From contig CALZUA010000030.1 in assembly GCA_945829235.1 (NCBI GenBank), forward strand, positions 1 to 38,705: a DNA stretch of 38,705 bases, in the 5' to 3' direction. The notes under the pieces are model-generated. The model made no database searches. It was not told where the DNA came from and saw only the letters and a list, made by a program, of their open reading frames with translations. The position numbers and the translations under genes were made by a program. Positions 1 to 38,705 of this stretch are shown piece by piece (positions within the stretch are counted from its first letter, which is position 1; each line of letters begins with the position of its first letter). Origin of the DNA: an uncultured Clostridia bacterium. GTDB lineage: Bacteria; Bacillota; Clostridia; Oscillospirales; Ruminococcaceae.

Positions 1-1040
1 ACGAGCGTATGGGACGTATTCTCCAGATGCACTCCAACCACAGACAGGATATCGATGCTTGTCCGTGCGGAGATATCGCGGCGGTTGTTGGTACAAAGTA
101 CACCACCACAGGCGACACGCTCTGCGATGAAAATCACCCGATTATCCTCGAGTCGATGGAGTTCCCGGACCCCGTTATCGACCTTGCAATCGAGCCCAAG
201 ACCAAGGCAGGTCAGGAGAAGATGGCAATCGCCCTCTCCAAGCTCGCCGAGGAAGACCCGACCTTCAAGACATGGACTAACCCCGAAACCGGTCAGACCA
301 TTATCGCAGGTATGGGCGAGCTTCACCTTGAGATTATCGTAGATAGACTGCTCCGCGAGTTCAAGGTTGAGGCTAACGTAGGCGCACCGCAGGTTGCTTA
401 TAAGGAAACTATCACCGGCAATGCCGATGTTGATATGAAGTATAAGCGTCAGTCGGGCGGTTCCGGACAGTACGGTCACGTTAAAATCCGCGTTTCCCCG
501 AACGAAAGCGGCAAGGGCTACGAGTTCATCAACGCTGTTGTCGGCGGTTCTATCCCGAAGGAGTTCATTCCTGCCGTTGACGCAGGTATTCAGGGCGCTC
601 TCAATGCGGGTGTTCTCGCAGGCTATCCTGTTGTTGACCTGAAGGTTGAGCTGTACGACGGTTCTTACCACGAGGTTGACTCGTCGGAAATGGCGTTCAA
701 AATCGCAGGTTCAATGGCTATCAAGGAAGCCCTCAAGCAGGCTCACTCGGTTATTCTCGAGCCGATTATGAAGGTTGTCGTTGTTGTTCCCGATGACTAT
801 ATCGGAAACGTTATCGGTGACCTCAACTCCCGCAGAGGTATGATTCAGAATCAGGAAACCAGAACGGGCAACGTTCAGGTAACTGCTCTCGTTCCGCTGT
901 CGGAGATGTTCGGTTACTCCAATGACCTCCGTTCCAAGACTCAGGGCCGCGGACAGTACGTTATGGAGCCGAACAGCTATGTTGAGGTTCCGAAGTCTGT
1001 TGCCGAGGGCATTATGTCCAAGCGCAAGCAGAATGACTAA
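1..1040 (+). CDS. fusA: Elongation factor G, C-terminal part (5' end outside window)
   Basis: The reading frame is open from base 3 and has no start in the window, so this is the C-terminal ~346 residues of EF-G, the GTPase that moves tRNAs and mRNA through the ribosome. The visible part opens in domain II ([18 protein letters not shown], then [20 protein letters not shown]) and runs through domains III-V ([42 protein letters not shown]). The GTPase domain lies upstream. It ends in a lysine-rich tail (MSKRKQND), as usual. tuf follows 113 bases downstream, the common bacterial str-operon order. No truncation or frameshift is seen in the part present. Confidence 0.97.
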
Positions 1041-1049
1041 TTAAAAAAT

Positions 1050-1084
1050 CTGCAAAAATCAAGAAAACCCCTTGATTTTTGCAG
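1050..1084 (+). other. 14-bp perfect stem-loop between fusA and tuf
   Basis: CTGCAAAAATCAAG pairs perfectly with CTTGATTTTTGCAG around a 7-nt loop. No T-run follows (TAAAATCTG), so it is a poor intrinsic terminator. It may be a processing site or an attenuator. A small GAGC-GAAA-GCTC hairpin (1118-1129) lies just upstream of the tuf ribosome binding site. Confidence 0.6.
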
Positions 1085-1108
1085 TAAAATCTGTTAAAAT
1101 AGTATTAT
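1072..1108 (+). promoter_or_regulatory. Possible tuf promoter
   Basis: Two overlapping sigma-A-like readings exist: TTGATT (1072-1077)-N17-TAAAAT (1095-1100) and TTGCAG (1079-1084)-N18-TATTAT (1103-1108). Both -35 elements lie inside the 3' arm of the fusA-tuf stem-loop. Weak to moderate evidence; tuf may also be read through from fusA. Confidence 0.4.
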
Positions 1109-1153
1109 AGCATTTTTGAGCGAAAGCTCAGTGATTAAAAGGAGGAAATACCA

Positions 1154-2392
1154 ATGGCTAAGGAAAAATACGATTCCAGCTTACCCCACGTAAACATCGG
1201 TACTATCGGTCACGTTGACCACGGCAAGACCACCCTTACCGCTGCTATCACCAAGTACCTTTCTCTTAAAGGACAGGCACAGTTCGAGGCTTATGATATG
1301 ATCGATAAGGCTCCCGAGGAGAGAGAGCGCGGTATCACAATCAACACCGCTCACGTTGAGTACAAGACCGACAAGCGTCACTACGCTCACGTTGACTGCC
1401 CCGGCCACGCTGACTATATCAAGAACATGATTACCGGTGCGGCTCAGATGGACGGCGCTATCCTCGTTGTTGCAGGTACTGATGGTCCTATGGCTCAGAC
1501 CAAGGAGCACATTCTTCTTGCACGTCAGGTTGGCGTTCCCGCTATGTGCGTTTTCGTAAACAAGTGCGATGACGTTGATGACTGCGAGTACGATGCAGCT
1601 ACCGGCGAGTACAAGAACTCCGAGATGCTCGAACTCGTTGAGATGGATATCCGCGACGAGCTTTCCAAGAACGGCTTCCCCGGCGATGACATTCCCGTTA
1701 TCTTCGGTTCCGCTTACAAGGCTCTGTCCTCTGATTCCAAGGACCCCAGCGACCCCATCTACGCTTGCATCGCAAAGCTGATGGACGCTGTTGACGAGTA
1801 TATTCCTACTCCCGACCGTAAGGAAGATATGCCTTTCCTTATGCCTGTTGAGGACACTATGACCATTTCCGGTCGTGGTACTGTTGCAACCGGCCGTGTT
1901 GAGCGTGGTTCTGCAGTTGTAGGCGATACCGTTGAGATTACCGGTCTTACCAACGAGCCCAAGAGCACTGTTGTTACCGGTCTTGAGATGTTCCACAAGA
2001 GCCTTGATAAGGCTGTTGCAGGCTACAACATCGGCGCACTCCTCCGTGGTATCACCCGTGATGAAATCGAGCGTGGTCAGGTTCTCTGCAAGCCCGGTTC
2101 CATTCACCCGCACACCAAGTTCAGCGGTCAGGTTTACGTTCTTAAGAAGGAAGAGGGCGGCCGTCATACTCCGTTCGTTTCCAACTACCGTCCGCAGTTC
2201 TTCTTCAGAACTACTGACGTTACCGGCGTAATCACTCTTCCTGCTGACAAGGAAATGTGCATGCCCGGTGATAACGTAATCATGGACGTTGAGCTCATCA
2301 CTCCTATCGCTATCGAGGAAGGTCTCCGCTTCGCTATCCGCGAGGGCGGCCACACCGTTGGTTCCGGCGTTGTTACCAAGATTAACGAGTAA
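1154..2392 (+). CDS. tuf: Elongation factor Tu
   Basis: EF-Tu delivers aminoacyl-tRNA to the ribosome as a GTP complex. G1 is GHVDHGKT (19-26), G2 is the [12 protein letters not shown] region (59-70), G3 DCPGHAD (81-87), G4 NKCD (136-139) and G5 GSAYKAL (185-191). Domains II and III follow ([13 protein letters not shown]; ending [13 protein letters not shown]). At 412 aa it is longer than the usual 394-400: residues about 144-155, directly after NKCDDVDD, form an extra loop ([12 protein letters not shown]) before the conserved EMLELVEM helix. The G5 motif has Tyr where SAL or SAK is common. The ATG follows a strong GGAGGAA site (1141-1147). A terminator ends the unit. Confidence 0.98.
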
Positions 2393-2415
2393 TCTTGAAT
2401 CGTAAATAGCACATT

Positions 2416-2445
2416 AGCGCTCCCTGAAAAGGGAGCGCTTTTTGT
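2416..2445 (+). terminator. Intrinsic terminator of tuf
   Basis: AGCGCTCCC (2416-2424) pairs with GGGAGCGCT (2431-2439) around TGAAAA and is followed by TTTTTG. Strong 9-bp stem plus T-run, 24 bases after the tuf stop. Confidence 0.93.
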
Positions 2446-2482
2446 TTATAAGCGTCCGCTCATCCGCGCCGAAGCGTTAGCT

Positions 2483-2643
2483 GTTGCACTTACCGACCGT
2501 CCGCGCCAAAGCGTTAGTTGTTGACAACGCGAAGCTGTTGCATTTTTGGAAAATTTGTTGCAGAAAACACGGTTTTCACAAAATAGTTGCAAATATGGGA
2601 TATGAGTTGCACATTTTGCGTTTTGTGTTGACTTTTCTGCAAC
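2483..2643 (+). repeat. GTTGCA motif array upstream of the accessory operon
   Basis: GTTGCA occurs at 2483, 2537, 2557, 2586 and 2606, and inverted as TGCAAC at 2638-2643 inside the promoter spacer. Two pairs are spaced by exactly 20 bases. The left part of this gap also holds two imperfect copies of a CCGCGCC-AAGCGTTAG-TGTTG string (about 2465-2487 and 2501-2522). No gene was recognised between tuf and 2698. Confidence 0.45.
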
Positions 2644-2656
2644 CATACTGTATAAT
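2628..2656 (+). promoter_or_regulatory. Strong sigma-A promoter of the accessory operon
   Basis: TTGACT (2628-2633), a 17-base spacer and a perfect TATAAT (2651-2656). It lies 42 bases upstream of the first start codon and drives the three overlapping genes 2698-6430. Confidence 0.88.
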
Positions 2657-2663
2657 TGAATTA

Positions 2664-2684
2664 TCACAAACGACAAATTTGTGA
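2664..2684 (+). promoter_or_regulatory. Operator-like palindrome
   Basis: TCACAAA-N7-TTTGTGA is a perfect 7-7-7 inverted repeat starting 8 bases after the -10 box, where a bound repressor would block initiation. The first gene of the operon encodes an HTH protein, so autorepression is a natural inference. It overlaps the start of the AAAGGAG ribosome binding site. Confidence 0.6.
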
Positions 2685-2697
2685 AAGGAGTGAAAAA

Positions 2698-3990
2698 ATG
2701 AAAACGGAAAGCGATATCACATTTCTTTGTCGGAGAATGAAGGAGTTGCGCGAAAAGAACGGCATAAATCAGGTTGAAATGGGCGAAAAGCTCCACTTAA
2801 CCAAATCCACGGTTTCACGGATTGAAGCGGGAAAGCTTGGTGCGAAAAACACACGAGAATACGCCGTTGAATATTGCAAGACGTTTGGTATGACGAACGA
2901 ACGGCAGATTGAACAGTTTTTGCGCGGTGTTAAAATCGCGGTTCCGGACACTTCGGCGCTGTTGAAAAATCCTCAGCTTATCGATGAACTTAATAAGGAA
3001 TACGGGCGGGTTGTCATTGCAAAAAACGTTGTCGATGAGCTTGGCAGAATAAAGAACAAACACTCGGGTTCGCTCGGGACAAAAGCGTGGGAGGTTCTCC
3101 GCGGGATAAGCTCCGGCGCAAGGACGGAGCTTATGAATTATCGTGGAAGCAATTTCAACGAGAGCGAGGATTACAAAATCATTTCAATTGCCCGCGATGC
3201 CGTGGAAAAATATGGTTGCAAAGCCGATATTCTCACCGATGATATCGATTATTCCGCGTATCTCAAGAGCGATGAAAACGTGTCTGCTCTGCACCTGCGC
3301 GAATATATGTCAACCAAACAGGAGCTTGTCAATATGCTTCGGCTGAACGAGTTCGAGAAATATTACGCCGATAATTACGACAACATCGAGCCTTTCAACA
3401 AATCCGAGGTTAACGCACATCTCTCCGATGGGTATACTCTGATAATCTCCGCTGTAAGAAACCACTCGGCAACGTTTGAACAGCGCAAGAACAAAATAAA
3501 GTGGCTTATATCGCAGGGCGCTGATGTCAACAAGCGCGATTGTTGCCGCAGATATTTCCCACCGATATCTCACGCAATTCAGGTGAACGATTATGAAATG
3601 TTCTTGTTTCTCCTGAATGAGTGCAACGCAAACCCAAATATTGCCAGCAGAAATCCGTATGACGCTGGTAAAATCCGGCAAAAGAACGAGGGGAATATGC
3701 CGCTTATGATTGCGGCTTGGGACGGGAAAGACAAATTTGTCGAGGCGCTTTGCCGTGACAAGCGAACCAGCTTAAATCAGCAGGACGCAAACGGCTTCAC
3801 GGCGCTTATCAAGGCTTGCGCGAACGGCGATGTCAAATGTCGGGATATTCTTCTCAAAGCGGGCGCTGACACGAAAATCTCGGATATTAACGACAAAACC
3901 GCAGAGGATCATTACAATGATTATCTTGTGTTCGGGCGCTTGAAAAATCGTTTCCAACGCGGCGGGAAAAACAAGAGGAAAAAGCGATGA
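2698..3990 (+). CDS. HTH (XRE-like) - PIN-like nuclease - ankyrin-repeat protein
   Basis: A 430-aa fusion. Residues about 8-62 form an XRE-type helix-turn-helix (MKELREKNGINQ, LHLTKSTVSRIEAGK). Residues about 80-190 look like a PIN-domain RNase: VPDTSALLKNP with Asp84, NVVDELGRIK with Glu114, ESEDYKIISIARDA with Asp158, and ILTDDIDYSAYL with Asp181/182. The acidic active-site pattern is therefore complete. From about 240 to the end are ankyrin-like repeats (DGYTLIISAV, WLISQGADVNKRD, MPLMIAAWDG, NGFTALIKACANGD, ILLKAGADTKISD) and a basic tail. The ATG at 2698 is chosen because AAAGGAG precedes it; an upstream TTG at 2656 overlaps the -10 box. The stop overlaps the next ATG by four bases. Function is not known; a self-regulated, ankyrin-sensed RNase is an inference. 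Confidence 0.85.
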   Translation: MKTESDITFLCRRMKELREKNGINQVEMGEKLHLTKSTVSRIEAGKLGAKNTREYAVEYCKTFGMTNERQIEQFLRGVKIAVPDTSALLKNPQLIDELNKEYGRVVIAKNVVDELGRIKNKHSGSLGTKAWEVLRGISSGARTELMNYRGSNFNESEDYKIISIARDAVEKYGCKADILTDDIDYSAYLKSDENVSALHLREYMSTKQELVNMLRLNEFEKYYADNYDNIEPFNKSEVNAHLSDGYTLIISAVRNHSATFEQRKNKIKWLISQGADVNKRDCCRRYFPPISHAIQVNDYEMFLFLLNECNANPNIASRNPYDAGKIRQKNEGNMPLMIAAWDGKDKFVEALCRDKRTSLNQQDANGFTALIKACANGDVKCRDILLKAGADTKISDINDKTAEDHYNDYLVFGRLKNRFQRGGKNKRKKR

Positions 3991-4817
3991 TAACACGAAT
4001 TTGCATTTCAATCAACAACCGATGTAATCTCAACTGCAAGTACTGTCACTTTCACGAAAAAAGCGCTTTTATCGAGCCGCGCGAGATGAACATTTTTGCG
4101 GTGCTCGACAACGTTAAGGCTCACATCAAAAAGCACGAAATTCCGCTTTTCAAAATCGGTTTCGTGGGAAACGGCGAGCCGCTCTTGGACTTTGAGAGCT
4201 TGCGCGGATATGTTGAGTACATCGCCGATTACCTGAAAAGCGGCGTGATTTCCGCCTACACCATAACCAACGGTACGCTGATTAACGAGGAAATGCTTGG
4301 ATTTTTTCGGGAACACAAGATAAACGTTGGTTTTTCAATCGACGGTGTTCGTGAAATTCACAACAAACTGCGCTGTAACTCGTTTGACCGCACGATGAAC
4401 GGCATCGAGCTTTTCCGCAAAATCAACGGCTTTTACCCCTCGATGAACTGTACGGTTGGACAAGATGTCCTCGAACGTGCTGATGAAACGATAGATTTCT
4501 TCGCGCCATTTGACAGCAGGATTACCTTCTCGCGAATGATAGGTGAAAACGGTATCAGCTTGGCGGATTTTCGGGCTTTTCTTGAAAGAGCGTCCCGCAA
4601 GCTGTCCGTTCGGACAGGCGGATTTGATTGTACAATGTACGGTGGGAAGTGCGGCGCGGGCATCGATAACCCGTATTTTGCGAACGGAAGCGTGTTTATA
4701 TGCGGAAACTGCGTGGACTTGCCGACCGTGATTTCAGCCGATACACCGCTTGACGAGATTGATTTAGGGATAAAACCGTTCGACAGGCGGTTTTGTTACA
4801 AGGAGGCGATGAGATGA
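3987..4817 (+). CDS. Radical SAM protein with a C-terminal SPASM-like cysteine cluster
   Basis: Residues 13-20 carry the CNLNCKYC (CxxxCxxC) motif that binds the SAM-cleaving [4Fe-4S] cluster, followed by the SAM-binding GNGEPLLD stretch near 61-68 and the usual beta-barrel pattern (YTITNGTLI, VGFSIDGVREIHNKLR). Near residues 214-245 a second Cys set (FDCTMYGGKCGAG then NGSVFICGNC) resembles a SPASM-type auxiliary cluster, a feature of enzymes that modify peptides, although other substrates are possible. At 276 aa it is short for a SPASM enzyme. It starts inside the stop region of the upstream gene (ATGA) and ends overlapping the next ATG, so the three genes are translationally coupled. The substrate is unknown. 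Confidence 0.85.
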   Translation: MITRICISINNRCNLNCKYCHFHEKSAFIEPREMNIFAVLDNVKAHIKKHEIPLFKIGFVGNGEPLLDFESLRGYVEYIADYLKSGVISAYTITNGTLINEEMLGFFREHKINVGFSIDGVREIHNKLRCNSFDRTMNGIELFRKINGFYPSMNCTVGQDVLERADETIDFFAPFDSRITFSRMIGENGISLADFRAFLERASRKLSVRTGGFDCTMYGGKCGAGIDNPYFANGSVFICGNCVDLPTVISADTPLDEIDLGIKPFDRRFCYKEAMR

Positions 4818-6430
4818 GGATTGCGTTGTACGGTCTGCCTTGCGCGGGGAAAACCACGCTTTTGGCACAGCTCACCGAGATAAAAACGGTGAGCGGAAGC
4901 GAGGAGCTGAAACGGCTCTGTAAAGGCAATTTCTCGGATTTATCGGACAGTGAGCAAACCGCCGCGCGTGTAAAATACACCGAGTATCTTCGTTCGCTAG
5001 ACAACGAAATTGTACTCTCCGACGGACATTTTTCCTTTCTCGATAAGGTTGTTTTTACCGACGCGGACGCTGATGTGTACGACGTTTTTCTTTATCTTTA
5101 CTGTAACCCCGAGGTGCTGAGCGAGCGTTACCAAAATTCCCCGAAAAACGAACGCTACCGAAAACTCCCGACAACGCGCATTGCAAACTGGCAGATCAAT
5201 GAAATAGAGCGATTGCGCGAGGAGTGCCACAAGCGAAACCGTGATTTTTACGTTCTGAAAAGCGAGGGCTTAACCCCGAAAATGCTTCTCGATTTTATCG
5301 GCGAGATAAAAAACGGTTACAGCTCGTTTGGGGTTGCCGAGAGGATAGTCGCCGGAGTTAAGGAAAAATTCCCGCAGGTGTGCAAAATCAACATCGTTGA
5401 CGGGGACAAAACGCTGGTCAAAGAGGACCTGTTCGGCTGTTGCTCAAGTCGTACAACGCACACCTTTGACGGCGGTTTTTACACGGGTTATCAGTCGCTT
5501 TGCTTTGCCGAGGAAACCAAAGATGTGCAGTTTGACTGCGGAAAGCTCTCCAGGGTCAACTTGAACAGCGAGGTTTTCGACAGGATAAGCGGCGAGGGGT
5601 ACATTGTGTTGTCATCGGGGATTGCGGAGTTGTGGGAACAGCTCGGCGCTTTGCTCGGGATAAAAAATATCTTCGCAAGCCCGCTGATTTCCGCGGATAC
5701 GAAATTTTTTGTCGTGAAACTGCTGAGGGAGAGCGGCTACACCGTCACGGCGTTCGGCGACAGCAAAATTGATTTGTATATGCTGAGGGCGGCGAACGAG
5801 GGCTTTTTGTACCTCGGTGAACGAATGAGCAGGTCACTATATAATGTAGATGTAAGCGGAATAAATCTTATATATAGTAGAGAACCCATTGTTCTCGCGG
5901 ATATTGACGACAGCTTGACCGAAGCTATTGAGCTTACAAAATCGGACTCGGGTGTAAACGGCGGGCGGCTTGCGGCGGCGCATTTTCGGCTCGGCGAAAA
6001 GCTGGGGGCGGCAATCGGAAAGGCATTTCCCGCGATAAAAACCGCGGTTGTGGTTATGGAGCGGGGCGGGCGGTTTTTCGGTGACGGCTTGTACAGCGCG
6101 TTCGGCGGTGTTCTTTACCCGTACAATCCCGCTAAGGACAGCTTTCCCGATGTATCGCGGCACGAAATCGTGATAATCGCGGACAGCGTTGTCAACACGG
6201 CAAGCTCCGTCCTGAACGTCATCGCGCGGATAAAAACGCAAAACCCGCGAGCCGAGATAATTGTCGCGGCAAATGTTGTTCAACAAAACGCGCTCGCAAA
6301 GCTGAGCGGGTACAAGCTGTTTGCGGTACGCGTTTCGGGCAACTTTTTCGTTGGCAGAAAGCAGGCTGTTCAAACGGGCGAAACCGGTCCCGATACGGCG
6401 GACAGGCTGTTTAACCTGATTGACAGCTGA
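4814..6430 (+). CDS. Three-domain fusion: P-loop kinase, HAD phosphatase, UPRT-like phosphoribosyltransferase
   Basis: 538 aa from the ATG at 4814, preceded by AAGGAGG. Domain 1 (1-165) is a P-loop nucleotide or nucleoside kinase: GLPCAGKTT at 7-15 and SDGHFSF at 69-75. Domain 2 (about 190-345) is a HAD hydrolase: DGDKT (196-200) as motif I, VLSSG (265-269) as motif II, a Lys near 297-302 as motif III and GDSKID (315-320) as motif IV; the gap after motif I leaves room for a cap. Domain 3 (about 365-538) resembles uracil phosphoribosyltransferase: VVMERGG (413-419), IADSVVNTASS (455-465) in the PRPP-loop position and GPDTADRLF (525-533), like the GD-R-F end of UPRT. Together these suggest kinase, phosphatase and ribosyl-transfer chemistry on one nucleotide-like compound. 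The true reaction is unknown. Confidence 0.8.
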   Translation: MRIALYGLPCAGKTTLLAQLTEIKTVSGSEELKRLCKGNFSDLSDSEQTAARVKYTEYLRSLDNEIVLSDGHFSFLDKVVFTDADADVYDVFLYLYCNPEVLSERYQNSPKNERYRKLPTTRIANWQINEIERLREECHKRNRDFYVLKSEGLTPKMLLDFIGEIKNGYSSFGVAERIVAGVKEKFPQVCKINIVDGDKTLVKEDLFGCCSSRTTHTFDGGFYTGYQSLCFAEETKDVQFDCGKLSRVNLNSEVFDRISGEGYIVLSSGIAELWEQLGALLGIKNIFASPLISADTKFFVVKLLRESGYTVTAFGDSKIDLYMLRAANEGFLYLGERMSRSLYNVDVSGINLIYSREPIVLADIDDSLTEAIELTKSDSGVNGGRLAAAHFRLGEKLGAAIGKAFPAIKTAVVVMERGGRFFGDGLYSAFGGVLYPYNPAKDSFPDVSRHEIVIIADSVVNTASSVLNVIARIKTQNPRAEIIVAANVVQQNALAKLSGYKLFAVRVSGNFFVGRKQAVQTGETGPDTADRLFNLIDS

Positions 6431-6457
6431 ACGGCTTGTTGTTTTCGACAAAAATAT

Positions 6458-6484
6458 GCGCTCTCGACAACGAGGGCGCTTTTG
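6458..6484 (+). terminator. Intrinsic terminator of the accessory operon
   Basis: GCGCTCTCG (6458-6466) pairs with CGAGGGCGC (6471-6479), one G-U pair, loop ACAA, followed by TTTTG. It lies 27 bases after the stop of the kinase-HAD-PRTase gene. Confidence 0.85.
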
Positions 6485-6578
6485 TTGTAAAGTAATAAAA
6501 AACTCCCAAAAATATTATCCCGCGCGCAAATTCAATCGTATAAATGAAAGGTCAAAACAACAAAACGGAGGAATTGAA

Positions 6579-6632
6579 ATGATTGATTACTTAGGCAAAC
6601 GCTTTTATAACCGGCTGAACAGCCTGTTCTAA
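6579..6632 (+). CDS. Possible 17-residue peptide gene
   Basis: ATG at 6579 opens a short frame encoding MIDYLGKRFYNRLNSLF. A strong GGAGG (6567-6571) sits 7 bases ahead, a better site than that of several long genes here. The peptide is basic and aromatic with an amphipathic look. It lies after the terminator of the radical SAM operon and before spoIIP, with no clear promoter of its own (a lone TATAAAT at 6539-6545). It could be a peptide substrate, a leader peptide or chance; length alone gives no support. Confidence 0.35.
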   Translation: MIDYLGKRFYNRLNSLF

Positions 6633-6675
6633 TTCAAATTTTTCGCGTCAAAAGTACAACTCACACATTTTCTCC

Positions 6676-6714
6676 ATAATAAAAACGGTTGCTTTTTCTG
6701 CGAAGCAACCGTTT
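6676..6714 (-). terminator. Stem-loop with a T-run on the minus strand
   Basis: AAACGGTTGCT (6683-6693) pairs with AGCAACCGTTT (6704-6714). Read on the minus strand it ends in TTTTTATTATGG, a good terminator; on the plus strand only CAATTT follows. No clear minus-strand transcript feeds it, so it may serve both directions weakly. Confidence 0.5.
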
Positions 6715-6733
6715 CAATTTCACGGACAATCGG

Positions 6734-6762
6734 TTATAACGCGCAAATTTTCCGCATACAAT
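6734..6762 (+). promoter_or_regulatory. Sigma-E-like promoter of spoIIP
   Basis: CATACAAT (6755-6762) is an exact match to the sigma-E -10 consensus CATACAnT. Fourteen bases upstream is TTATAAC (6734-6740), a partial match to the -35 consensus kmATAtt. Transcription would start near 6769, just ahead of the GGGGTG ribosome binding site. Known biology: spoIIP is a mother-cell gene, consistent with sigma-E. Confidence 0.6.
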
Positions 6763-6781
6763 GTCCAAAAGGGGTGAAGGT

Positions 6782-7942
6782 ATGGGGAAATTCAAAAATC
6801 TGACAGTCGGCGCGGCGGCTGTTGCGCTGGCAATTCTCACCTGCACGGGAACCGATGTCGGGAATTTTATGCGAAAGGTGGCTTTTGCCTCGGCGGGAAT
6901 TTACGAAAAACCCGAAAATCCCGATGAAACGCACAAGCCAAGCTCCGACAGCGGGAGTGCAAGCACCGATGTTGTTGATGACAATAACGAAAGTTCATCG
7001 CAACCCTCGGTTGAACAGCCGTCAAGCGTTGAACCCAGCGAAAGCTCTGCGATAATCAACGAATCGCGCGGCGAGGTTATCACGCTGAACCGAACGACTG
7101 TTGCCGATGATACCGATTATTCGGTGTACAATTCGCAGAGCGGCGCGATTTATCGCTATAATTTCGGGAAAATGACGGGCGATTTTTACATAAATCTGAA
7201 AAGCGGCGCGCAGGTTCGGAACAACACCGATATTGCCAATGAAATTCTTGAAAAAGCCGCGGACGAGCTTCCCGAGTTCAACAAAAACACCGAGAAAAAC
7301 TCGCCGAGAGTGCTGATTTATCACACGCACTCAAACGAGAGTTTTTTGCCGAACGCGAGTTGGTTTGACGAGGAGTACCCGATACGCTCGGCGGATTGCT
7401 CGCGGAATATGATTGCGGTCGGCGATGCTCTCTGCGAGGCGCTTGCAAAGAACGGAATAACGGTTATCCACGAATGTAAACAGCACGACTACCCGATGTA
7501 CACGGGTGCGTATTATCGCTCCGCGGAAACCGTGAGCGCGCTTCTCGAGCAGTACCCCGATATCGACATTGTGATTGATTTGCACCGCGATGGGATTGTG
7601 CAATACGACGGTTCTCTCGGAGCACCTGTTTGCGAGGTGAACGGGAAAACCGCCGCGCAGTTTATGATAATTTCGTGTTGCGAGAACGAGGATTTTGATA
7701 TGCCCGATTATATCGAGAATTTCAAGCTCGCCTGTCTTTTGCAGAACACCGCCGAAGAAATGTACCCAAATCTCGCGCGCCCCGTGCTTTTTGATTATCG
7801 GAATTACAACCAAAATCTGTCAAAGGGCGCGCTTTTGATTGAGGTTGGAAGCCACGGAAATTCGCTTGACGAAGCGGTTTATACGGGTGAACTTTTGGGA
7901 AACGTCATAGCAAAGGCGCTCGAAAAAGCTACTCCAGATTAA
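6782..7942 (+). CDS. spoIIP: Stage II sporulation protein P (peptidoglycan amidase/endopeptidase)
   Basis: SpoIIP degrades septal peptidoglycan with SpoIID and SpoIIM during engulfment. Family motifs are visible: VLIYHTHSNESF (catalytic His), DIVIDLHRDG, and LLIEVGSHGNSLDEA near the C-terminus. An N-terminal hydrophobic segment (LTVGAAAVALAILTC) anchors it in the membrane and a Ser/Pro/Glu-rich linker follows. I place the start at 6782 (386 aa): it has GGGGTG five bases ahead, whereas the in-frame ATG at 6761 lies within the sigma-E -10 box. The 3' end overlaps the convergent helicase gene by 14 bases. It stands between two accessory modules rather than next to gpr, its neighbour in Bacillus. 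Confidence 0.92.
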   Translation: MGKFKNLTVGAAAVALAILTCTGTDVGNFMRKVAFASAGIYEKPENPDETHKPSSDSGSASTDVVDDNNESSSQPSVEQPSSVEPSESSAIINESRGEVITLNRTTVADDTDYSVYNSQSGAIYRYNFGKMTGDFYINLKSGAQVRNNTDIANEILEKAADELPEFNKNTEKNSPRVLIYHTHSNESFLPNASWFDEEYPIRSADCSRNMIAVGDALCEALAKNGITVIHECKQHDYPMYTGAYYRSAETVSALLEQYPDIDIVIDLHRDGIVQYDGSLGAPVCEVNGKTAAQFMIISCCENEDFDMPDYIENFKLACLLQNTAEEMYPNLARPVLFDYRNYNQNLSKGALLIEVGSHGNSLDEAVYTGELLGNVIAKALEKATPD

Positions 7943-10109
7943 CCAAATCCTCCGCGTCAAGATAATCCTCAACGTACTGCTTTTTGAGCAGCTCGCGCGG
8001 GATATAGTCGTTGTATTTCCCGCTGATTTCGCAGTTGTCGGGTATCGAAAACCCGTATTTGTCCGCCTTATTTCGCTTTATTTCATCGAGCGCGTTCACG
8101 AGAGCGCGCTTTCCTTTGTCCGTGTGAACCTCGATGCACACGGGAATGTACCGCGACAGATACACCTCCGCCGCAAACCCGCGCTCCCGCAAAGCGTACA
8201 GCAGAGCCATTGTCCCGCGCGTGCCGATAAACGGGAAAACCGCGTACATCGTGTCCGAGAGCGGCAGGACGATGTGCTCGTCGTGATTTTGCGCAACGGC
8301 GTTCCCGAACAGCGCGCGCACGTCCTCGAGCCGTTTTTTCGCGCTCTCGTCCAAGAAGCCGTATTCCTCGCCGCTCGTGAGCACCTCGAGAATTTTCTTC
8401 ATCACGCGCGTGTGAACGTACTCGTTGCCGGTGTCCGTCCACATATTCGCGGAAATTCCCTCAACGTGCTTGACGTAGATAATCTGCGCCTTTTTATCCA
8501 GCTCGACAACCTCCCAAGCCTGTCCCGCAAGCGCAAATTGACTTTTCGGCGGGAACGGATTCTGAACCGTGCCGATAACCTCGGAGTTGTTTCTCACGGT
8601 AAACTCAACCGGTACCGAAAACACCGCCAGAAACTCGTAGTTGTTGACAGCCGCCTCACCTTTTTCGCCGATAAGCAGCGCGCCGTCCTCGCAGCGTTCA
8701 AGGTGACCGTTCTCCAAAAGCTCACGCAAAAGCGCGAGGTAATCCTCTTTTGTGACATTTGAGAACACGGAAAGCGTGAGGACTTGCCGCGCAAGCTCTC
8801 GCGGCTGAAGCGAGCCGTTTGCCGCCATTATCGACATCGTTTGGTGATAGAGCAACGAAAACGGGAGCTTCGGCAGATACATCGGTTCAACAAATTTTTC
8901 GCGCGTGTACAGCAAAATCTGCGCCGCGCACATCACGAAATCCCAGTTGATTTCGCGGTAAAAATCGGTTTTCGGCAGGCTCATATCGTACCGAAAAGCA
9001 AAGCGCATCTCCGCTTCACCGCCGCGCCGACCTGTTCTGCCAAGCCTCTGTACAAGCCCCGAAACCGTGAGCGGACAGCCCGTCTGGACAATCCTCTCCA
9101 GCTTTCCCAAATCAATTCCCAGCTCCAGCGTAACCGTTGCTCCCGTGCAGACAGGCAATTCGCCGTTTTTCATACTTTTCTCGGCAAACTCACGCAGCGC
9201 GGGAGAAATGTTCGCGTGGTGAACGAGATAACAGCCGCCGTCGTGATTTTTCTCGGAAATCGCCTTGATGTGCGCGATATTTTCCTCAACCTCGCCCTTG
9301 CTGTTCGAGAACAAAATGCACCGTTTTCCGCGCGTACACTCGTAGAGATAATCGTAATAATTCTGCAAAAGCGTCTTGCTGTTTCCGTTCGGGATTTTCT
9401 CGGCGATGGGAAAAAAACGCACGGACAGCCGAACTTTTCTGCCCTTATCCGCACATTTCGGCGTTGAACAAGCGCGGCTTGTGCCCATATTCAGCCACTT
9501 CTCGGCATTTCGGGTATCGCCGAGCGTTGCCGAAAGACCGATTCTGCGCGGCGTGAAGCCGATTATGCGCTGTATTCTTTCGAGCACCGATAGCAACTGC
9601 AAGCCGCGGTCGTTATCCATAAAATAGTGAACTTCATCGATAATTACGAAACGCAAATCCGAGAAAAGCCGCGAAACCGCGTTGCTGTTGCGGATAAGCA
9701 GACTTTCAAGGCTCTCGGGAGTTGTCTGCATAACGCCGCGCGGGTTCTTGACAAGGCGCTTTTTTGCCGTGGGAGAAGCGTCGCCGTGCCACTTGGTGAC
9801 GGGGATATCCTGTTCATCGAGAAGCTCTTGGAGCCGCTCAAACTGGTCGTTGATGAGCGCCTTGAGCGGTGAAACGTAAAGCACGCCGACCGAGCCGGAC
9901 GGGTTCTCCCAAAGGTGCGTGAGGACGGGCAGAAACGCGGCTTCGGTCTTGCCGCTTGCCGTTCCCGAAGCGAGAAGAAGGTTGTCGTCCGTGTCAAAGA
10001 CAACCCGCGCCGCTTCAACCTGTATCGGGCGCAGCTCCTCCCACTTGTTGCGGTAGATGAAGTCCTGAATAAACGGTGCAAGCCGGTAAAAAATCGCGTT
10101 TTCGCTCAT
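7929..10109 (-). CDS. Lhr-like superfamily II helicase, BrxHI type
   Basis: 726 aa. Helicase motifs appear in order: LRPIQVEAA (Q-like), LLASGTASGKTEA (Walker A), VSPLKALINDQF (Ia), TTPESLESLL (Ib), FVIIDEVHYF (Walker B, DEVH), IGLSATLGD (III), VCTGATVTLELGID (V) and VQRLGRTGRRG (VI). The C-terminal half has the long accessory region of Lhr-type enzymes. Size and the partner gene match BrxHI of type 2 BREX phage defence. Its ATG overlaps the stop of the upstream ATPase gene by four bases, so the two are coupled. PglX methylase, PglZ, PglY and PglW are all absent here; other small DNA-processing roles are possible. Confidence 0.85.
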   Translation of the reverse strand: MSENAIFYRLAPFIQDFIYRNKWEELRPIQVEAARVVFDTDDNLLLASGTASGKTEAAFLPVLTHLWENPSGSVGVLYVSPLKALINDQFERLQELLDEQDIPVTKWHGDASPTAKKRLVKNPRGVMQTTPESLESLLIRNSNAVSRLFSDLRFVIIDEVHYFMDNDRGLQLLSVLERIQRIIGFTPRRIGLSATLGDTRNAEKWLNMGTSRACSTPKCADKGRKVRLSVRFFPIAEKIPNGNSKTLLQNYYDYLYECTRGKRCILFSNSKGEVEENIAHIKAISEKNHDGGCYLVHHANISPALREFAEKSMKNGELPVCTGATVTLELGIDLGKLERIVQTGCPLTVSGLVQRLGRTGRRGGEAEMRFAFRYDMSLPKTDFYREINWDFVMCAAQILLYTREKFVEPMYLPKLPFSLLYHQTMSIMAANGSLQPRELARQVLTLSVFSNVTKEDYLALLRELLENGHLERCEDGALLIGEKGEAAVNNYEFLAVFSVPVEFTVRNNSEVIGTVQNPFPPKSQFALAGQAWEVVELDKKAQIIYVKHVEGISANMWTDTGNEYVHTRVMKKILEVLTSGEEYGFLDESAKKRLEDVRALFGNAVAQNHDEHIVLPLSDTMYAVFPFIGTRGTMALLYALRERGFAAEVYLSRYIPVCIEVHTDKGKRALVNALDEIKRNKADKYGFSIPDNCEISGKYNDYIPRELLKKQYVEDYLDAEDLVNLE

Positions 10110-11416
10110 AAATCAAAATCCTCGAAACCGTCGGCTTTGTCCTCGCCCTCACCCTCGGCGAATTTGAATTCGTCCTCGCCCATAAGCTCGGCGATTGTCT
10201 TGTCGGGATTCTGGTAGGCGATGTTCAACAGCTCGATAAAGTCGCGTATCATCTCGCGCGGCGTGATATTCGAGTCCGCGCCTATTCTCCCGAACTCCGC
10301 CTTGACGAAGAAAATTCTGTCCTCGAGCGTGATTTTCGGCTCATAGTCGAACACAACCCCGTGGATTTCCGCGAGCTTTTCCGTGAGCACGGTAAGCTCC
10401 TCGTAATTCAGCGGCGACAGCCTGATAATCGGCGACATCAAGTCTTTAACATCGTCCGTTGCAAAGCGTCCTCTCTCCAAGCGCGAGCGAAGCGCCTCGT
10501 AGCTGAAAACGCCGCGGCGCGTGTCCTCAACGCACTGCGGAGTGCCGCCGAGGATTATGCCGAGATTGTGCGCCTTGCCCTGCATCACGTCGTTGTACAT
10601 CATCAGGATTTTCTCGTAGTTGTACTGCCGCGTGACGGAATTTGAGATTTTCATTATATTTACCAGCTCGTCAATCATCACGACAAGCCCCTTGTAGCCC
10701 GCGCTCACGAGGAAAGACGTCATCAGCTTGAGGTAATCGTACCAGTTTTCATCGTTGATGATTGTGCTGACGTTCAGACATTCGCGCGCTTCGGTTTTCG
10801 TGGAAAACTCGCCGCGAAGCCAGCGGATTGCGTTGCGCTGTTTTTCATCGTTCCCGTCACGGAAGCCGTGATAATACTCCGCGATAATTGTCGCGAACTC
10901 AAATCCGTGTACCATATCTTCAAGACCGTTGATTTTCGCGAAGATGCGCTTTTCAACCTCAACGCTAAAGAAAAGGTTGTCGCGGGTGATTTTGCCCTCG
11001 GCGAGAACCTCGTTTCGTACACCGTCAATCCACTTCTCGAGAATAAGCGAGAGCGCGCCGCCATCGGGTTTTGCCTTAACGGAGAGGTTTTTCATCAGCT
11101 CACGGTAGGTTGCCAAGCCCTGACCTTTTGTACCGCAAAGACGGCGCTCGGGGGACAAATCGGCGTCGGCTGTTGCAAAACCTCGGTCGGTGACGTGAGC
11201 GCGCATTGTTTGGAGGAGAAAGCTCTTGCCGCTTCCATAACGCCCGACAATAAACCGGAAAAACGCGCCGCCGTCCTCGGCTATCGCGACATCTTTGAGG
11301 AGCGCGTCAATTTCATCGGAGCGCCCGACTGCGATGTAACCAAGTCCCGTGCGCGGAACAACGCCGCCCTTGAGCGCGTTTATCAAACCCGAAGCAATTC
11401 TTTTTGGTATCTGCAC
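10106..11416 (-). CDS. BrxD-like P-loop ATPase (BREX BrxC/BrxD family)
   Basis: 436 aa. The N-terminus IASGLINALKGGVVPRTGLGYIAVGR is followed by FIVGRYGSGKSFLLQ (Walker A) and GLVVMIDELVNIM (Walker B), then GIILGGTPQCVEDTRRG and LSPLNYEELTVL, the pattern of the family formerly DUF2791. I choose a GTG start at 11416: AGAGG lies nine bases ahead and the encoded MQIPKRIASG matches the family start, while an upstream TTG at 11446 would overlap the ribosome binding site. It is first in a two-gene unit with the helicase and has a strong promoter divergent from cca. The C-terminal tail is very acidic (FAEGEGEDKADGFEDFDL). Confidence 0.82.
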   Translation of the reverse strand: MQIPKRIASGLINALKGGVVPRTGLGYIAVGRSDEIDALLKDVAIAEDGGAFFRFIVGRYGSGKSFLLQTMRAHVTDRGFATADADLSPERRLCGTKGQGLATYRELMKNLSVKAKPDGGALSLILEKWIDGVRNEVLAEGKITRDNLFFSVEVEKRIFAKINGLEDMVHGFEFATIIAEYYHGFRDGNDEKQRNAIRWLRGEFSTKTEARECLNVSTIINDENWYDYLKLMTSFLVSAGYKGLVVMIDELVNIMKISNSVTRQYNYEKILMMYNDVMQGKAHNLGIILGGTPQCVEDTRRGVFSYEALRSRLERGRFATDDVKDLMSPIIRLSPLNYEELTVLTEKLAEIHGVVFDYEPKITLEDRIFFVKAEFGRIGADSNITPREMIRDFIELLNIAYQNPDKTIAELMGEDEFKFAEGEGEDKADGFEDFDL

Positions 11417-11463
11417 GATAAACAACCTCTTTTCTTTAAAATCCAACTAAATCCTATCTTTTC

Positions 11464-11492
11464 ATTATACCACATATTTTCGGAAAATGCAA
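11464..11492 (-). promoter_or_regulatory. Promoter of the brxD-like/helicase unit
   Basis: On the minus strand TTGCAT (11492-11487), 17-base spacer, TATAAT (11469-11464). It is back-to-back with the cca promoter: the two -35 boxes are only one base apart, so the two RNA polymerases would compete. Confidence 0.82.
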
Positions 11493-11493
11493 C

Positions 11494-11522
11494 TTGAATT
11501 TGCCGCAAAAAAGTGATATACT
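11494..11522 (+). promoter_or_regulatory. Promoter of cca
   Basis: TTGAAT (11494-11499), 17-base spacer, TATACT (11517-11522), 22 bases upstream of the cca start. Confidence 0.75.
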
Positions 11523-11543
11523 AAAATAAATGGTGGTGATAAA

Positions 11544-12875
11544 ATGGAGATACCGAAGCAGATTGAAGAAGTGCTTGAAAAGCTGGAGAATGCGGGCTTT
11601 GAGGCGTATATAGTCGGCGGGTGCGTGCGGGATGGAATTATGGGGAAAACCGCGCACGATTACGATATAACGACATCAGCCGATCCGCGTGAAACCGAGC
11701 GTGTTTTCTCGGATTGCCGCGTTGTGGAAACGGGGATAAAGCACGGCACGGTGACGGTTTTGTTCAAGGGAATGAGCGTGGAAATTACGACATTTCGCAT
11801 TGATGGGGATTATCCCGACGGTCGGCACCCTGAAAATGTTTCGTTTTCGAGAAATTTGAATGATGATTTGGCACGGCGTGATTTCACGATGAATGCAATC
11901 GCGTACAGCCCGCGCCGCGGTATAATCGACATTTTCGGCGGTGAAGCGGACATAAAGTCGCGGGTAATTCGTTGCGTTGGTGAACCGGAAAAGCGTTTTT
12001 CCGAGGACGCGCTACGGGTGATGAGGGCGCTGAGGTTTTCGGCGGTACTGGGTTTTGACATTGAGGAGAACACAAAATCCGCGCTGTTGCAAAAAAAGGA
12101 AACGCTTGTAAAGGTATCGAAGGAGCGGATTTTTTCCGAGCTGAAACAACTGCTTTGCGGTGAAAACGTGAAAGGTGTGTTGTTGGAGTACCGCGAGGTT
12201 TTCGCCGAGATTATTCCGGAAATACGCGAGATGTTCGATTATGACCAACACTCAAAATACCACAACAGCACGCTTTTCGAGCACACCGCGAGAGCTGTTG
12301 AAGCGGCACCGACAAGAGCGGAAATGCGGCTTGCGATGTTTTTTCACGATATCGGAAAGCCTGCTTGTCGTTCAACCGATGAAAACGGCGAGGGGCATTA
12401 TTATGGGCACGCGGCGAAAAGCGCGGAGCTTGCCGACAAAATTCTGCGGGAGCTGAAGTGTGACAATGCGCTGAGGATGCGGGTTTGTGAGATTATTAAG
12501 TACCATGATATTCCCGTTGAACTCAATCATCGGGCGATAAAACGGCGCTTGTCGAAGCTGGGCGGGGAGCTGTTTTGTGATGTTATGGAAGCGCATATTG
12601 CCGATGATTCGGCGAAGCAGGAGTTTACAAAAGCGCGGACGGAAACGGCGCGGGAAGCGATAAGGATTGCCGAGGAGATTGCGGAGGAGAAGCCGTGTTT
12701 GGATTTGAAGGCGCTTGCGGTGAACGGGGGAGATTTGCGGGAGATTATGGAGCCGTCGCCGAGAATGGGGGAAATACTTGGGGAGTTGCTGAACGAGGTT
12801 GTGGACGGAACACTAGAAAATGATAAGGCGGCGCTACTTGAACGAGCGAGGGAGTTTTTGCGGAGTAAGGGTTGA
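11544..12875 (+). CDS. cca: CCA tRNA nucleotidyltransferase
   Basis: Adds or repairs the 3' CCA of tRNA. Class II nucleotidyltransferase motifs: YIVGGCVRD (GGxxR), HDYDITTSADP with the catalytic Asp pair, RRDFTMNAIAY, and EKRFSEDALRVMRALRFSAVLGF. An HD phosphohydrolase-like domain follows (FHDIGKPAC near 268). At 443 aa it is of normal length for a Clostridia CCA enzyme with an HD domain. The start ATG has GGTGGTG ahead of it. The stop codon TGA lies inside TTGAGCAC, which is also the outer end of the intergenic repeat downstream, so the last codons may have been set by insertion of that repeat. Confidence 0.95.
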   Translation: MEIPKQIEEVLEKLENAGFEAYIVGGCVRDGIMGKTAHDYDITTSADPRETERVFSDCRVVETGIKHGTVTVLFKGMSVEITTFRIDGDYPDGRHPENVSFSRNLNDDLARRDFTMNAIAYSPRRGIIDIFGGEADIKSRVIRCVGEPEKRFSEDALRVMRALRFSAVLGFDIEENTKSALLQKKETLVKVSKERIFSELKQLLCGENVKGVLLEYREVFAEIIPEIREMFDYDQHSKYHNSTLFEHTARAVEAAPTRAEMRLAMFFHDIGKPACRSTDENGEGHYYGHAAKSAELADKILRELKCDNALRMRVCEIIKYHDIPVELNHRAIKRRLSKLGGELFCDVMEAHIADDSAKQEFTKARTETAREAIRIAEEIAEEKPCLDLKALAVNGGDLREIMEPSPRMGEILGELLNEVVDGTLENDKAALLERAREFLRSKG

Positions 12876-13310
12876 GCACCGCGAAGCGAAAAAAGTCTTT
12901 TTGGAGGTCAAGGAACCTTTTTCTTCAGAAAAAGGTTCCTTGCCGCCGGAGGCACTGGAGCGAAGCGACCACTGAAGGCGAAGCCGTCAAATCCAAAAAA
13001 GGACTATTTCGCTTTGTTTAAATCAACGAAGAAACTTGTACATCAGTTTCGCGACCATTGCCAAATTTTTTTGCGAACGCAAAAAAATTCGCAAATCCCA
13101 TTTTGCAAACCTAAACTTAACAGGCGGGTTCCTTCGCGCGCACGGTCTGCGCGTGAAGGAACCCGCGCATTTTCGGCGGCTCGATGCCGGCGAAAATGCC
13201 AACACCTCTCGCATATCCATCCAAACCAGCAAACTCGGCATCGTGAAAGCGATTTTTCGGGTTCGATGCCGGCGAAAATGCCGTGGCTTCGCAGAAGCCA
13301 AGACCTACTC
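12872..13310 (+). repeat. Structured intergenic repeat, copy A (sense, after cca)
   Basis: This block matches, in inverted orientation, 22800-23105. Shared parts include the end TTGAGCAC-GCGAAGC, AGTCTTTTTGGAGGT, GAAGCCGTCAAATCC with AAAAAAGGAC, ACCATTGCCAA, a TTTTTTTGCG/CGCAAAAAAA palindrome, AACCTAAAC-TAACAGG and two hairpins. Hairpin 1: GCGGGTTCCTTCGCGCGCA (13124-13142) with 13148-13166. Hairpin 2: 13167-13180 with 13186-13199. Copy A also has a 15-bp stem (12909-12923/12928-12942) missing from copy B, and a second GATGCCGGCGAAAATGCC at about 13265-13282. No coding potential is apparent. Confidence 0.8.
12909..12942 (+). terminator. 15-bp hairpin after cca
   Basis: CAAGGAACCTTTTTC pairs perfectly with GAAAAAGGTTCCTTG around TTCA. 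The T-run lies inside the stem rather than after it, so termination is possible but not typical. It is present only in copy A of the repeat. Confidence 0.45.
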
Positions 13311-13435
13311 GCAAACCTCCGGCGGTTCTTCAACAAACTCCGTTTTTTCGCCAAAATCGGCAAATTCCACCGAATTTCTCCTGTTGTTCACCGAAACAAA
13401 AGTTCCCCCAACCCCCTTTTATCTCCTCAACAAAA

Positions 13436-13452
13436 TTCGACATTATTCGACA
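13436..13452 (+). promoter_or_regulatory. Tandem Spo0A boxes upstream of spo0A
   Basis: TTCGACA (13436-13442)-TTA-TTCGACA (13446-13452): two perfect reverse 0A boxes (TGTCGAA on the other strand) with a 10-base period, the arrangement of the abrB operator in Bacillus subtilis. They lie 122 bases upstream of the spo0A -35. The rest of 13311-13573 is A/C-rich and holds nothing else I can name. Confidence 0.65.
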
Positions 13453-13573
13453 AAACAACCCCCATTTTGTCAAAAGTTCTCCTATCAAATCCATCTGAAA
13501 ACTCCAACAAACGCGGCTGTTATGCCAAATTCGCGAAATTGCAAAAAAAATCCCAGAAATTTCCAAAAATATC

Positions 13574-13602
13574 TTGAAATTGTTTCCAAAATATGGTAAA
13601 AT
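13574..13602 (+). promoter_or_regulatory. Promoter of spo0A
   Basis: TTGAAA (13574-13579), 17-base spacer, TAAAAT (13597-13602). The start codon at 13668 follows with TTTGGAGGT as its ribosome binding site. Confidence 0.75.
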
Positions 13603-13667
13603 ATAACCAGACCGAAAGAAAAGCGAGCAAAATCGCAGAAATTCGGAAAATTTGGAGGTAGAAAGAT

Positions 13668-14447
13668 ATGACAAATCAAATTAAGGTACTTATCGGAAAT
13701 GATTCGGCGGACTGCGGAATGGCTTGGGCTGGGGCACTCAAGAACGCTGGAATGTACGCGATTACGCGCCGTTGCGACGGAAACTCGGTGTTGAACTCGA
13801 TTAAGTCGGAAGCACCGGACGCGGCTGTACTCGAAGCGAAAATGCCGTTCTGCGATGCGGTTGAGGTTATCCGCAGACTGAAAGTGGAGAAAAAATACGT
13901 CCCGAACGTAATCATAGTTTCGGGCACTCCCGACCCAAATCTTGAGCGCGAGGCGGCAAATCTCGGCGCGTCCTTTGCGCTGAAGCCTGTTGACCCGCAG
14001 TATCTCGTGTCGAAAATCAACCAAATGTGCGGTGTTGCCGAAAAGCCCGCGGAATCTACCGATGAAACGGAGTTGGAGCTTGCGGTGACCGAGATAATTC
14101 ATCAAGTCGGTATCCCCGCGCACATCAAGGGCTACCATTATTTGAGAACCGCGATAATGCTCTCGGTGAACAACGATGAGATGATAAACTGCATAACAAA
14201 ACTGCTTTACCCGACGGTTGCAAAGCAGTACCAGACAACCTCATCGAGAGTTGAGAGGGCAATCCGCCACGCAATTGAAATCGCGTGGGACAGAGGAAAC
14301 ATTGACGTGCTGAACAAAATCTTCTCGTACACCGTCCACACCTCTCGCGGAAAGCCGACAAATTCGGAGTTTATTGCGCTTATCGCCGACCATCTGCGCC
14401 TGAAATCCAAGCAAAACGGCGGCGTTCTCACAGGCGCGTTCAGATAA
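13668..14447 (+). CDS. spo0A: Sporulation response regulator Spo0A with altered phospho-acceptor site
   Basis: Spo0A is the master switch of sporulation. The C-terminal DNA-binding domain is very well conserved: VTEIIHQVGIPAHIKGYHYLRTAIML, then TTSSRVERAIRHAIEIAWDRGN and GKPTNSEFIALIADHLRLK. The N-terminal receiver (1-120) is divergent. The usual ADDN acidic pocket reads GNDS (Asn11, Asp12), the phosphorylated Asp is replaced by Glu56 (AAVLEAKMP instead of LLDIIMP), and the conserved Thr is a Ser (IIVSGTP); Lys106 (ALKPVD) remains. The length, 259 aa, is normal. The start has GGAGGT ahead of it. Loss of the acceptor Asp suggests control that does not use a phosphorelay, or a protein fixed in an active-like state; this is inference. 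Confidence 0.95.
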   Translation: MTNQIKVLIGNDSADCGMAWAGALKNAGMYAITRRCDGNSVLNSIKSEAPDAAVLEAKMPFCDAVEVIRRLKVEKKYVPNVIIVSGTPDPNLEREAANLGASFALKPVDPQYLVSKINQMCGVAEKPAESTDETELELAVTEIIHQVGIPAHIKGYHYLRTAIMLSVNNDEMINCITKLLYPTVAKQYQTTSSRVERAIRHAIEIAWDRGNIDVLNKIFSYTVHTSRGKPTNSEFIALIADHLRLKSKQNGGVLTGAFR

Positions 14448-14512
14448 GCTCAGATAACGGGACAAGTTTTTCTCAGATATTCCGGCATTGTCGTTTTCCC
14501 TTCATCGACAAG

Positions 14513-14544
14513 AAAAAAGACGTTCTTTCGAGAGCGTCTTTTTT
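14513..14544 (+). terminator. Intrinsic terminator of spo0A
   Basis: AAAAAAGACGTTCT (14513-14526) pairs with AGAGCGTCTTTTTT (14531-14544) around TTCG, one G-U pair. A/T symmetry lets it serve both strands, hence also the convergent spoIIR. Confidence 0.88.
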
Positions 14545-14632
14545 CGTGAAATTTTTGGGGAATGTTCCACAAAATCCATAGATGAGTGTTGAGCTTTAGC
14601 CTAAATCGTTCAGGTAAACGAGCATTTCCCGT

Positions 14633-15214
14633 TCAACGAAACAAGCTCTGAAGCCACTCGAAAAGCGCGAATTTAATCGTAATTCCCTGCGGTTTACCAA
14701 AATTCGCGAGAACCTCCTCGGTGTTCTCGATTTTGGAAGCCGCCGGCAAGCAAAGCTGAGGGAAAATCACGCACCACCAGTTGTGCCCCTCGCCACTTCC
14801 GAGGGTAATCCGAATTGCCCGATATCTTCCCGCGGGCAAAATGAGCGTGTCGTATTCACGCGTGGTGAAATCCATTGTCACAAGCTCAGCTTTTGCGCCG
14901 TAGGAAAAGCCGTTCCTCTCGAGAAACTCGGTTGATTTGCGCTCAATTTCGGGCAACAGCTCCTCCGCTTTTTCCTCAGCCTCCGCAAGACTTTTGCACT
15001 CGGAAAGCTCACCCGAAAATTCCCCGAGAACAAAATCCCGCAGTTTCAGCTTAATCGCTTGGTCAGCCTCACTGTCGGAGTTCGCGGGAATGTGCAGCCG
15101 CAAGACCTCGCCGCACACCTCCTCGCAGTTCTCCGCGAATGTCAAAAACCCGCCCACACAAAAGAAAAACGCCGCGCCGATTGCCAGAAAAATTGATGTA
15201 AGTACTCTTTTCAT
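14633..15214 (-). CDS. spoIIR: Stage II sporulation protein R
   Basis: SpoIIR is the forespore signal that triggers SpoIIGA to process pro-sigma-E in the mother cell. Family motifs: VLRLHIPANSDSEADQAIKLKLRD near the N-terminus, LPAGRYRAIRITLGSGEGHNWWCVIFPQLC in the C-terminal half. An N-terminal signal/anchor (VLTSIFLAIGAAFFFCVGGFL) takes it across the forespore membrane. 193 aa from the ATG at 15214, which has GGAAAGGACG ahead of it; a TTG 24 bases upstream lacks such a site. It is convergent with spo0A and divergent from hprK. I could not make a convincing sigma-F promoter. Confidence 0.93.
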   Translation of the reverse strand: MKRVLTSIFLAIGAAFFFCVGGFLTFAENCEEVCGEVLRLHIPANSDSEADQAIKLKLRDFVLGEFSGELSECKSLAEAEEKAEELLPEIERKSTEFLERNGFSYGAKAELVTMDFTTREYDTLILPAGRYRAIRITLGSGEGHNWWCVIFPQLCLPAASKIENTEEVLANFGKPQGITIKFALFEWLQSLFR

Positions 15215-15270
15215 AAAACGTCCTTTCCGTTCACCCAAAGGTTGTCACGGAAATAGCTTTGACGGTTTGC

Positions 15271-15290
15271 ACAATTTTAATCAAAATTGT
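15271..15290. promoter_or_regulatory. Palindrome between spoIIR and hprK
   Basis: ACAATTTT-AATC-AAAATTGT, perfect 8-bp arms, centred between the two divergent genes and ending 9 bases before the hprK -35. It may be an operator; it is too AT-rich for a terminator stem. Confidence 0.4.
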
Positions 15291-15299
15291 AAAAAATAC

Positions 15300-15328
15300 T
15301 TGAAATAATCGCCATAATATTGTATAAT
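15300..15328 (+). promoter_or_regulatory. Promoter of hprK
   Basis: TTGAAA (15300-15305), 17-base spacer, perfect TATAAT (15323-15328). Confidence 0.82.
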
Positions 15329-15400
15329 AATATTAACTACAGCATTTAAACGGTATTCTATGCCGAAAAGTAAAAATAACGGAATTAAAGGGGAGTTCTT

Positions 15401-16372
15401 ATGCCGCTTGAAGAAATAACAAGGGAGTTTTCGTTCCCGCTTTGCAGAATGATTGATGAGTTCAAGCTCGAGGTCATCTATATGCCCGAAAACGGTGGCA
15501 ACATTCTTATCACCAACAACGATACAAATCGTCCCGGACTTCAGTTCGCGGGATTTTACGAGTATTTTGACAACAAGCGTATTCAGGTTATGGGAAAAAT
15601 GGAGTGCGCGTACCTCTCGGGACTTGACCCCGAGCTTCGCAGAAAGCGTATCGCCGACCTGTTGAGCTATCATTTCCCCGCGCTTGTCATCACGCGCAAC
15701 GAGGAGATTTTCCCCGAAATGCTGGAGCTTGCGCCGAACTACGAAATCCCGATTTTGCGCACGGACGAGAGCACAACCGTTTTCATCTCCAAGCTGATGG
15801 CGTTCCTCAATTTACAGCTTGCTCCGAGAATTACCCGTCACGGCGTTCTTATCGAGATTTACGGCGAGGGCGTTATGATTCTCGGCGAGAGCGGCGTTGG
15901 TAAGAGCGAAACCGCGATTGAGCTTGTAAAGCGCGGTCACCGTCTTATCGCGGACGACGCGGTTGAAATCCGCAAGGCTTCAAACATCACGCTTGTCGGC
16001 TCTTCGCCCGATAACATCAGGCACTTCCTCGAGCTTCGCGGTATCGGTATCGTAAACGCGCGTCAGCTCTTTGGTATCGGCGCTGTTAAAATGTCCACGA
16101 AAATCGATATGGTTGTTGAAATGGAGCTCTGGAACCCCGAGAAAACCTACGACAGAATGGGTGTTGACACGCACTATATGACAATTCTCGGCGTTAAAGT
16201 GCCGTTACTGAACATTCCCGTTAAACCGGGACGTAATCTTGCGGTTATACTCGAGGTTGCGGCAATGAACAACCGTCAGAAGAAAATGGGCTACAACGCC
16301 GCGAAAGACCTGCTCAGACAGCTCGGAATTGACTCGGACAGCGAGGAAATTATGTCGGATTTGAATATTTGA
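15401..16372 (+). CDS. hprK: HPr kinase/phosphorylase
   Basis: Phosphorylates Ser46 of HPr in response to glycolytic flux and so controls carbon catabolite repression; it also reverses the reaction. The P-loop GESGVGKSETAIELV (about 164-178) is followed by RLIADDAVEIRK, the family signature LELRGIGIVNARQLFGIGAV, and LWNPEKTYDRMGVD. The N-terminal regulatory domain and the 323-aa length are typical (usual 310-330). AAAGGGGAG precedes the ATG. It is the first gene of a run with glk, murB and rapZ, all on the plus strand with short gaps. Confidence 0.96.
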   Translation: MPLEEITREFSFPLCRMIDEFKLEVIYMPENGGNILITNNDTNRPGLQFAGFYEYFDNKRIQVMGKMECAYLSGLDPELRRKRIADLLSYHFPALVITRNEEIFPEMLELAPNYEIPILRTDESTTVFISKLMAFLNLQLAPRITRHGVLIEIYGEGVMILGESGVGKSETAIELVKRGHRLIADDAVEIRKASNITLVGSSPDNIRHFLELRGIGIVNARQLFGIGAVKMSTKIDMVVEMELWNPEKTYDRMGVDTHYMTILGVKVPLLNIPVKPGRNLAVILEVAAMNNRQKKMGYNAAKDLLRQLGIDSDSEEIMSDLNI

Positions 16373-16390
16373 TGAAAGGAAATTTGGGTT

Positions 16391-17341
16391 ATGTATAATA
16401 TAGGAATTGATTTGGGCGGAACTAATATCAAGGTTGGATTGGTTGACGAAAATTACAACATTGTTCAGAAGGCAACCGCGAAAACAAATCTTCCGCGGCC
16501 TGCTTCGGAGATTTGCGGAACTATTGTCGAGCTTATCTGGCAGTGCTTGAACGCGGCGAAGGTTACTATCGGCGAGGTGAACTCAATCGGTATCGGAACG
16601 CCCGGCGTTGCCAACAGAAACAGCGGCGTTGTCCTCTATTCCTGCAACCTCGATTTCCACAACACCGACCTGCGTACACTCCTCAAACAGCGCCTTGACA
16701 AGCCGATTTACGTTGAAAACGATGCAAACGCGGCGGCGTTCGGCGAGGTTCTCGCGGGTGCCGGAAAGGGTTACTCGGACGTTGTTGTCGTAACGCTCGG
16801 CACGGGCGTTGGCGGCGGCATCATCATCGGCGGCAAGATTTACACCGGCTTCAATTTCTGCGGCGCGGAGCTCGGTCACACGGTTATCGAGTTCAACGGC
16901 AGACAGTGCGGCTGCGGACGTAAAGGTTGCTTTGAGGCATATTCTTCGGCAACCGCGCTTATAAATATGACTAAAGAGGCAATGGAAGCGCACAAGGATT
17001 CCAAAATGTGGGAAATTGCCGGCGGTGACATCGAAAAGGTTGACGGAAAAACCGCGTTTGACGGTATGAGAGCCGATGACGAAGCCGCAAAGGGCGTTAT
17101 CAATATGTACATAGAGTATCTCGGCTGCGGACTTACGAATATCGTCAACACGTTCCAGCCCGAGGTTCTGCTTATCGGCGGCGGCATCTGCAAGGAGGGC
17201 GAAAACCTCACCAAGCCGCTGTACGACATAATCAAGCGCGACAGCTACTGTGTTGATGAAAAGCAGTCCACAAAGCTCGATATCTGCAAGCTCGGAAACG
17301 ACGCGGGAATTATCGGCGCGGCATTTCTGTACAGCATCTAA
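16391..17341 (+). CDS. glk: ROK-family glucokinase
   Basis: Converts glucose to glucose 6-phosphate with ATP in the cytoplasm. The N-terminal phosphate-binding motif is IGIDLGGTNIKVGLVD. The ROK signature is VVTLGTGVGGGIIIGGKI followed by GAELGHTVI. The zinc-binding CGCGRKGC lies near 176-183 and the catalytic Asp in ENDANAAAFGE. 316 aa, usual for the family. It starts 18 bases after hprK, which gives a plausible joint unit of sugar uptake control and glucose phosphorylation. ROK members also act on other sugars, so glucose is the likely but not certain substrate. Confidence 0.92.
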   Translation: MYNIGIDLGGTNIKVGLVDENYNIVQKATAKTNLPRPASEICGTIVELIWQCLNAAKVTIGEVNSIGIGTPGVANRNSGVVLYSCNLDFHNTDLRTLLKQRLDKPIYVENDANAAAFGEVLAGAGKGYSDVVVVTLGTGVGGGIIIGGKIYTGFNFCGAELGHTVIEFNGRQCGCGRKGCFEAYSSATALINMTKEAMEAHKDSKMWEIAGGDIEKVDGKTAFDGMRADDEAAKGVINMYIEYLGCGLTNIVNTFQPEVLLIGGGICKEGENLTKPLYDIIKRDSYCVDEKQSTKLDICKLGNDAGIIGAAFLYSI

Positions 17342-17362
17342 AATCTAATTCGGAGGAAATCA

Positions 17363-18262
17363 GTGGATAATTACGCCGAAATTTTAAAGAACTGCCGCGA
17401 AAGCGGCGGTTTTTGTGAACGGAATTTTACGCTCGCCGATAAAACTTCAATGAAAATCGGCGGGGAGTGTGACGTTTTTGCCGCGCCCAAAAATGAAAAA
17501 TCGCTCTGCGCAATTCTTGAAATTTGTCGCGAGAGTGGGATTTCGTATTTTGTTCTCGGCAAAGGCTCAAACGTGCTGATAAATAAATTTCGCGGCGTTG
17601 TTATCTCAACGGCGGAGCTTTGCGATATCAAGGCTGACGGTCTGACTATAACGGCGGGCGCGGGCGCGTTGCTCGCGGCTGTTTGCAAAACCGCGCTCGA
17701 CAACTCACTTTCGGGAATGGAGAGCCTTTACGGTATCCCCGGCTCGGTTGGCGGTGCGCTTTTTATGAACGCGGGTGCTTACGGCGGGGAAATGAAGGAC
17801 GTTGTGGAGAGCTGTCGGTATATTGACGAGAACGGCGAAATCCGCGAAATGAGCGCGGAGGAGATGGAGCTTTGCTATCGCGGGAGCATTTTCCGAAAGC
17901 GCGATTTTGTGATAACGTCGGTTGTGTTCAACCTCCAAGACGGCGAGAAAACCGCGATAAAAGCGCGTATGGACGAACTTATGCAGCGTCGCCGCGACAA
18001 ACAACCGCTTGAATACCCCTCCTGCGGGAGCACCTTTAAGCGTCCCGAAAATTATTTTGCCGCGGCGCTTATCGAGGAGTGCGGGCTGAAGGGTTGTACA
18101 ATCGGCGGCGCGCAGGTGAGCCAAAAGCACAGCGGCTTTGTGATAAACAAAGGCGGCGCGGCGTTCGGGGACGTTGTCGCGCTGGTTGAGCATATCAAAA
18201 AAGTTGTCCGCGAACAAAAGGGCGTTGAGCTGGAATGCGAAATGATTATCGTAGACAAGTGA
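17363..18262 (+). CDS. murB: UDP-N-acetylenolpyruvoylglucosamine reductase
   Basis: Reduces UDP-GlcNAc-enolpyruvate to UDP-MurNAc with NADPH and FAD in peptidoglycan synthesis. FAD-binding signatures: KTSMKIGGECDVFAAP, VLGKGSNVLI, and GIPGSVGGALFMNAGAYGGEM. The catalytic pattern includes YRGSIFR, PSCGSTFKRP and the late Glu in ELECEMIIV. 299 aa, normal. It starts with GTG, 22 bases after glk, with CGGAGGAAAT ahead. Its last 67 bases (18196-18262) are repeated in decayed form at 18342-18406, between murB and rapZ. Confidence 0.95.
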   Translation: MDNYAEILKNCRESGGFCERNFTLADKTSMKIGGECDVFAAPKNEKSLCAILEICRESGISYFVLGKGSNVLINKFRGVVISTAELCDIKADGLTITAGAGALLAAVCKTALDNSLSGMESLYGIPGSVGGALFMNAGAYGGEMKDVVESCRYIDENGEIREMSAEEMELCYRGSIFRKRDFVITSVVFNLQDGEKTAIKARMDELMQRRRDKQPLEYPSCGSTFKRPENYFAAALIEECGLKGCTIGGAQVSQKHSGFVINKGGAAFGDVVALVEHIKKVVREQKGVELECEMIIVDK

Positions 18263-18341
18263 GCGATAAACGCGCTCTGAAAGCGGTTTCGCGGTAAAAA
18301 AAGCGCGGTGCTTGATAACTTGCCGCGCCGGTTGATTATAG

Positions 18342-18406
18342 CAAAAAGTTGTCCGCGAGCAAAGGGCGTTGAGCCGGAATGCGAAATGATTTTTGTAGAC
18401 AAATGA
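18342..18406 (+). pseudogene. Duplicated fragment of the murB 3' end
   Basis: AAAAAGTTGTCCGCGAGCAAA and what follows, through TGTAGACAAATGA, repeats the end of murB (18196-18262) including the stop codon. There are about five substitutions and two single-base losses, one of which shifts the frame, so it is not translated as in murB. It ends 10 bases before the rapZ ATG and carries no recognisable new function. Confidence 0.85.
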
Positions 18407-18416
18407 CGAGGAATTT

Positions 18417-19274
18417 ATGACATTTTTGATTGTAACAGGTTTGTCGGGTTCGGGAAAATCCTCCTGCGTGAAGGTACTGGAGGACATCGGTTTTTTCTGC
18501 ATTGACAATATGCCGCCGCAGTTGATACCGAATTTTGCGGAAATGTGCGCGAAAAATCGGGAAATCGAGCGCGTTGCTATTGTCACGGATATCCGCGGCG
18601 GAGCAATGTTTCTCAAGCTCTCGGAGAACCTCTCGGAGCTTCGTGCGATAAACGGTATTGAGGTGAAAATTTTGTACCTCGAAGCGTCAAAAGAGGTCTT
18701 GATGAACCGCTACAACGAAACCCGCCGCAAGCACCCTCTCGAAGAGGCGGCAGACGGCGATTTATCGAAAGCAATTGACGCGGAGATGACGCTCCTCACG
18801 GACATTCGCGCGTGCGCGGATTACATCATCGACAGCTCCCTGCTCACCTCACGCCAGCTCCAGGAACAGGTTTCGGGGTTGTTCCTCGAAAATCCCTCGG
18901 ACAGAATGATGGTGAGCTGTATGAGTTTCGGGTTTATGTACGGCGTGCCGGGCGAAGCGGACTTGGTATTTGATGTGCGGTGTCTGCCGAATCCGTTTTA
19001 TGTACCCGAGCTGAAGCGGCTCACGGGGCTTGACGCGGCGGTTCGCGACTTTGTGATGAAGCACCCGCAGTCTGTTGAGTTCGAGAAAAAAATCTTCGAT
19101 ATGACGGATTTTCTGCTCCCGCTGTACGTTTCCGAGGGCAAAAGCAGGCTGGTTATCGCGTTCGGTTGCACGGGCGGAAAGCACCGCTCCGTGACCTTTG
19201 CCAAGCGCACCGCCGAGCACCTCGAAAGCGCCGGCTTTCTTGTCCGCGAGGTACACCGCGATATCGACAAGTAA
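18417..19274 (+). CDS. rapZ: RapZ/YvcJ-family nucleotide-binding protein
   Basis: A GTP/ATP-binding protein known as RNase adapter RapZ in E. coli and YvcJ in B. subtilis. The N-terminal P-loop is TGLSGSGKSSCVKVLED, followed by IDNMPPQLIP and VTDIRGG. The C-terminal domain has SFGFMYGVPGEADLVFDVRCLPNP and the ligand motif FGCTGGKHRSV near 245-255. 285 aa, typical. In Firmicutes it lies with hprK, murB, yvcK and whiA; here yvcK is absent and an inserted block follows. It ends two bases before the convergent protease gene. Confidence 0.95.
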   Translation: MTFLIVTGLSGSGKSSCVKVLEDIGFFCIDNMPPQLIPNFAEMCAKNREIERVAIVTDIRGGAMFLKLSENLSELRAINGIEVKILYLEASKEVLMNRYNETRRKHPLEEAADGDLSKAIDAEMTLLTDIRACADYIIDSSLLTSRQLQEQVSGLFLENPSDRMMVSCMSFGFMYGVPGEADLVFDVRCLPNPFYVPELKRLTGLDAAVRDFVMKHPQSVEFEKKIFDMTDFLLPLYVSEGKSRLVIAFGCTGGKHRSVTFAKRTAEHLESAGFLVREVHRDIDK

Positions 19275-19275
19275 C

Positions 19276-19839
19276 CTACCTGTTCATCACCGCGCGGTAT
19301 CTCTCGATGAACTCGGAAAACATATCGGCAATTTTTCTGTTGTCGTTGAACATCAAAAAGTTGCTCCGACGCATACGAACCAGCTCTCTATAACGAATTT
19401 CTGCGGCTTGACCTGAAATCCCGCAGATTTTTTTTATCTCCTCGGCACTCTCCGTGCCGCATAAAATCAGAACGGGAAGCGGCGCGAGAAAATCCGCGGC
19501 AAATTTATCGGCGGCGTGTTCCTCGGCGGCAGTTGGAAAGCGGAAATCCGTGAGCTTGCAAGCGTGCCCGAGAACGCAGTGCCCGAGCTCGTGAGCGATG
19601 GTAAACCGCCGTTTTCTTTCACCGCAGGAGTTCTCGTTCACCGCGATAACAAACCGATTTTCCGTCTTGAACGCGAAACCGTCCGCACTTCTGCTGTACA
19701 GAATATCTTTCTTGATGTCAAAATACTCCGTCATTGAGTTGTAGCTCACGGTTTTTATCCCGAGCGCACCAGCGGCTTTGGCGGGATTTATCGGCAAATC
19801 GCTTATTTCAGCCGTTTCATACACATCGCAAACCTTCAT
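19276..19839 (-). CDS. ImmA/IrrE-family metallo-endopeptidase
   Basis: 187 aa. The zinc motif is FTIAHELGHCVLGH near 80-93, with the downstream Glu in EEHAADKFAADFLAP. The family includes ImmA, which cleaves the XRE repressor ImmR of the element ICEBs1, and IrrE of Deinococcus. An XRE regulator lies just upstream in the same direction, so a repressor-protease pair is the natural reading. AAAGGAGAG precedes the ATG. It is third in a minus-strand set inserted between rapZ and whiA. The target protein is not shown by the sequence. Confidence 0.88.
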   Translation of the reverse strand: MKVCDVYETAEISDLPINPAKAAGALGIKTVSYNSMTEYFDIKKDILYSRSADGFAFKTENRFVIAVNENSCGERKRRFTIAHELGHCVLGHACKLTDFRFPTAAEEHAADKFAADFLAPLPVLILCGTESAEEIKKICGISGQAAEIRYRELVRMRRSNFLMFNDNRKIADMFSEFIERYRAVMNR

Positions 19840-19861
19840 TTTTCTCTCCTTTCTTTGACTA

Positions 19862-19938
19862 ATTTCGCTAACGGTAATCCGCTGTCAAGAGCCGCTTTCG
19901 TTGCCGAACATTTCGCTAACGATAATCCGGCGCGTCAA
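19862..19938. repeat. Short direct repeat of the XRE gene 3' end
   Basis: ATTTCGCTAACGGTAATCCG at 19862-19881 and ATTTCGCTAACGATAATCCG at 19910-19929, each followed within 8 bases by GTCAA, period 48. The second copy spans the stop codon of the XRE gene; the first lies in the gap before the protease gene. Confidence 0.7.
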
Positions 19939-20209
19939 AAATACTCTTGTTGCCGCGCTTTTTGAGGACAAGCGTTCCGCCGCCTTTTCTCGCGGCAATA
20001 GCCACGGTTTCCTCCTTGAAACCGAAAAGCTCGTTCGGGGTGCAACCGAGCGCGTCAAACAGCCGATACAGCACATCTTCCCGCGGGAAGCTCACGCCTT
20101 GTTCGTAGTTGCCGACTGCGGACGGAGTAACGCCGATTTTCAACGCCAAATCCCGCTGAGTAAGCCCCGCTTTTCGCCGAAGCTCGGAAATCTTCTCGCC
20201 GATTGTCAT
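19916..20209 (-). CDS. XRE-family transcriptional regulator
   Basis: 97 aa. One Cro/CI-type helix-turn-helix fills residues 1-65: IGEKISELRRKAGLTQRDLALKIGV, TPSAVGNYEQGVSFP, then LFDALGCTPNELFG. A short basic tail follows. The ATG at 20209 is chosen because GAGGTGG precedes it and it overlaps the upstream stop as ATGA; a GTG-type start five codons earlier would lack this. With the ImmA/IrrE-like protease downstream it resembles the regulatory pair of an integrative element. The likely operator lies in the promoter of this unit (20660-20672). Confidence 0.88.
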   Translation of the reverse strand: MTIGEKISELRRKAGLTQRDLALKIGVTPSAVGNYEQGVSFPREDVLYRLFDALGCTPNELFGFKEETVAIAARKGGGTLVLKKRGNKSIFDAPDYR

Positions 20210-20613
20210 AACGCCACCTCGCAAACCGTTTGCCTTGCGTATTGGTAGTGCCTGTTAAGGCTGTCGAGCGCCTTTTTGCGGAGGTTGAAAACCTGCCGCT
20301 CGCTTATGTACATCTCATCGGAGATTTTCCGCCAATCCTTTGCAAGTATGTAATACTGGTACAAAATCGTGCGCTCGTCACCGTGCAGCGCGCTCAGCAC
20401 CTTCAGTGCTTCGCGTTTCGCGTCAACAGCACGGTCGATGTTCGCATTCAGCTCCTCCTCAAATTTGGCGAGATTATCAGCAAGCGTCTGTGCATACTCA
20501 AGGCTGTGACCTGTGTTTCTCATTATTCTGTGCAACCGTTCAATTTGTTCAAGCTCCGCCGTGATTTCCATTTCAGCTTCACGCGCCGCCTTTAATATTT
20601 CAACAAAATCCAT
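20206..20613 (-). CDS. Phage-type sigma region 4-like / RinA-ArpU-like regulator
   Basis: 135 aa. The N-terminal ~85 residues are helical and charged, likely coiled coil (EAEMEITAELEQIERLHRIMRN, LADNLAKFEEELNANIDRAVDAKREAL split here by family position). The C-terminal part (DERTILYQYYI, DWRKISDEMYISERQVFNLRKKAL) is a sigma-70 region 4-like HTH of the sort in phage late-gene activators and DUF1492 proteins. First gene of the minus-strand trio, with AGAGGCGGTG ahead of the ATG. Its presence with the terminase at 26081 hints at scattered phage genes, but no intact prophage is present. Confidence 0.7.
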   Translation of the reverse strand: MDFVEILKAAREAEMEITAELEQIERLHRIMRNTGHSLEYAQTLADNLAKFEEELNANIDRAVDAKREALKVLSALHGDERTILYQYYILAKDWRKISDEMYISERQVFNLRKKALDSLNRHYQYARQTVCEVAL

Positions 20614-20651
20614 TTCACCGCCTCTTTCATTTTGTTTTACCCTATGAACAG

Positions 20652-20680
20652 ATTATATCACAAGAAACTTGTAGTGTCAA
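20652..20680 (-). promoter_or_regulatory. Consensus promoter of the regulator trio
   Basis: On the minus strand a perfect TTGACA (20680-20675), 17-base spacer and perfect TATAAT (20657-20652). This is the best sigma-A match among the protein genes here, which argues for a repressor to hold it down. Confidence 0.9.
20660..20672. promoter_or_regulatory. Operator-like palindrome in the promoter spacer
   Basis: ACAAG-AAA-CTTGT, 5-bp arms, lies wholly between the -35 and -10 boxes, the classical place for a repressor that excludes RNA polymerase. The XRE protein at 19916 is the likely binder (inference). Confidence 0.55.
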
Positions 20681-20775
20681 GGGGTTTTTGAAAATTTGTT
20701 CATTTTTCACAAAAATTCTGAAGATATTGACGAATACTGTCGAATAATATCGGAGCAAATCGCGCGGGTTTACCC

Positions 20776-20804
20776 TTGCAATTTACCTTGAAATGTGTTA
20801 CAAT
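20776..20804 (+). promoter_or_regulatory. Promoter of the flavin reductase gene
   Basis: TTGCAA (20776-20781), 17-base spacer, TACAAT (20799-20804). The -10 lies inside the first copy of a 21-base direct repeat. Confidence 0.65.
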
Positions 20805-20842
20805 AGAGATACAAAGAAATATGTTACAATATAGATACAAAG
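20796..20842 (+). repeat. 21-base direct repeat over the promoter, period 26
   Basis: TGTTACAATAGAGATACAAAG (written as 20796-20816) recurs at 20822-20842 with one change (G to T). It covers the -10 region and leader up to the GGAGG site, so a bound regulator would block both transcription and loading. Confidence 0.7.
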
Positions 20843-20856
20843 TTGGAGGTTTTTGT

Positions 20857-21477
20857 ATGAAGGTAATTCTTGTCAACGGTTCACCTAAGGAAAAAGGCTG
20901 TACATACACCGCGCTTTGCGAGGTTGAAAAGGCGCTTCGGGCAAACGGCATTGAAACCGAGATTTTCTGGCTGGGTAAGGACGCGCTTGCGGGTTGTATC
21001 GGTTGTGGAGCTTGCTCGAAAATGGGGAAGTGCTTTCGCGGTGATTGCGTGAACGATTTTGTCGAAAAGGCAAAGGACGCGGACGGCTTTGTTTTTGGTT
21101 CACCCGTGCACTACGCGGCGGCTTCCGGCGCGCTCACCTCGTTTATGGACAGAGCGTTTTTCTCGGGGAAAAAGTATCTTTTGGGCAAACCCGCGGCGGC
21201 TGTGGTAAGCTGTCGCAGAGGTGGTGCGTCCGCCGCGTTTGACCAGATTAACAAGTATTTCACGATAAGCTGTATGCCGATTGTGTCCTCGCAGTACTGG
21301 AATCAGGTACACGGAAGCGTTCCTGAGGACGTTCTCAAGGACGAGGAAGGATTGCAGACGATGAGAACGCTCGGCAACAATATGGCGTGGCTGTTGAAGT
21401 GCATTGAGGCGGGAAAAGCGGCGGGAGTTGGTTTCCCCGCGCTTGAAACGCCGATTAAGACGAGCTTTATCCGTTGA
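20857..21477 (+). CDS. NADPH-dependent FMN reductase / flavodoxin-fold oxidoreductase
   Basis: 206 aa. The N-terminus MKVILVNGSPKEKGCTYTAL is the FMN phosphate-binding loop of the family. CIGCGACSKMGKC (near 47-59) is a Cys-rich loop seen in iron-sulfur flavoprotein-like members. GFVFGSPVHYAAASGALTSFMDR is the conserved flavin-site segment. GGAGG lies seven bases before the ATG at 20857. It moves electrons from NAD(P)H to flavin and perhaps to quinones or azo compounds; the acceptor cannot be told from sequence. It is divergent from the regulator trio and directly before whiA. Confidence 0.88.
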   Translation: MKVILVNGSPKEKGCTYTALCEVEKALRANGIETEIFWLGKDALAGCIGCGACSKMGKCFRGDCVNDFVEKAKDADGFVFGSPVHYAAASGALTSFMDRAFFSGKKYLLGKPAAAVVSCRRGGASAAFDQINKYFTISCMPIVSSQYWNQVHGSVPEDVLKDEEGLQTMRTLGNNMAWLLKCIEAGKAAGVGFPALETPIKTSFIR

Positions 21478-21506
21478 ACCGATGAATTATTGTAGGAAGG
21501 TGAGTT

Positions 21507-22391
21507 ATGTCATTTTCTTCCGAAATCAAAAAAATGCTTTGCATTGTCAAGGAGCTAACCGAGAGCGAGATGACCGCGATGCTTTACGGAATGTTTTTCG
21601 CGGGGAAAAGTATCTCGGGTAAACCCGCTGTGCGAACGGAAAATCTTGACATCTTCTCGGCGGCGCAGGGGCTTTGCGCGCGCGTTTTCAGGAACGAGCA
21701 TTACGAAACGCGCCGTCTTGTCAAGAACGGCGGCTCGTTGTACACGCTGAGCGTAAAGTCGGATTTTTTCGGCGATTTTCTTTCGATAAACGAAACTATA
21801 GTTTCGGGTAGCGATGATAACGCAAGCGCATTTTTGCGGGGAATTTTCGTGTGCTGTGGCTATGTCACGAACCCTCAAAAGGAGTATCACCTCGAGCTTG
21901 TTCTCCCCGACAGTGAACGTGCGAAGACGCTGGTAGACTTTATCTCCGAGCACGGAATGTTCGTCAAAACCACCGAGCGTAAGTCACAGACTGTGCTTTA
22001 CTCAAAGACAAGTGAACAAATCGAGGATTTTCTCACTTATATCGGCGCGGGCACGCACTCGCTTGAGATAATGCAAGTTAAGATTGAGAAGGATTTGCGA
22101 AACCGCGCGAACCGTTCCGTGAACTGCGACAGCGCAAATCTCGACAAAACGGTTGCCGCGAGCGAAAAAAGCTGCCGTGATATTGAGCTTGTGCTTGAAG
22201 AAATCGGTGCGGAGAACCTGAGCCGTGAGCTTCGTGAAACCGCGCTTCTTCGCCTCAACAACCGCGAAAGTTCGCTCTCGGAGCTCTGCGCAATGTTTGA
22301 AGAACCGATAAGCCGAAGCGGTCTGAACCACCGTTTGAAGAAGCTCTCGGCGCTTGCTGAGCAAATCCGCTTGGATAAATCTGAGCGGTGA
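21507..22391 (+). CDS. whiA: DNA-binding protein WhiA
   Basis: WhiA is a conserved Gram-positive protein with a degenerate LAGLIDADG homing-endonuclease fold and a C-terminal HTH; it affects cell division and, in Streptomyces, sporulation. Visible marks: MSFSSEIKKMLCIVK N-terminus, FLRGIFVCCGYVTNPQKEYHLEL (LAGLIDADG-like), and C-terminal ELRETALLRLNNRESSLSELC with SRSGLNHRLKKL as the HTH. 294 aa, slightly short of the usual 305-320. GGAAGGTGAG precedes the ATG. It normally follows yvcK and rapZ; here it lies 2.2 kb from rapZ. Confidence 0.93.
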   Translation: MSFSSEIKKMLCIVKELTESEMTAMLYGMFFAGKSISGKPAVRTENLDIFSAAQGLCARVFRNEHYETRRLVKNGGSLYTLSVKSDFFGDFLSINETIVSGSDDNASAFLRGIFVCCGYVTNPQKEYHLELVLPDSERAKTLVDFISEHGMFVKTTERKSQTVLYSKTSEQIEDFLTYIGAGTHSLEIMQVKIEKDLRNRANRSVNCDSANLDKTVAASEKSCRDIELVLEEIGAENLSRELRETALLRLNNRESSLSELCAMFEEPISRSGLNHRLKKLSALAEQIRLDKSER

Positions 22392-22404
22392 AATTTGTGA
22401 ATAA

Positions 22405-22442
22405 CCCCCTGTTTTCCGTGTAAAATAACGGTGAAAAGGGGG
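22405..22442 (+). promoter_or_regulatory. Hairpin covering the ferredoxin ribosome binding site
   Basis: CCCCC-TG-TTTTC can pair with GAAAA-GGGGG, the latter being the ribosome binding site of the ferredoxin gene. Pairing would hide the site. Bulges of two bases weaken it somewhat. Confidence 0.35.
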
Positions 22443-22449
22443 AATTTTT

Positions 22450-22632
22450 ATGAAGATTGAAATTGACCGTGACGGGTGCATTGGCTGCGGATTGTGCGCA
22501 GAAATTTGTCCCGAGGTGTTCAGGATTGCCGAGGACGGGCTTTCCACCGTTATCGATGGCGCAAACGGCTCGGACGAAAAAATTGCCGATGCCGCGGACG
22601 CTTGCCCTGTGAGCGTTATTCACTTGAATTAG
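22450..22632 (+). CDS. Single [4Fe-4S] ferredoxin
   Basis: 60 aa. CIGCGLCAEICP (residues 10-21) supplies three cysteines and the CP turn, and a fourth Cys comes from DAADACPVSVI near residue 53. This is the short one-cluster ferredoxin type found in many Clostridia. It is an electron carrier in the cytoplasm; partners could include the flavin reductase upstream or hydrogenase, but nothing here shows which. GAAAAGGGGG lies 7 bases before the ATG. A terminator follows at once, so it may be a single-gene unit or the tail of the whiA unit. Confidence 0.93.
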   Translation: MKIEIDRDGCIGCGLCAEICPEVFRIAEDGLSTVIDGANGSDEKIADAADACPVSVIHLN

Positions 22633-22635
22633 CGA

Positions 22636-22671
22636 AAAAGCGGCGCGTTTTCGGACGTGCCGCTTTTCTTT
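22636..22671 (+). terminator. Intrinsic terminator after the ferredoxin gene
   Basis: AAAAGCGGC (22636-22644) pairs with GCCGCTTTT (22659-22667), then CTTTT. Bases 22672-22799 between this and the repeat hold nothing I can name. Confidence 0.85.
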
Positions 22672-22799
22672 TCCGGACAACTTGCAACGCAAGAACCTTG
22701 TCTTGTGAACAGACCTTGATTTCTTGTTGAACCGGCTTTGCTCTCGTCGTTGGAGCAAGCTTTGTGGGAACTCTCGGTCGGCTTTGCGAACAGATTTGG

Positions 22800-23105
22800 G
22801 GCTTCTGCGAAGCCTTGGCGATTTCGGCGGCATCGAACCGCCGAAATCGCGCGGGTTCCTTCACGCGCAGACCGTGCGCGCGAAGGAACCCGCCTGTTGA
22901 GTTTAGGTTTGCGAAATGGGGTTTGCGATTTTTTTGCGTTCGCAAAAAAATTGGCAATGGTTGCTAAATTGGATTTCAAGTCGGTTTGTAAACGAATAGT
23001 TTGTAAAATCGTCCTTTTTTGGATTTGACGGCTTCGCTTTTAGTGGACGCTTCGCTTCAGTCTTGGAACCTCCAAAAAGACTTTAGTGCTTCGCGTGCTC
23101 AATTA
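22800..23105 (-). repeat. Structured intergenic repeat, copy B (minus orientation)
   Basis: Reverse complement of much of 12872-13310. It begins at about 23104 with TTGAGCACGCGAAGC, 13 bases after the stop of the minus-strand gene at 23117, and runs leftward. Hairpin 1 is identical in both copies. Hairpin 2 here pairs GCGATTTCGGCGG with CCGCCGAAATCGC (22818-22830/22838-22850) perfectly; relative to copy A two base pairs have changed on both sides. The GGCTTC-GCA-GAAGCC element is also shared. Confidence 0.8.
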
Positions 23106-23116
23106 CAACTTTTCGT

Positions 23117-24490
23117 TTACCCCGTCCTCGTTGTCCCAAACCGAATGAAATTGTACTCCTTCGCCGCCGTATCCCACGTCAACGCCCCGACAATCCCCGT
23201 CGGCTCAATCCCGTACAGCCGCTGAAACGTCATTACCGCTCGTTCCGTTTCCGGTCCGAAATACCCCGTCGCCTCAATCACCGGAATTTGCCCGATATTC
23301 TGCCCGATTACCCGCAGATACGTCTGAAACTCCTTCACGTCGTCGTTTCGCATACCCGGCGTTAGGTTGTACCCCGGATAAAGAGCCGCCGTTGCTCCCG
23401 CGTAGCCCTCGGGCAAGTTGTTCACGATATTACGGTAAATCTCGTTTATCAGCTCCCACGTCCTGAAATCGACAACCCCGTCCGGATTTAACCCGTAAAA
23501 CCGCTCAAATGCTTTAACCTGATTATCCATCGCCGAGTTGAACACACCGTCCGACGTTACCATCGGAATTTCGGGGTTAAAATACGCGATAACGTTCAGA
23601 TAGTACTGCACAACCCGCACGCGCTCGCCGTAATCGCCTTGGCGCAGGTCTTTCTCGAAAATGTTCGACACCTCTTCTTCGGTCAGCCCCTCGCTCGTCA
23701 GCTCCGACAAACCCTTGACCGCCGTGAAAATGTACTTAATCTGATACCACGTTGATTTGTTGACAATCCCCGTCTGCGGCAACCCGAAAACGCCCTGAAA
23801 TACCCGCACCGCCTCAACCGTGCCCTCGCCGTAAATTCCGTTTGCGGGAACAATTTTCGGAATCGCGGGGTAATTTGTGCTGATTCTGTTCAGTTCAACC
23901 TGAATTGACCGCACCTCGTTTCCCGTTGAACCGAACCCAAACGGCGTTCCCGGATAACTCGGGATATTCGGAGAAATCGGCGCGTTGTACACGATATCAA
24001 TGTCGTTGCCGTAGTAGTATTGAAGCATCTCATACGGCGTGTAGCCACGGTTTGCGAGGGTTACCGTGCCCCATTGCGAAAGTCCCTCACAAGTCACGGT
24101 TGTGCCGTTGCAGAAAGCCGTGAAAAGCGGCTCAACGCTCCCTCTGCGCACAACATAATTGTTGAAAATCTCATCGACAATCCTGCTGATATTCTCAAAC
24201 ACATCGCGCCCGTTCACAAACGCTTGGTCGTACTGCGTAGAGCTTGTTATGTCGAAATTGTAGCCGCGGCTTCTGTACCACTCGGTGTACACGCGGTTCA
24301 ACGCAAAAGATATCTGAACGTAAATGTTGGCTCGCAGAGCCGCCTCGGGCCACGTCGGGAAAATCTCGCTTGAGGCTACATTTTTTATGTAATTCGGGAA
24401 GGTGAGCGTGACATTCTGCGCATTTGAGTTGGGCGGCCCGAGGTGAACAGTGATGTTTTCGGGCACAAACGGGAGGTTTACTTCAGGCAT
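23117..24490 (-). CDS. SpoIID-like domain protein with three peptidoglycan-binding domains
   Basis: 457 aa. The N-terminal ~150 residues (NITVHLGPPNSNAQNVTLTF, FPNYIKNVASSEIFPTWPEA, ALRANIYVQISFALNRVYTEW, then the second part with TPYEMLQYYYG) match the SpoIID/LytB fold, usually a lytic transglycosylase-type domain. Three PG_binding_1-like repeats follow: GSTGNEVRSIQVELN...GIVNKSTW, GDYGERVRVVQYYLN...DGVVDFRTW and GMRNDDVKEFQTYLR...GIVGALTW. There is no signal peptide, which suggests mother-cell cytoplasmic synthesis and action at the forespore surface, or another export route. It overlaps the upstream gene by 8 bases. Likely spore-cortex or coat related; catalytic activity is not assured. 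Confidence 0.8.
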   Translation of the reverse strand: MPEVNLPFVPENITVHLGPPNSNAQNVTLTFPNYIKNVASSEIFPTWPEAALRANIYVQISFALNRVYTEWYRSRGYNFDITSSTQYDQAFVNGRDVFENISRIVDEIFNNYVVRRGSVEPLFTAFCNGTTVTCEGLSQWGTVTLANRGYTPYEMLQYYYGNDIDIVYNAPISPNIPSYPGTPFGFGSTGNEVRSIQVELNRISTNYPAIPKIVPANGIYGEGTVEAVRVFQGVFGLPQTGIVNKSTWYQIKYIFTAVKGLSELTSEGLTEEEVSNIFEKDLRQGDYGERVRVVQYYLNVIAYFNPEIPMVTSDGVFNSAMDNQVKAFERFYGLNPDGVVDFRTWELINEIYRNIVNNLPEGYAGATAALYPGYNLTPGMRNDDVKEFQTYLRVIGQNIGQIPVIEATGYFGPETERAVMTFQRLYGIEPTGIVGALTWDTAAKEYNFIRFGTTRTG

Positions 24491-25652
24491 TCTCGCTCAC
24501 CTCCGTTATATTCTCGGTCATCTGTTCTTCCGTGGGAACCATCGCCGCGCGCTGAACCGAATTTACGCCGTCAAACACGGGAATTCCCGTGTACCTGATT
24601 GCCGCGTAGCCGTTTTTCGTGACAATCGCGTCATAGAGCGAAAACGGCTGGATTTTGTTCCCGCTGTCGAGGGAGAGATTTTTCTCGGGCGCGGGGAGAG
24701 TTATCGGCGCGGTTTGCCCGCTCATATCGGTTGTGAGGACGCTGAACGTGTGCATTTCGCCGCCGATTTGCTTGGTGATAATAACCTTTGCTCCGATAAC
24801 CGGAAGAGCTTCTCGCGCGGTGTACACGCGAAACGACATTGTACCTCTGCCGGTGTTATTGCGCTCAAACTCAGCGAAATCCGCGTAAACAGGCTCGGGG
24901 TAATTTCCCGGCTCGGTCTGGCTTCCCTCGCGGACGATATCCGAACGGGAGTTCTCGGGCGTGCGTTCATCGGGGAAACTGCGACCGGTGAGCTGTTCGC
25001 CGTACTCAGTGCCGCTTATCGGCTGGCGGTTCAAGCCCTCGGCGCGTTCCTCGGAAGCTGTTCCTTCGTAGGCGAAGTCCGCGCGCGGCGTTGTCGGGGA
25101 ATTGTCCGTGACACCCGAAGCATTCGGTGCAGGAGCGTTGTTCTCGGGCATACTCTCGTTGGTGATATCCTCGCGGGTTTGCTCAAAGGACGGAATTTCC
25201 GTAAAACGTGGCTCGGTGAAACGCGGGTTGTCTGTGATATCCTCGTCATTTTGCGCGATTTGCCTTGTCGGATAACCGTCCGCGATTGCCGAGGGATTTT
25301 CCGGCTCGGGCATTTCACGCTCAGTTCTCTCTCGCTCATTCATCTCGGGAGCAGGCATTTCGGGTTCTTCGTAAGCGGGAGCTTCGTTTTCCTCGGCAAC
25401 TTCCTCGGGCATTTCCTCGGTTTGCTCCTCTGAAATGTTTTCGGGAACGGTTTCGGTTGGAGCAGACTGCGGCGGGTTCTCGGCAAGTCGCGAGAAAATC
25501 TCGTCAATCTGCGCGCCCTCGTCCACATACCCGATAACCTGCGGCGTGCGTTTTTTCTCGGCACGCGGCTCGGGTGCGGGAGCGGGGCGGCTCTTGCTCA
25601 TATCCATAAGCTCCTTTTTGTAGCGCTCTATCAGCTTTTTCATATCGTCCAT
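24483..25652 (-). CDS. Acidic Pro/Glu-rich protein with C-terminal carboxypeptidase-regulatory-like domain
   Basis: 389 aa. The N-terminus is charged (MDDMKKLIERYKKELMDMSK) and likely helical. Residues about 40-265 are low complexity, rich in Glu, Pro, Asn and Thr, with no hydrophobic segment. The last ~115 residues form a compact beta-rich part (GTMSFRVYTAREALPVIGAKV, then FSVLTTDMSGQTAPITLP, YDAIVTKNGYAAIRYTGIPVFDG), like a carboxypeptidase-regulatory or Ig-like domain that often anchors or scaffolds surface proteins. It is coupled to the SpoIID-like gene by overlap, and a sigma-E-like promoter lies ahead. A scaffold partner for the peptidoglycan-binding protein on the developing spore is an inference. 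Confidence 0.7.
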   Translation of the reverse strand: MDDMKKLIERYKKELMDMSKSRPAPAPEPRAEKKRTPQVIGYVDEGAQIDEIFSRLAENPPQSAPTETVPENISEEQTEEMPEEVAEENEAPAYEEPEMPAPEMNERERTEREMPEPENPSAIADGYPTRQIAQNDEDITDNPRFTEPRFTEIPSFEQTREDITNESMPENNAPAPNASGVTDNSPTTPRADFAYEGTASEERAEGLNRQPISGTEYGEQLTGRSFPDERTPENSRSDIVREGSQTEPGNYPEPVYADFAEFERNNTGRGTMSFRVYTAREALPVIGAKVIITKQIGGEMHTFSVLTTDMSGQTAPITLPAPEKNLSLDSGNKIQPFSLYDAIVTKNGYAAIRYTGIPVFDGVNSVQRAAMVPTEEQMTENITEVSENA

Positions 25653-25693
25653 AAGATAACCTCCGATTAAAATACAAGTTTTGTTCTCGTAGA

Positions 25694-25722
25694 AATATAT
25701 GCAAAAAATTGCAGTAAAATGC
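25694..25722 (-). promoter_or_regulatory. Sigma-E-like promoter of the SpoIID-like pair
   Basis: On the minus strand GCATTTT (25722-25716), 14-base spacer, CATATATT (25701-25694), compared with the sigma-E consensus kmATAtt-N14-CATACAnT: one mismatch in each box. No good sigma-A pair is seen in this gap. Confidence 0.45.
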
Positions 25723-25817
25723 AGTCAAAAACACGCTACTATATAAATGAAATCCGAACATCTAGGACAAAACCGCGCAATCAACCGCGGTGTATTACTT
25801 AAAAAGGAGTGTGACTT

Positions 25818-26084
25818 ATGCAACGAAAAAACGCAAAAACCTCGGTTAAGGATTTTTTCGACGCGAACGCAAAAAATTTCATCAAATTCGGCAAAACCTT
25901 TATCGCAAATCTCAATGATGAAACCCTCATCAACGAGCTTGCTCACAAGGACTTGGAAAAGCTCGCGAAGGTATTCAAGCTGGTGTTTGAGCTTCTCGGT
26001 GACAACACCCGCGATGATTCCGCGGAAAAAGCGGCTGAGCTGATTGCCGCCTATACTTCGCTCACGGAGGAGGACGAGCAATGA
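25818..26084 (+). CDS. Small protein preceding terminase, possible small terminase subunit
   Basis: 88 aa, highly charged and helical (KDFFDANAKNFIKFGKTFIANL, LEKLAKVFKLVFELLGDN, SAEKAAELIAAYTSL). AAAAAGGAG precedes the ATG. The stop overlaps the terminase large subunit start as ATGA, the place where a small terminase gene stands in phages. No DNA-binding motif is clear, so the role is inferred only from position. Confidence 0.6.
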   Translation: MQRKNAKTSVKDFFDANAKNFIKFGKTFIANLNDETLINELAHKDLEKLAKVFKLVFELLGDNTRDDSAEKAAELIAAYTSLTEEDEQ

Positions 26085-27307
26085 CCTTTTCTCCAAAACA
26101 ACAGCAAGCGTTGTTGTTGCTCAAAAACGGCGGTCTGAAGCGCATCAACATCTTCGAGGGGAGCGTCCGAAGCGGAAAAACCTACATATCGATTGTAATG
26201 TGGGGGCTTTGGGTTGCCGCGTCACCGAAAAGCGGCGCGTACCTGATGTCGGGTAAAACGCTCTGCACGCTCAAGCGAAACGTCCTTGAGCCAATGCGCG
26301 CGCTTTTCGGCGACTGCTTCACCTACAGTACGGCAAAAAAAGAGGGCTTGCTCTTCGGGCGCAAGATTTTTCTTGAGGGCGCGTCCAACGCCGAGAGCGA
26401 GAGCAAAATCCGCGGAATGACGCTCACGGGCGCTTATTGTGACGAGCTTACGCTGTTCTCGGAGGACTTTTTCGTGATGCTCCTCTCGCGTTTGTCGGAG
26501 AAAGGCGCGAAGCTGTTCGCGACAACAAATCCCGATGACCCGAACCACTGGGTAAAACGCGATTACCTCGACAACAAATCCGTGGATTTGCTCTCGCTGA
26601 AATTTCGCCTTGACGACAACACGTTTCTCCCGAAAAAGTACGTTGAACAGCTCAAAAACGAGTTCAGCGGCGTGTTCTACGACCGCTTTATTCTCGGCGA
26701 GTGGACGGCGGCTGAGGGGAGAATTTACGATGGCTTTGGGAAAAGCCATATTATTTCTATCGGTGACCTTCGCGAAAAAACCGCACAAAATCCGATTGTA
26801 CACTCGGTTATCGGAGTGGATTACGGCGGAAACGGCTCAAGCTCAGCCTTCGCGCACGTTGGCTTTGACGCGGGGTTCAAAAATGTCTACGTCCTGTCGG
26901 AGTATTACGACAACAAAAATCGCTCGGCGGAGTGCCTGATAAACGCATTTCGGGACTTTGTGCGCGATGAAAAGGAGAAACACCCGACGCTTACAACCGC
27001 GTTCTGCGACAGCGCGGAACAGCTTTTAATCAAGAGTTTTCGCGGAGCGGTGCGGATTGAGGTCAAAAACGCGCTCAAAAAGCCGATTAACACGCGGATA
27101 AATATGTTGAGCCGGCTGATTGCCGCGAACAGATTTTTCGTTCTCGACCACTGCCCGCACACTATCGAAGCAATCCGCGGCGCACTCTGGGACACGCGAA
27201 GCCTTCACCAAAACCAGCGCCTCGACAACGGCACAACCAACATCGACAGTCTTGACGCTCTCGAATACGCATTCGAGCGGTTTGAACGCCAGCTTTTCCG
27301 GTTGTAA
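26081..27307 (+). CDS. Phage terminase large subunit, PBSX type
   Basis: 408 aa. ATPase: NIFEGSVRSGKTYISI (Walker A, near 24-39), GAYCDELTLF (Walker B with catalytic Glu), KLFATTNPDDPNHWVK (coupling motif). Nuclease: VIGVDYGGNGSSSAFAHVG, TAFCDSAEQLL and the late NIDSLDALEYAFERF Asp. Length and motifs are complete, so it reads as an intact packaging motor. Yet no portal, protease, capsid or tail gene follows: the next stretch holds a small RNA and then host genes. It is either a prophage remnant or a domesticated motor. Confidence 0.9.
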   Translation: MTFSPKQQQALLLLKNGGLKRINIFEGSVRSGKTYISIVMWGLWVAASPKSGAYLMSGKTLCTLKRNVLEPMRALFGDCFTYSTAKKEGLLFGRKIFLEGASNAESESKIRGMTLTGAYCDELTLFSEDFFVMLLSRLSEKGAKLFATTNPDDPNHWVKRDYLDNKSVDLLSLKFRLDDNTFLPKKYVEQLKNEFSGVFYDRFILGEWTAAEGRIYDGFGKSHIISIGDLREKTAQNPIVHSVIGVDYGGNGSSSAFAHVGFDAGFKNVYVLSEYYDNKNRSAECLINAFRDFVRDEKEKHPTLTTAFCDSAEQLLIKSFRGAVRIEVKNALKKPINTRINMLSRLIAANRFFVLDHCPHTIEAIRGALWDTRSLHQNQRLDNGTTNIDSLDALEYAFERFERQLFRL

Positions 27308-27323
27308 TGCACAAAAAACGCAC

Positions 27324-27352
27324 AAAAAAAGCTCCCGAAGAAATTCGGGAGC
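27324..27352 (-). terminator. Intrinsic terminator of the small RNA
   Basis: GCTCCCGAA (27352-27344 on the minus strand) pairs with TTCGGGAGC (27339-27331) around TTTC, followed by TTTTTTT (27330-27324). Confidence 0.85.
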
Positions 27353-27387
27353 AAATTGCCGCGCTAAAAAAGTGTGAAAGGTGAGCA

Positions 27388-27438
27388 ATGGTTGGCAATA
27401 TATGTAAAATTGCGCGGCTGTTAAAATGGAAGGGGTGA
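27388..27438 (+). CDS. Possible 16-residue peptide opposite the small RNA
   Basis: AAAGGTG lies five bases before an ATG that opens MVGNICKIARLLKWKG, a basic, partly hydrophobic peptide. Its ribosome binding site and start lie exactly opposite the long loop of the minus-strand small RNA, so the RNA would pair with them. This is the geometry of a type I toxin-antitoxin pair, but the peptide is shorter than known toxins and may be chance. Confidence 0.2.
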   Translation: MVGNICKIARLLKWKG

Positions 27439-27498
27439 GGACGCGAAGCTGTCGGCGTTTCCGCCGCAGGAGAACTGCTTTCCTGTCCTCTTAATGCT

Positions 27499-27526
27499 AT
27501 TTTACCACATTTTTCGCAAAAGTCAA
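27499..27526 (-). promoter_or_regulatory. Promoter of the small RNA
   Basis: On the minus strand TTGACT (27526-27521), 16-base spacer, TAAAAT (27504-27499). Confidence 0.75.
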
Positions 27527-27540
27527 CCTTTATTACAAAA

Positions 27541-27593
27541 CTGTAATTATATTGTAATTCTTTTGCAAGATTTGTAACTCTTTTGTAATATTG
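27541..27593. repeat. Phased TTGTAA motif array upstream of the small RNA promoter
   Basis: TGTAA motifs begin at 27541 (CTGTAAT), 27552 (TTGTAATTCTTTTG), 27572 (TTGTAACTCTTTTG) and 27583 (TTGTAATATTG): steps of 11, 20 and 11 bases, that is, on one face of the helix. They lie 15-70 bases upstream of the small RNA -35 box. Confidence 0.55.
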
Positions 27594-27599
27594 ACAAGC

Positions 27600-27720
27600 A
27601 AAGGACGCCCATTCGAGCGCCCTTTTTGTTTATCGAGAACATTCCGCCGGTTCTCGGCAACAAGTTGCAAATCCCAAAAATCCGGCGCAGTCGGATTTCC
27701 CAACCGCGCCGTTTTTGTCG
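27600..27720 (-). terminator. Hairpin cluster, probable terminators of 27753-28202
   Basis: Three stems: AAAGGACGC/GCGCCCTTT (27600-27625), CGAGAAC/GTTCTCG (27634-27656) and AAATCCG/CGGATTT (27678-27698). The last has a five-T run on the minus strand and lies 55 bases past the stop of the minus-strand gene; the first has a T-run on the plus strand. Confidence 0.5.
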
Positions 27721-27752
27721 GGTTAGCTTGCCGAGCGTCTTGAGCGATATCT

Positions 27753-28202
27753 TTATGCTCCGGCTTCGCTTGAAAATATTGCGGTTTTGAAATTGACAAC
27801 CTTTGGTTCAAGCAACCCCGCGTCAAGGTCAATTTGAATATCGACATAATAATGTTTGTTGTCAATCTCGATAATTTCCTCGTACGGCGATTTAAAGTGA
27901 GAAGTGCTTCCCTTGAAATCCGTGGTCGGTCTGTTGTCGAGAGTGAGATTTTCAAGTTTTCTGTACATTGAAAGCCTGTCTTGCGGGGATTTATCGCTAA
28001 ATTCTTCTTCCGAAATGATTTCTTTAAGGTTGCTCGAGAGCATTGAATATGATAATGTACCTTCCCAGCCCTCGTCGAAGATATTCATACATAATTCCTC
28101 GGGCAAACCTATCGCCCAAAATGCATAACCCGTGCAAAATACTGCCAGCACGCCTGCAACCGATATAGCAACAGCGAGAACTCTTTTTTTACTCTTGGTC
28201 AT
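27753..28202 (-). CDS. Small membrane-anchored extracytoplasmic protein, function unknown
   Basis: 149 aa from the ATG at 28202, which has GAGG six bases ahead; earlier in-frame starts lack one. MTKSKKRVLAVAISVAGVLAVFCTGYAFWA is a basic end plus a transmembrane segment, without a lipobox. The rest is acidic and soluble (EGWEGTLSYSMLSSNLKEIISEEEF, then HYYVDIQIDLDAGLLEPKVV). I do not recognise a family. It is a single-gene unit with its own strong promoter, between the small RNA and the hydrogenase operon. Confidence 0.75.
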   Translation of the reverse strand: MTKSKKRVLAVAISVAGVLAVFCTGYAFWAIGLPEELCMNIFDEGWEGTLSYSMLSSNLKEIISEEEFSDKSPQDRLSMYRKLENLTLDNRPTTDFKGSTSHFKSPYEEIIEIDNKHYYVDIQIDLDAGLLEPKVVNFKTAIFSSEAGA

Positions 28203-28240
28203 AACGCGCCTCACTTTCAAATCGCACAAAACTTTTTTTA

Positions 28241-28269
28241 ATTATACCACGGCATTTGGGATAAGTCAA
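28241..28269 (-). promoter_or_regulatory. Promoter of the 27753-28202 gene
   Basis: On the minus strand TTGACT (28269-28264), 17-base spacer, perfect TATAAT (28246-28241). Confidence 0.87.
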
Positions 28270-28324
28270 CGGAAAATCCTGCTATTGAAATAATTGTCAG
28301 AAAATCTTCAGAATTTGTTTAATA

Positions 28325-28362
28325 GAAAAAACCGCTCTCGATTTGTGGTCGGGAGCGGTTTT
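28325..28362 (-). terminator. Terminator of the hydrogenase operon
   Basis: AAAACCGCTCCCGA pairs with TCGAGAGCGGTTTT on the minus strand (28362-28349 with 28341-28328), one G-U pair, followed by TTC. It lies just past the hydA stop. Confidence 0.88.
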
Positions 28363-28383
28363 GTTACAAACTAATCTGCTGGA

Positions 28384-30123
28384 TTACTTGTAGAGCTTCT
28401 TCGCGCTGTAGTTTGTGTGAAGAACCTCGTGAGCCTTGTGAGAGTTCGGCTCGCCGAAGAACTCCTTGTAGAGCGTCTGGATAACGGGGTTCTCGTGCGA
28501 ACGACGCTGAGCGCAGTTCTCGTCAATCTTGTACAGAACTTCCGCTCTCTTCGCGCGGATATCGGTGAAATTGCGAACCGACGCGGGCTGGATAATCTGT
28601 CCGCCGCCGTTTACGCAACCGCCCGGGCAAGCCATAATCTCGATGAAATCGTACTGAGCCTCGCCCGCCTTGATGCTCTTGAGCAACTTCTTGGCATTTG
28701 CAAGTCCGCTTGCAACCGCAATCTTAACGTCCTTGCCGGCAACATTGTAGGTTGCTTCCTTGATACCCTCGGTGCCGCGAACCTCCTTGAAATCAATCGG
28801 AGCGTTGTTGTCCTCACCGGTGAGCTTCCAAACGGCAGTTCTGAGCGCCGCTTCCATAACTCCGCCTGTTGCGCCGAAGATAACGCCGGCGCCCGTGTAA
28901 CCGCCGAGCGGCGAATCGCACTGTTCCTCGGGGAGCTCGTTGAACATAATGCCCTCTTTCTTGATGAGGTGAGCAAGCTCTCTTGTGGTAATCGTGATGT
29001 CAACATCGGGGATACCTGCCGCCGCTTGTCCGTCACGCGATACCTCGTACTTTTTCGCGGTACAGGGCATAACGGAAACGGAAACGATGTCCTCGGGGTT
29101 CTTGCCGAGCTTCTGCGCGTAATAGGTCTTTACAACCGCGCCGAACATCTGCTGCGGCGACTTGCAGGTTGAAAGGTTCGGGATAAACTCGGGGAAGTAG
29201 TTCTCGCAGTAGCGAACCCAACCCGGTGAGCAAGAAGTAATCATCGGGAGTGTTCCGCCGTTCTGAACTCTGTTGAGGAACTCGTGAGCCTCTTCCATAA
29301 TGGTGAGGTCAGCGGAGAAGTTGGTATCGAACACCTTGTCGAAACCGAGTCTGCGCATTGCGGCAATCATCTTGCCCTCTGCGTTTGTACCGATAGGATT
29401 GCCAAAGGCTTCTGCCAAAGACGCACGAACCGCGGGAGCCGCCTGTACAACAACCATCTTTGTCGGGTCAGCAATTGCGTCCATAACTTTCTGGGTGTCG
29501 TCCTTCTCGGCAAGAGCGCCGGTCGGGCAAGCAACGATACACTGTCCGCAGGATACGCAAGCGGTATCAGCAAGGTCCATATCAAATGCGGAAGCAATCT
29601 GAGTTGCAAAACCGCGCTCGTTTGCACCGATTACGCCGATTCCCTGTGTAACTCCGCAAGCGGCAACGCAACGACGGCAAAGAATGCACTTGGAGTTGTC
29701 GCGATACATATGAGCCGCGCTGTAGTCAATCTCGGGAACGGGGTTTTCGCCCTCGTACTTGTTGATGTCAACATCATACTCAACGCAAAGCTCGTTCAGC
29801 TCGCAGTTTCCGCCTCTTGTACAGGACAAGCAGGACTTGTTGTGGTTGGAGAGGATAAGCTCGAGAGTTGTCTTTCTGCTCTCGATAACCTTCGGGGAGT
29901 TGGTGAAGATTTCCATTCCGTTGTTTACGGGGTAAACGCAAGCCGCTACGAGTGAACGCGCGCCCTTTACCTCGACAACGCAGATACGGCAGGCGCCGAT
30001 TGCGTTAATCTCTTTAAGATAGCACAGCGTGGGGATTTTTATTCCCGCATATCTCGCCGCTTCAAGAATGGTCGAACCCTCGGGAACAGCGTATTCCGCG
30101 CCGTTGATTTTTATATTAACCAT
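28384..30123 (-). CDS. hydA: [FeFe]-hydrogenase catalytic subunit, NADH-linked (HydA)
   Basis: 579 aa. It makes H2 from electrons of NADH (and possibly ferredoxin by confurcation). The N-terminal [2Fe-2S] cluster uses Cys34, 45, 48 and 62. A His-ligated cluster follows (HNKSCLSCTRGGNCELNELC), then two [4Fe-4S] sites (CILCRRCVAAC; CVSCGQCIVACP). The H-cluster domain has TSCSPGWVRYCE, MPCTAKKYE, GATGGVMEAALRT and MACPGGCVNGGGQ. All ligand cysteines are present. It is last in the hydC-hydB-hydA order, 29 bases after hydB. The HydE/F/G maturases are not in the window. Confidence 0.95.
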   Translation of the reverse strand: MVNIKINGAEYAVPEGSTILEAARYAGIKIPTLCYLKEINAIGACRICVVEVKGARSLVAACVYPVNNGMEIFTNSPKVIESRKTTLELILSNHNKSCLSCTRGGNCELNELCVEYDVDINKYEGENPVPEIDYSAAHMYRDNSKCILCRRCVAACGVTQGIGVIGANERGFATQIASAFDMDLADTACVSCGQCIVACPTGALAEKDDTQKVMDAIADPTKMVVVQAAPAVRASLAEAFGNPIGTNAEGKMIAAMRRLGFDKVFDTNFSADLTIMEEAHEFLNRVQNGGTLPMITSCSPGWVRYCENYFPEFIPNLSTCKSPQQMFGAVVKTYYAQKLGKNPEDIVSVSVMPCTAKKYEVSRDGQAAAGIPDVDITITTRELAHLIKKEGIMFNELPEEQCDSPLGGYTGAGVIFGATGGVMEAALRTAVWKLTGEDNNAPIDFKEVRGTEGIKEATYNVAGKDVKIAVASGLANAKKLLKSIKAGEAQYDFIEIMACPGGCVNGGGQIIQPASVRNFTDIRAKRAEVLYKIDENCAQRRSHENPVIQTLYKEFFGEPNSHKAHEVLHTNYSAKKLYK

Positions 30124-30152
30124 AGGTTTTAGTCCTTTCGTTCAAACTTTCG

Positions 30153-32033
30153 TTATGCCTTGACAATAGCGCCGAACTTACAGTTGCTCATGCAGACGCC
30201 GCACTTGATGCACTTGCTCTGGTCGATGTGGAACGGCGACTTGATTTCACCGCTGATTGCGCCGACAGGGCACTTCTTGGAGCAGAGCGAGCAGCCCTTG
30301 CACTTCTCGGGAACAATCTGAATTTGGAGCAAATCCTTGCAGACGCCCGCAGGGCACTTCTTGTCCTTAACGTGAGCGATGTACTCATCTCTGAAGTAGC
30401 GCATTGTCGAAAGAACGGGGTTCGGAGCTGTCTGTCCAAGACCGCACAGCGCGTTGTCCTTGATGTAGTAGCAGAGCTTCTCGAGCTTGTCGAGGTCTTC
30501 CATAGTAGCCTTGCCCTTGGTAATCTTGTCGAGCATTTCGTACATTCTCTTTGTACCGATACGGCAGGGTGTGCACTTACCGCAGGACTCGTCAACGGTG
30601 AACTCGAGGAAGAACTTCGCGATATCAACCATACAGTTGTCCTCGTCCATTACGATAAGTCCGCCGGAGCCCATCATAGAGCCGATTGCGATAAGGTTAT
30701 CGTAGTCAATCGGGATATCGAGGTGCTCGGGAGGAATGCAGCCGCCGGAAGGTCCGCCGGTCTGGGCAGCCTTGAACTTCTTGCCGTTCGGGATACCGCC
30801 GCCGATTTCCTCGATAACGGTACGAAGCGTTGTTCCCATAGGAACTTCAACAAGTCCGGTGTTGTGAATTTTACCGCCGAGCGCGAATACCTTTGTACCC
30901 TTGGATTTCTCGGTACCCATTGACGCGAACCAATCTGCGCCGTTCAAGATAATCTGGCAGATGTTTGCATAGGTTTCAACGTTGTTGAGAACGGTGGGCT
31001 TGCCGAAAAGTCCCTTTACAGCGGGGAACGGAGGACGCGGACGAGGCTCGCCGCGGTTGCCCTCGATAGAGGTCATAAGAGCGGTTTCTTCGCCGCATAC
31101 GAATGCGCCTGCGCCAAGTCTGAGACCAAGACGGAAGCTGAAGTTTGTGCCGAAGATGTTGTCGCCGAGCAGACCGCATTCTTCAGCCTGCGCGATTGCG
31201 ATTTTCAGACGCTCAACAGCAATCGGGTACTCTGCACGAACGTAGATGTAGCCCTGATTTGCACCGATTGCGTAGCCTGCGATAGCCATAGCCTCGATAA
31301 CAGCGTGGGGGTCGCCCTCGAGTACCGAACGGTCCATAAATGCACCGGGGTCGCCCTCGTCGGCGTTACAGCAAACGTACTTCTGGTCTGCGTCCTTAAC
31401 GAGGTCCTTTGCGAGCTGCCACTTCTTGCCTGTCGGGAAGCCTGCGCCGCCGCGTCCGCGAAGTCCGGAAGCGAGAACGGTGTTGATAACGTCGTCCTGC
31501 GACATAGATGTAAGCACCTTGTAGAGTGCCTGATAACCGTCGCGAGCTATGTACTCCTCGATGTGCTCGGGGGAGATAAGACCGCAGTTTCTCAGAGCAA
31601 CACGGTGCTGTTTAGCGTAGAAAGCGGTATCGTTAAGCGACTTGATAACATCGCCGTCAACGGTTTCCGCATAGAGATATTTCTTGACGGGCTGACCGTT
31701 CTTGAGGTGCTGTTCAACGATTTCGGGGATATGGTCGGGCTCCATCTTGGAGTAGAACGTGCCCTCGGGGTAAACTATCATAATCGGACCGAGCGCGCAA
31801 AGACCGAAACAGCCTGTCTTGATGATGTTAACCTTGCCCTCAAGACCGTTCTTCTTGATTTCTTCCTGAAGCTTTTCGATGATTTTCATCGAACCGGACG
31901 AGGTGCAGCCCGTACCGCCGCACACCAGAACGTCCTTAACGCCGTTGTCCTTGCCCTCGACGCGTGTTGCGACAACCTCCGCAGCCGCCGCCTTGACAGC
32001 GTTAAGCTCGTCAATTGTTTTAATTACGTTCAT
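30153..32033 (-). CDS. hydB: Hydrogenase NADH-binding subunit, NuoF-like (HydB)
   Basis: 626 aa. Domains in order: thioredoxin-like [2Fe-2S] (VCGGTGCTSSG, then TGCFGLCALGP), the NAD/FMN-binding NuoF core (GLRGRGGAGFPTGKKW, CNADEGDPGAFMDR, GAFVCGEETALMTSIEG), the [4Fe-4S] site ESCGKCTPCRIG, and two C-terminal ferredoxin-type clusters (CKGCSLCSKKCP; CIKCGVCMSNC). It takes electrons from NADH and passes them to HydA. The domain set matches electron-bifurcating or NADH-dependent hydrogenases, not respiratory complex I. AAAGGAAA precedes the ATG. Confidence 0.94.
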   Translation of the reverse strand: MNVIKTIDELNAVKAAAAEVVATRVEGKDNGVKDVLVCGGTGCTSSGSMKIIEKLQEEIKKNGLEGKVNIIKTGCFGLCALGPIMIVYPEGTFYSKMEPDHIPEIVEQHLKNGQPVKKYLYAETVDGDVIKSLNDTAFYAKQHRVALRNCGLISPEHIEEYIARDGYQALYKVLTSMSQDDVINTVLASGLRGRGGAGFPTGKKWQLAKDLVKDADQKYVCCNADEGDPGAFMDRSVLEGDPHAVIEAMAIAGYAIGANQGYIYVRAEYPIAVERLKIAIAQAEECGLLGDNIFGTNFSFRLGLRLGAGAFVCGEETALMTSIEGNRGEPRPRPPFPAVKGLFGKPTVLNNVETYANICQIILNGADWFASMGTEKSKGTKVFALGGKIHNTGLVEVPMGTTLRTVIEEIGGGIPNGKKFKAAQTGGPSGGCIPPEHLDIPIDYDNLIAIGSMMGSGGLIVMDEDNCMVDIAKFFLEFTVDESCGKCTPCRIGTKRMYEMLDKITKGKATMEDLDKLEKLCYYIKDNALCGLGQTAPNPVLSTMRYFRDEYIAHVKDKKCPAGVCKDLLQIQIVPEKCKGCSLCSKKCPVGAISGEIKSPFHIDQSKCIKCGVCMSNCKFGAIVKA

Positions 32034-32112
32034 TGATGAAATTTCCTTTCTTTCCGGAAACTAGAAATAAAGATTTCGCCGATTTTCGGCAATCCTTGAT
32101 TTCAGTATTTTG

Positions 32113-32607
32113 TTAGTTGTACTTTTCGAGGATTTTGTCAACATCATCTACGGTAAGTCTGCCGTAAACGTCCTCGTTAACCGTAAGAACGGGAGCAAGA
32201 CCGCACGCGCCGATGCATCTGCACGCGTCAAGCGAGAACTTCCCGTCGGGGGTGATTTCGCCGCCGGCGATTCCGAGCTTTTCCTGCAACTTGTTGTAGA
32301 TGTCGCCCGAACCCTTTACATAGCAAGCTGTTCCCAGACAAACGGAAATCTTGTACTTGCCCTTGGGGTTGATGGAGAACTGCGCGTAGAAGGTTACGAC
32401 GCCGTAAACCTTTTCGAGCGAGATATCCATCTCCTCTGCAATAATGGTCTGCACTTCGATAGGAAGGTAGCCGTAGATTTCCTGAGCCTGCTGGAGAATA
32501 GGCATCAGTGCGCCGGGGTCGTCCTTGTGATCGGCGATGATTTTTCTCAGCTTTTCCTCCTGCTCGGGCGTTCCCGCAAAGGGAACCGCGCTCTTTTTAA
32601 AAGCCAT
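32113..32607 (-). CDS. hydC: Hydrogenase [2Fe-2S] subunit, NuoE-like (HydC)
   Basis: 164 aa. A thioredoxin-like [2Fe-2S] protein with the four-Cys pattern SVCLGTACYVKGSG and DACRCIGACGLAP. The N-terminal helical half (LMPILQQAQEIYGYLPIEVQ, SLEKVYGVVTFYAQF) is typical of NuoE. It is the first gene of the operon and completes the HydABC set. The gap to hydB (79 bases) holds no promoter that I can identify. AAGGAGGC precedes the ATG. Confidence 0.95.
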   Translation of the reverse strand: MAFKKSAVPFAGTPEQEEKLRKIIADHKDDPGALMPILQQAQEIYGYLPIEVQTIIAEEMDISLEKVYGVVTFYAQFSINPKGKYKISVCLGTACYVKGSGDIYNKLQEKLGIAGGEITPDGKFSLDACRCIGACGLAPVLTVNEDVYGRLTVDDVDKILEKYN

Positions 32608-32656
32608 TTTTTAGCCTCCTTGATATTTTTTCGGGTTTGTCCCGATGGTTAATAAC

Positions 32657-32720
32657 ATTATATTGTAATAATCCACAATACAACCATATCAATTATAACA
32701 TATCCGGCGAAAAAAATCTA
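32657..32720 (-). promoter_or_regulatory. Promoter region of hydCBA
   Basis: Two TATAAT boxes lie on the minus strand, at 32697-32692 (with TAGATT 17 bases ahead) and at 32662-32657 (with TTGTAT 15 bases ahead). An ATTGT-N8-ACAAT inverted repeat (32662-32679) sits between them. It resembles a Rex operator but its spacing is two bases shorter than TTGT-N10-ACAA. Confidence 0.5.
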
Positions 32721-32821
32721 CAAAATTCGCGCTCTTGGCGGCGTTAAGGGTTGTAGAATTTATGCGGAAAATTTTGTGTAATTTGACAAATGCGGAAACA
32801 TCTGCCTTTTCAAAAAAACAG

Positions 32822-32857
32822 CGAAAAACCGCGCTCGACAGCAAAATCAAGCGCGGT
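32822..32857 (-). terminator. Terminator of metK
   Basis: ACCGCGCT (32857-32850) pairs with AGCGCGGT (32835-32828) on the minus strand, then TTTTCGC. It begins just past the metK stop codon. Confidence 0.8.
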
Positions 32858-32864
32858 AAAACGT

Positions 32865-34037
32865 TTACAGGTATTTTTGCAAATCAGCAACGCGGTCGGT
32901 CTTTTCCCAAGCCACGTTCAAATCCTCGCGTCCCATGTGACCGTAAGCGGCAAGCTGTTCATACTGCGGCTTTCTCAAATCGAGCGTTTTGATAATCGCG
33001 GACGGGCGCAAATCAAACTCCTTGATAACCGCCTTCGCGATATCCTCATCGGACAGCTTTCCCGTGCCGAACGTGTCCACCATAACGGAAACGGGGTTTG
33101 CCACGCCGATTGCATAAGCGAGCTGGATTTCCGCTCTCTCGGCAAGTCCCGCAGCAACGAGATTTTTCGCCACATAGCGCGCCATATAAGCCGCCGAGCG
33201 GTCAACCTTTGTCGGGTCTTTTCCCGAAAACGCGCCGCCGCCGTGGCGGGAATAGCCGCCGTAGGTATCGACAATAATTTTTCTGCCGGTCAAACCGCTG
33301 TCGCCCATAGGTCCGCCGACAACAAAGCGCCCAGTCGGGTTCACGAAATACTTGGTGTTCTCGTCGAGAAGCTCGGCGGGAATTGTGGTTTTGATAACCT
33401 TTTCGATGATATCCGCACGGATTTGCTCGAGAGAAGCGGACGCGAGGTGCTGAGAAGAAACAACAACCGTGTCGATACGCGCGGGCTTGTTGTCGTCGTA
33501 TTCAACGGTAACCTGTGTTTTTCCGTCAGGGAGAAGATAGGGAATTTCACCGCTCTTGCGAACCTCGGTGAGCTTTTTCGCAAGCTTATGCGAGAGGCTA
33601 ATCGGCATCGGCATAAGCTCGGGAGTTTCCGAGCACGCAAATCCGAACATCATTCCTTGGTCGCCCGCGCCGATGTCGTTTGCGTTTTCTTCTCTGCCCT
33701 CAAGCGCGTTGTTCACGCCCATAGCGATATCGGGGGACTGCTTGTCGAGAGTTGTTATAACGGAGCAGGTGTTCGCGTTGAAGCCGCTGTCGGGGCTGAC
33801 GTAGCCGATGTCGGTCACCACTTTTCTTACAAGTGACGGAATATCAATCTGCGCTGTTGTCGTAATTTCTCCCATAACCATAACCATACCGGTTGTCGCG
33901 GTCGTTTCGCACGCAACGCGCCCCATAGGGTCCTGCGCCAAAATCGCGTCCAGAACCGCGTCGGAAACCTTGTCGCAGAGCTTGTCGGGGTGTCCCTCGG
34001 TAACGCTTTCAGATGTAAACAGTTTTCTTGTCGTCAT
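32865..34037 (-). CDS. metK: S-adenosylmethionine synthetase
   Basis: Makes SAM from methionine and ATP. Family signatures: [22 protein letters not shown] (His and Asp of the active site), [47 protein letters not shown], and ISQ-like metal/phosphate sites. 390 aa from the ATG at 34037, normal length; an in-frame GTG at 34055 is rejected since it overlaps the AAAGGA ribosome binding site. A SAM-I riboswitch in the leader gives feedback control. SAM made here would feed, among others, the radical SAM enzyme at 3987. Confidence 0.97.
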
Positions 34038-34061
34038 TTTTCTCAATCCTTTCACACAAAT

Positions 34062-34231
34062 AAAAAACGCTCACTTTCGGAGTGAGCGGTAAAATCTACT
34101 GTCACTCCTCATCTTTCGATTAAAAATCGCAGGAAGTGGCACCTTGCTTATTAAGTAGGTTGCCGGGCTTTTCAGGGACCAGTCCCCCGATAGATAATTT
34201 TGGTTATCCATCTTCAGCCTCTCTTGATAAG
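34062..34231 (-). promoter_or_regulatory. SAM-I (S-box) riboswitch with terminator
   Basis: Read on the minus strand. P1 is CTTATC (34231-34226) with GATGAG (34113-34108). Core motifs are CAAGAGAGGCTGA, GGGACTGGTCCCTGAAAAGC (then CCGGCAACC) and AAGGTGCCACTTCCTGC. The expression platform is a terminator CGCTCACT/AGTGAGCG (34088-34081 with 34075-34068) followed by six Ts. The antiterminator uses GGAGTGA just after P1 to pair with TCACTCC of the terminator. When SAM binds, P1 holds and termination occurs, shutting off metK. Confidence 0.95.
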
Positions 34232-34241
34232 GAACACATAT

Positions 34242-34270
34242 AGTATAGCATATATTGTATAACTTGTCAA
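34242..34270 (-). promoter_or_regulatory. Promoter of metK
   Basis: On the minus strand TTGACA (34270-34265), 17-base spacer, TATACT (34247-34242). Divergent from the leuA promoter 37 bases to the right. Confidence 0.88.
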
Positions 34271-34306
34271 GTGTTTTTTCGACAGCGAAAAAATTTCTTT
34301 TTCCTC

Positions 34307-34335
34307 TTGACAAATCGAGGAAGATGTGTTATAAT
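34307..34335 (+). promoter_or_regulatory. Promoter of the leuA T-box unit
   Basis: TTGACA (34307-34312), 17-base spacer, TATAAT (34330-34335), a full consensus match. Confidence 0.92.
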
Positions 34336-34341
34336 CTTGGT

Positions 34342-34712
34342 AATGAATATTTTTCAAATGCGTTGAAGAGGAACAAGACCCTCGAGCTTTTTCAGAGAGT
34401 TGCTGTTTGGTGCGAAGCAACAGGGCAACAGGGAGATAACTCACCTCCGAGCAGAACAGGCGAAGGCGGCTAATTGAAGGGCGGCAAAGGCGGCTAAATG
34501 AAGGGCAGAGAAAGCGGCTAAATGAAGGGCGGCGAAGGCGGTCAAAAAGTTGGCGGCGTTTCAGTAAGTAACTGCGGTAGTCTGTTTCGGGAGCTCCCGT
34601 TAAAGAGCAGGTGTTTTATTGAACACCGTGAGGTGCGGAGCGTGAGCTTTGCGCGAACAAAAGTGGTAACACGGGTAATTCTCGTCTTTTGATAAGAACG
34701 AGAATTTTTTTT
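34342..34712 (+). promoter_or_regulatory. T-box leader, Leu specifier CTC
   Basis: Stem I starts near GAAGAGGAACAAGA; AGAGAG is at 34394-34399 and the apical part has TTTGGTGCGAAGC. The specifier loop reads ATAA-CTC-ACC, giving CTC (34440-34442), a leucine codon. The T-box is AAGTGGTAACACGGG (34661-34675), with TGGT able to pair with the ACCA end of tRNA-Leu (A73). The terminator AATTCTCGT/ACGAGAATT (34677-34685/34698-34706) ends in T8. Uncharged tRNA-Leu would favour the antiterminator and leuA expression. A four-unit tandem repeat is inserted between stem I and the T-box. Confidence 0.9.
34461..34556 (+). repeat. 24-base tandem repeat inside the T-box leader
   Basis: Units at 34461-34484, 34485-34508, 34509-34532 and a degenerate one at 34533-34556. 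The core is AAGGCGGCTAAATGAAGGGC. The period is exactly 24, and a frame ATG-AAG-GGC-...-GGC-TAA fills one unit, the stop of one abutting the start of the next. Confidence 0.85.
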
Positions 34713-34730
34713 GTTTGAAAGGAGATTTTT

Positions 34731-36395
34731 ATGAAATTTGCAAACAAGTACAAAAGACGTTATTTTATGCCGCCGTTCCCCTGCCTTGACTGGACGAAAA
34801 AGGAGTACATCGACAAGCCGCCTGTTTGGTGCAGTGTGGATTTGCGTGACGGAAACCAAGCGCTGATTATCCCGATGAGCCTCGAGGAGAAGCTGGAATT
34901 TTTCGGTTATCTGGTAAAGGTTGGCTTCAAGGAAATCGAAATCGGCTTCCCCGCGGCTTCCGAAACCGAGTATGAGTTCTGCCGCGCGCTGATTGAGAGA
35001 AACCTCATTCCCGATGACGTAACCGTTCAGGTGCTCACGCAGAGCCGCGAGCACATCATCAAGAAGACGTTTGAAGCGCTCGATGGTTGCAAGAACGCGA
35101 TTGTTCACCTGTACAACTCAACCTCGGTTGCCCAAAGAGAACAGGTTTTCAAGAAGTCCAAGGAAGAAATCATCGAGATTGCCACGACCGGCGCGAAGCT
35201 CCTCAACGAGTACAAGGCGAAAACTCCCGGCAATTTCCGCTTCGAGTATTCTCCCGAGAGCTTCACGGGAACCGAGCCCGAGTTCGCGATGGAAATCTGC
35301 AACGCGGTTATCGATATCTGGCAACCCACGCCCGACAACAAGGTTATCATCAATCTGCCCGTAACCGTTGCCGAGAGTATGTCGCACGTTTACGCGCAGC
35401 AGGTTGAGTATATGTGCAAAACGCTGCACAACAGGGAAAATCTGGTTATTTCACTGCACCCGCACAACGACCGCGGCTGTGCTGTCGCGGATACCGAAAT
35501 GGGCTTGCTGGCGGGCGCGGACAGAGTTGAGGGAACGCTTTTCGGAAACGGCGAGCGCACCGGCAATGTCGATATCATCACGCTGGCTCTCAATATGTAC
35601 ACCCACGGCGTTGAGCCGAACCTCGATTTGACAAATCTGCCCGAGCTGTGCGCGGTTTACGAGCGGTTGACGAGAATGACCGTTTATGAGCGTATGCCGT
35701 ACAGCGGACAGCTGGTGTTCGCGGCGTTCAGCGGCTCGCATCAGGACGCTATCGCAAAGGGTATGAAGTGGCGCGAGGAGAAAAATCTCGAGCAGTGGAA
35801 TGTACCGTATATCCCGATTGACCCGCACGACCTCGGAAGGGAGTACGAGGGCGATGTTATTCGCATAAACTCGCAGTCCGGCAAGGGCGGAATTGGCTAC
35901 ATAATGGAGCAGAATTTTGGCATTGTTATGCCGAAGAAGATGAGCGAGAATTTCGGCTACACGGTAAAGAGCGTTTCCGACCACGCTCACAAGGAACTGC
36001 ACCCCGCAGAGCTGTACGATATTTTCAACAACACTTATGTAAATAAGACAACCCGCTTTGCAATCACCGAGGCGCATTATAAGCAGGGCGAGTGCATTTC
36101 CGCCGAAGTTACCGTCAAGAAAGACGGCGAAACGAGAGTACTCGCGGGTACGGGTAATGGTAGACTTGACGCTGTTTCCAACGCGCTGAAAGAGGGCTTG
36201 GGCATTGATTACACTATTTCAACTTACAGCGAAAACGCAACCGAGCTTGGTTCAAAGTCGAAGGCGATGTGTATGATAGGCATCACAACAGCGGACGGCA
36301 AGGTTTGCTGGGGTGCGGGAGTTGACACGGATATTATCAACGCATCGATTTACGCGCTGGTTTCGGCTATCAATAACGCGGAAATTCTCGGTTAA
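34731..36395 (+). CDS. leuA: 2-isopropylmalate synthase, LeuA2 type
   Basis: First committed step of leucine synthesis: acetyl-CoA plus 2-oxoisovalerate to 2-isopropylmalate. 554 aa, matching the long yeast/actinobacterial-like form (LeuA2), not the ~510-aa form. The catalytic barrel has WCSVDLRDGNQAL at the N-terminus, EIEIGFPAASETEYEFCR, and the metal motif SLHPHNDRGCAVADTEMG (HxH). The C-terminal third is the leucine-binding regulatory domain (ITEAHYKQGECISAEVTV, GTGNGRLDAVSNALKEGLG). GAAAGGAG precedes the ATG. Control is by the Leu T-box upstream plus likely feedback by leucine. Confidence 0.95.
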   Translation: MKFANKYKRRYFMPPFPCLDWTKKEYIDKPPVWCSVDLRDGNQALIIPMSLEEKLEFFGYLVKVGFKEIEIGFPAASETEYEFCRALIERNLIPDDVTVQVLTQSREHIIKKTFEALDGCKNAIVHLYNSTSVAQREQVFKKSKEEIIEIATTGAKLLNEYKAKTPGNFRFEYSPESFTGTEPEFAMEICNAVIDIWQPTPDNKVIINLPVTVAESMSHVYAQQVEYMCKTLHNRENLVISLHPHNDRGCAVADTEMGLLAGADRVEGTLFGNGERTGNVDIITLALNMYTHGVEPNLDLTNLPELCAVYERLTRMTVYERMPYSGQLVFAAFSGSHQDAIAKGMKWREEKNLEQWNVPYIPIDPHDLGREYEGDVIRINSQSGKGGIGYIMEQNFGIVMPKKMSENFGYTVKSVSDHAHKELHPAELYDIFNNTYVNKTTRFAITEAHYKQGECISAEVTVKKDGETRVLAGTGNGRLDAVSNALKEGLGIDYTISTYSENATELGSKSKAMCMIGITTADGKVCWGAGVDTDIINASIYALVSAINNAEILG

Positions 36396-36419
36396 CCGAG
36401 CGCTTGCTATTATAATAAG

Positions 36420-36450
36420 AAAAGCTCCGTTTCGCGCGGAGCTTTTGTTT
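36420..36450 (+). terminator. Terminator of leuA (serves both strands)
   Basis: AAAGCTCCG (36421-36429) pairs with CGGAGCTTT (36437-36445), then TGTTTT. AAAA on the left lets it end the convergent minus-strand gene too. Confidence 0.88.
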
Positions 36451-36866
36451 TAGTTATCAATATCGTCAAAATTCTTGAATTCCCCGTTAAAGCGACTGTT
36501 CTCATCGAGAAAGCTATCGGAACTATCCTGCTTGAATTGAAAACGATAGAGAGCGTCGTCGGGGTTAACGGGAATTTGGTGGCTTCTGTCAAAATATTCC
36601 ATAAAGCAACGTAAAATTTTCTTGAGGAAAAGCGCGATAATCAAACAAAGCGTTGGCAGGATAAATTCCCAGATTACGCCCTTGTAGTTGATGAAAGCGT
36701 AGACATACAGCGCAGCCGCCGAAAAAATCCCCACGCCGACCGTTGCGTTTGTGAACAGCTCATACTCTACACCGAAGCGAATTGCTCTTGAAAGGGTGAA
36801 AATCGACATAACAAGAAAAACTGTTATCGGAAGATACAACAAAATCATTAAACCTAAAAAACTCAT
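36450..36866 (-). CDS. Small integral membrane protein, function unknown
   Basis: 138 aa. Three hydrophobic segments: LMILLYLPITVFLVMSIFTL (about 6-25), GVGIFSAAALYVYAFINY (about 44-61) and WEFILPTLCLIIALFLKK (about 66-83). The last ~50 residues are soluble, charged and Asp/Phe-rich (FQFKQDSSDSFLDENSRFNG). AAGGGGGGCG lies ahead of the ATG. No family was recognised. It is convergent with leuA and divergent from nrdR. Confidence 0.75.
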   Translation of the reverse strand: MSFLGLMILLYLPITVFLVMSIFTLSRAIRFGVEYELFTNATVGVGIFSAAALYVYAFINYKGVIWEFILPTLCLIIALFLKKILRCFMEYFDRSHQIPVNPDDALYRFQFKQDSSDSFLDENSRFNGEFKNFDDIDN

Positions 36867-36953
36867 AAAACTCGCCCCCCTTGATTATATAATAAGTATA
36901 TCACGTTTGGGAAAATTTTTCAACATTTTTCATAAAAAATTTTGTAGAAATTG

Positions 36954-36982
36954 TTGAAATATTTTTTAGTTTATGTTATAAT
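36954..36982 (+). promoter_or_regulatory. Promoter of nrdR
   Basis: TTGAAA (36954-36959), 17-base spacer, perfect TATAAT (36977-36982). Confidence 0.85.
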
Positions 36983-37019
36983 ACAATATATAGTGTTTGT
37001 TTTTGAAAGGAGCTTTTTT

Positions 37020-37472
37020 ATGAAATGTCCCGAATGCGGTTGTGAGGAAAGCAAGGTTATCGATTCGCGGCCAACGGAAAATAAGGTTCGCCGCCGCCGC
37101 GAGTGCATACAGTGCGGCGCGAGGTTCACTACTTACGAAATTATCGAGGAAGTTCCGCTGATGGTCATCAAAAAGGACCACACCATCGAGCCGTTTGACC
37201 GCGAGAAGCTGGTTGACAAGCTCTGCCGCGCGACCGTCAAGCGTCCTGTTTCTCTGGAAACTATTGACAATATTGTCGAGGATATCGCCGCGGAGCTGAA
37301 AAATTCGCTCACCCGCGAGGTTACATCGGACAAAATCGGCGAGGCTGTCCTGAAAAGACTCAAGGAGGTTGACGATGTGGCGTACGTTCGTTTCGCCAGC
37401 GTTTACCGCGATTTTAACGACGTTGACAGCTTTGTTAAAATCATTTCTGAGCTGAAAGATAAAAAAGTTTGA
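37020..37472 (+). CDS. nrdR: Transcriptional repressor NrdR
   Basis: NrdR senses ATP/dATP and represses ribonucleotide reductase genes. The N-terminal zinc ribbon has MKCPECGCEESKVIDSR and RRRRECIQCGARFTTYE (two Cys pairs). The ATP-cone follows: VIKKDHTIEPFDREKLVDKLCRA and VLKRLKEVDDVAYVRFASVYRDF. 150 aa, normal. The ATG at 37020 has GAAAGGAG ahead of it; upstream TTG codons overlap the promoter. It stands just ahead of an rRNA operon. Confidence 0.97.
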   Translation: MKCPECGCEESKVIDSRPTENKVRRRRECIQCGARFTTYEIIEEVPLMVIKKDHTIEPFDREKLVDKLCRATVKRPVSLETIDNIVEDIAAELKNSLTREVTSDKIGEAVLKRLKEVDDVAYVRFASVYRDFNDVDSFVKIISELKDKKV

Positions 37473-37490
37473 TTTTTTTCAAAAAAAGTA

Positions 37491-37519
37491 TTGACAAACG
37501 GCAAAAGATGTGTTATAAT
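37491..37519 (+). promoter_or_regulatory. rRNA promoter P1
   Basis: TTGACA (37491-37496), 17-base spacer, TATAAT (37514-37519), full consensus. It starts 18 bases after the nrdR stop. Confidence 0.9.
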
Positions 37520-37602
37520 CTTATGGTGTCACGGAAAAGTTTGCGAAATCAAGCGAATTTCAAAGAATTTTGAAAATTTTTTAAAAAATTTGAAAAAAGT
37601 GC

Positions 37603-37631
37603 TTGACAAATGCAAAAAGATGTGATATAAT
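37603..37631 (+). promoter_or_regulatory. rRNA promoter P2
   Basis: TTGACA (37603-37608), 17-base spacer, TATAAT (37626-37631). The spacers of P1 and P2 are alike (GCAAAA-GATGTG), so they look like a tandem copy 112 bases apart. Confidence 0.92.
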
Positions 37632-37682
37632 AATCAAGTCGCCGCGAGAGAGCTCGGGAGAGCGAAACGAGCGAGCGGCACC

Positions 37683-37695
37683 TGTTCCTTGAAAA
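37683..37695 (+). promoter_or_regulatory. boxA antitermination element in rRNA leader
   Basis: TGTTCCTTGAAAA closely resembles the rrn boxA (TGCTCTTTGAAAA in textbooks). Further down, CGTGAG-GAAA-CTCACG (37841-37856) is a GNRA hairpin just ahead of 16S. The remaining leader holds no gene. Confidence 0.7.
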
Positions 37696-37867
37696 TTGAA
37701 CAATATGAAGAACGAATTATGACCTTGTCGATTCTGGTTTCTCGGACCAACAGTTTGGGGAACCGATGAGAAACAATAATTTCGGATAAACAGATTGCGT
37801 TTTAAAAAACGCTGCGTTTGTTTATTTGAGCAGATTAGACCGTGAGGAAACTCACGATTTGATACAA

Positions 37868-38705
<838 letters not shown>

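Follow-up and report, generated by a model that had tools for sequence, protein, structure and literature searches.

The locus analysed here raises the question of what three tightly coupled genes, which join a predicted nuclease to a radical SAM enzyme (rSAM) and to nucleotide-related enzymes, do for the bacteria that carry them, and whether they belong to any described system. The window, that is, the whole stretch of 38,705 nucleotides that was analysed, comes from an uncultured Clostridia bacterium. A preliminary description of this DNA had proposed three overlapping genes, and the operon is indeed real: three plus-strand ORFs overlap by ATGA at both joints, with ATG at 3987 and TGA at 3988–3990 between genes 1 and 2, and ATG at 4814 and TGA at 4815–4817 between genes 2 and 3. 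The strong promoter and the terminator of that description were likewise found (Table 1), the promoter matching 11 of the 12 consensus positions and ranking top of 11 promoter-like sites (4.5 ± 2.0 in shuffles). Judged by eye, promoter spacers in many homologues are TGCAAC-like.

Table 1. Features of the operon and its flanks in window coordinates
Feature	Position	Strand	Basis
Six GTTGCA/TGCAAC sites, likely operator array	2483–2643	.	enriched upstream of gene 1
Sigma-70-type promoter TTGACT-17-TATAAT; TGCAAC site in spacer	2628–2656	+	
Palindrome TCACAAA-N7-TTTGTGA	2664–2684	.	named by the preliminary description
Gene 1: XRE HTH, PIN nuclease and ankyrin repeats	2698–3990	+	ORF, Pfam, alignment
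Gene 2: radical SAM enzyme, presumed SPASM/Twitch-type Cys motif	3987–4817	+	ORF, Pfam, alignment
Gene 3: P-loop nucleotide-kinase-like, HAD and type I PRTase fusion	4814–6430	+	ORF, Pfam, alignment
Intrinsic terminator stem, then TTTTGTTG	6458–6479	+	

The product of gene 1 combines, as had been claimed, an XRE HTH (about residues 9–65), a PIN domain with all its acidic residues (about 80–205) and ankyrin repeats (about 240–405), an architecture confirmed by Pfam (HTH_3, 1.5e-7; PIN_4, 3.8e-8; Ank_2, 1.9e-16) and by the PIN acids D84, E114, D158 and D182, which are kept in 50, 52, 49 and 54 of 55 rows, respectively. Additionally, all 56 rows agree at twelve ankyrin-region positions (N330, N333, P335, L336, M337, V348, N360, D363, N365, G366, K372 and D391). 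RNase L chains were found among the PDB matches of these ankyrins, a similarity that is generic. In PADLOC, residues 237–405 match positions 222–368 of the 392 of the candidate model PDC-M72A (1.3e-13), which leaves the HTH and PIN domains uncovered, and none of the other PDC-M72 models matched genes 2 and 3 (PADLOC 2023).

Gene 2 encodes a radical SAM enzyme (Radical_SAM, 2.6e-16) whose Cx3Cx2C core, formed by C13, C17 and C20, is kept in 51 of 51 rows. Its auxiliary cysteines are C215, C222-x11-G-x4-C239 and C270, with C222 kept in 51 and C239 in 50 of 52 rows; this CX11GX4C motif we take to be of the SPASM/Twitch type by the CX9-15GX4C definition of the auxiliary motif. The earlier label of radical SAM/SPASM-like enzyme therefore holds for the rSAM domain and for this motif, but not for the last full SPASM cysteine set, which gene 2 does not have. 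Since maturases of proteins or peptides give the best matches in NCBIfam and the PDB and CX11GX4C is present, the enzyme could modify gene 1 or a small peptide in the manner of SPASM maturases. However, such a maturation role is very improbable, as it leaves the PRTase, kinase and HAD unexplained, none of the three operon proteins matched a precursor-recognition domain, and the short RBS-led ORFs that 12 of 46 loci carry within 450 bp of the operon's end are unrelated, their mutual scores being on the scale of 23 bits. No shared short RBS-led ORF was found on the same strand within 450 bp downstream across the 46 loci, and for this downstream stretch a RiPP route was set aside, because these ORFs share nothing and the window's 17-aa RBS-led ORF at 6580 has no counterpart in the other loci.

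The third protein had been described as a fusion of a P-loop kinase (about residues 1–175), a HAD phosphatase (about 190–350) and a PRTase (about 370–538), which Pfam and the conserved residues bear out (AAA_18, 1.9e-7; UPRTase, 2.4e-5; HAD, 0.0047). Although the UPRTase and HAD matches of the window protein fall below the Pfam cut-offs, both calls are supported by the family, which keeps the HAD residues D196, D198, T200, K297, D316 and D320 in 49 of 49 rows (a count that left out L081, of 112 aa) and whose PRTase rows all match Pribosyltran (13/13, best 6.4e-10). It was further proposed that the PRTase is UPRT-like; on this point the results disagree, since 12 of 13 rows have a UPRTase match in Pfam, whereas HPRT structures and the source genome's own HPRT outscore the UPRT ones.

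The preliminary description also assumed that gene 1 represses its own operon, and called a palindrome operator-like. The palindrome is present, but its role as operator was rejected, because among 54 gene-1 rows it occurs upstream of the window's gene alone, and a GTTGCA array recurs instead. In the window, this array comprises sites at 2483, 2537, 2557, 2586 and 2606 on the plus strand and at 2638 on the minus strand, and it is the likely operator, as predicted, to which the HTH of gene 1 binds. In the 23 loci that share this HTH type, the gene-1 upstream regions hold 79 GTTGCA sites against 5.2 ± 4.0 expected. The arrays are specific to HTH type for the two motifs tested, and neither motif formed an array in six of 14 type-2 loci or in nine type-3 loci. 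The test covered 46 of the 56 gene-1 rows and left out four second tandem copies, L055, L087 and four rows with less than 260 bp upstream; the types were defined by simple motifs, set after the rows had been viewed. By comparison, gene-1 classes for the tree discussed below were set by gene-1 identity, which is why L045 and L092 are typed differently in the two analyses. Self-regulation through the HTH is thus supported by the type-specific arrays.

In total, 54 loci were collected (the window, 48 genomic and five viral), and 45 of them hold all parts in the same order, a part being counted by a domain match at 1e-6 (that of the ankyrins in the case of gene 1), with residues not entering the criterion. 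Of the incomplete loci, six are cut by contig ends and three are decayed; among the 45 complete loci, 31 encode the PRTase as an ORF of its own. This conservation supports the view that the genes form one functional unit, and scattered homologues, searched for across genomes as evidence to the contrary, were not found. Searches started from gene 1, gene 3 or the PRTase converge on the same operon. Starting from gene 1, four of 391 class genomes were recovered, three with the operon and the fourth (G181, the contig of L041) with gene 1 and rSAM up to the contig end; starting from the PRTase, five of five viral loci were the rSAM contigs. The class search with alignment A1 listed 84 of 391 genomes, among which the window, G348 and G378 were counted as real; the other matches, partial, with E-values of 1e-8 or weaker and mostly in the HAD region, were not counted, and the one partial match inspected (G493) was unrelated. 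At the family level four of 148 genomes matched, including G077 (4.8e-4), whose partial match lies in an unrelated context, and the operon was present in one of 31 congeneric genomes. An ankyrin-only locus (L109) was dropped, and L097 was considered doubtful, as tblastn with gene 1, rSAM and PRTase gave no match. Gene 3 had no match in phage and plasmid records, and an initial viral scan with a three-row alignment gave none. The operon is carried by gut bacteria.

Regarding its genomic setting, the operon of L051 lies in the order tail–holin–endolysin–operon–NERD–HNH–integrase, and a DdmE-like protein (1.7e-9) adjoins that of L046. A NERD protein occurs in 14 and serine recombinase relatives in eight of the 54 loci. 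Neighbours were annotated on chosen loci with no matched control, so that these observations are not a measure of defence enrichment. In the rSAM tree, a Pseudomonadota copy is nested in an otherwise Bacillota set with support of 99. Around the window copy no recognisable prophage was found and base composition is ordinary; beside tuf/spoIIP no empty site was demonstrated, tuf being absent there in all five same-genus loci compared. A setting of conflict or defence is supported in some loci by prophage, recombinase and defence-like neighbours. Taking together the mobility, the phage and defence neighbours and the combination of an RNA cutter with nucleotide enzymes, the operon probably represents an anti-phage system not described so far, which may use a chemical signal of its own; that it is a defence system as such we consider probable on the basis of sequence comparison.

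Another line of evidence concerns the evolution of gene 1. Between L040 and L042, identity reaches 85% for rSAM and 72% for gene 3 and falls to 32% for gene 1, and the corresponding values between L051 and L049 are 81, 87 and 31%; judged from these identities, gene 1 is exchanged between otherwise similar operons and the enzymes stay. On the tree of all 52 rSAM rows at least 12 changes of gene-1 class are required, versus two for the fused or split state, and the starred branches force three, three and one changes for three gene-1 classes. Since the class is clustered on the tree (12 changes against a shuffled mean of 19.6), swapping, though real, is not free. In L062 and L090, a copy with HTH, damaged PIN (D84H) and ankyrins stands beside an HTH-less copy with the four PIN acids, so that, by their residues, the HTH and the presumably working PIN are divided between two copies.

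Loci with decayed enzymes bear on whether the operon could be an addiction module, in which a small molecule produced all the time by the enzymes would act through the ankyrins to keep the PIN RNase inactive, so that shut-off of host expression or loss of the element ends its supply and frees the toxin. The overlap of toxin, sensor and enzymes in one transcription unit, the mobile-element carriage in some loci and an autoregulation resembling that of toxin–antitoxin operons agree with this scheme, which is nonetheless quite unlikely. The gene 1 of L067, 96% identical to that of L042, keeps all four PIN acids beside a truncated rSAM in a genome with no kinase-HAD at E 1e-10, and L081 similarly pairs a full-length gene 1 and its PIN acids with truncated or missing enzymes. 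Conversely, L079 retains the enzymes and an HTH/D84H copy, and what resembles the second, PIN-intact copy of L062 is a 43-residue remnant. The intact gene 1 of L067 and L081 suggests that the enzymes are not needed to restrain it, although the two loci are no proof of which way control runs, because autorepression by the HTH alone could keep gene 1 harmless.

As an intact gene 1 survives the loss of the enzymes, a ligand that activates gene 1 is favoured, and the reading that we tentatively propose is a mobile unit of anti-phage or inter-element exclusion, whose enzymes may make a nucleotide-like ligand that the ankyrins read to switch an autorepressing RNase. The PRTase would couple a base with PRPP, the base or nucleotide would be modified by the radical SAM enzyme, and the kinase and HAD would add and remove phosphate, respectively, yielding an unusual nucleotide; the conserved kinase, HAD and PRTase residues support this nucleotide-making role, which the preliminary description had anticipated. 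The ankyrin repeats of gene 1 would read the level of this nucleotide, and its HTH would keep the operon repressed in the same chain that bears the PIN RNase. Infection could then shift the ligand level or lift repression, upon which PIN would cut RNA and arrest growth before phage release, with NERD as a possible optional additional part.

It is unlikely, by comparison, that the enzyme arm is itself the weapon, whether rSAM, PRTase and kinase make a nucleotide analogue active against viruses or the PRTase is the toxic effector, and that gene 1 serves mainly as regulator. According to PMC12548924 and PMC9122126, PRTases are probable effectors of type III retrons and of a DprA–PRTase system, and the operon PRTase does match PADLOC PRTase_III-A models, weakly, with no more than five of 79 rows matching any one model and a best value of 2.5e-5. 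Gene 2 matches pVip models of PADLOC at 6.2e-14, though several maturase models score higher, and it remains far under the cut-off of the viperin equivalog NF038283 (49.7 versus 180 bits). Furthermore, the near-general retention of the PIN acids (49–54 of 55 rows) argues that gene 1 is more than a regulator.

Repair of RNA ends or nucleotides was also put forward earlier. PIN would then trim damaged RNA and the kinase and HAD would heal ends or recycle an odd nucleotide, and T4 Pnkp-type enzymes are kinase-HAD fusions with such an RNA-end-healing role. This proposal is weakened and now improbable: no ligase, 2H/cyclase or end-healing gene was recognised in the recurrent neighbour clusters, few of which were annotated, the HAD domain has ThrH-type models among its matches (3.6e-5), and we know of no end-repair role for a PRTase or rSAM.

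If the proposed exclusion unit is right, a radical-SAM-made nucleotide messenger and an ankyrin-read RNase would join the signals of phage–host conflict and offer a natural test of the role of ankyrin repeats in bacteria, with the split-role copies and effector swaps as a handle for telling the roles of sensor, repressor and killer apart. Should the idea of a messenger fail, so strictly conserved a mobile operon of PRTase, kinase, HAD and rSAM, for which no earlier description was found, would still point to new nucleotide chemistry.

As to known systems, the claim that none with this content has been described agrees with the literature searched, and PADLOC 2023 gave no match to a named system beyond the PDC-M72A ankyrin match and the below-par pVip and PRTase_III-A matches. 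For Ter-dependent stress or defence networks it has been proposed that nucleobase PRTases and HAD phosphoesterases produce a signal, either a nucleoside or a nucleotide, and that sensing and response lie with other components (PMC7824862); the operon shares PRTase and HAD enzymes, but it adds a radical SAM enzyme and a kinase, its sensor-effector is HTH-PIN-ankyrin, and no TerB, TerD, TelA, TerC or ATP-grasp domain was found in its three proteins. The type III-A retrons and the DprA–PRTase system, anti-phage systems in which a PRTase has a DNA-binding or DprA partner (PMC12548924, PMC9122126), differ in that the three operon proteins include no reverse transcriptase or DprA, the PRTase similarity being weak. 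PIN RNases are the effectors of VapBC and of DS-3 and DS-5, the latter two requiring the PIN catalytic residues according to PMC13092281, and the acidic PIN active site is conserved here; however, the operon fuses DNA binding, nuclease and ankyrins in one chain, has an enzyme arm and, unlike VapBC, has no separate small antitoxin gene, the adjoining operon genes being enzymes. With pVip, whose PADLOC viperin model is 'associated with kinases', it shares a radical SAM enzyme that occurs in a defence context and differs in its distance from the viperin cut-off, its presumed SPASM/Twitch-type motif and its PRTase and HAD partners, and with radical SAM/SPASM RiPP maturases gene 2 shares the CX3CX2C core and the CX9-15GX4C auxiliary motif. 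No Pfam or PADLOC match to a CBASS, Thoeris or Pycsar cyclase or TIR signal maker was found in the three operon proteins, and CBASS and RNase L differ from the operon by their cyclase and oligoadenylate synthase. Nevertheless, CBASS combines a nucleotide signal with an exchangeable effector and RNase L is an ankyrin-sensed nuclease, and by analogy all three traits are proposed for the operon. From sequence, it is possible that the operon represents a separate class of bacterial immunity, in which a modified nucleotide messenger from an rSAM/PRTase/kinase/HAD pathway would be read by an RNase-L-like ankyrin sensor that switches a one-chain repressor-RNase, the effector being exchanged and the messenger chemistry constant, as in CBASS with another chemistry.

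The layout given for the operon in the preliminary description, with the starts of its three genes, an ATGA overlap at both joints (genes 1/2 and 2/3) and its promoter and terminator, was recovered on reannotation (table below). A 17-codon ORF led by a ribosome-binding site lies 3′ of the terminator and has no relative among the short ORFs that follow the operon elsewhere.

Features of the operon region and of homologous loci
Sequence	Positions	Strand	Feature	Matches or remarks
Window	2628-2656		Promoter	
Window	2698-3990		Gene 1	Pfam HTH_3 1.5e-7; PIN_4 3.8e-8; Ank_2 1.9e-16
Window	3987-4817		Gene 2 (rSAM)	Pfam Radical_SAM 2.6e-16
Window	4814-6430		Gene 3	Pfam AAA_18 1.9e-7; UPRTase 2.4e-5 and HAD 0.0047, both under Pfam's own cut-offs
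Window	6458-6479		Terminator	
Window	6580-6633		17-codon ORF	
Window	7929-11446	-	Shango-type pair, just beyond the spoIIP gene	SngC helicase 8.8e-218; SngB/BrxC-D ATPase 1.6e-177
L065	821-1471		RNase_T-type exonuclease gene	
L083	5735-6385		RNase_T-type exonuclease gene	
L084	10797-11495		RNase_T-type exonuclease gene	DEDDh models matched
L051	11969-12867		Example of the short-protein families	
L087	7363-9511		Operon remnant with a tyrosine integrase gene	

A search with the rSAM alignment retrieved 48 loci in 84,980 species genomes and five in IMG/VR. Counting the window and taking domain matches at 1e-6, gene 1, rSAM, kinase-HAD and PRTase stood in the same order in 45 of 54 loci, a proportion conditional on rSAM because the set, which includes many contigs of metagenome-assembled genomes, was gathered through that gene, searches from the other genes being smaller. 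Contig ends cut six of the remaining loci (L041, L045, L049, L059, L076 and L085) and three are decayed (L067, L081 and L087). Gene 1 and rSAM abut or overlap in 45/52 cases, and rSAM and kinase in 41/50. The searches begun from other parts of the operon agree with a unit. The gene 3 profile listed 84 of the 391 genomes of the class sample, with full matches in three (the window, G348 and G378), all carrying the operon; the gene 1 search found these three and also G181, on a contig that is identical to L041 throughout and carries gene 1 and rSAM up to its end. On viral contigs, all five PRTase loci, four of five kinase-HAD loci (the fifth, L097, being doubtful) and five of seven gene 1 loci were the rSAM contigs; of the other two gene 1 matches, L104 is a contig end and L109 an unrelated ankyrin array. 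This last IMG/VR contig holds at least four ankyrin-only ORFs in about 9 kb. Among the 45 full loci, 14 have a fused gene 3 and 31 a split one; the rSAM tree requires two or more changes between these states. The distribution is rare and patchy (1/31 genomes in the genus and 1/398 in the phylum, the window's genome being the one in both).

The predicted catalytic residues are strongly conserved. The four PIN acids are kept in 50 (D84), 52 (E114), 49 (D158) and 54 (D182) of 55 rows, and the Cx3Cx2C cysteines of rSAM in 51/51 rows each; its further cysteines follow closely (C215 and C222 51/52, C239 50/52, C270 50/51), C222-x11-G-x4-C239 being the SPASM/Twitch form. Kinase residues G7, G12, K13, D70 and H72 and HAD residues D196, D198, T200, K297, G315, D316 and D320 are present in 49/49 rows each, and the PRTase keeps R417 and D457 (46/47 each) and G525 and R531 (46/46 each). 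The third domain of gene 3 is firmly assigned to the PRTases by sequence, and the base that it would use appears HPRT-like or UPRT-like depending on the method: profile search placed HPRT structures best (6.4e-5, versus 0.033 for UPRT) and hhalign ranked the HPRT encoded in the window's genome (1.8e-6) ahead of the UPRT of that genome (0.14), whereas the Pfam UPRTase model matched 12 of 13 PRTase rows, at best with 1.7e-10.

Near neighbours can have their enzymes in common and differ in gene 1, as in loci L040 and L042 (rSAM 85%, gene 3 72%, gene 1 32% identity) and L051 and L049 (81%, 87% for gene 3, there kinase-HAD, and 31%), and the reverse is also found (L042 and L070: gene 1 91%, rSAM 73%, gene 3 70%). 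By a quick method at least 12 changes of gene 1 class fall on the rSAM tree, its starred branches alone forcing 3, 3 and 1 changes for the three classes; with shuffled labels the mean is 19.6, a weaker clustering than that of the real classes. Loci L062 and L090 have two paired gene 1 copies: one carries the HTH and a damaged PIN domain (D84H), the other lacks the HTH and keeps all four acids. L077 and L069 have a second copy altered at E114 and D158. Since ankyrins are kept in both kinds of paired copies, and 12 ankyrin positions (N330, N333, P335, L336, M337, V348, N360, D363, N365, G366, K372 and D391) are identical in 56/56 rows that include swapped types, all gene 1 versions would read one ligand.

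The operator seems to change with the HTH. Against counts expected from random windows of the same loci, GTTGCA was the most enriched 6-mer 5′ of gene 1 in 23 loci of one HTH type (79 sites versus 5.2 ± 4.0; at least two in 21/23), and TGTGCA held that rank in 14 loci of a second type (40 versus 2.6 ± 2.6; at least two in 8/14). Exchanging the motifs gave 7 versus 3.6 ± 1.8 for TGTGCA in the first type and 1 versus 1.9 ± 1.4 for GTTGCA in the second, and neither was enriched upstream of gene 1 in nine loci of other types. The window has six GTTGCA sites within 161 bp, one inside the promoter spacer. These arrays fit direct autorepression, in a test that is strong and not blind, the HTH types having been assigned once the rows had been seen. 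The palindrome TCACAAA-N7-TTTGTGA, previously proposed as the operator, occurs upstream of only 1/54 gene 1 rows and was abandoned in that role.

The best reading is that of signal-making enzymes and an ankyrin-controlled, autorepressing RNase acting in defence. Gene order, residues, apparent operator arrays, swapping and the context of some loci can be read directly from the loci; beyond these, the enzymes would act in one path, the product would be a nucleotide, the gene 1 ankyrins would bind it, RNA would be cut and phage would be the trigger. The readings that compete most closely differ in which part would be the weapon, the enzyme arm or the PIN domain. Natural losses bear on the direction of control: in L067 the rSAM is truncated and a search of the genome at E 1e-10 detected no kinase-HAD, yet gene 1 persists with its four PIN acids and 96% identity to the gene 1 of an intact operon; in L081 gene 1 persists with a kinase-HAD truncated to about 103 residues; and L079 keeps the enzymes with an HTH/D84H copy and a 43-residue remnant like the PIN-intact second copy of L062. 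These losses argue against the enzymes being required to restrain the RNase, although autorepression could do the restraining.

Neighbours were annotated in chosen loci, without a matched control set. A NERD-domain protein (PF08378; 3.5e-15 in L051) accompanies 14/54 loci, lying within the operon in three, and is absent from the window; its family occurs on four viral contigs, all with the operon, and gave three matches in the 391 class genomes, one in G348 with the operon and two others at 5e-37 and 5e-21. L051 reads tail, holin, endolysin, operon, NERD, HNH, integrase, and L049, L088 and L090 also have lysis-side neighbours. Serine recombinase relatives adjoin 8/54 loci (two Pfam-checked). 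Other neighbours are a DdmE-like protein (L046, 1.7e-9), a helicase (L042) that partly matches DrmD-type models and an AAA protein (L056) that partly matches restriction-type models; PADLOC gave no match for the L051 NERD protein, L042 572-3088, L084 2316-3050 or L056 14957-16270. The three exonuclease genes lie 146-346 bp from the operon, L065 and L083 being near-copies. Two families of short proteins, mostly 70-78 aa (up to 164 aa), each occur in seven loci, about 0.4-2.5 kb 3′ of the operon, and are sometimes accompanied by a small HNH protein; their L051 members had no Pfam or PHROG match.

In L087 the integrase gene starts shortly past the first 19 rSAM codons, and by eye the ankyrin half of gene 1 lies upstream, overlapping a transposase-like ORF; mobile elements have thus landed in the operon. 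On the rSAM tree L045, a Pseudomonadota copy, groups with support 99 among members that, where named, are otherwise Bacillota. For the window copy, ordinary base composition and the lack of a shown empty site were counted against mobility. The nearby SngB/SngC genes may be a stable chromosomal pair, since another genome of the genus also has the helicase next to spoIIP (83% identity across an end piece of 71 residues).

Among known systems, PADLOC 2023 matched window proteins to the candidate PDC-M72A (1.3e-13, ankyrin region only), pVip (6.2e-14) and generic HTH/ankyrin models, and the family weakly to PRTase_III-A. The gene set is not described in the available parts of PMC9503650, nor was it found in the literature covered, which leaves out preprints and most subscription journals. 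Type III retrons and a DprA-PRTase system probably use PRTases as effectors (PMC12548924, PMC9122126), and the PIN systems DS-3 and DS-5 act in phage defence and require their active sites (PMC13092281). For each named family, at least one defining feature is absent or the comparison is not decisive. The nearest published idea in the literature covered is the Ter network, for which a nucleoside or nucleotide signal has been suggested as the product of PRTases and HAD enzymes (PMC7824862). The operon, with a gene set not found described, would be a variant of signal-and-effector defence, with which the analogy is good.
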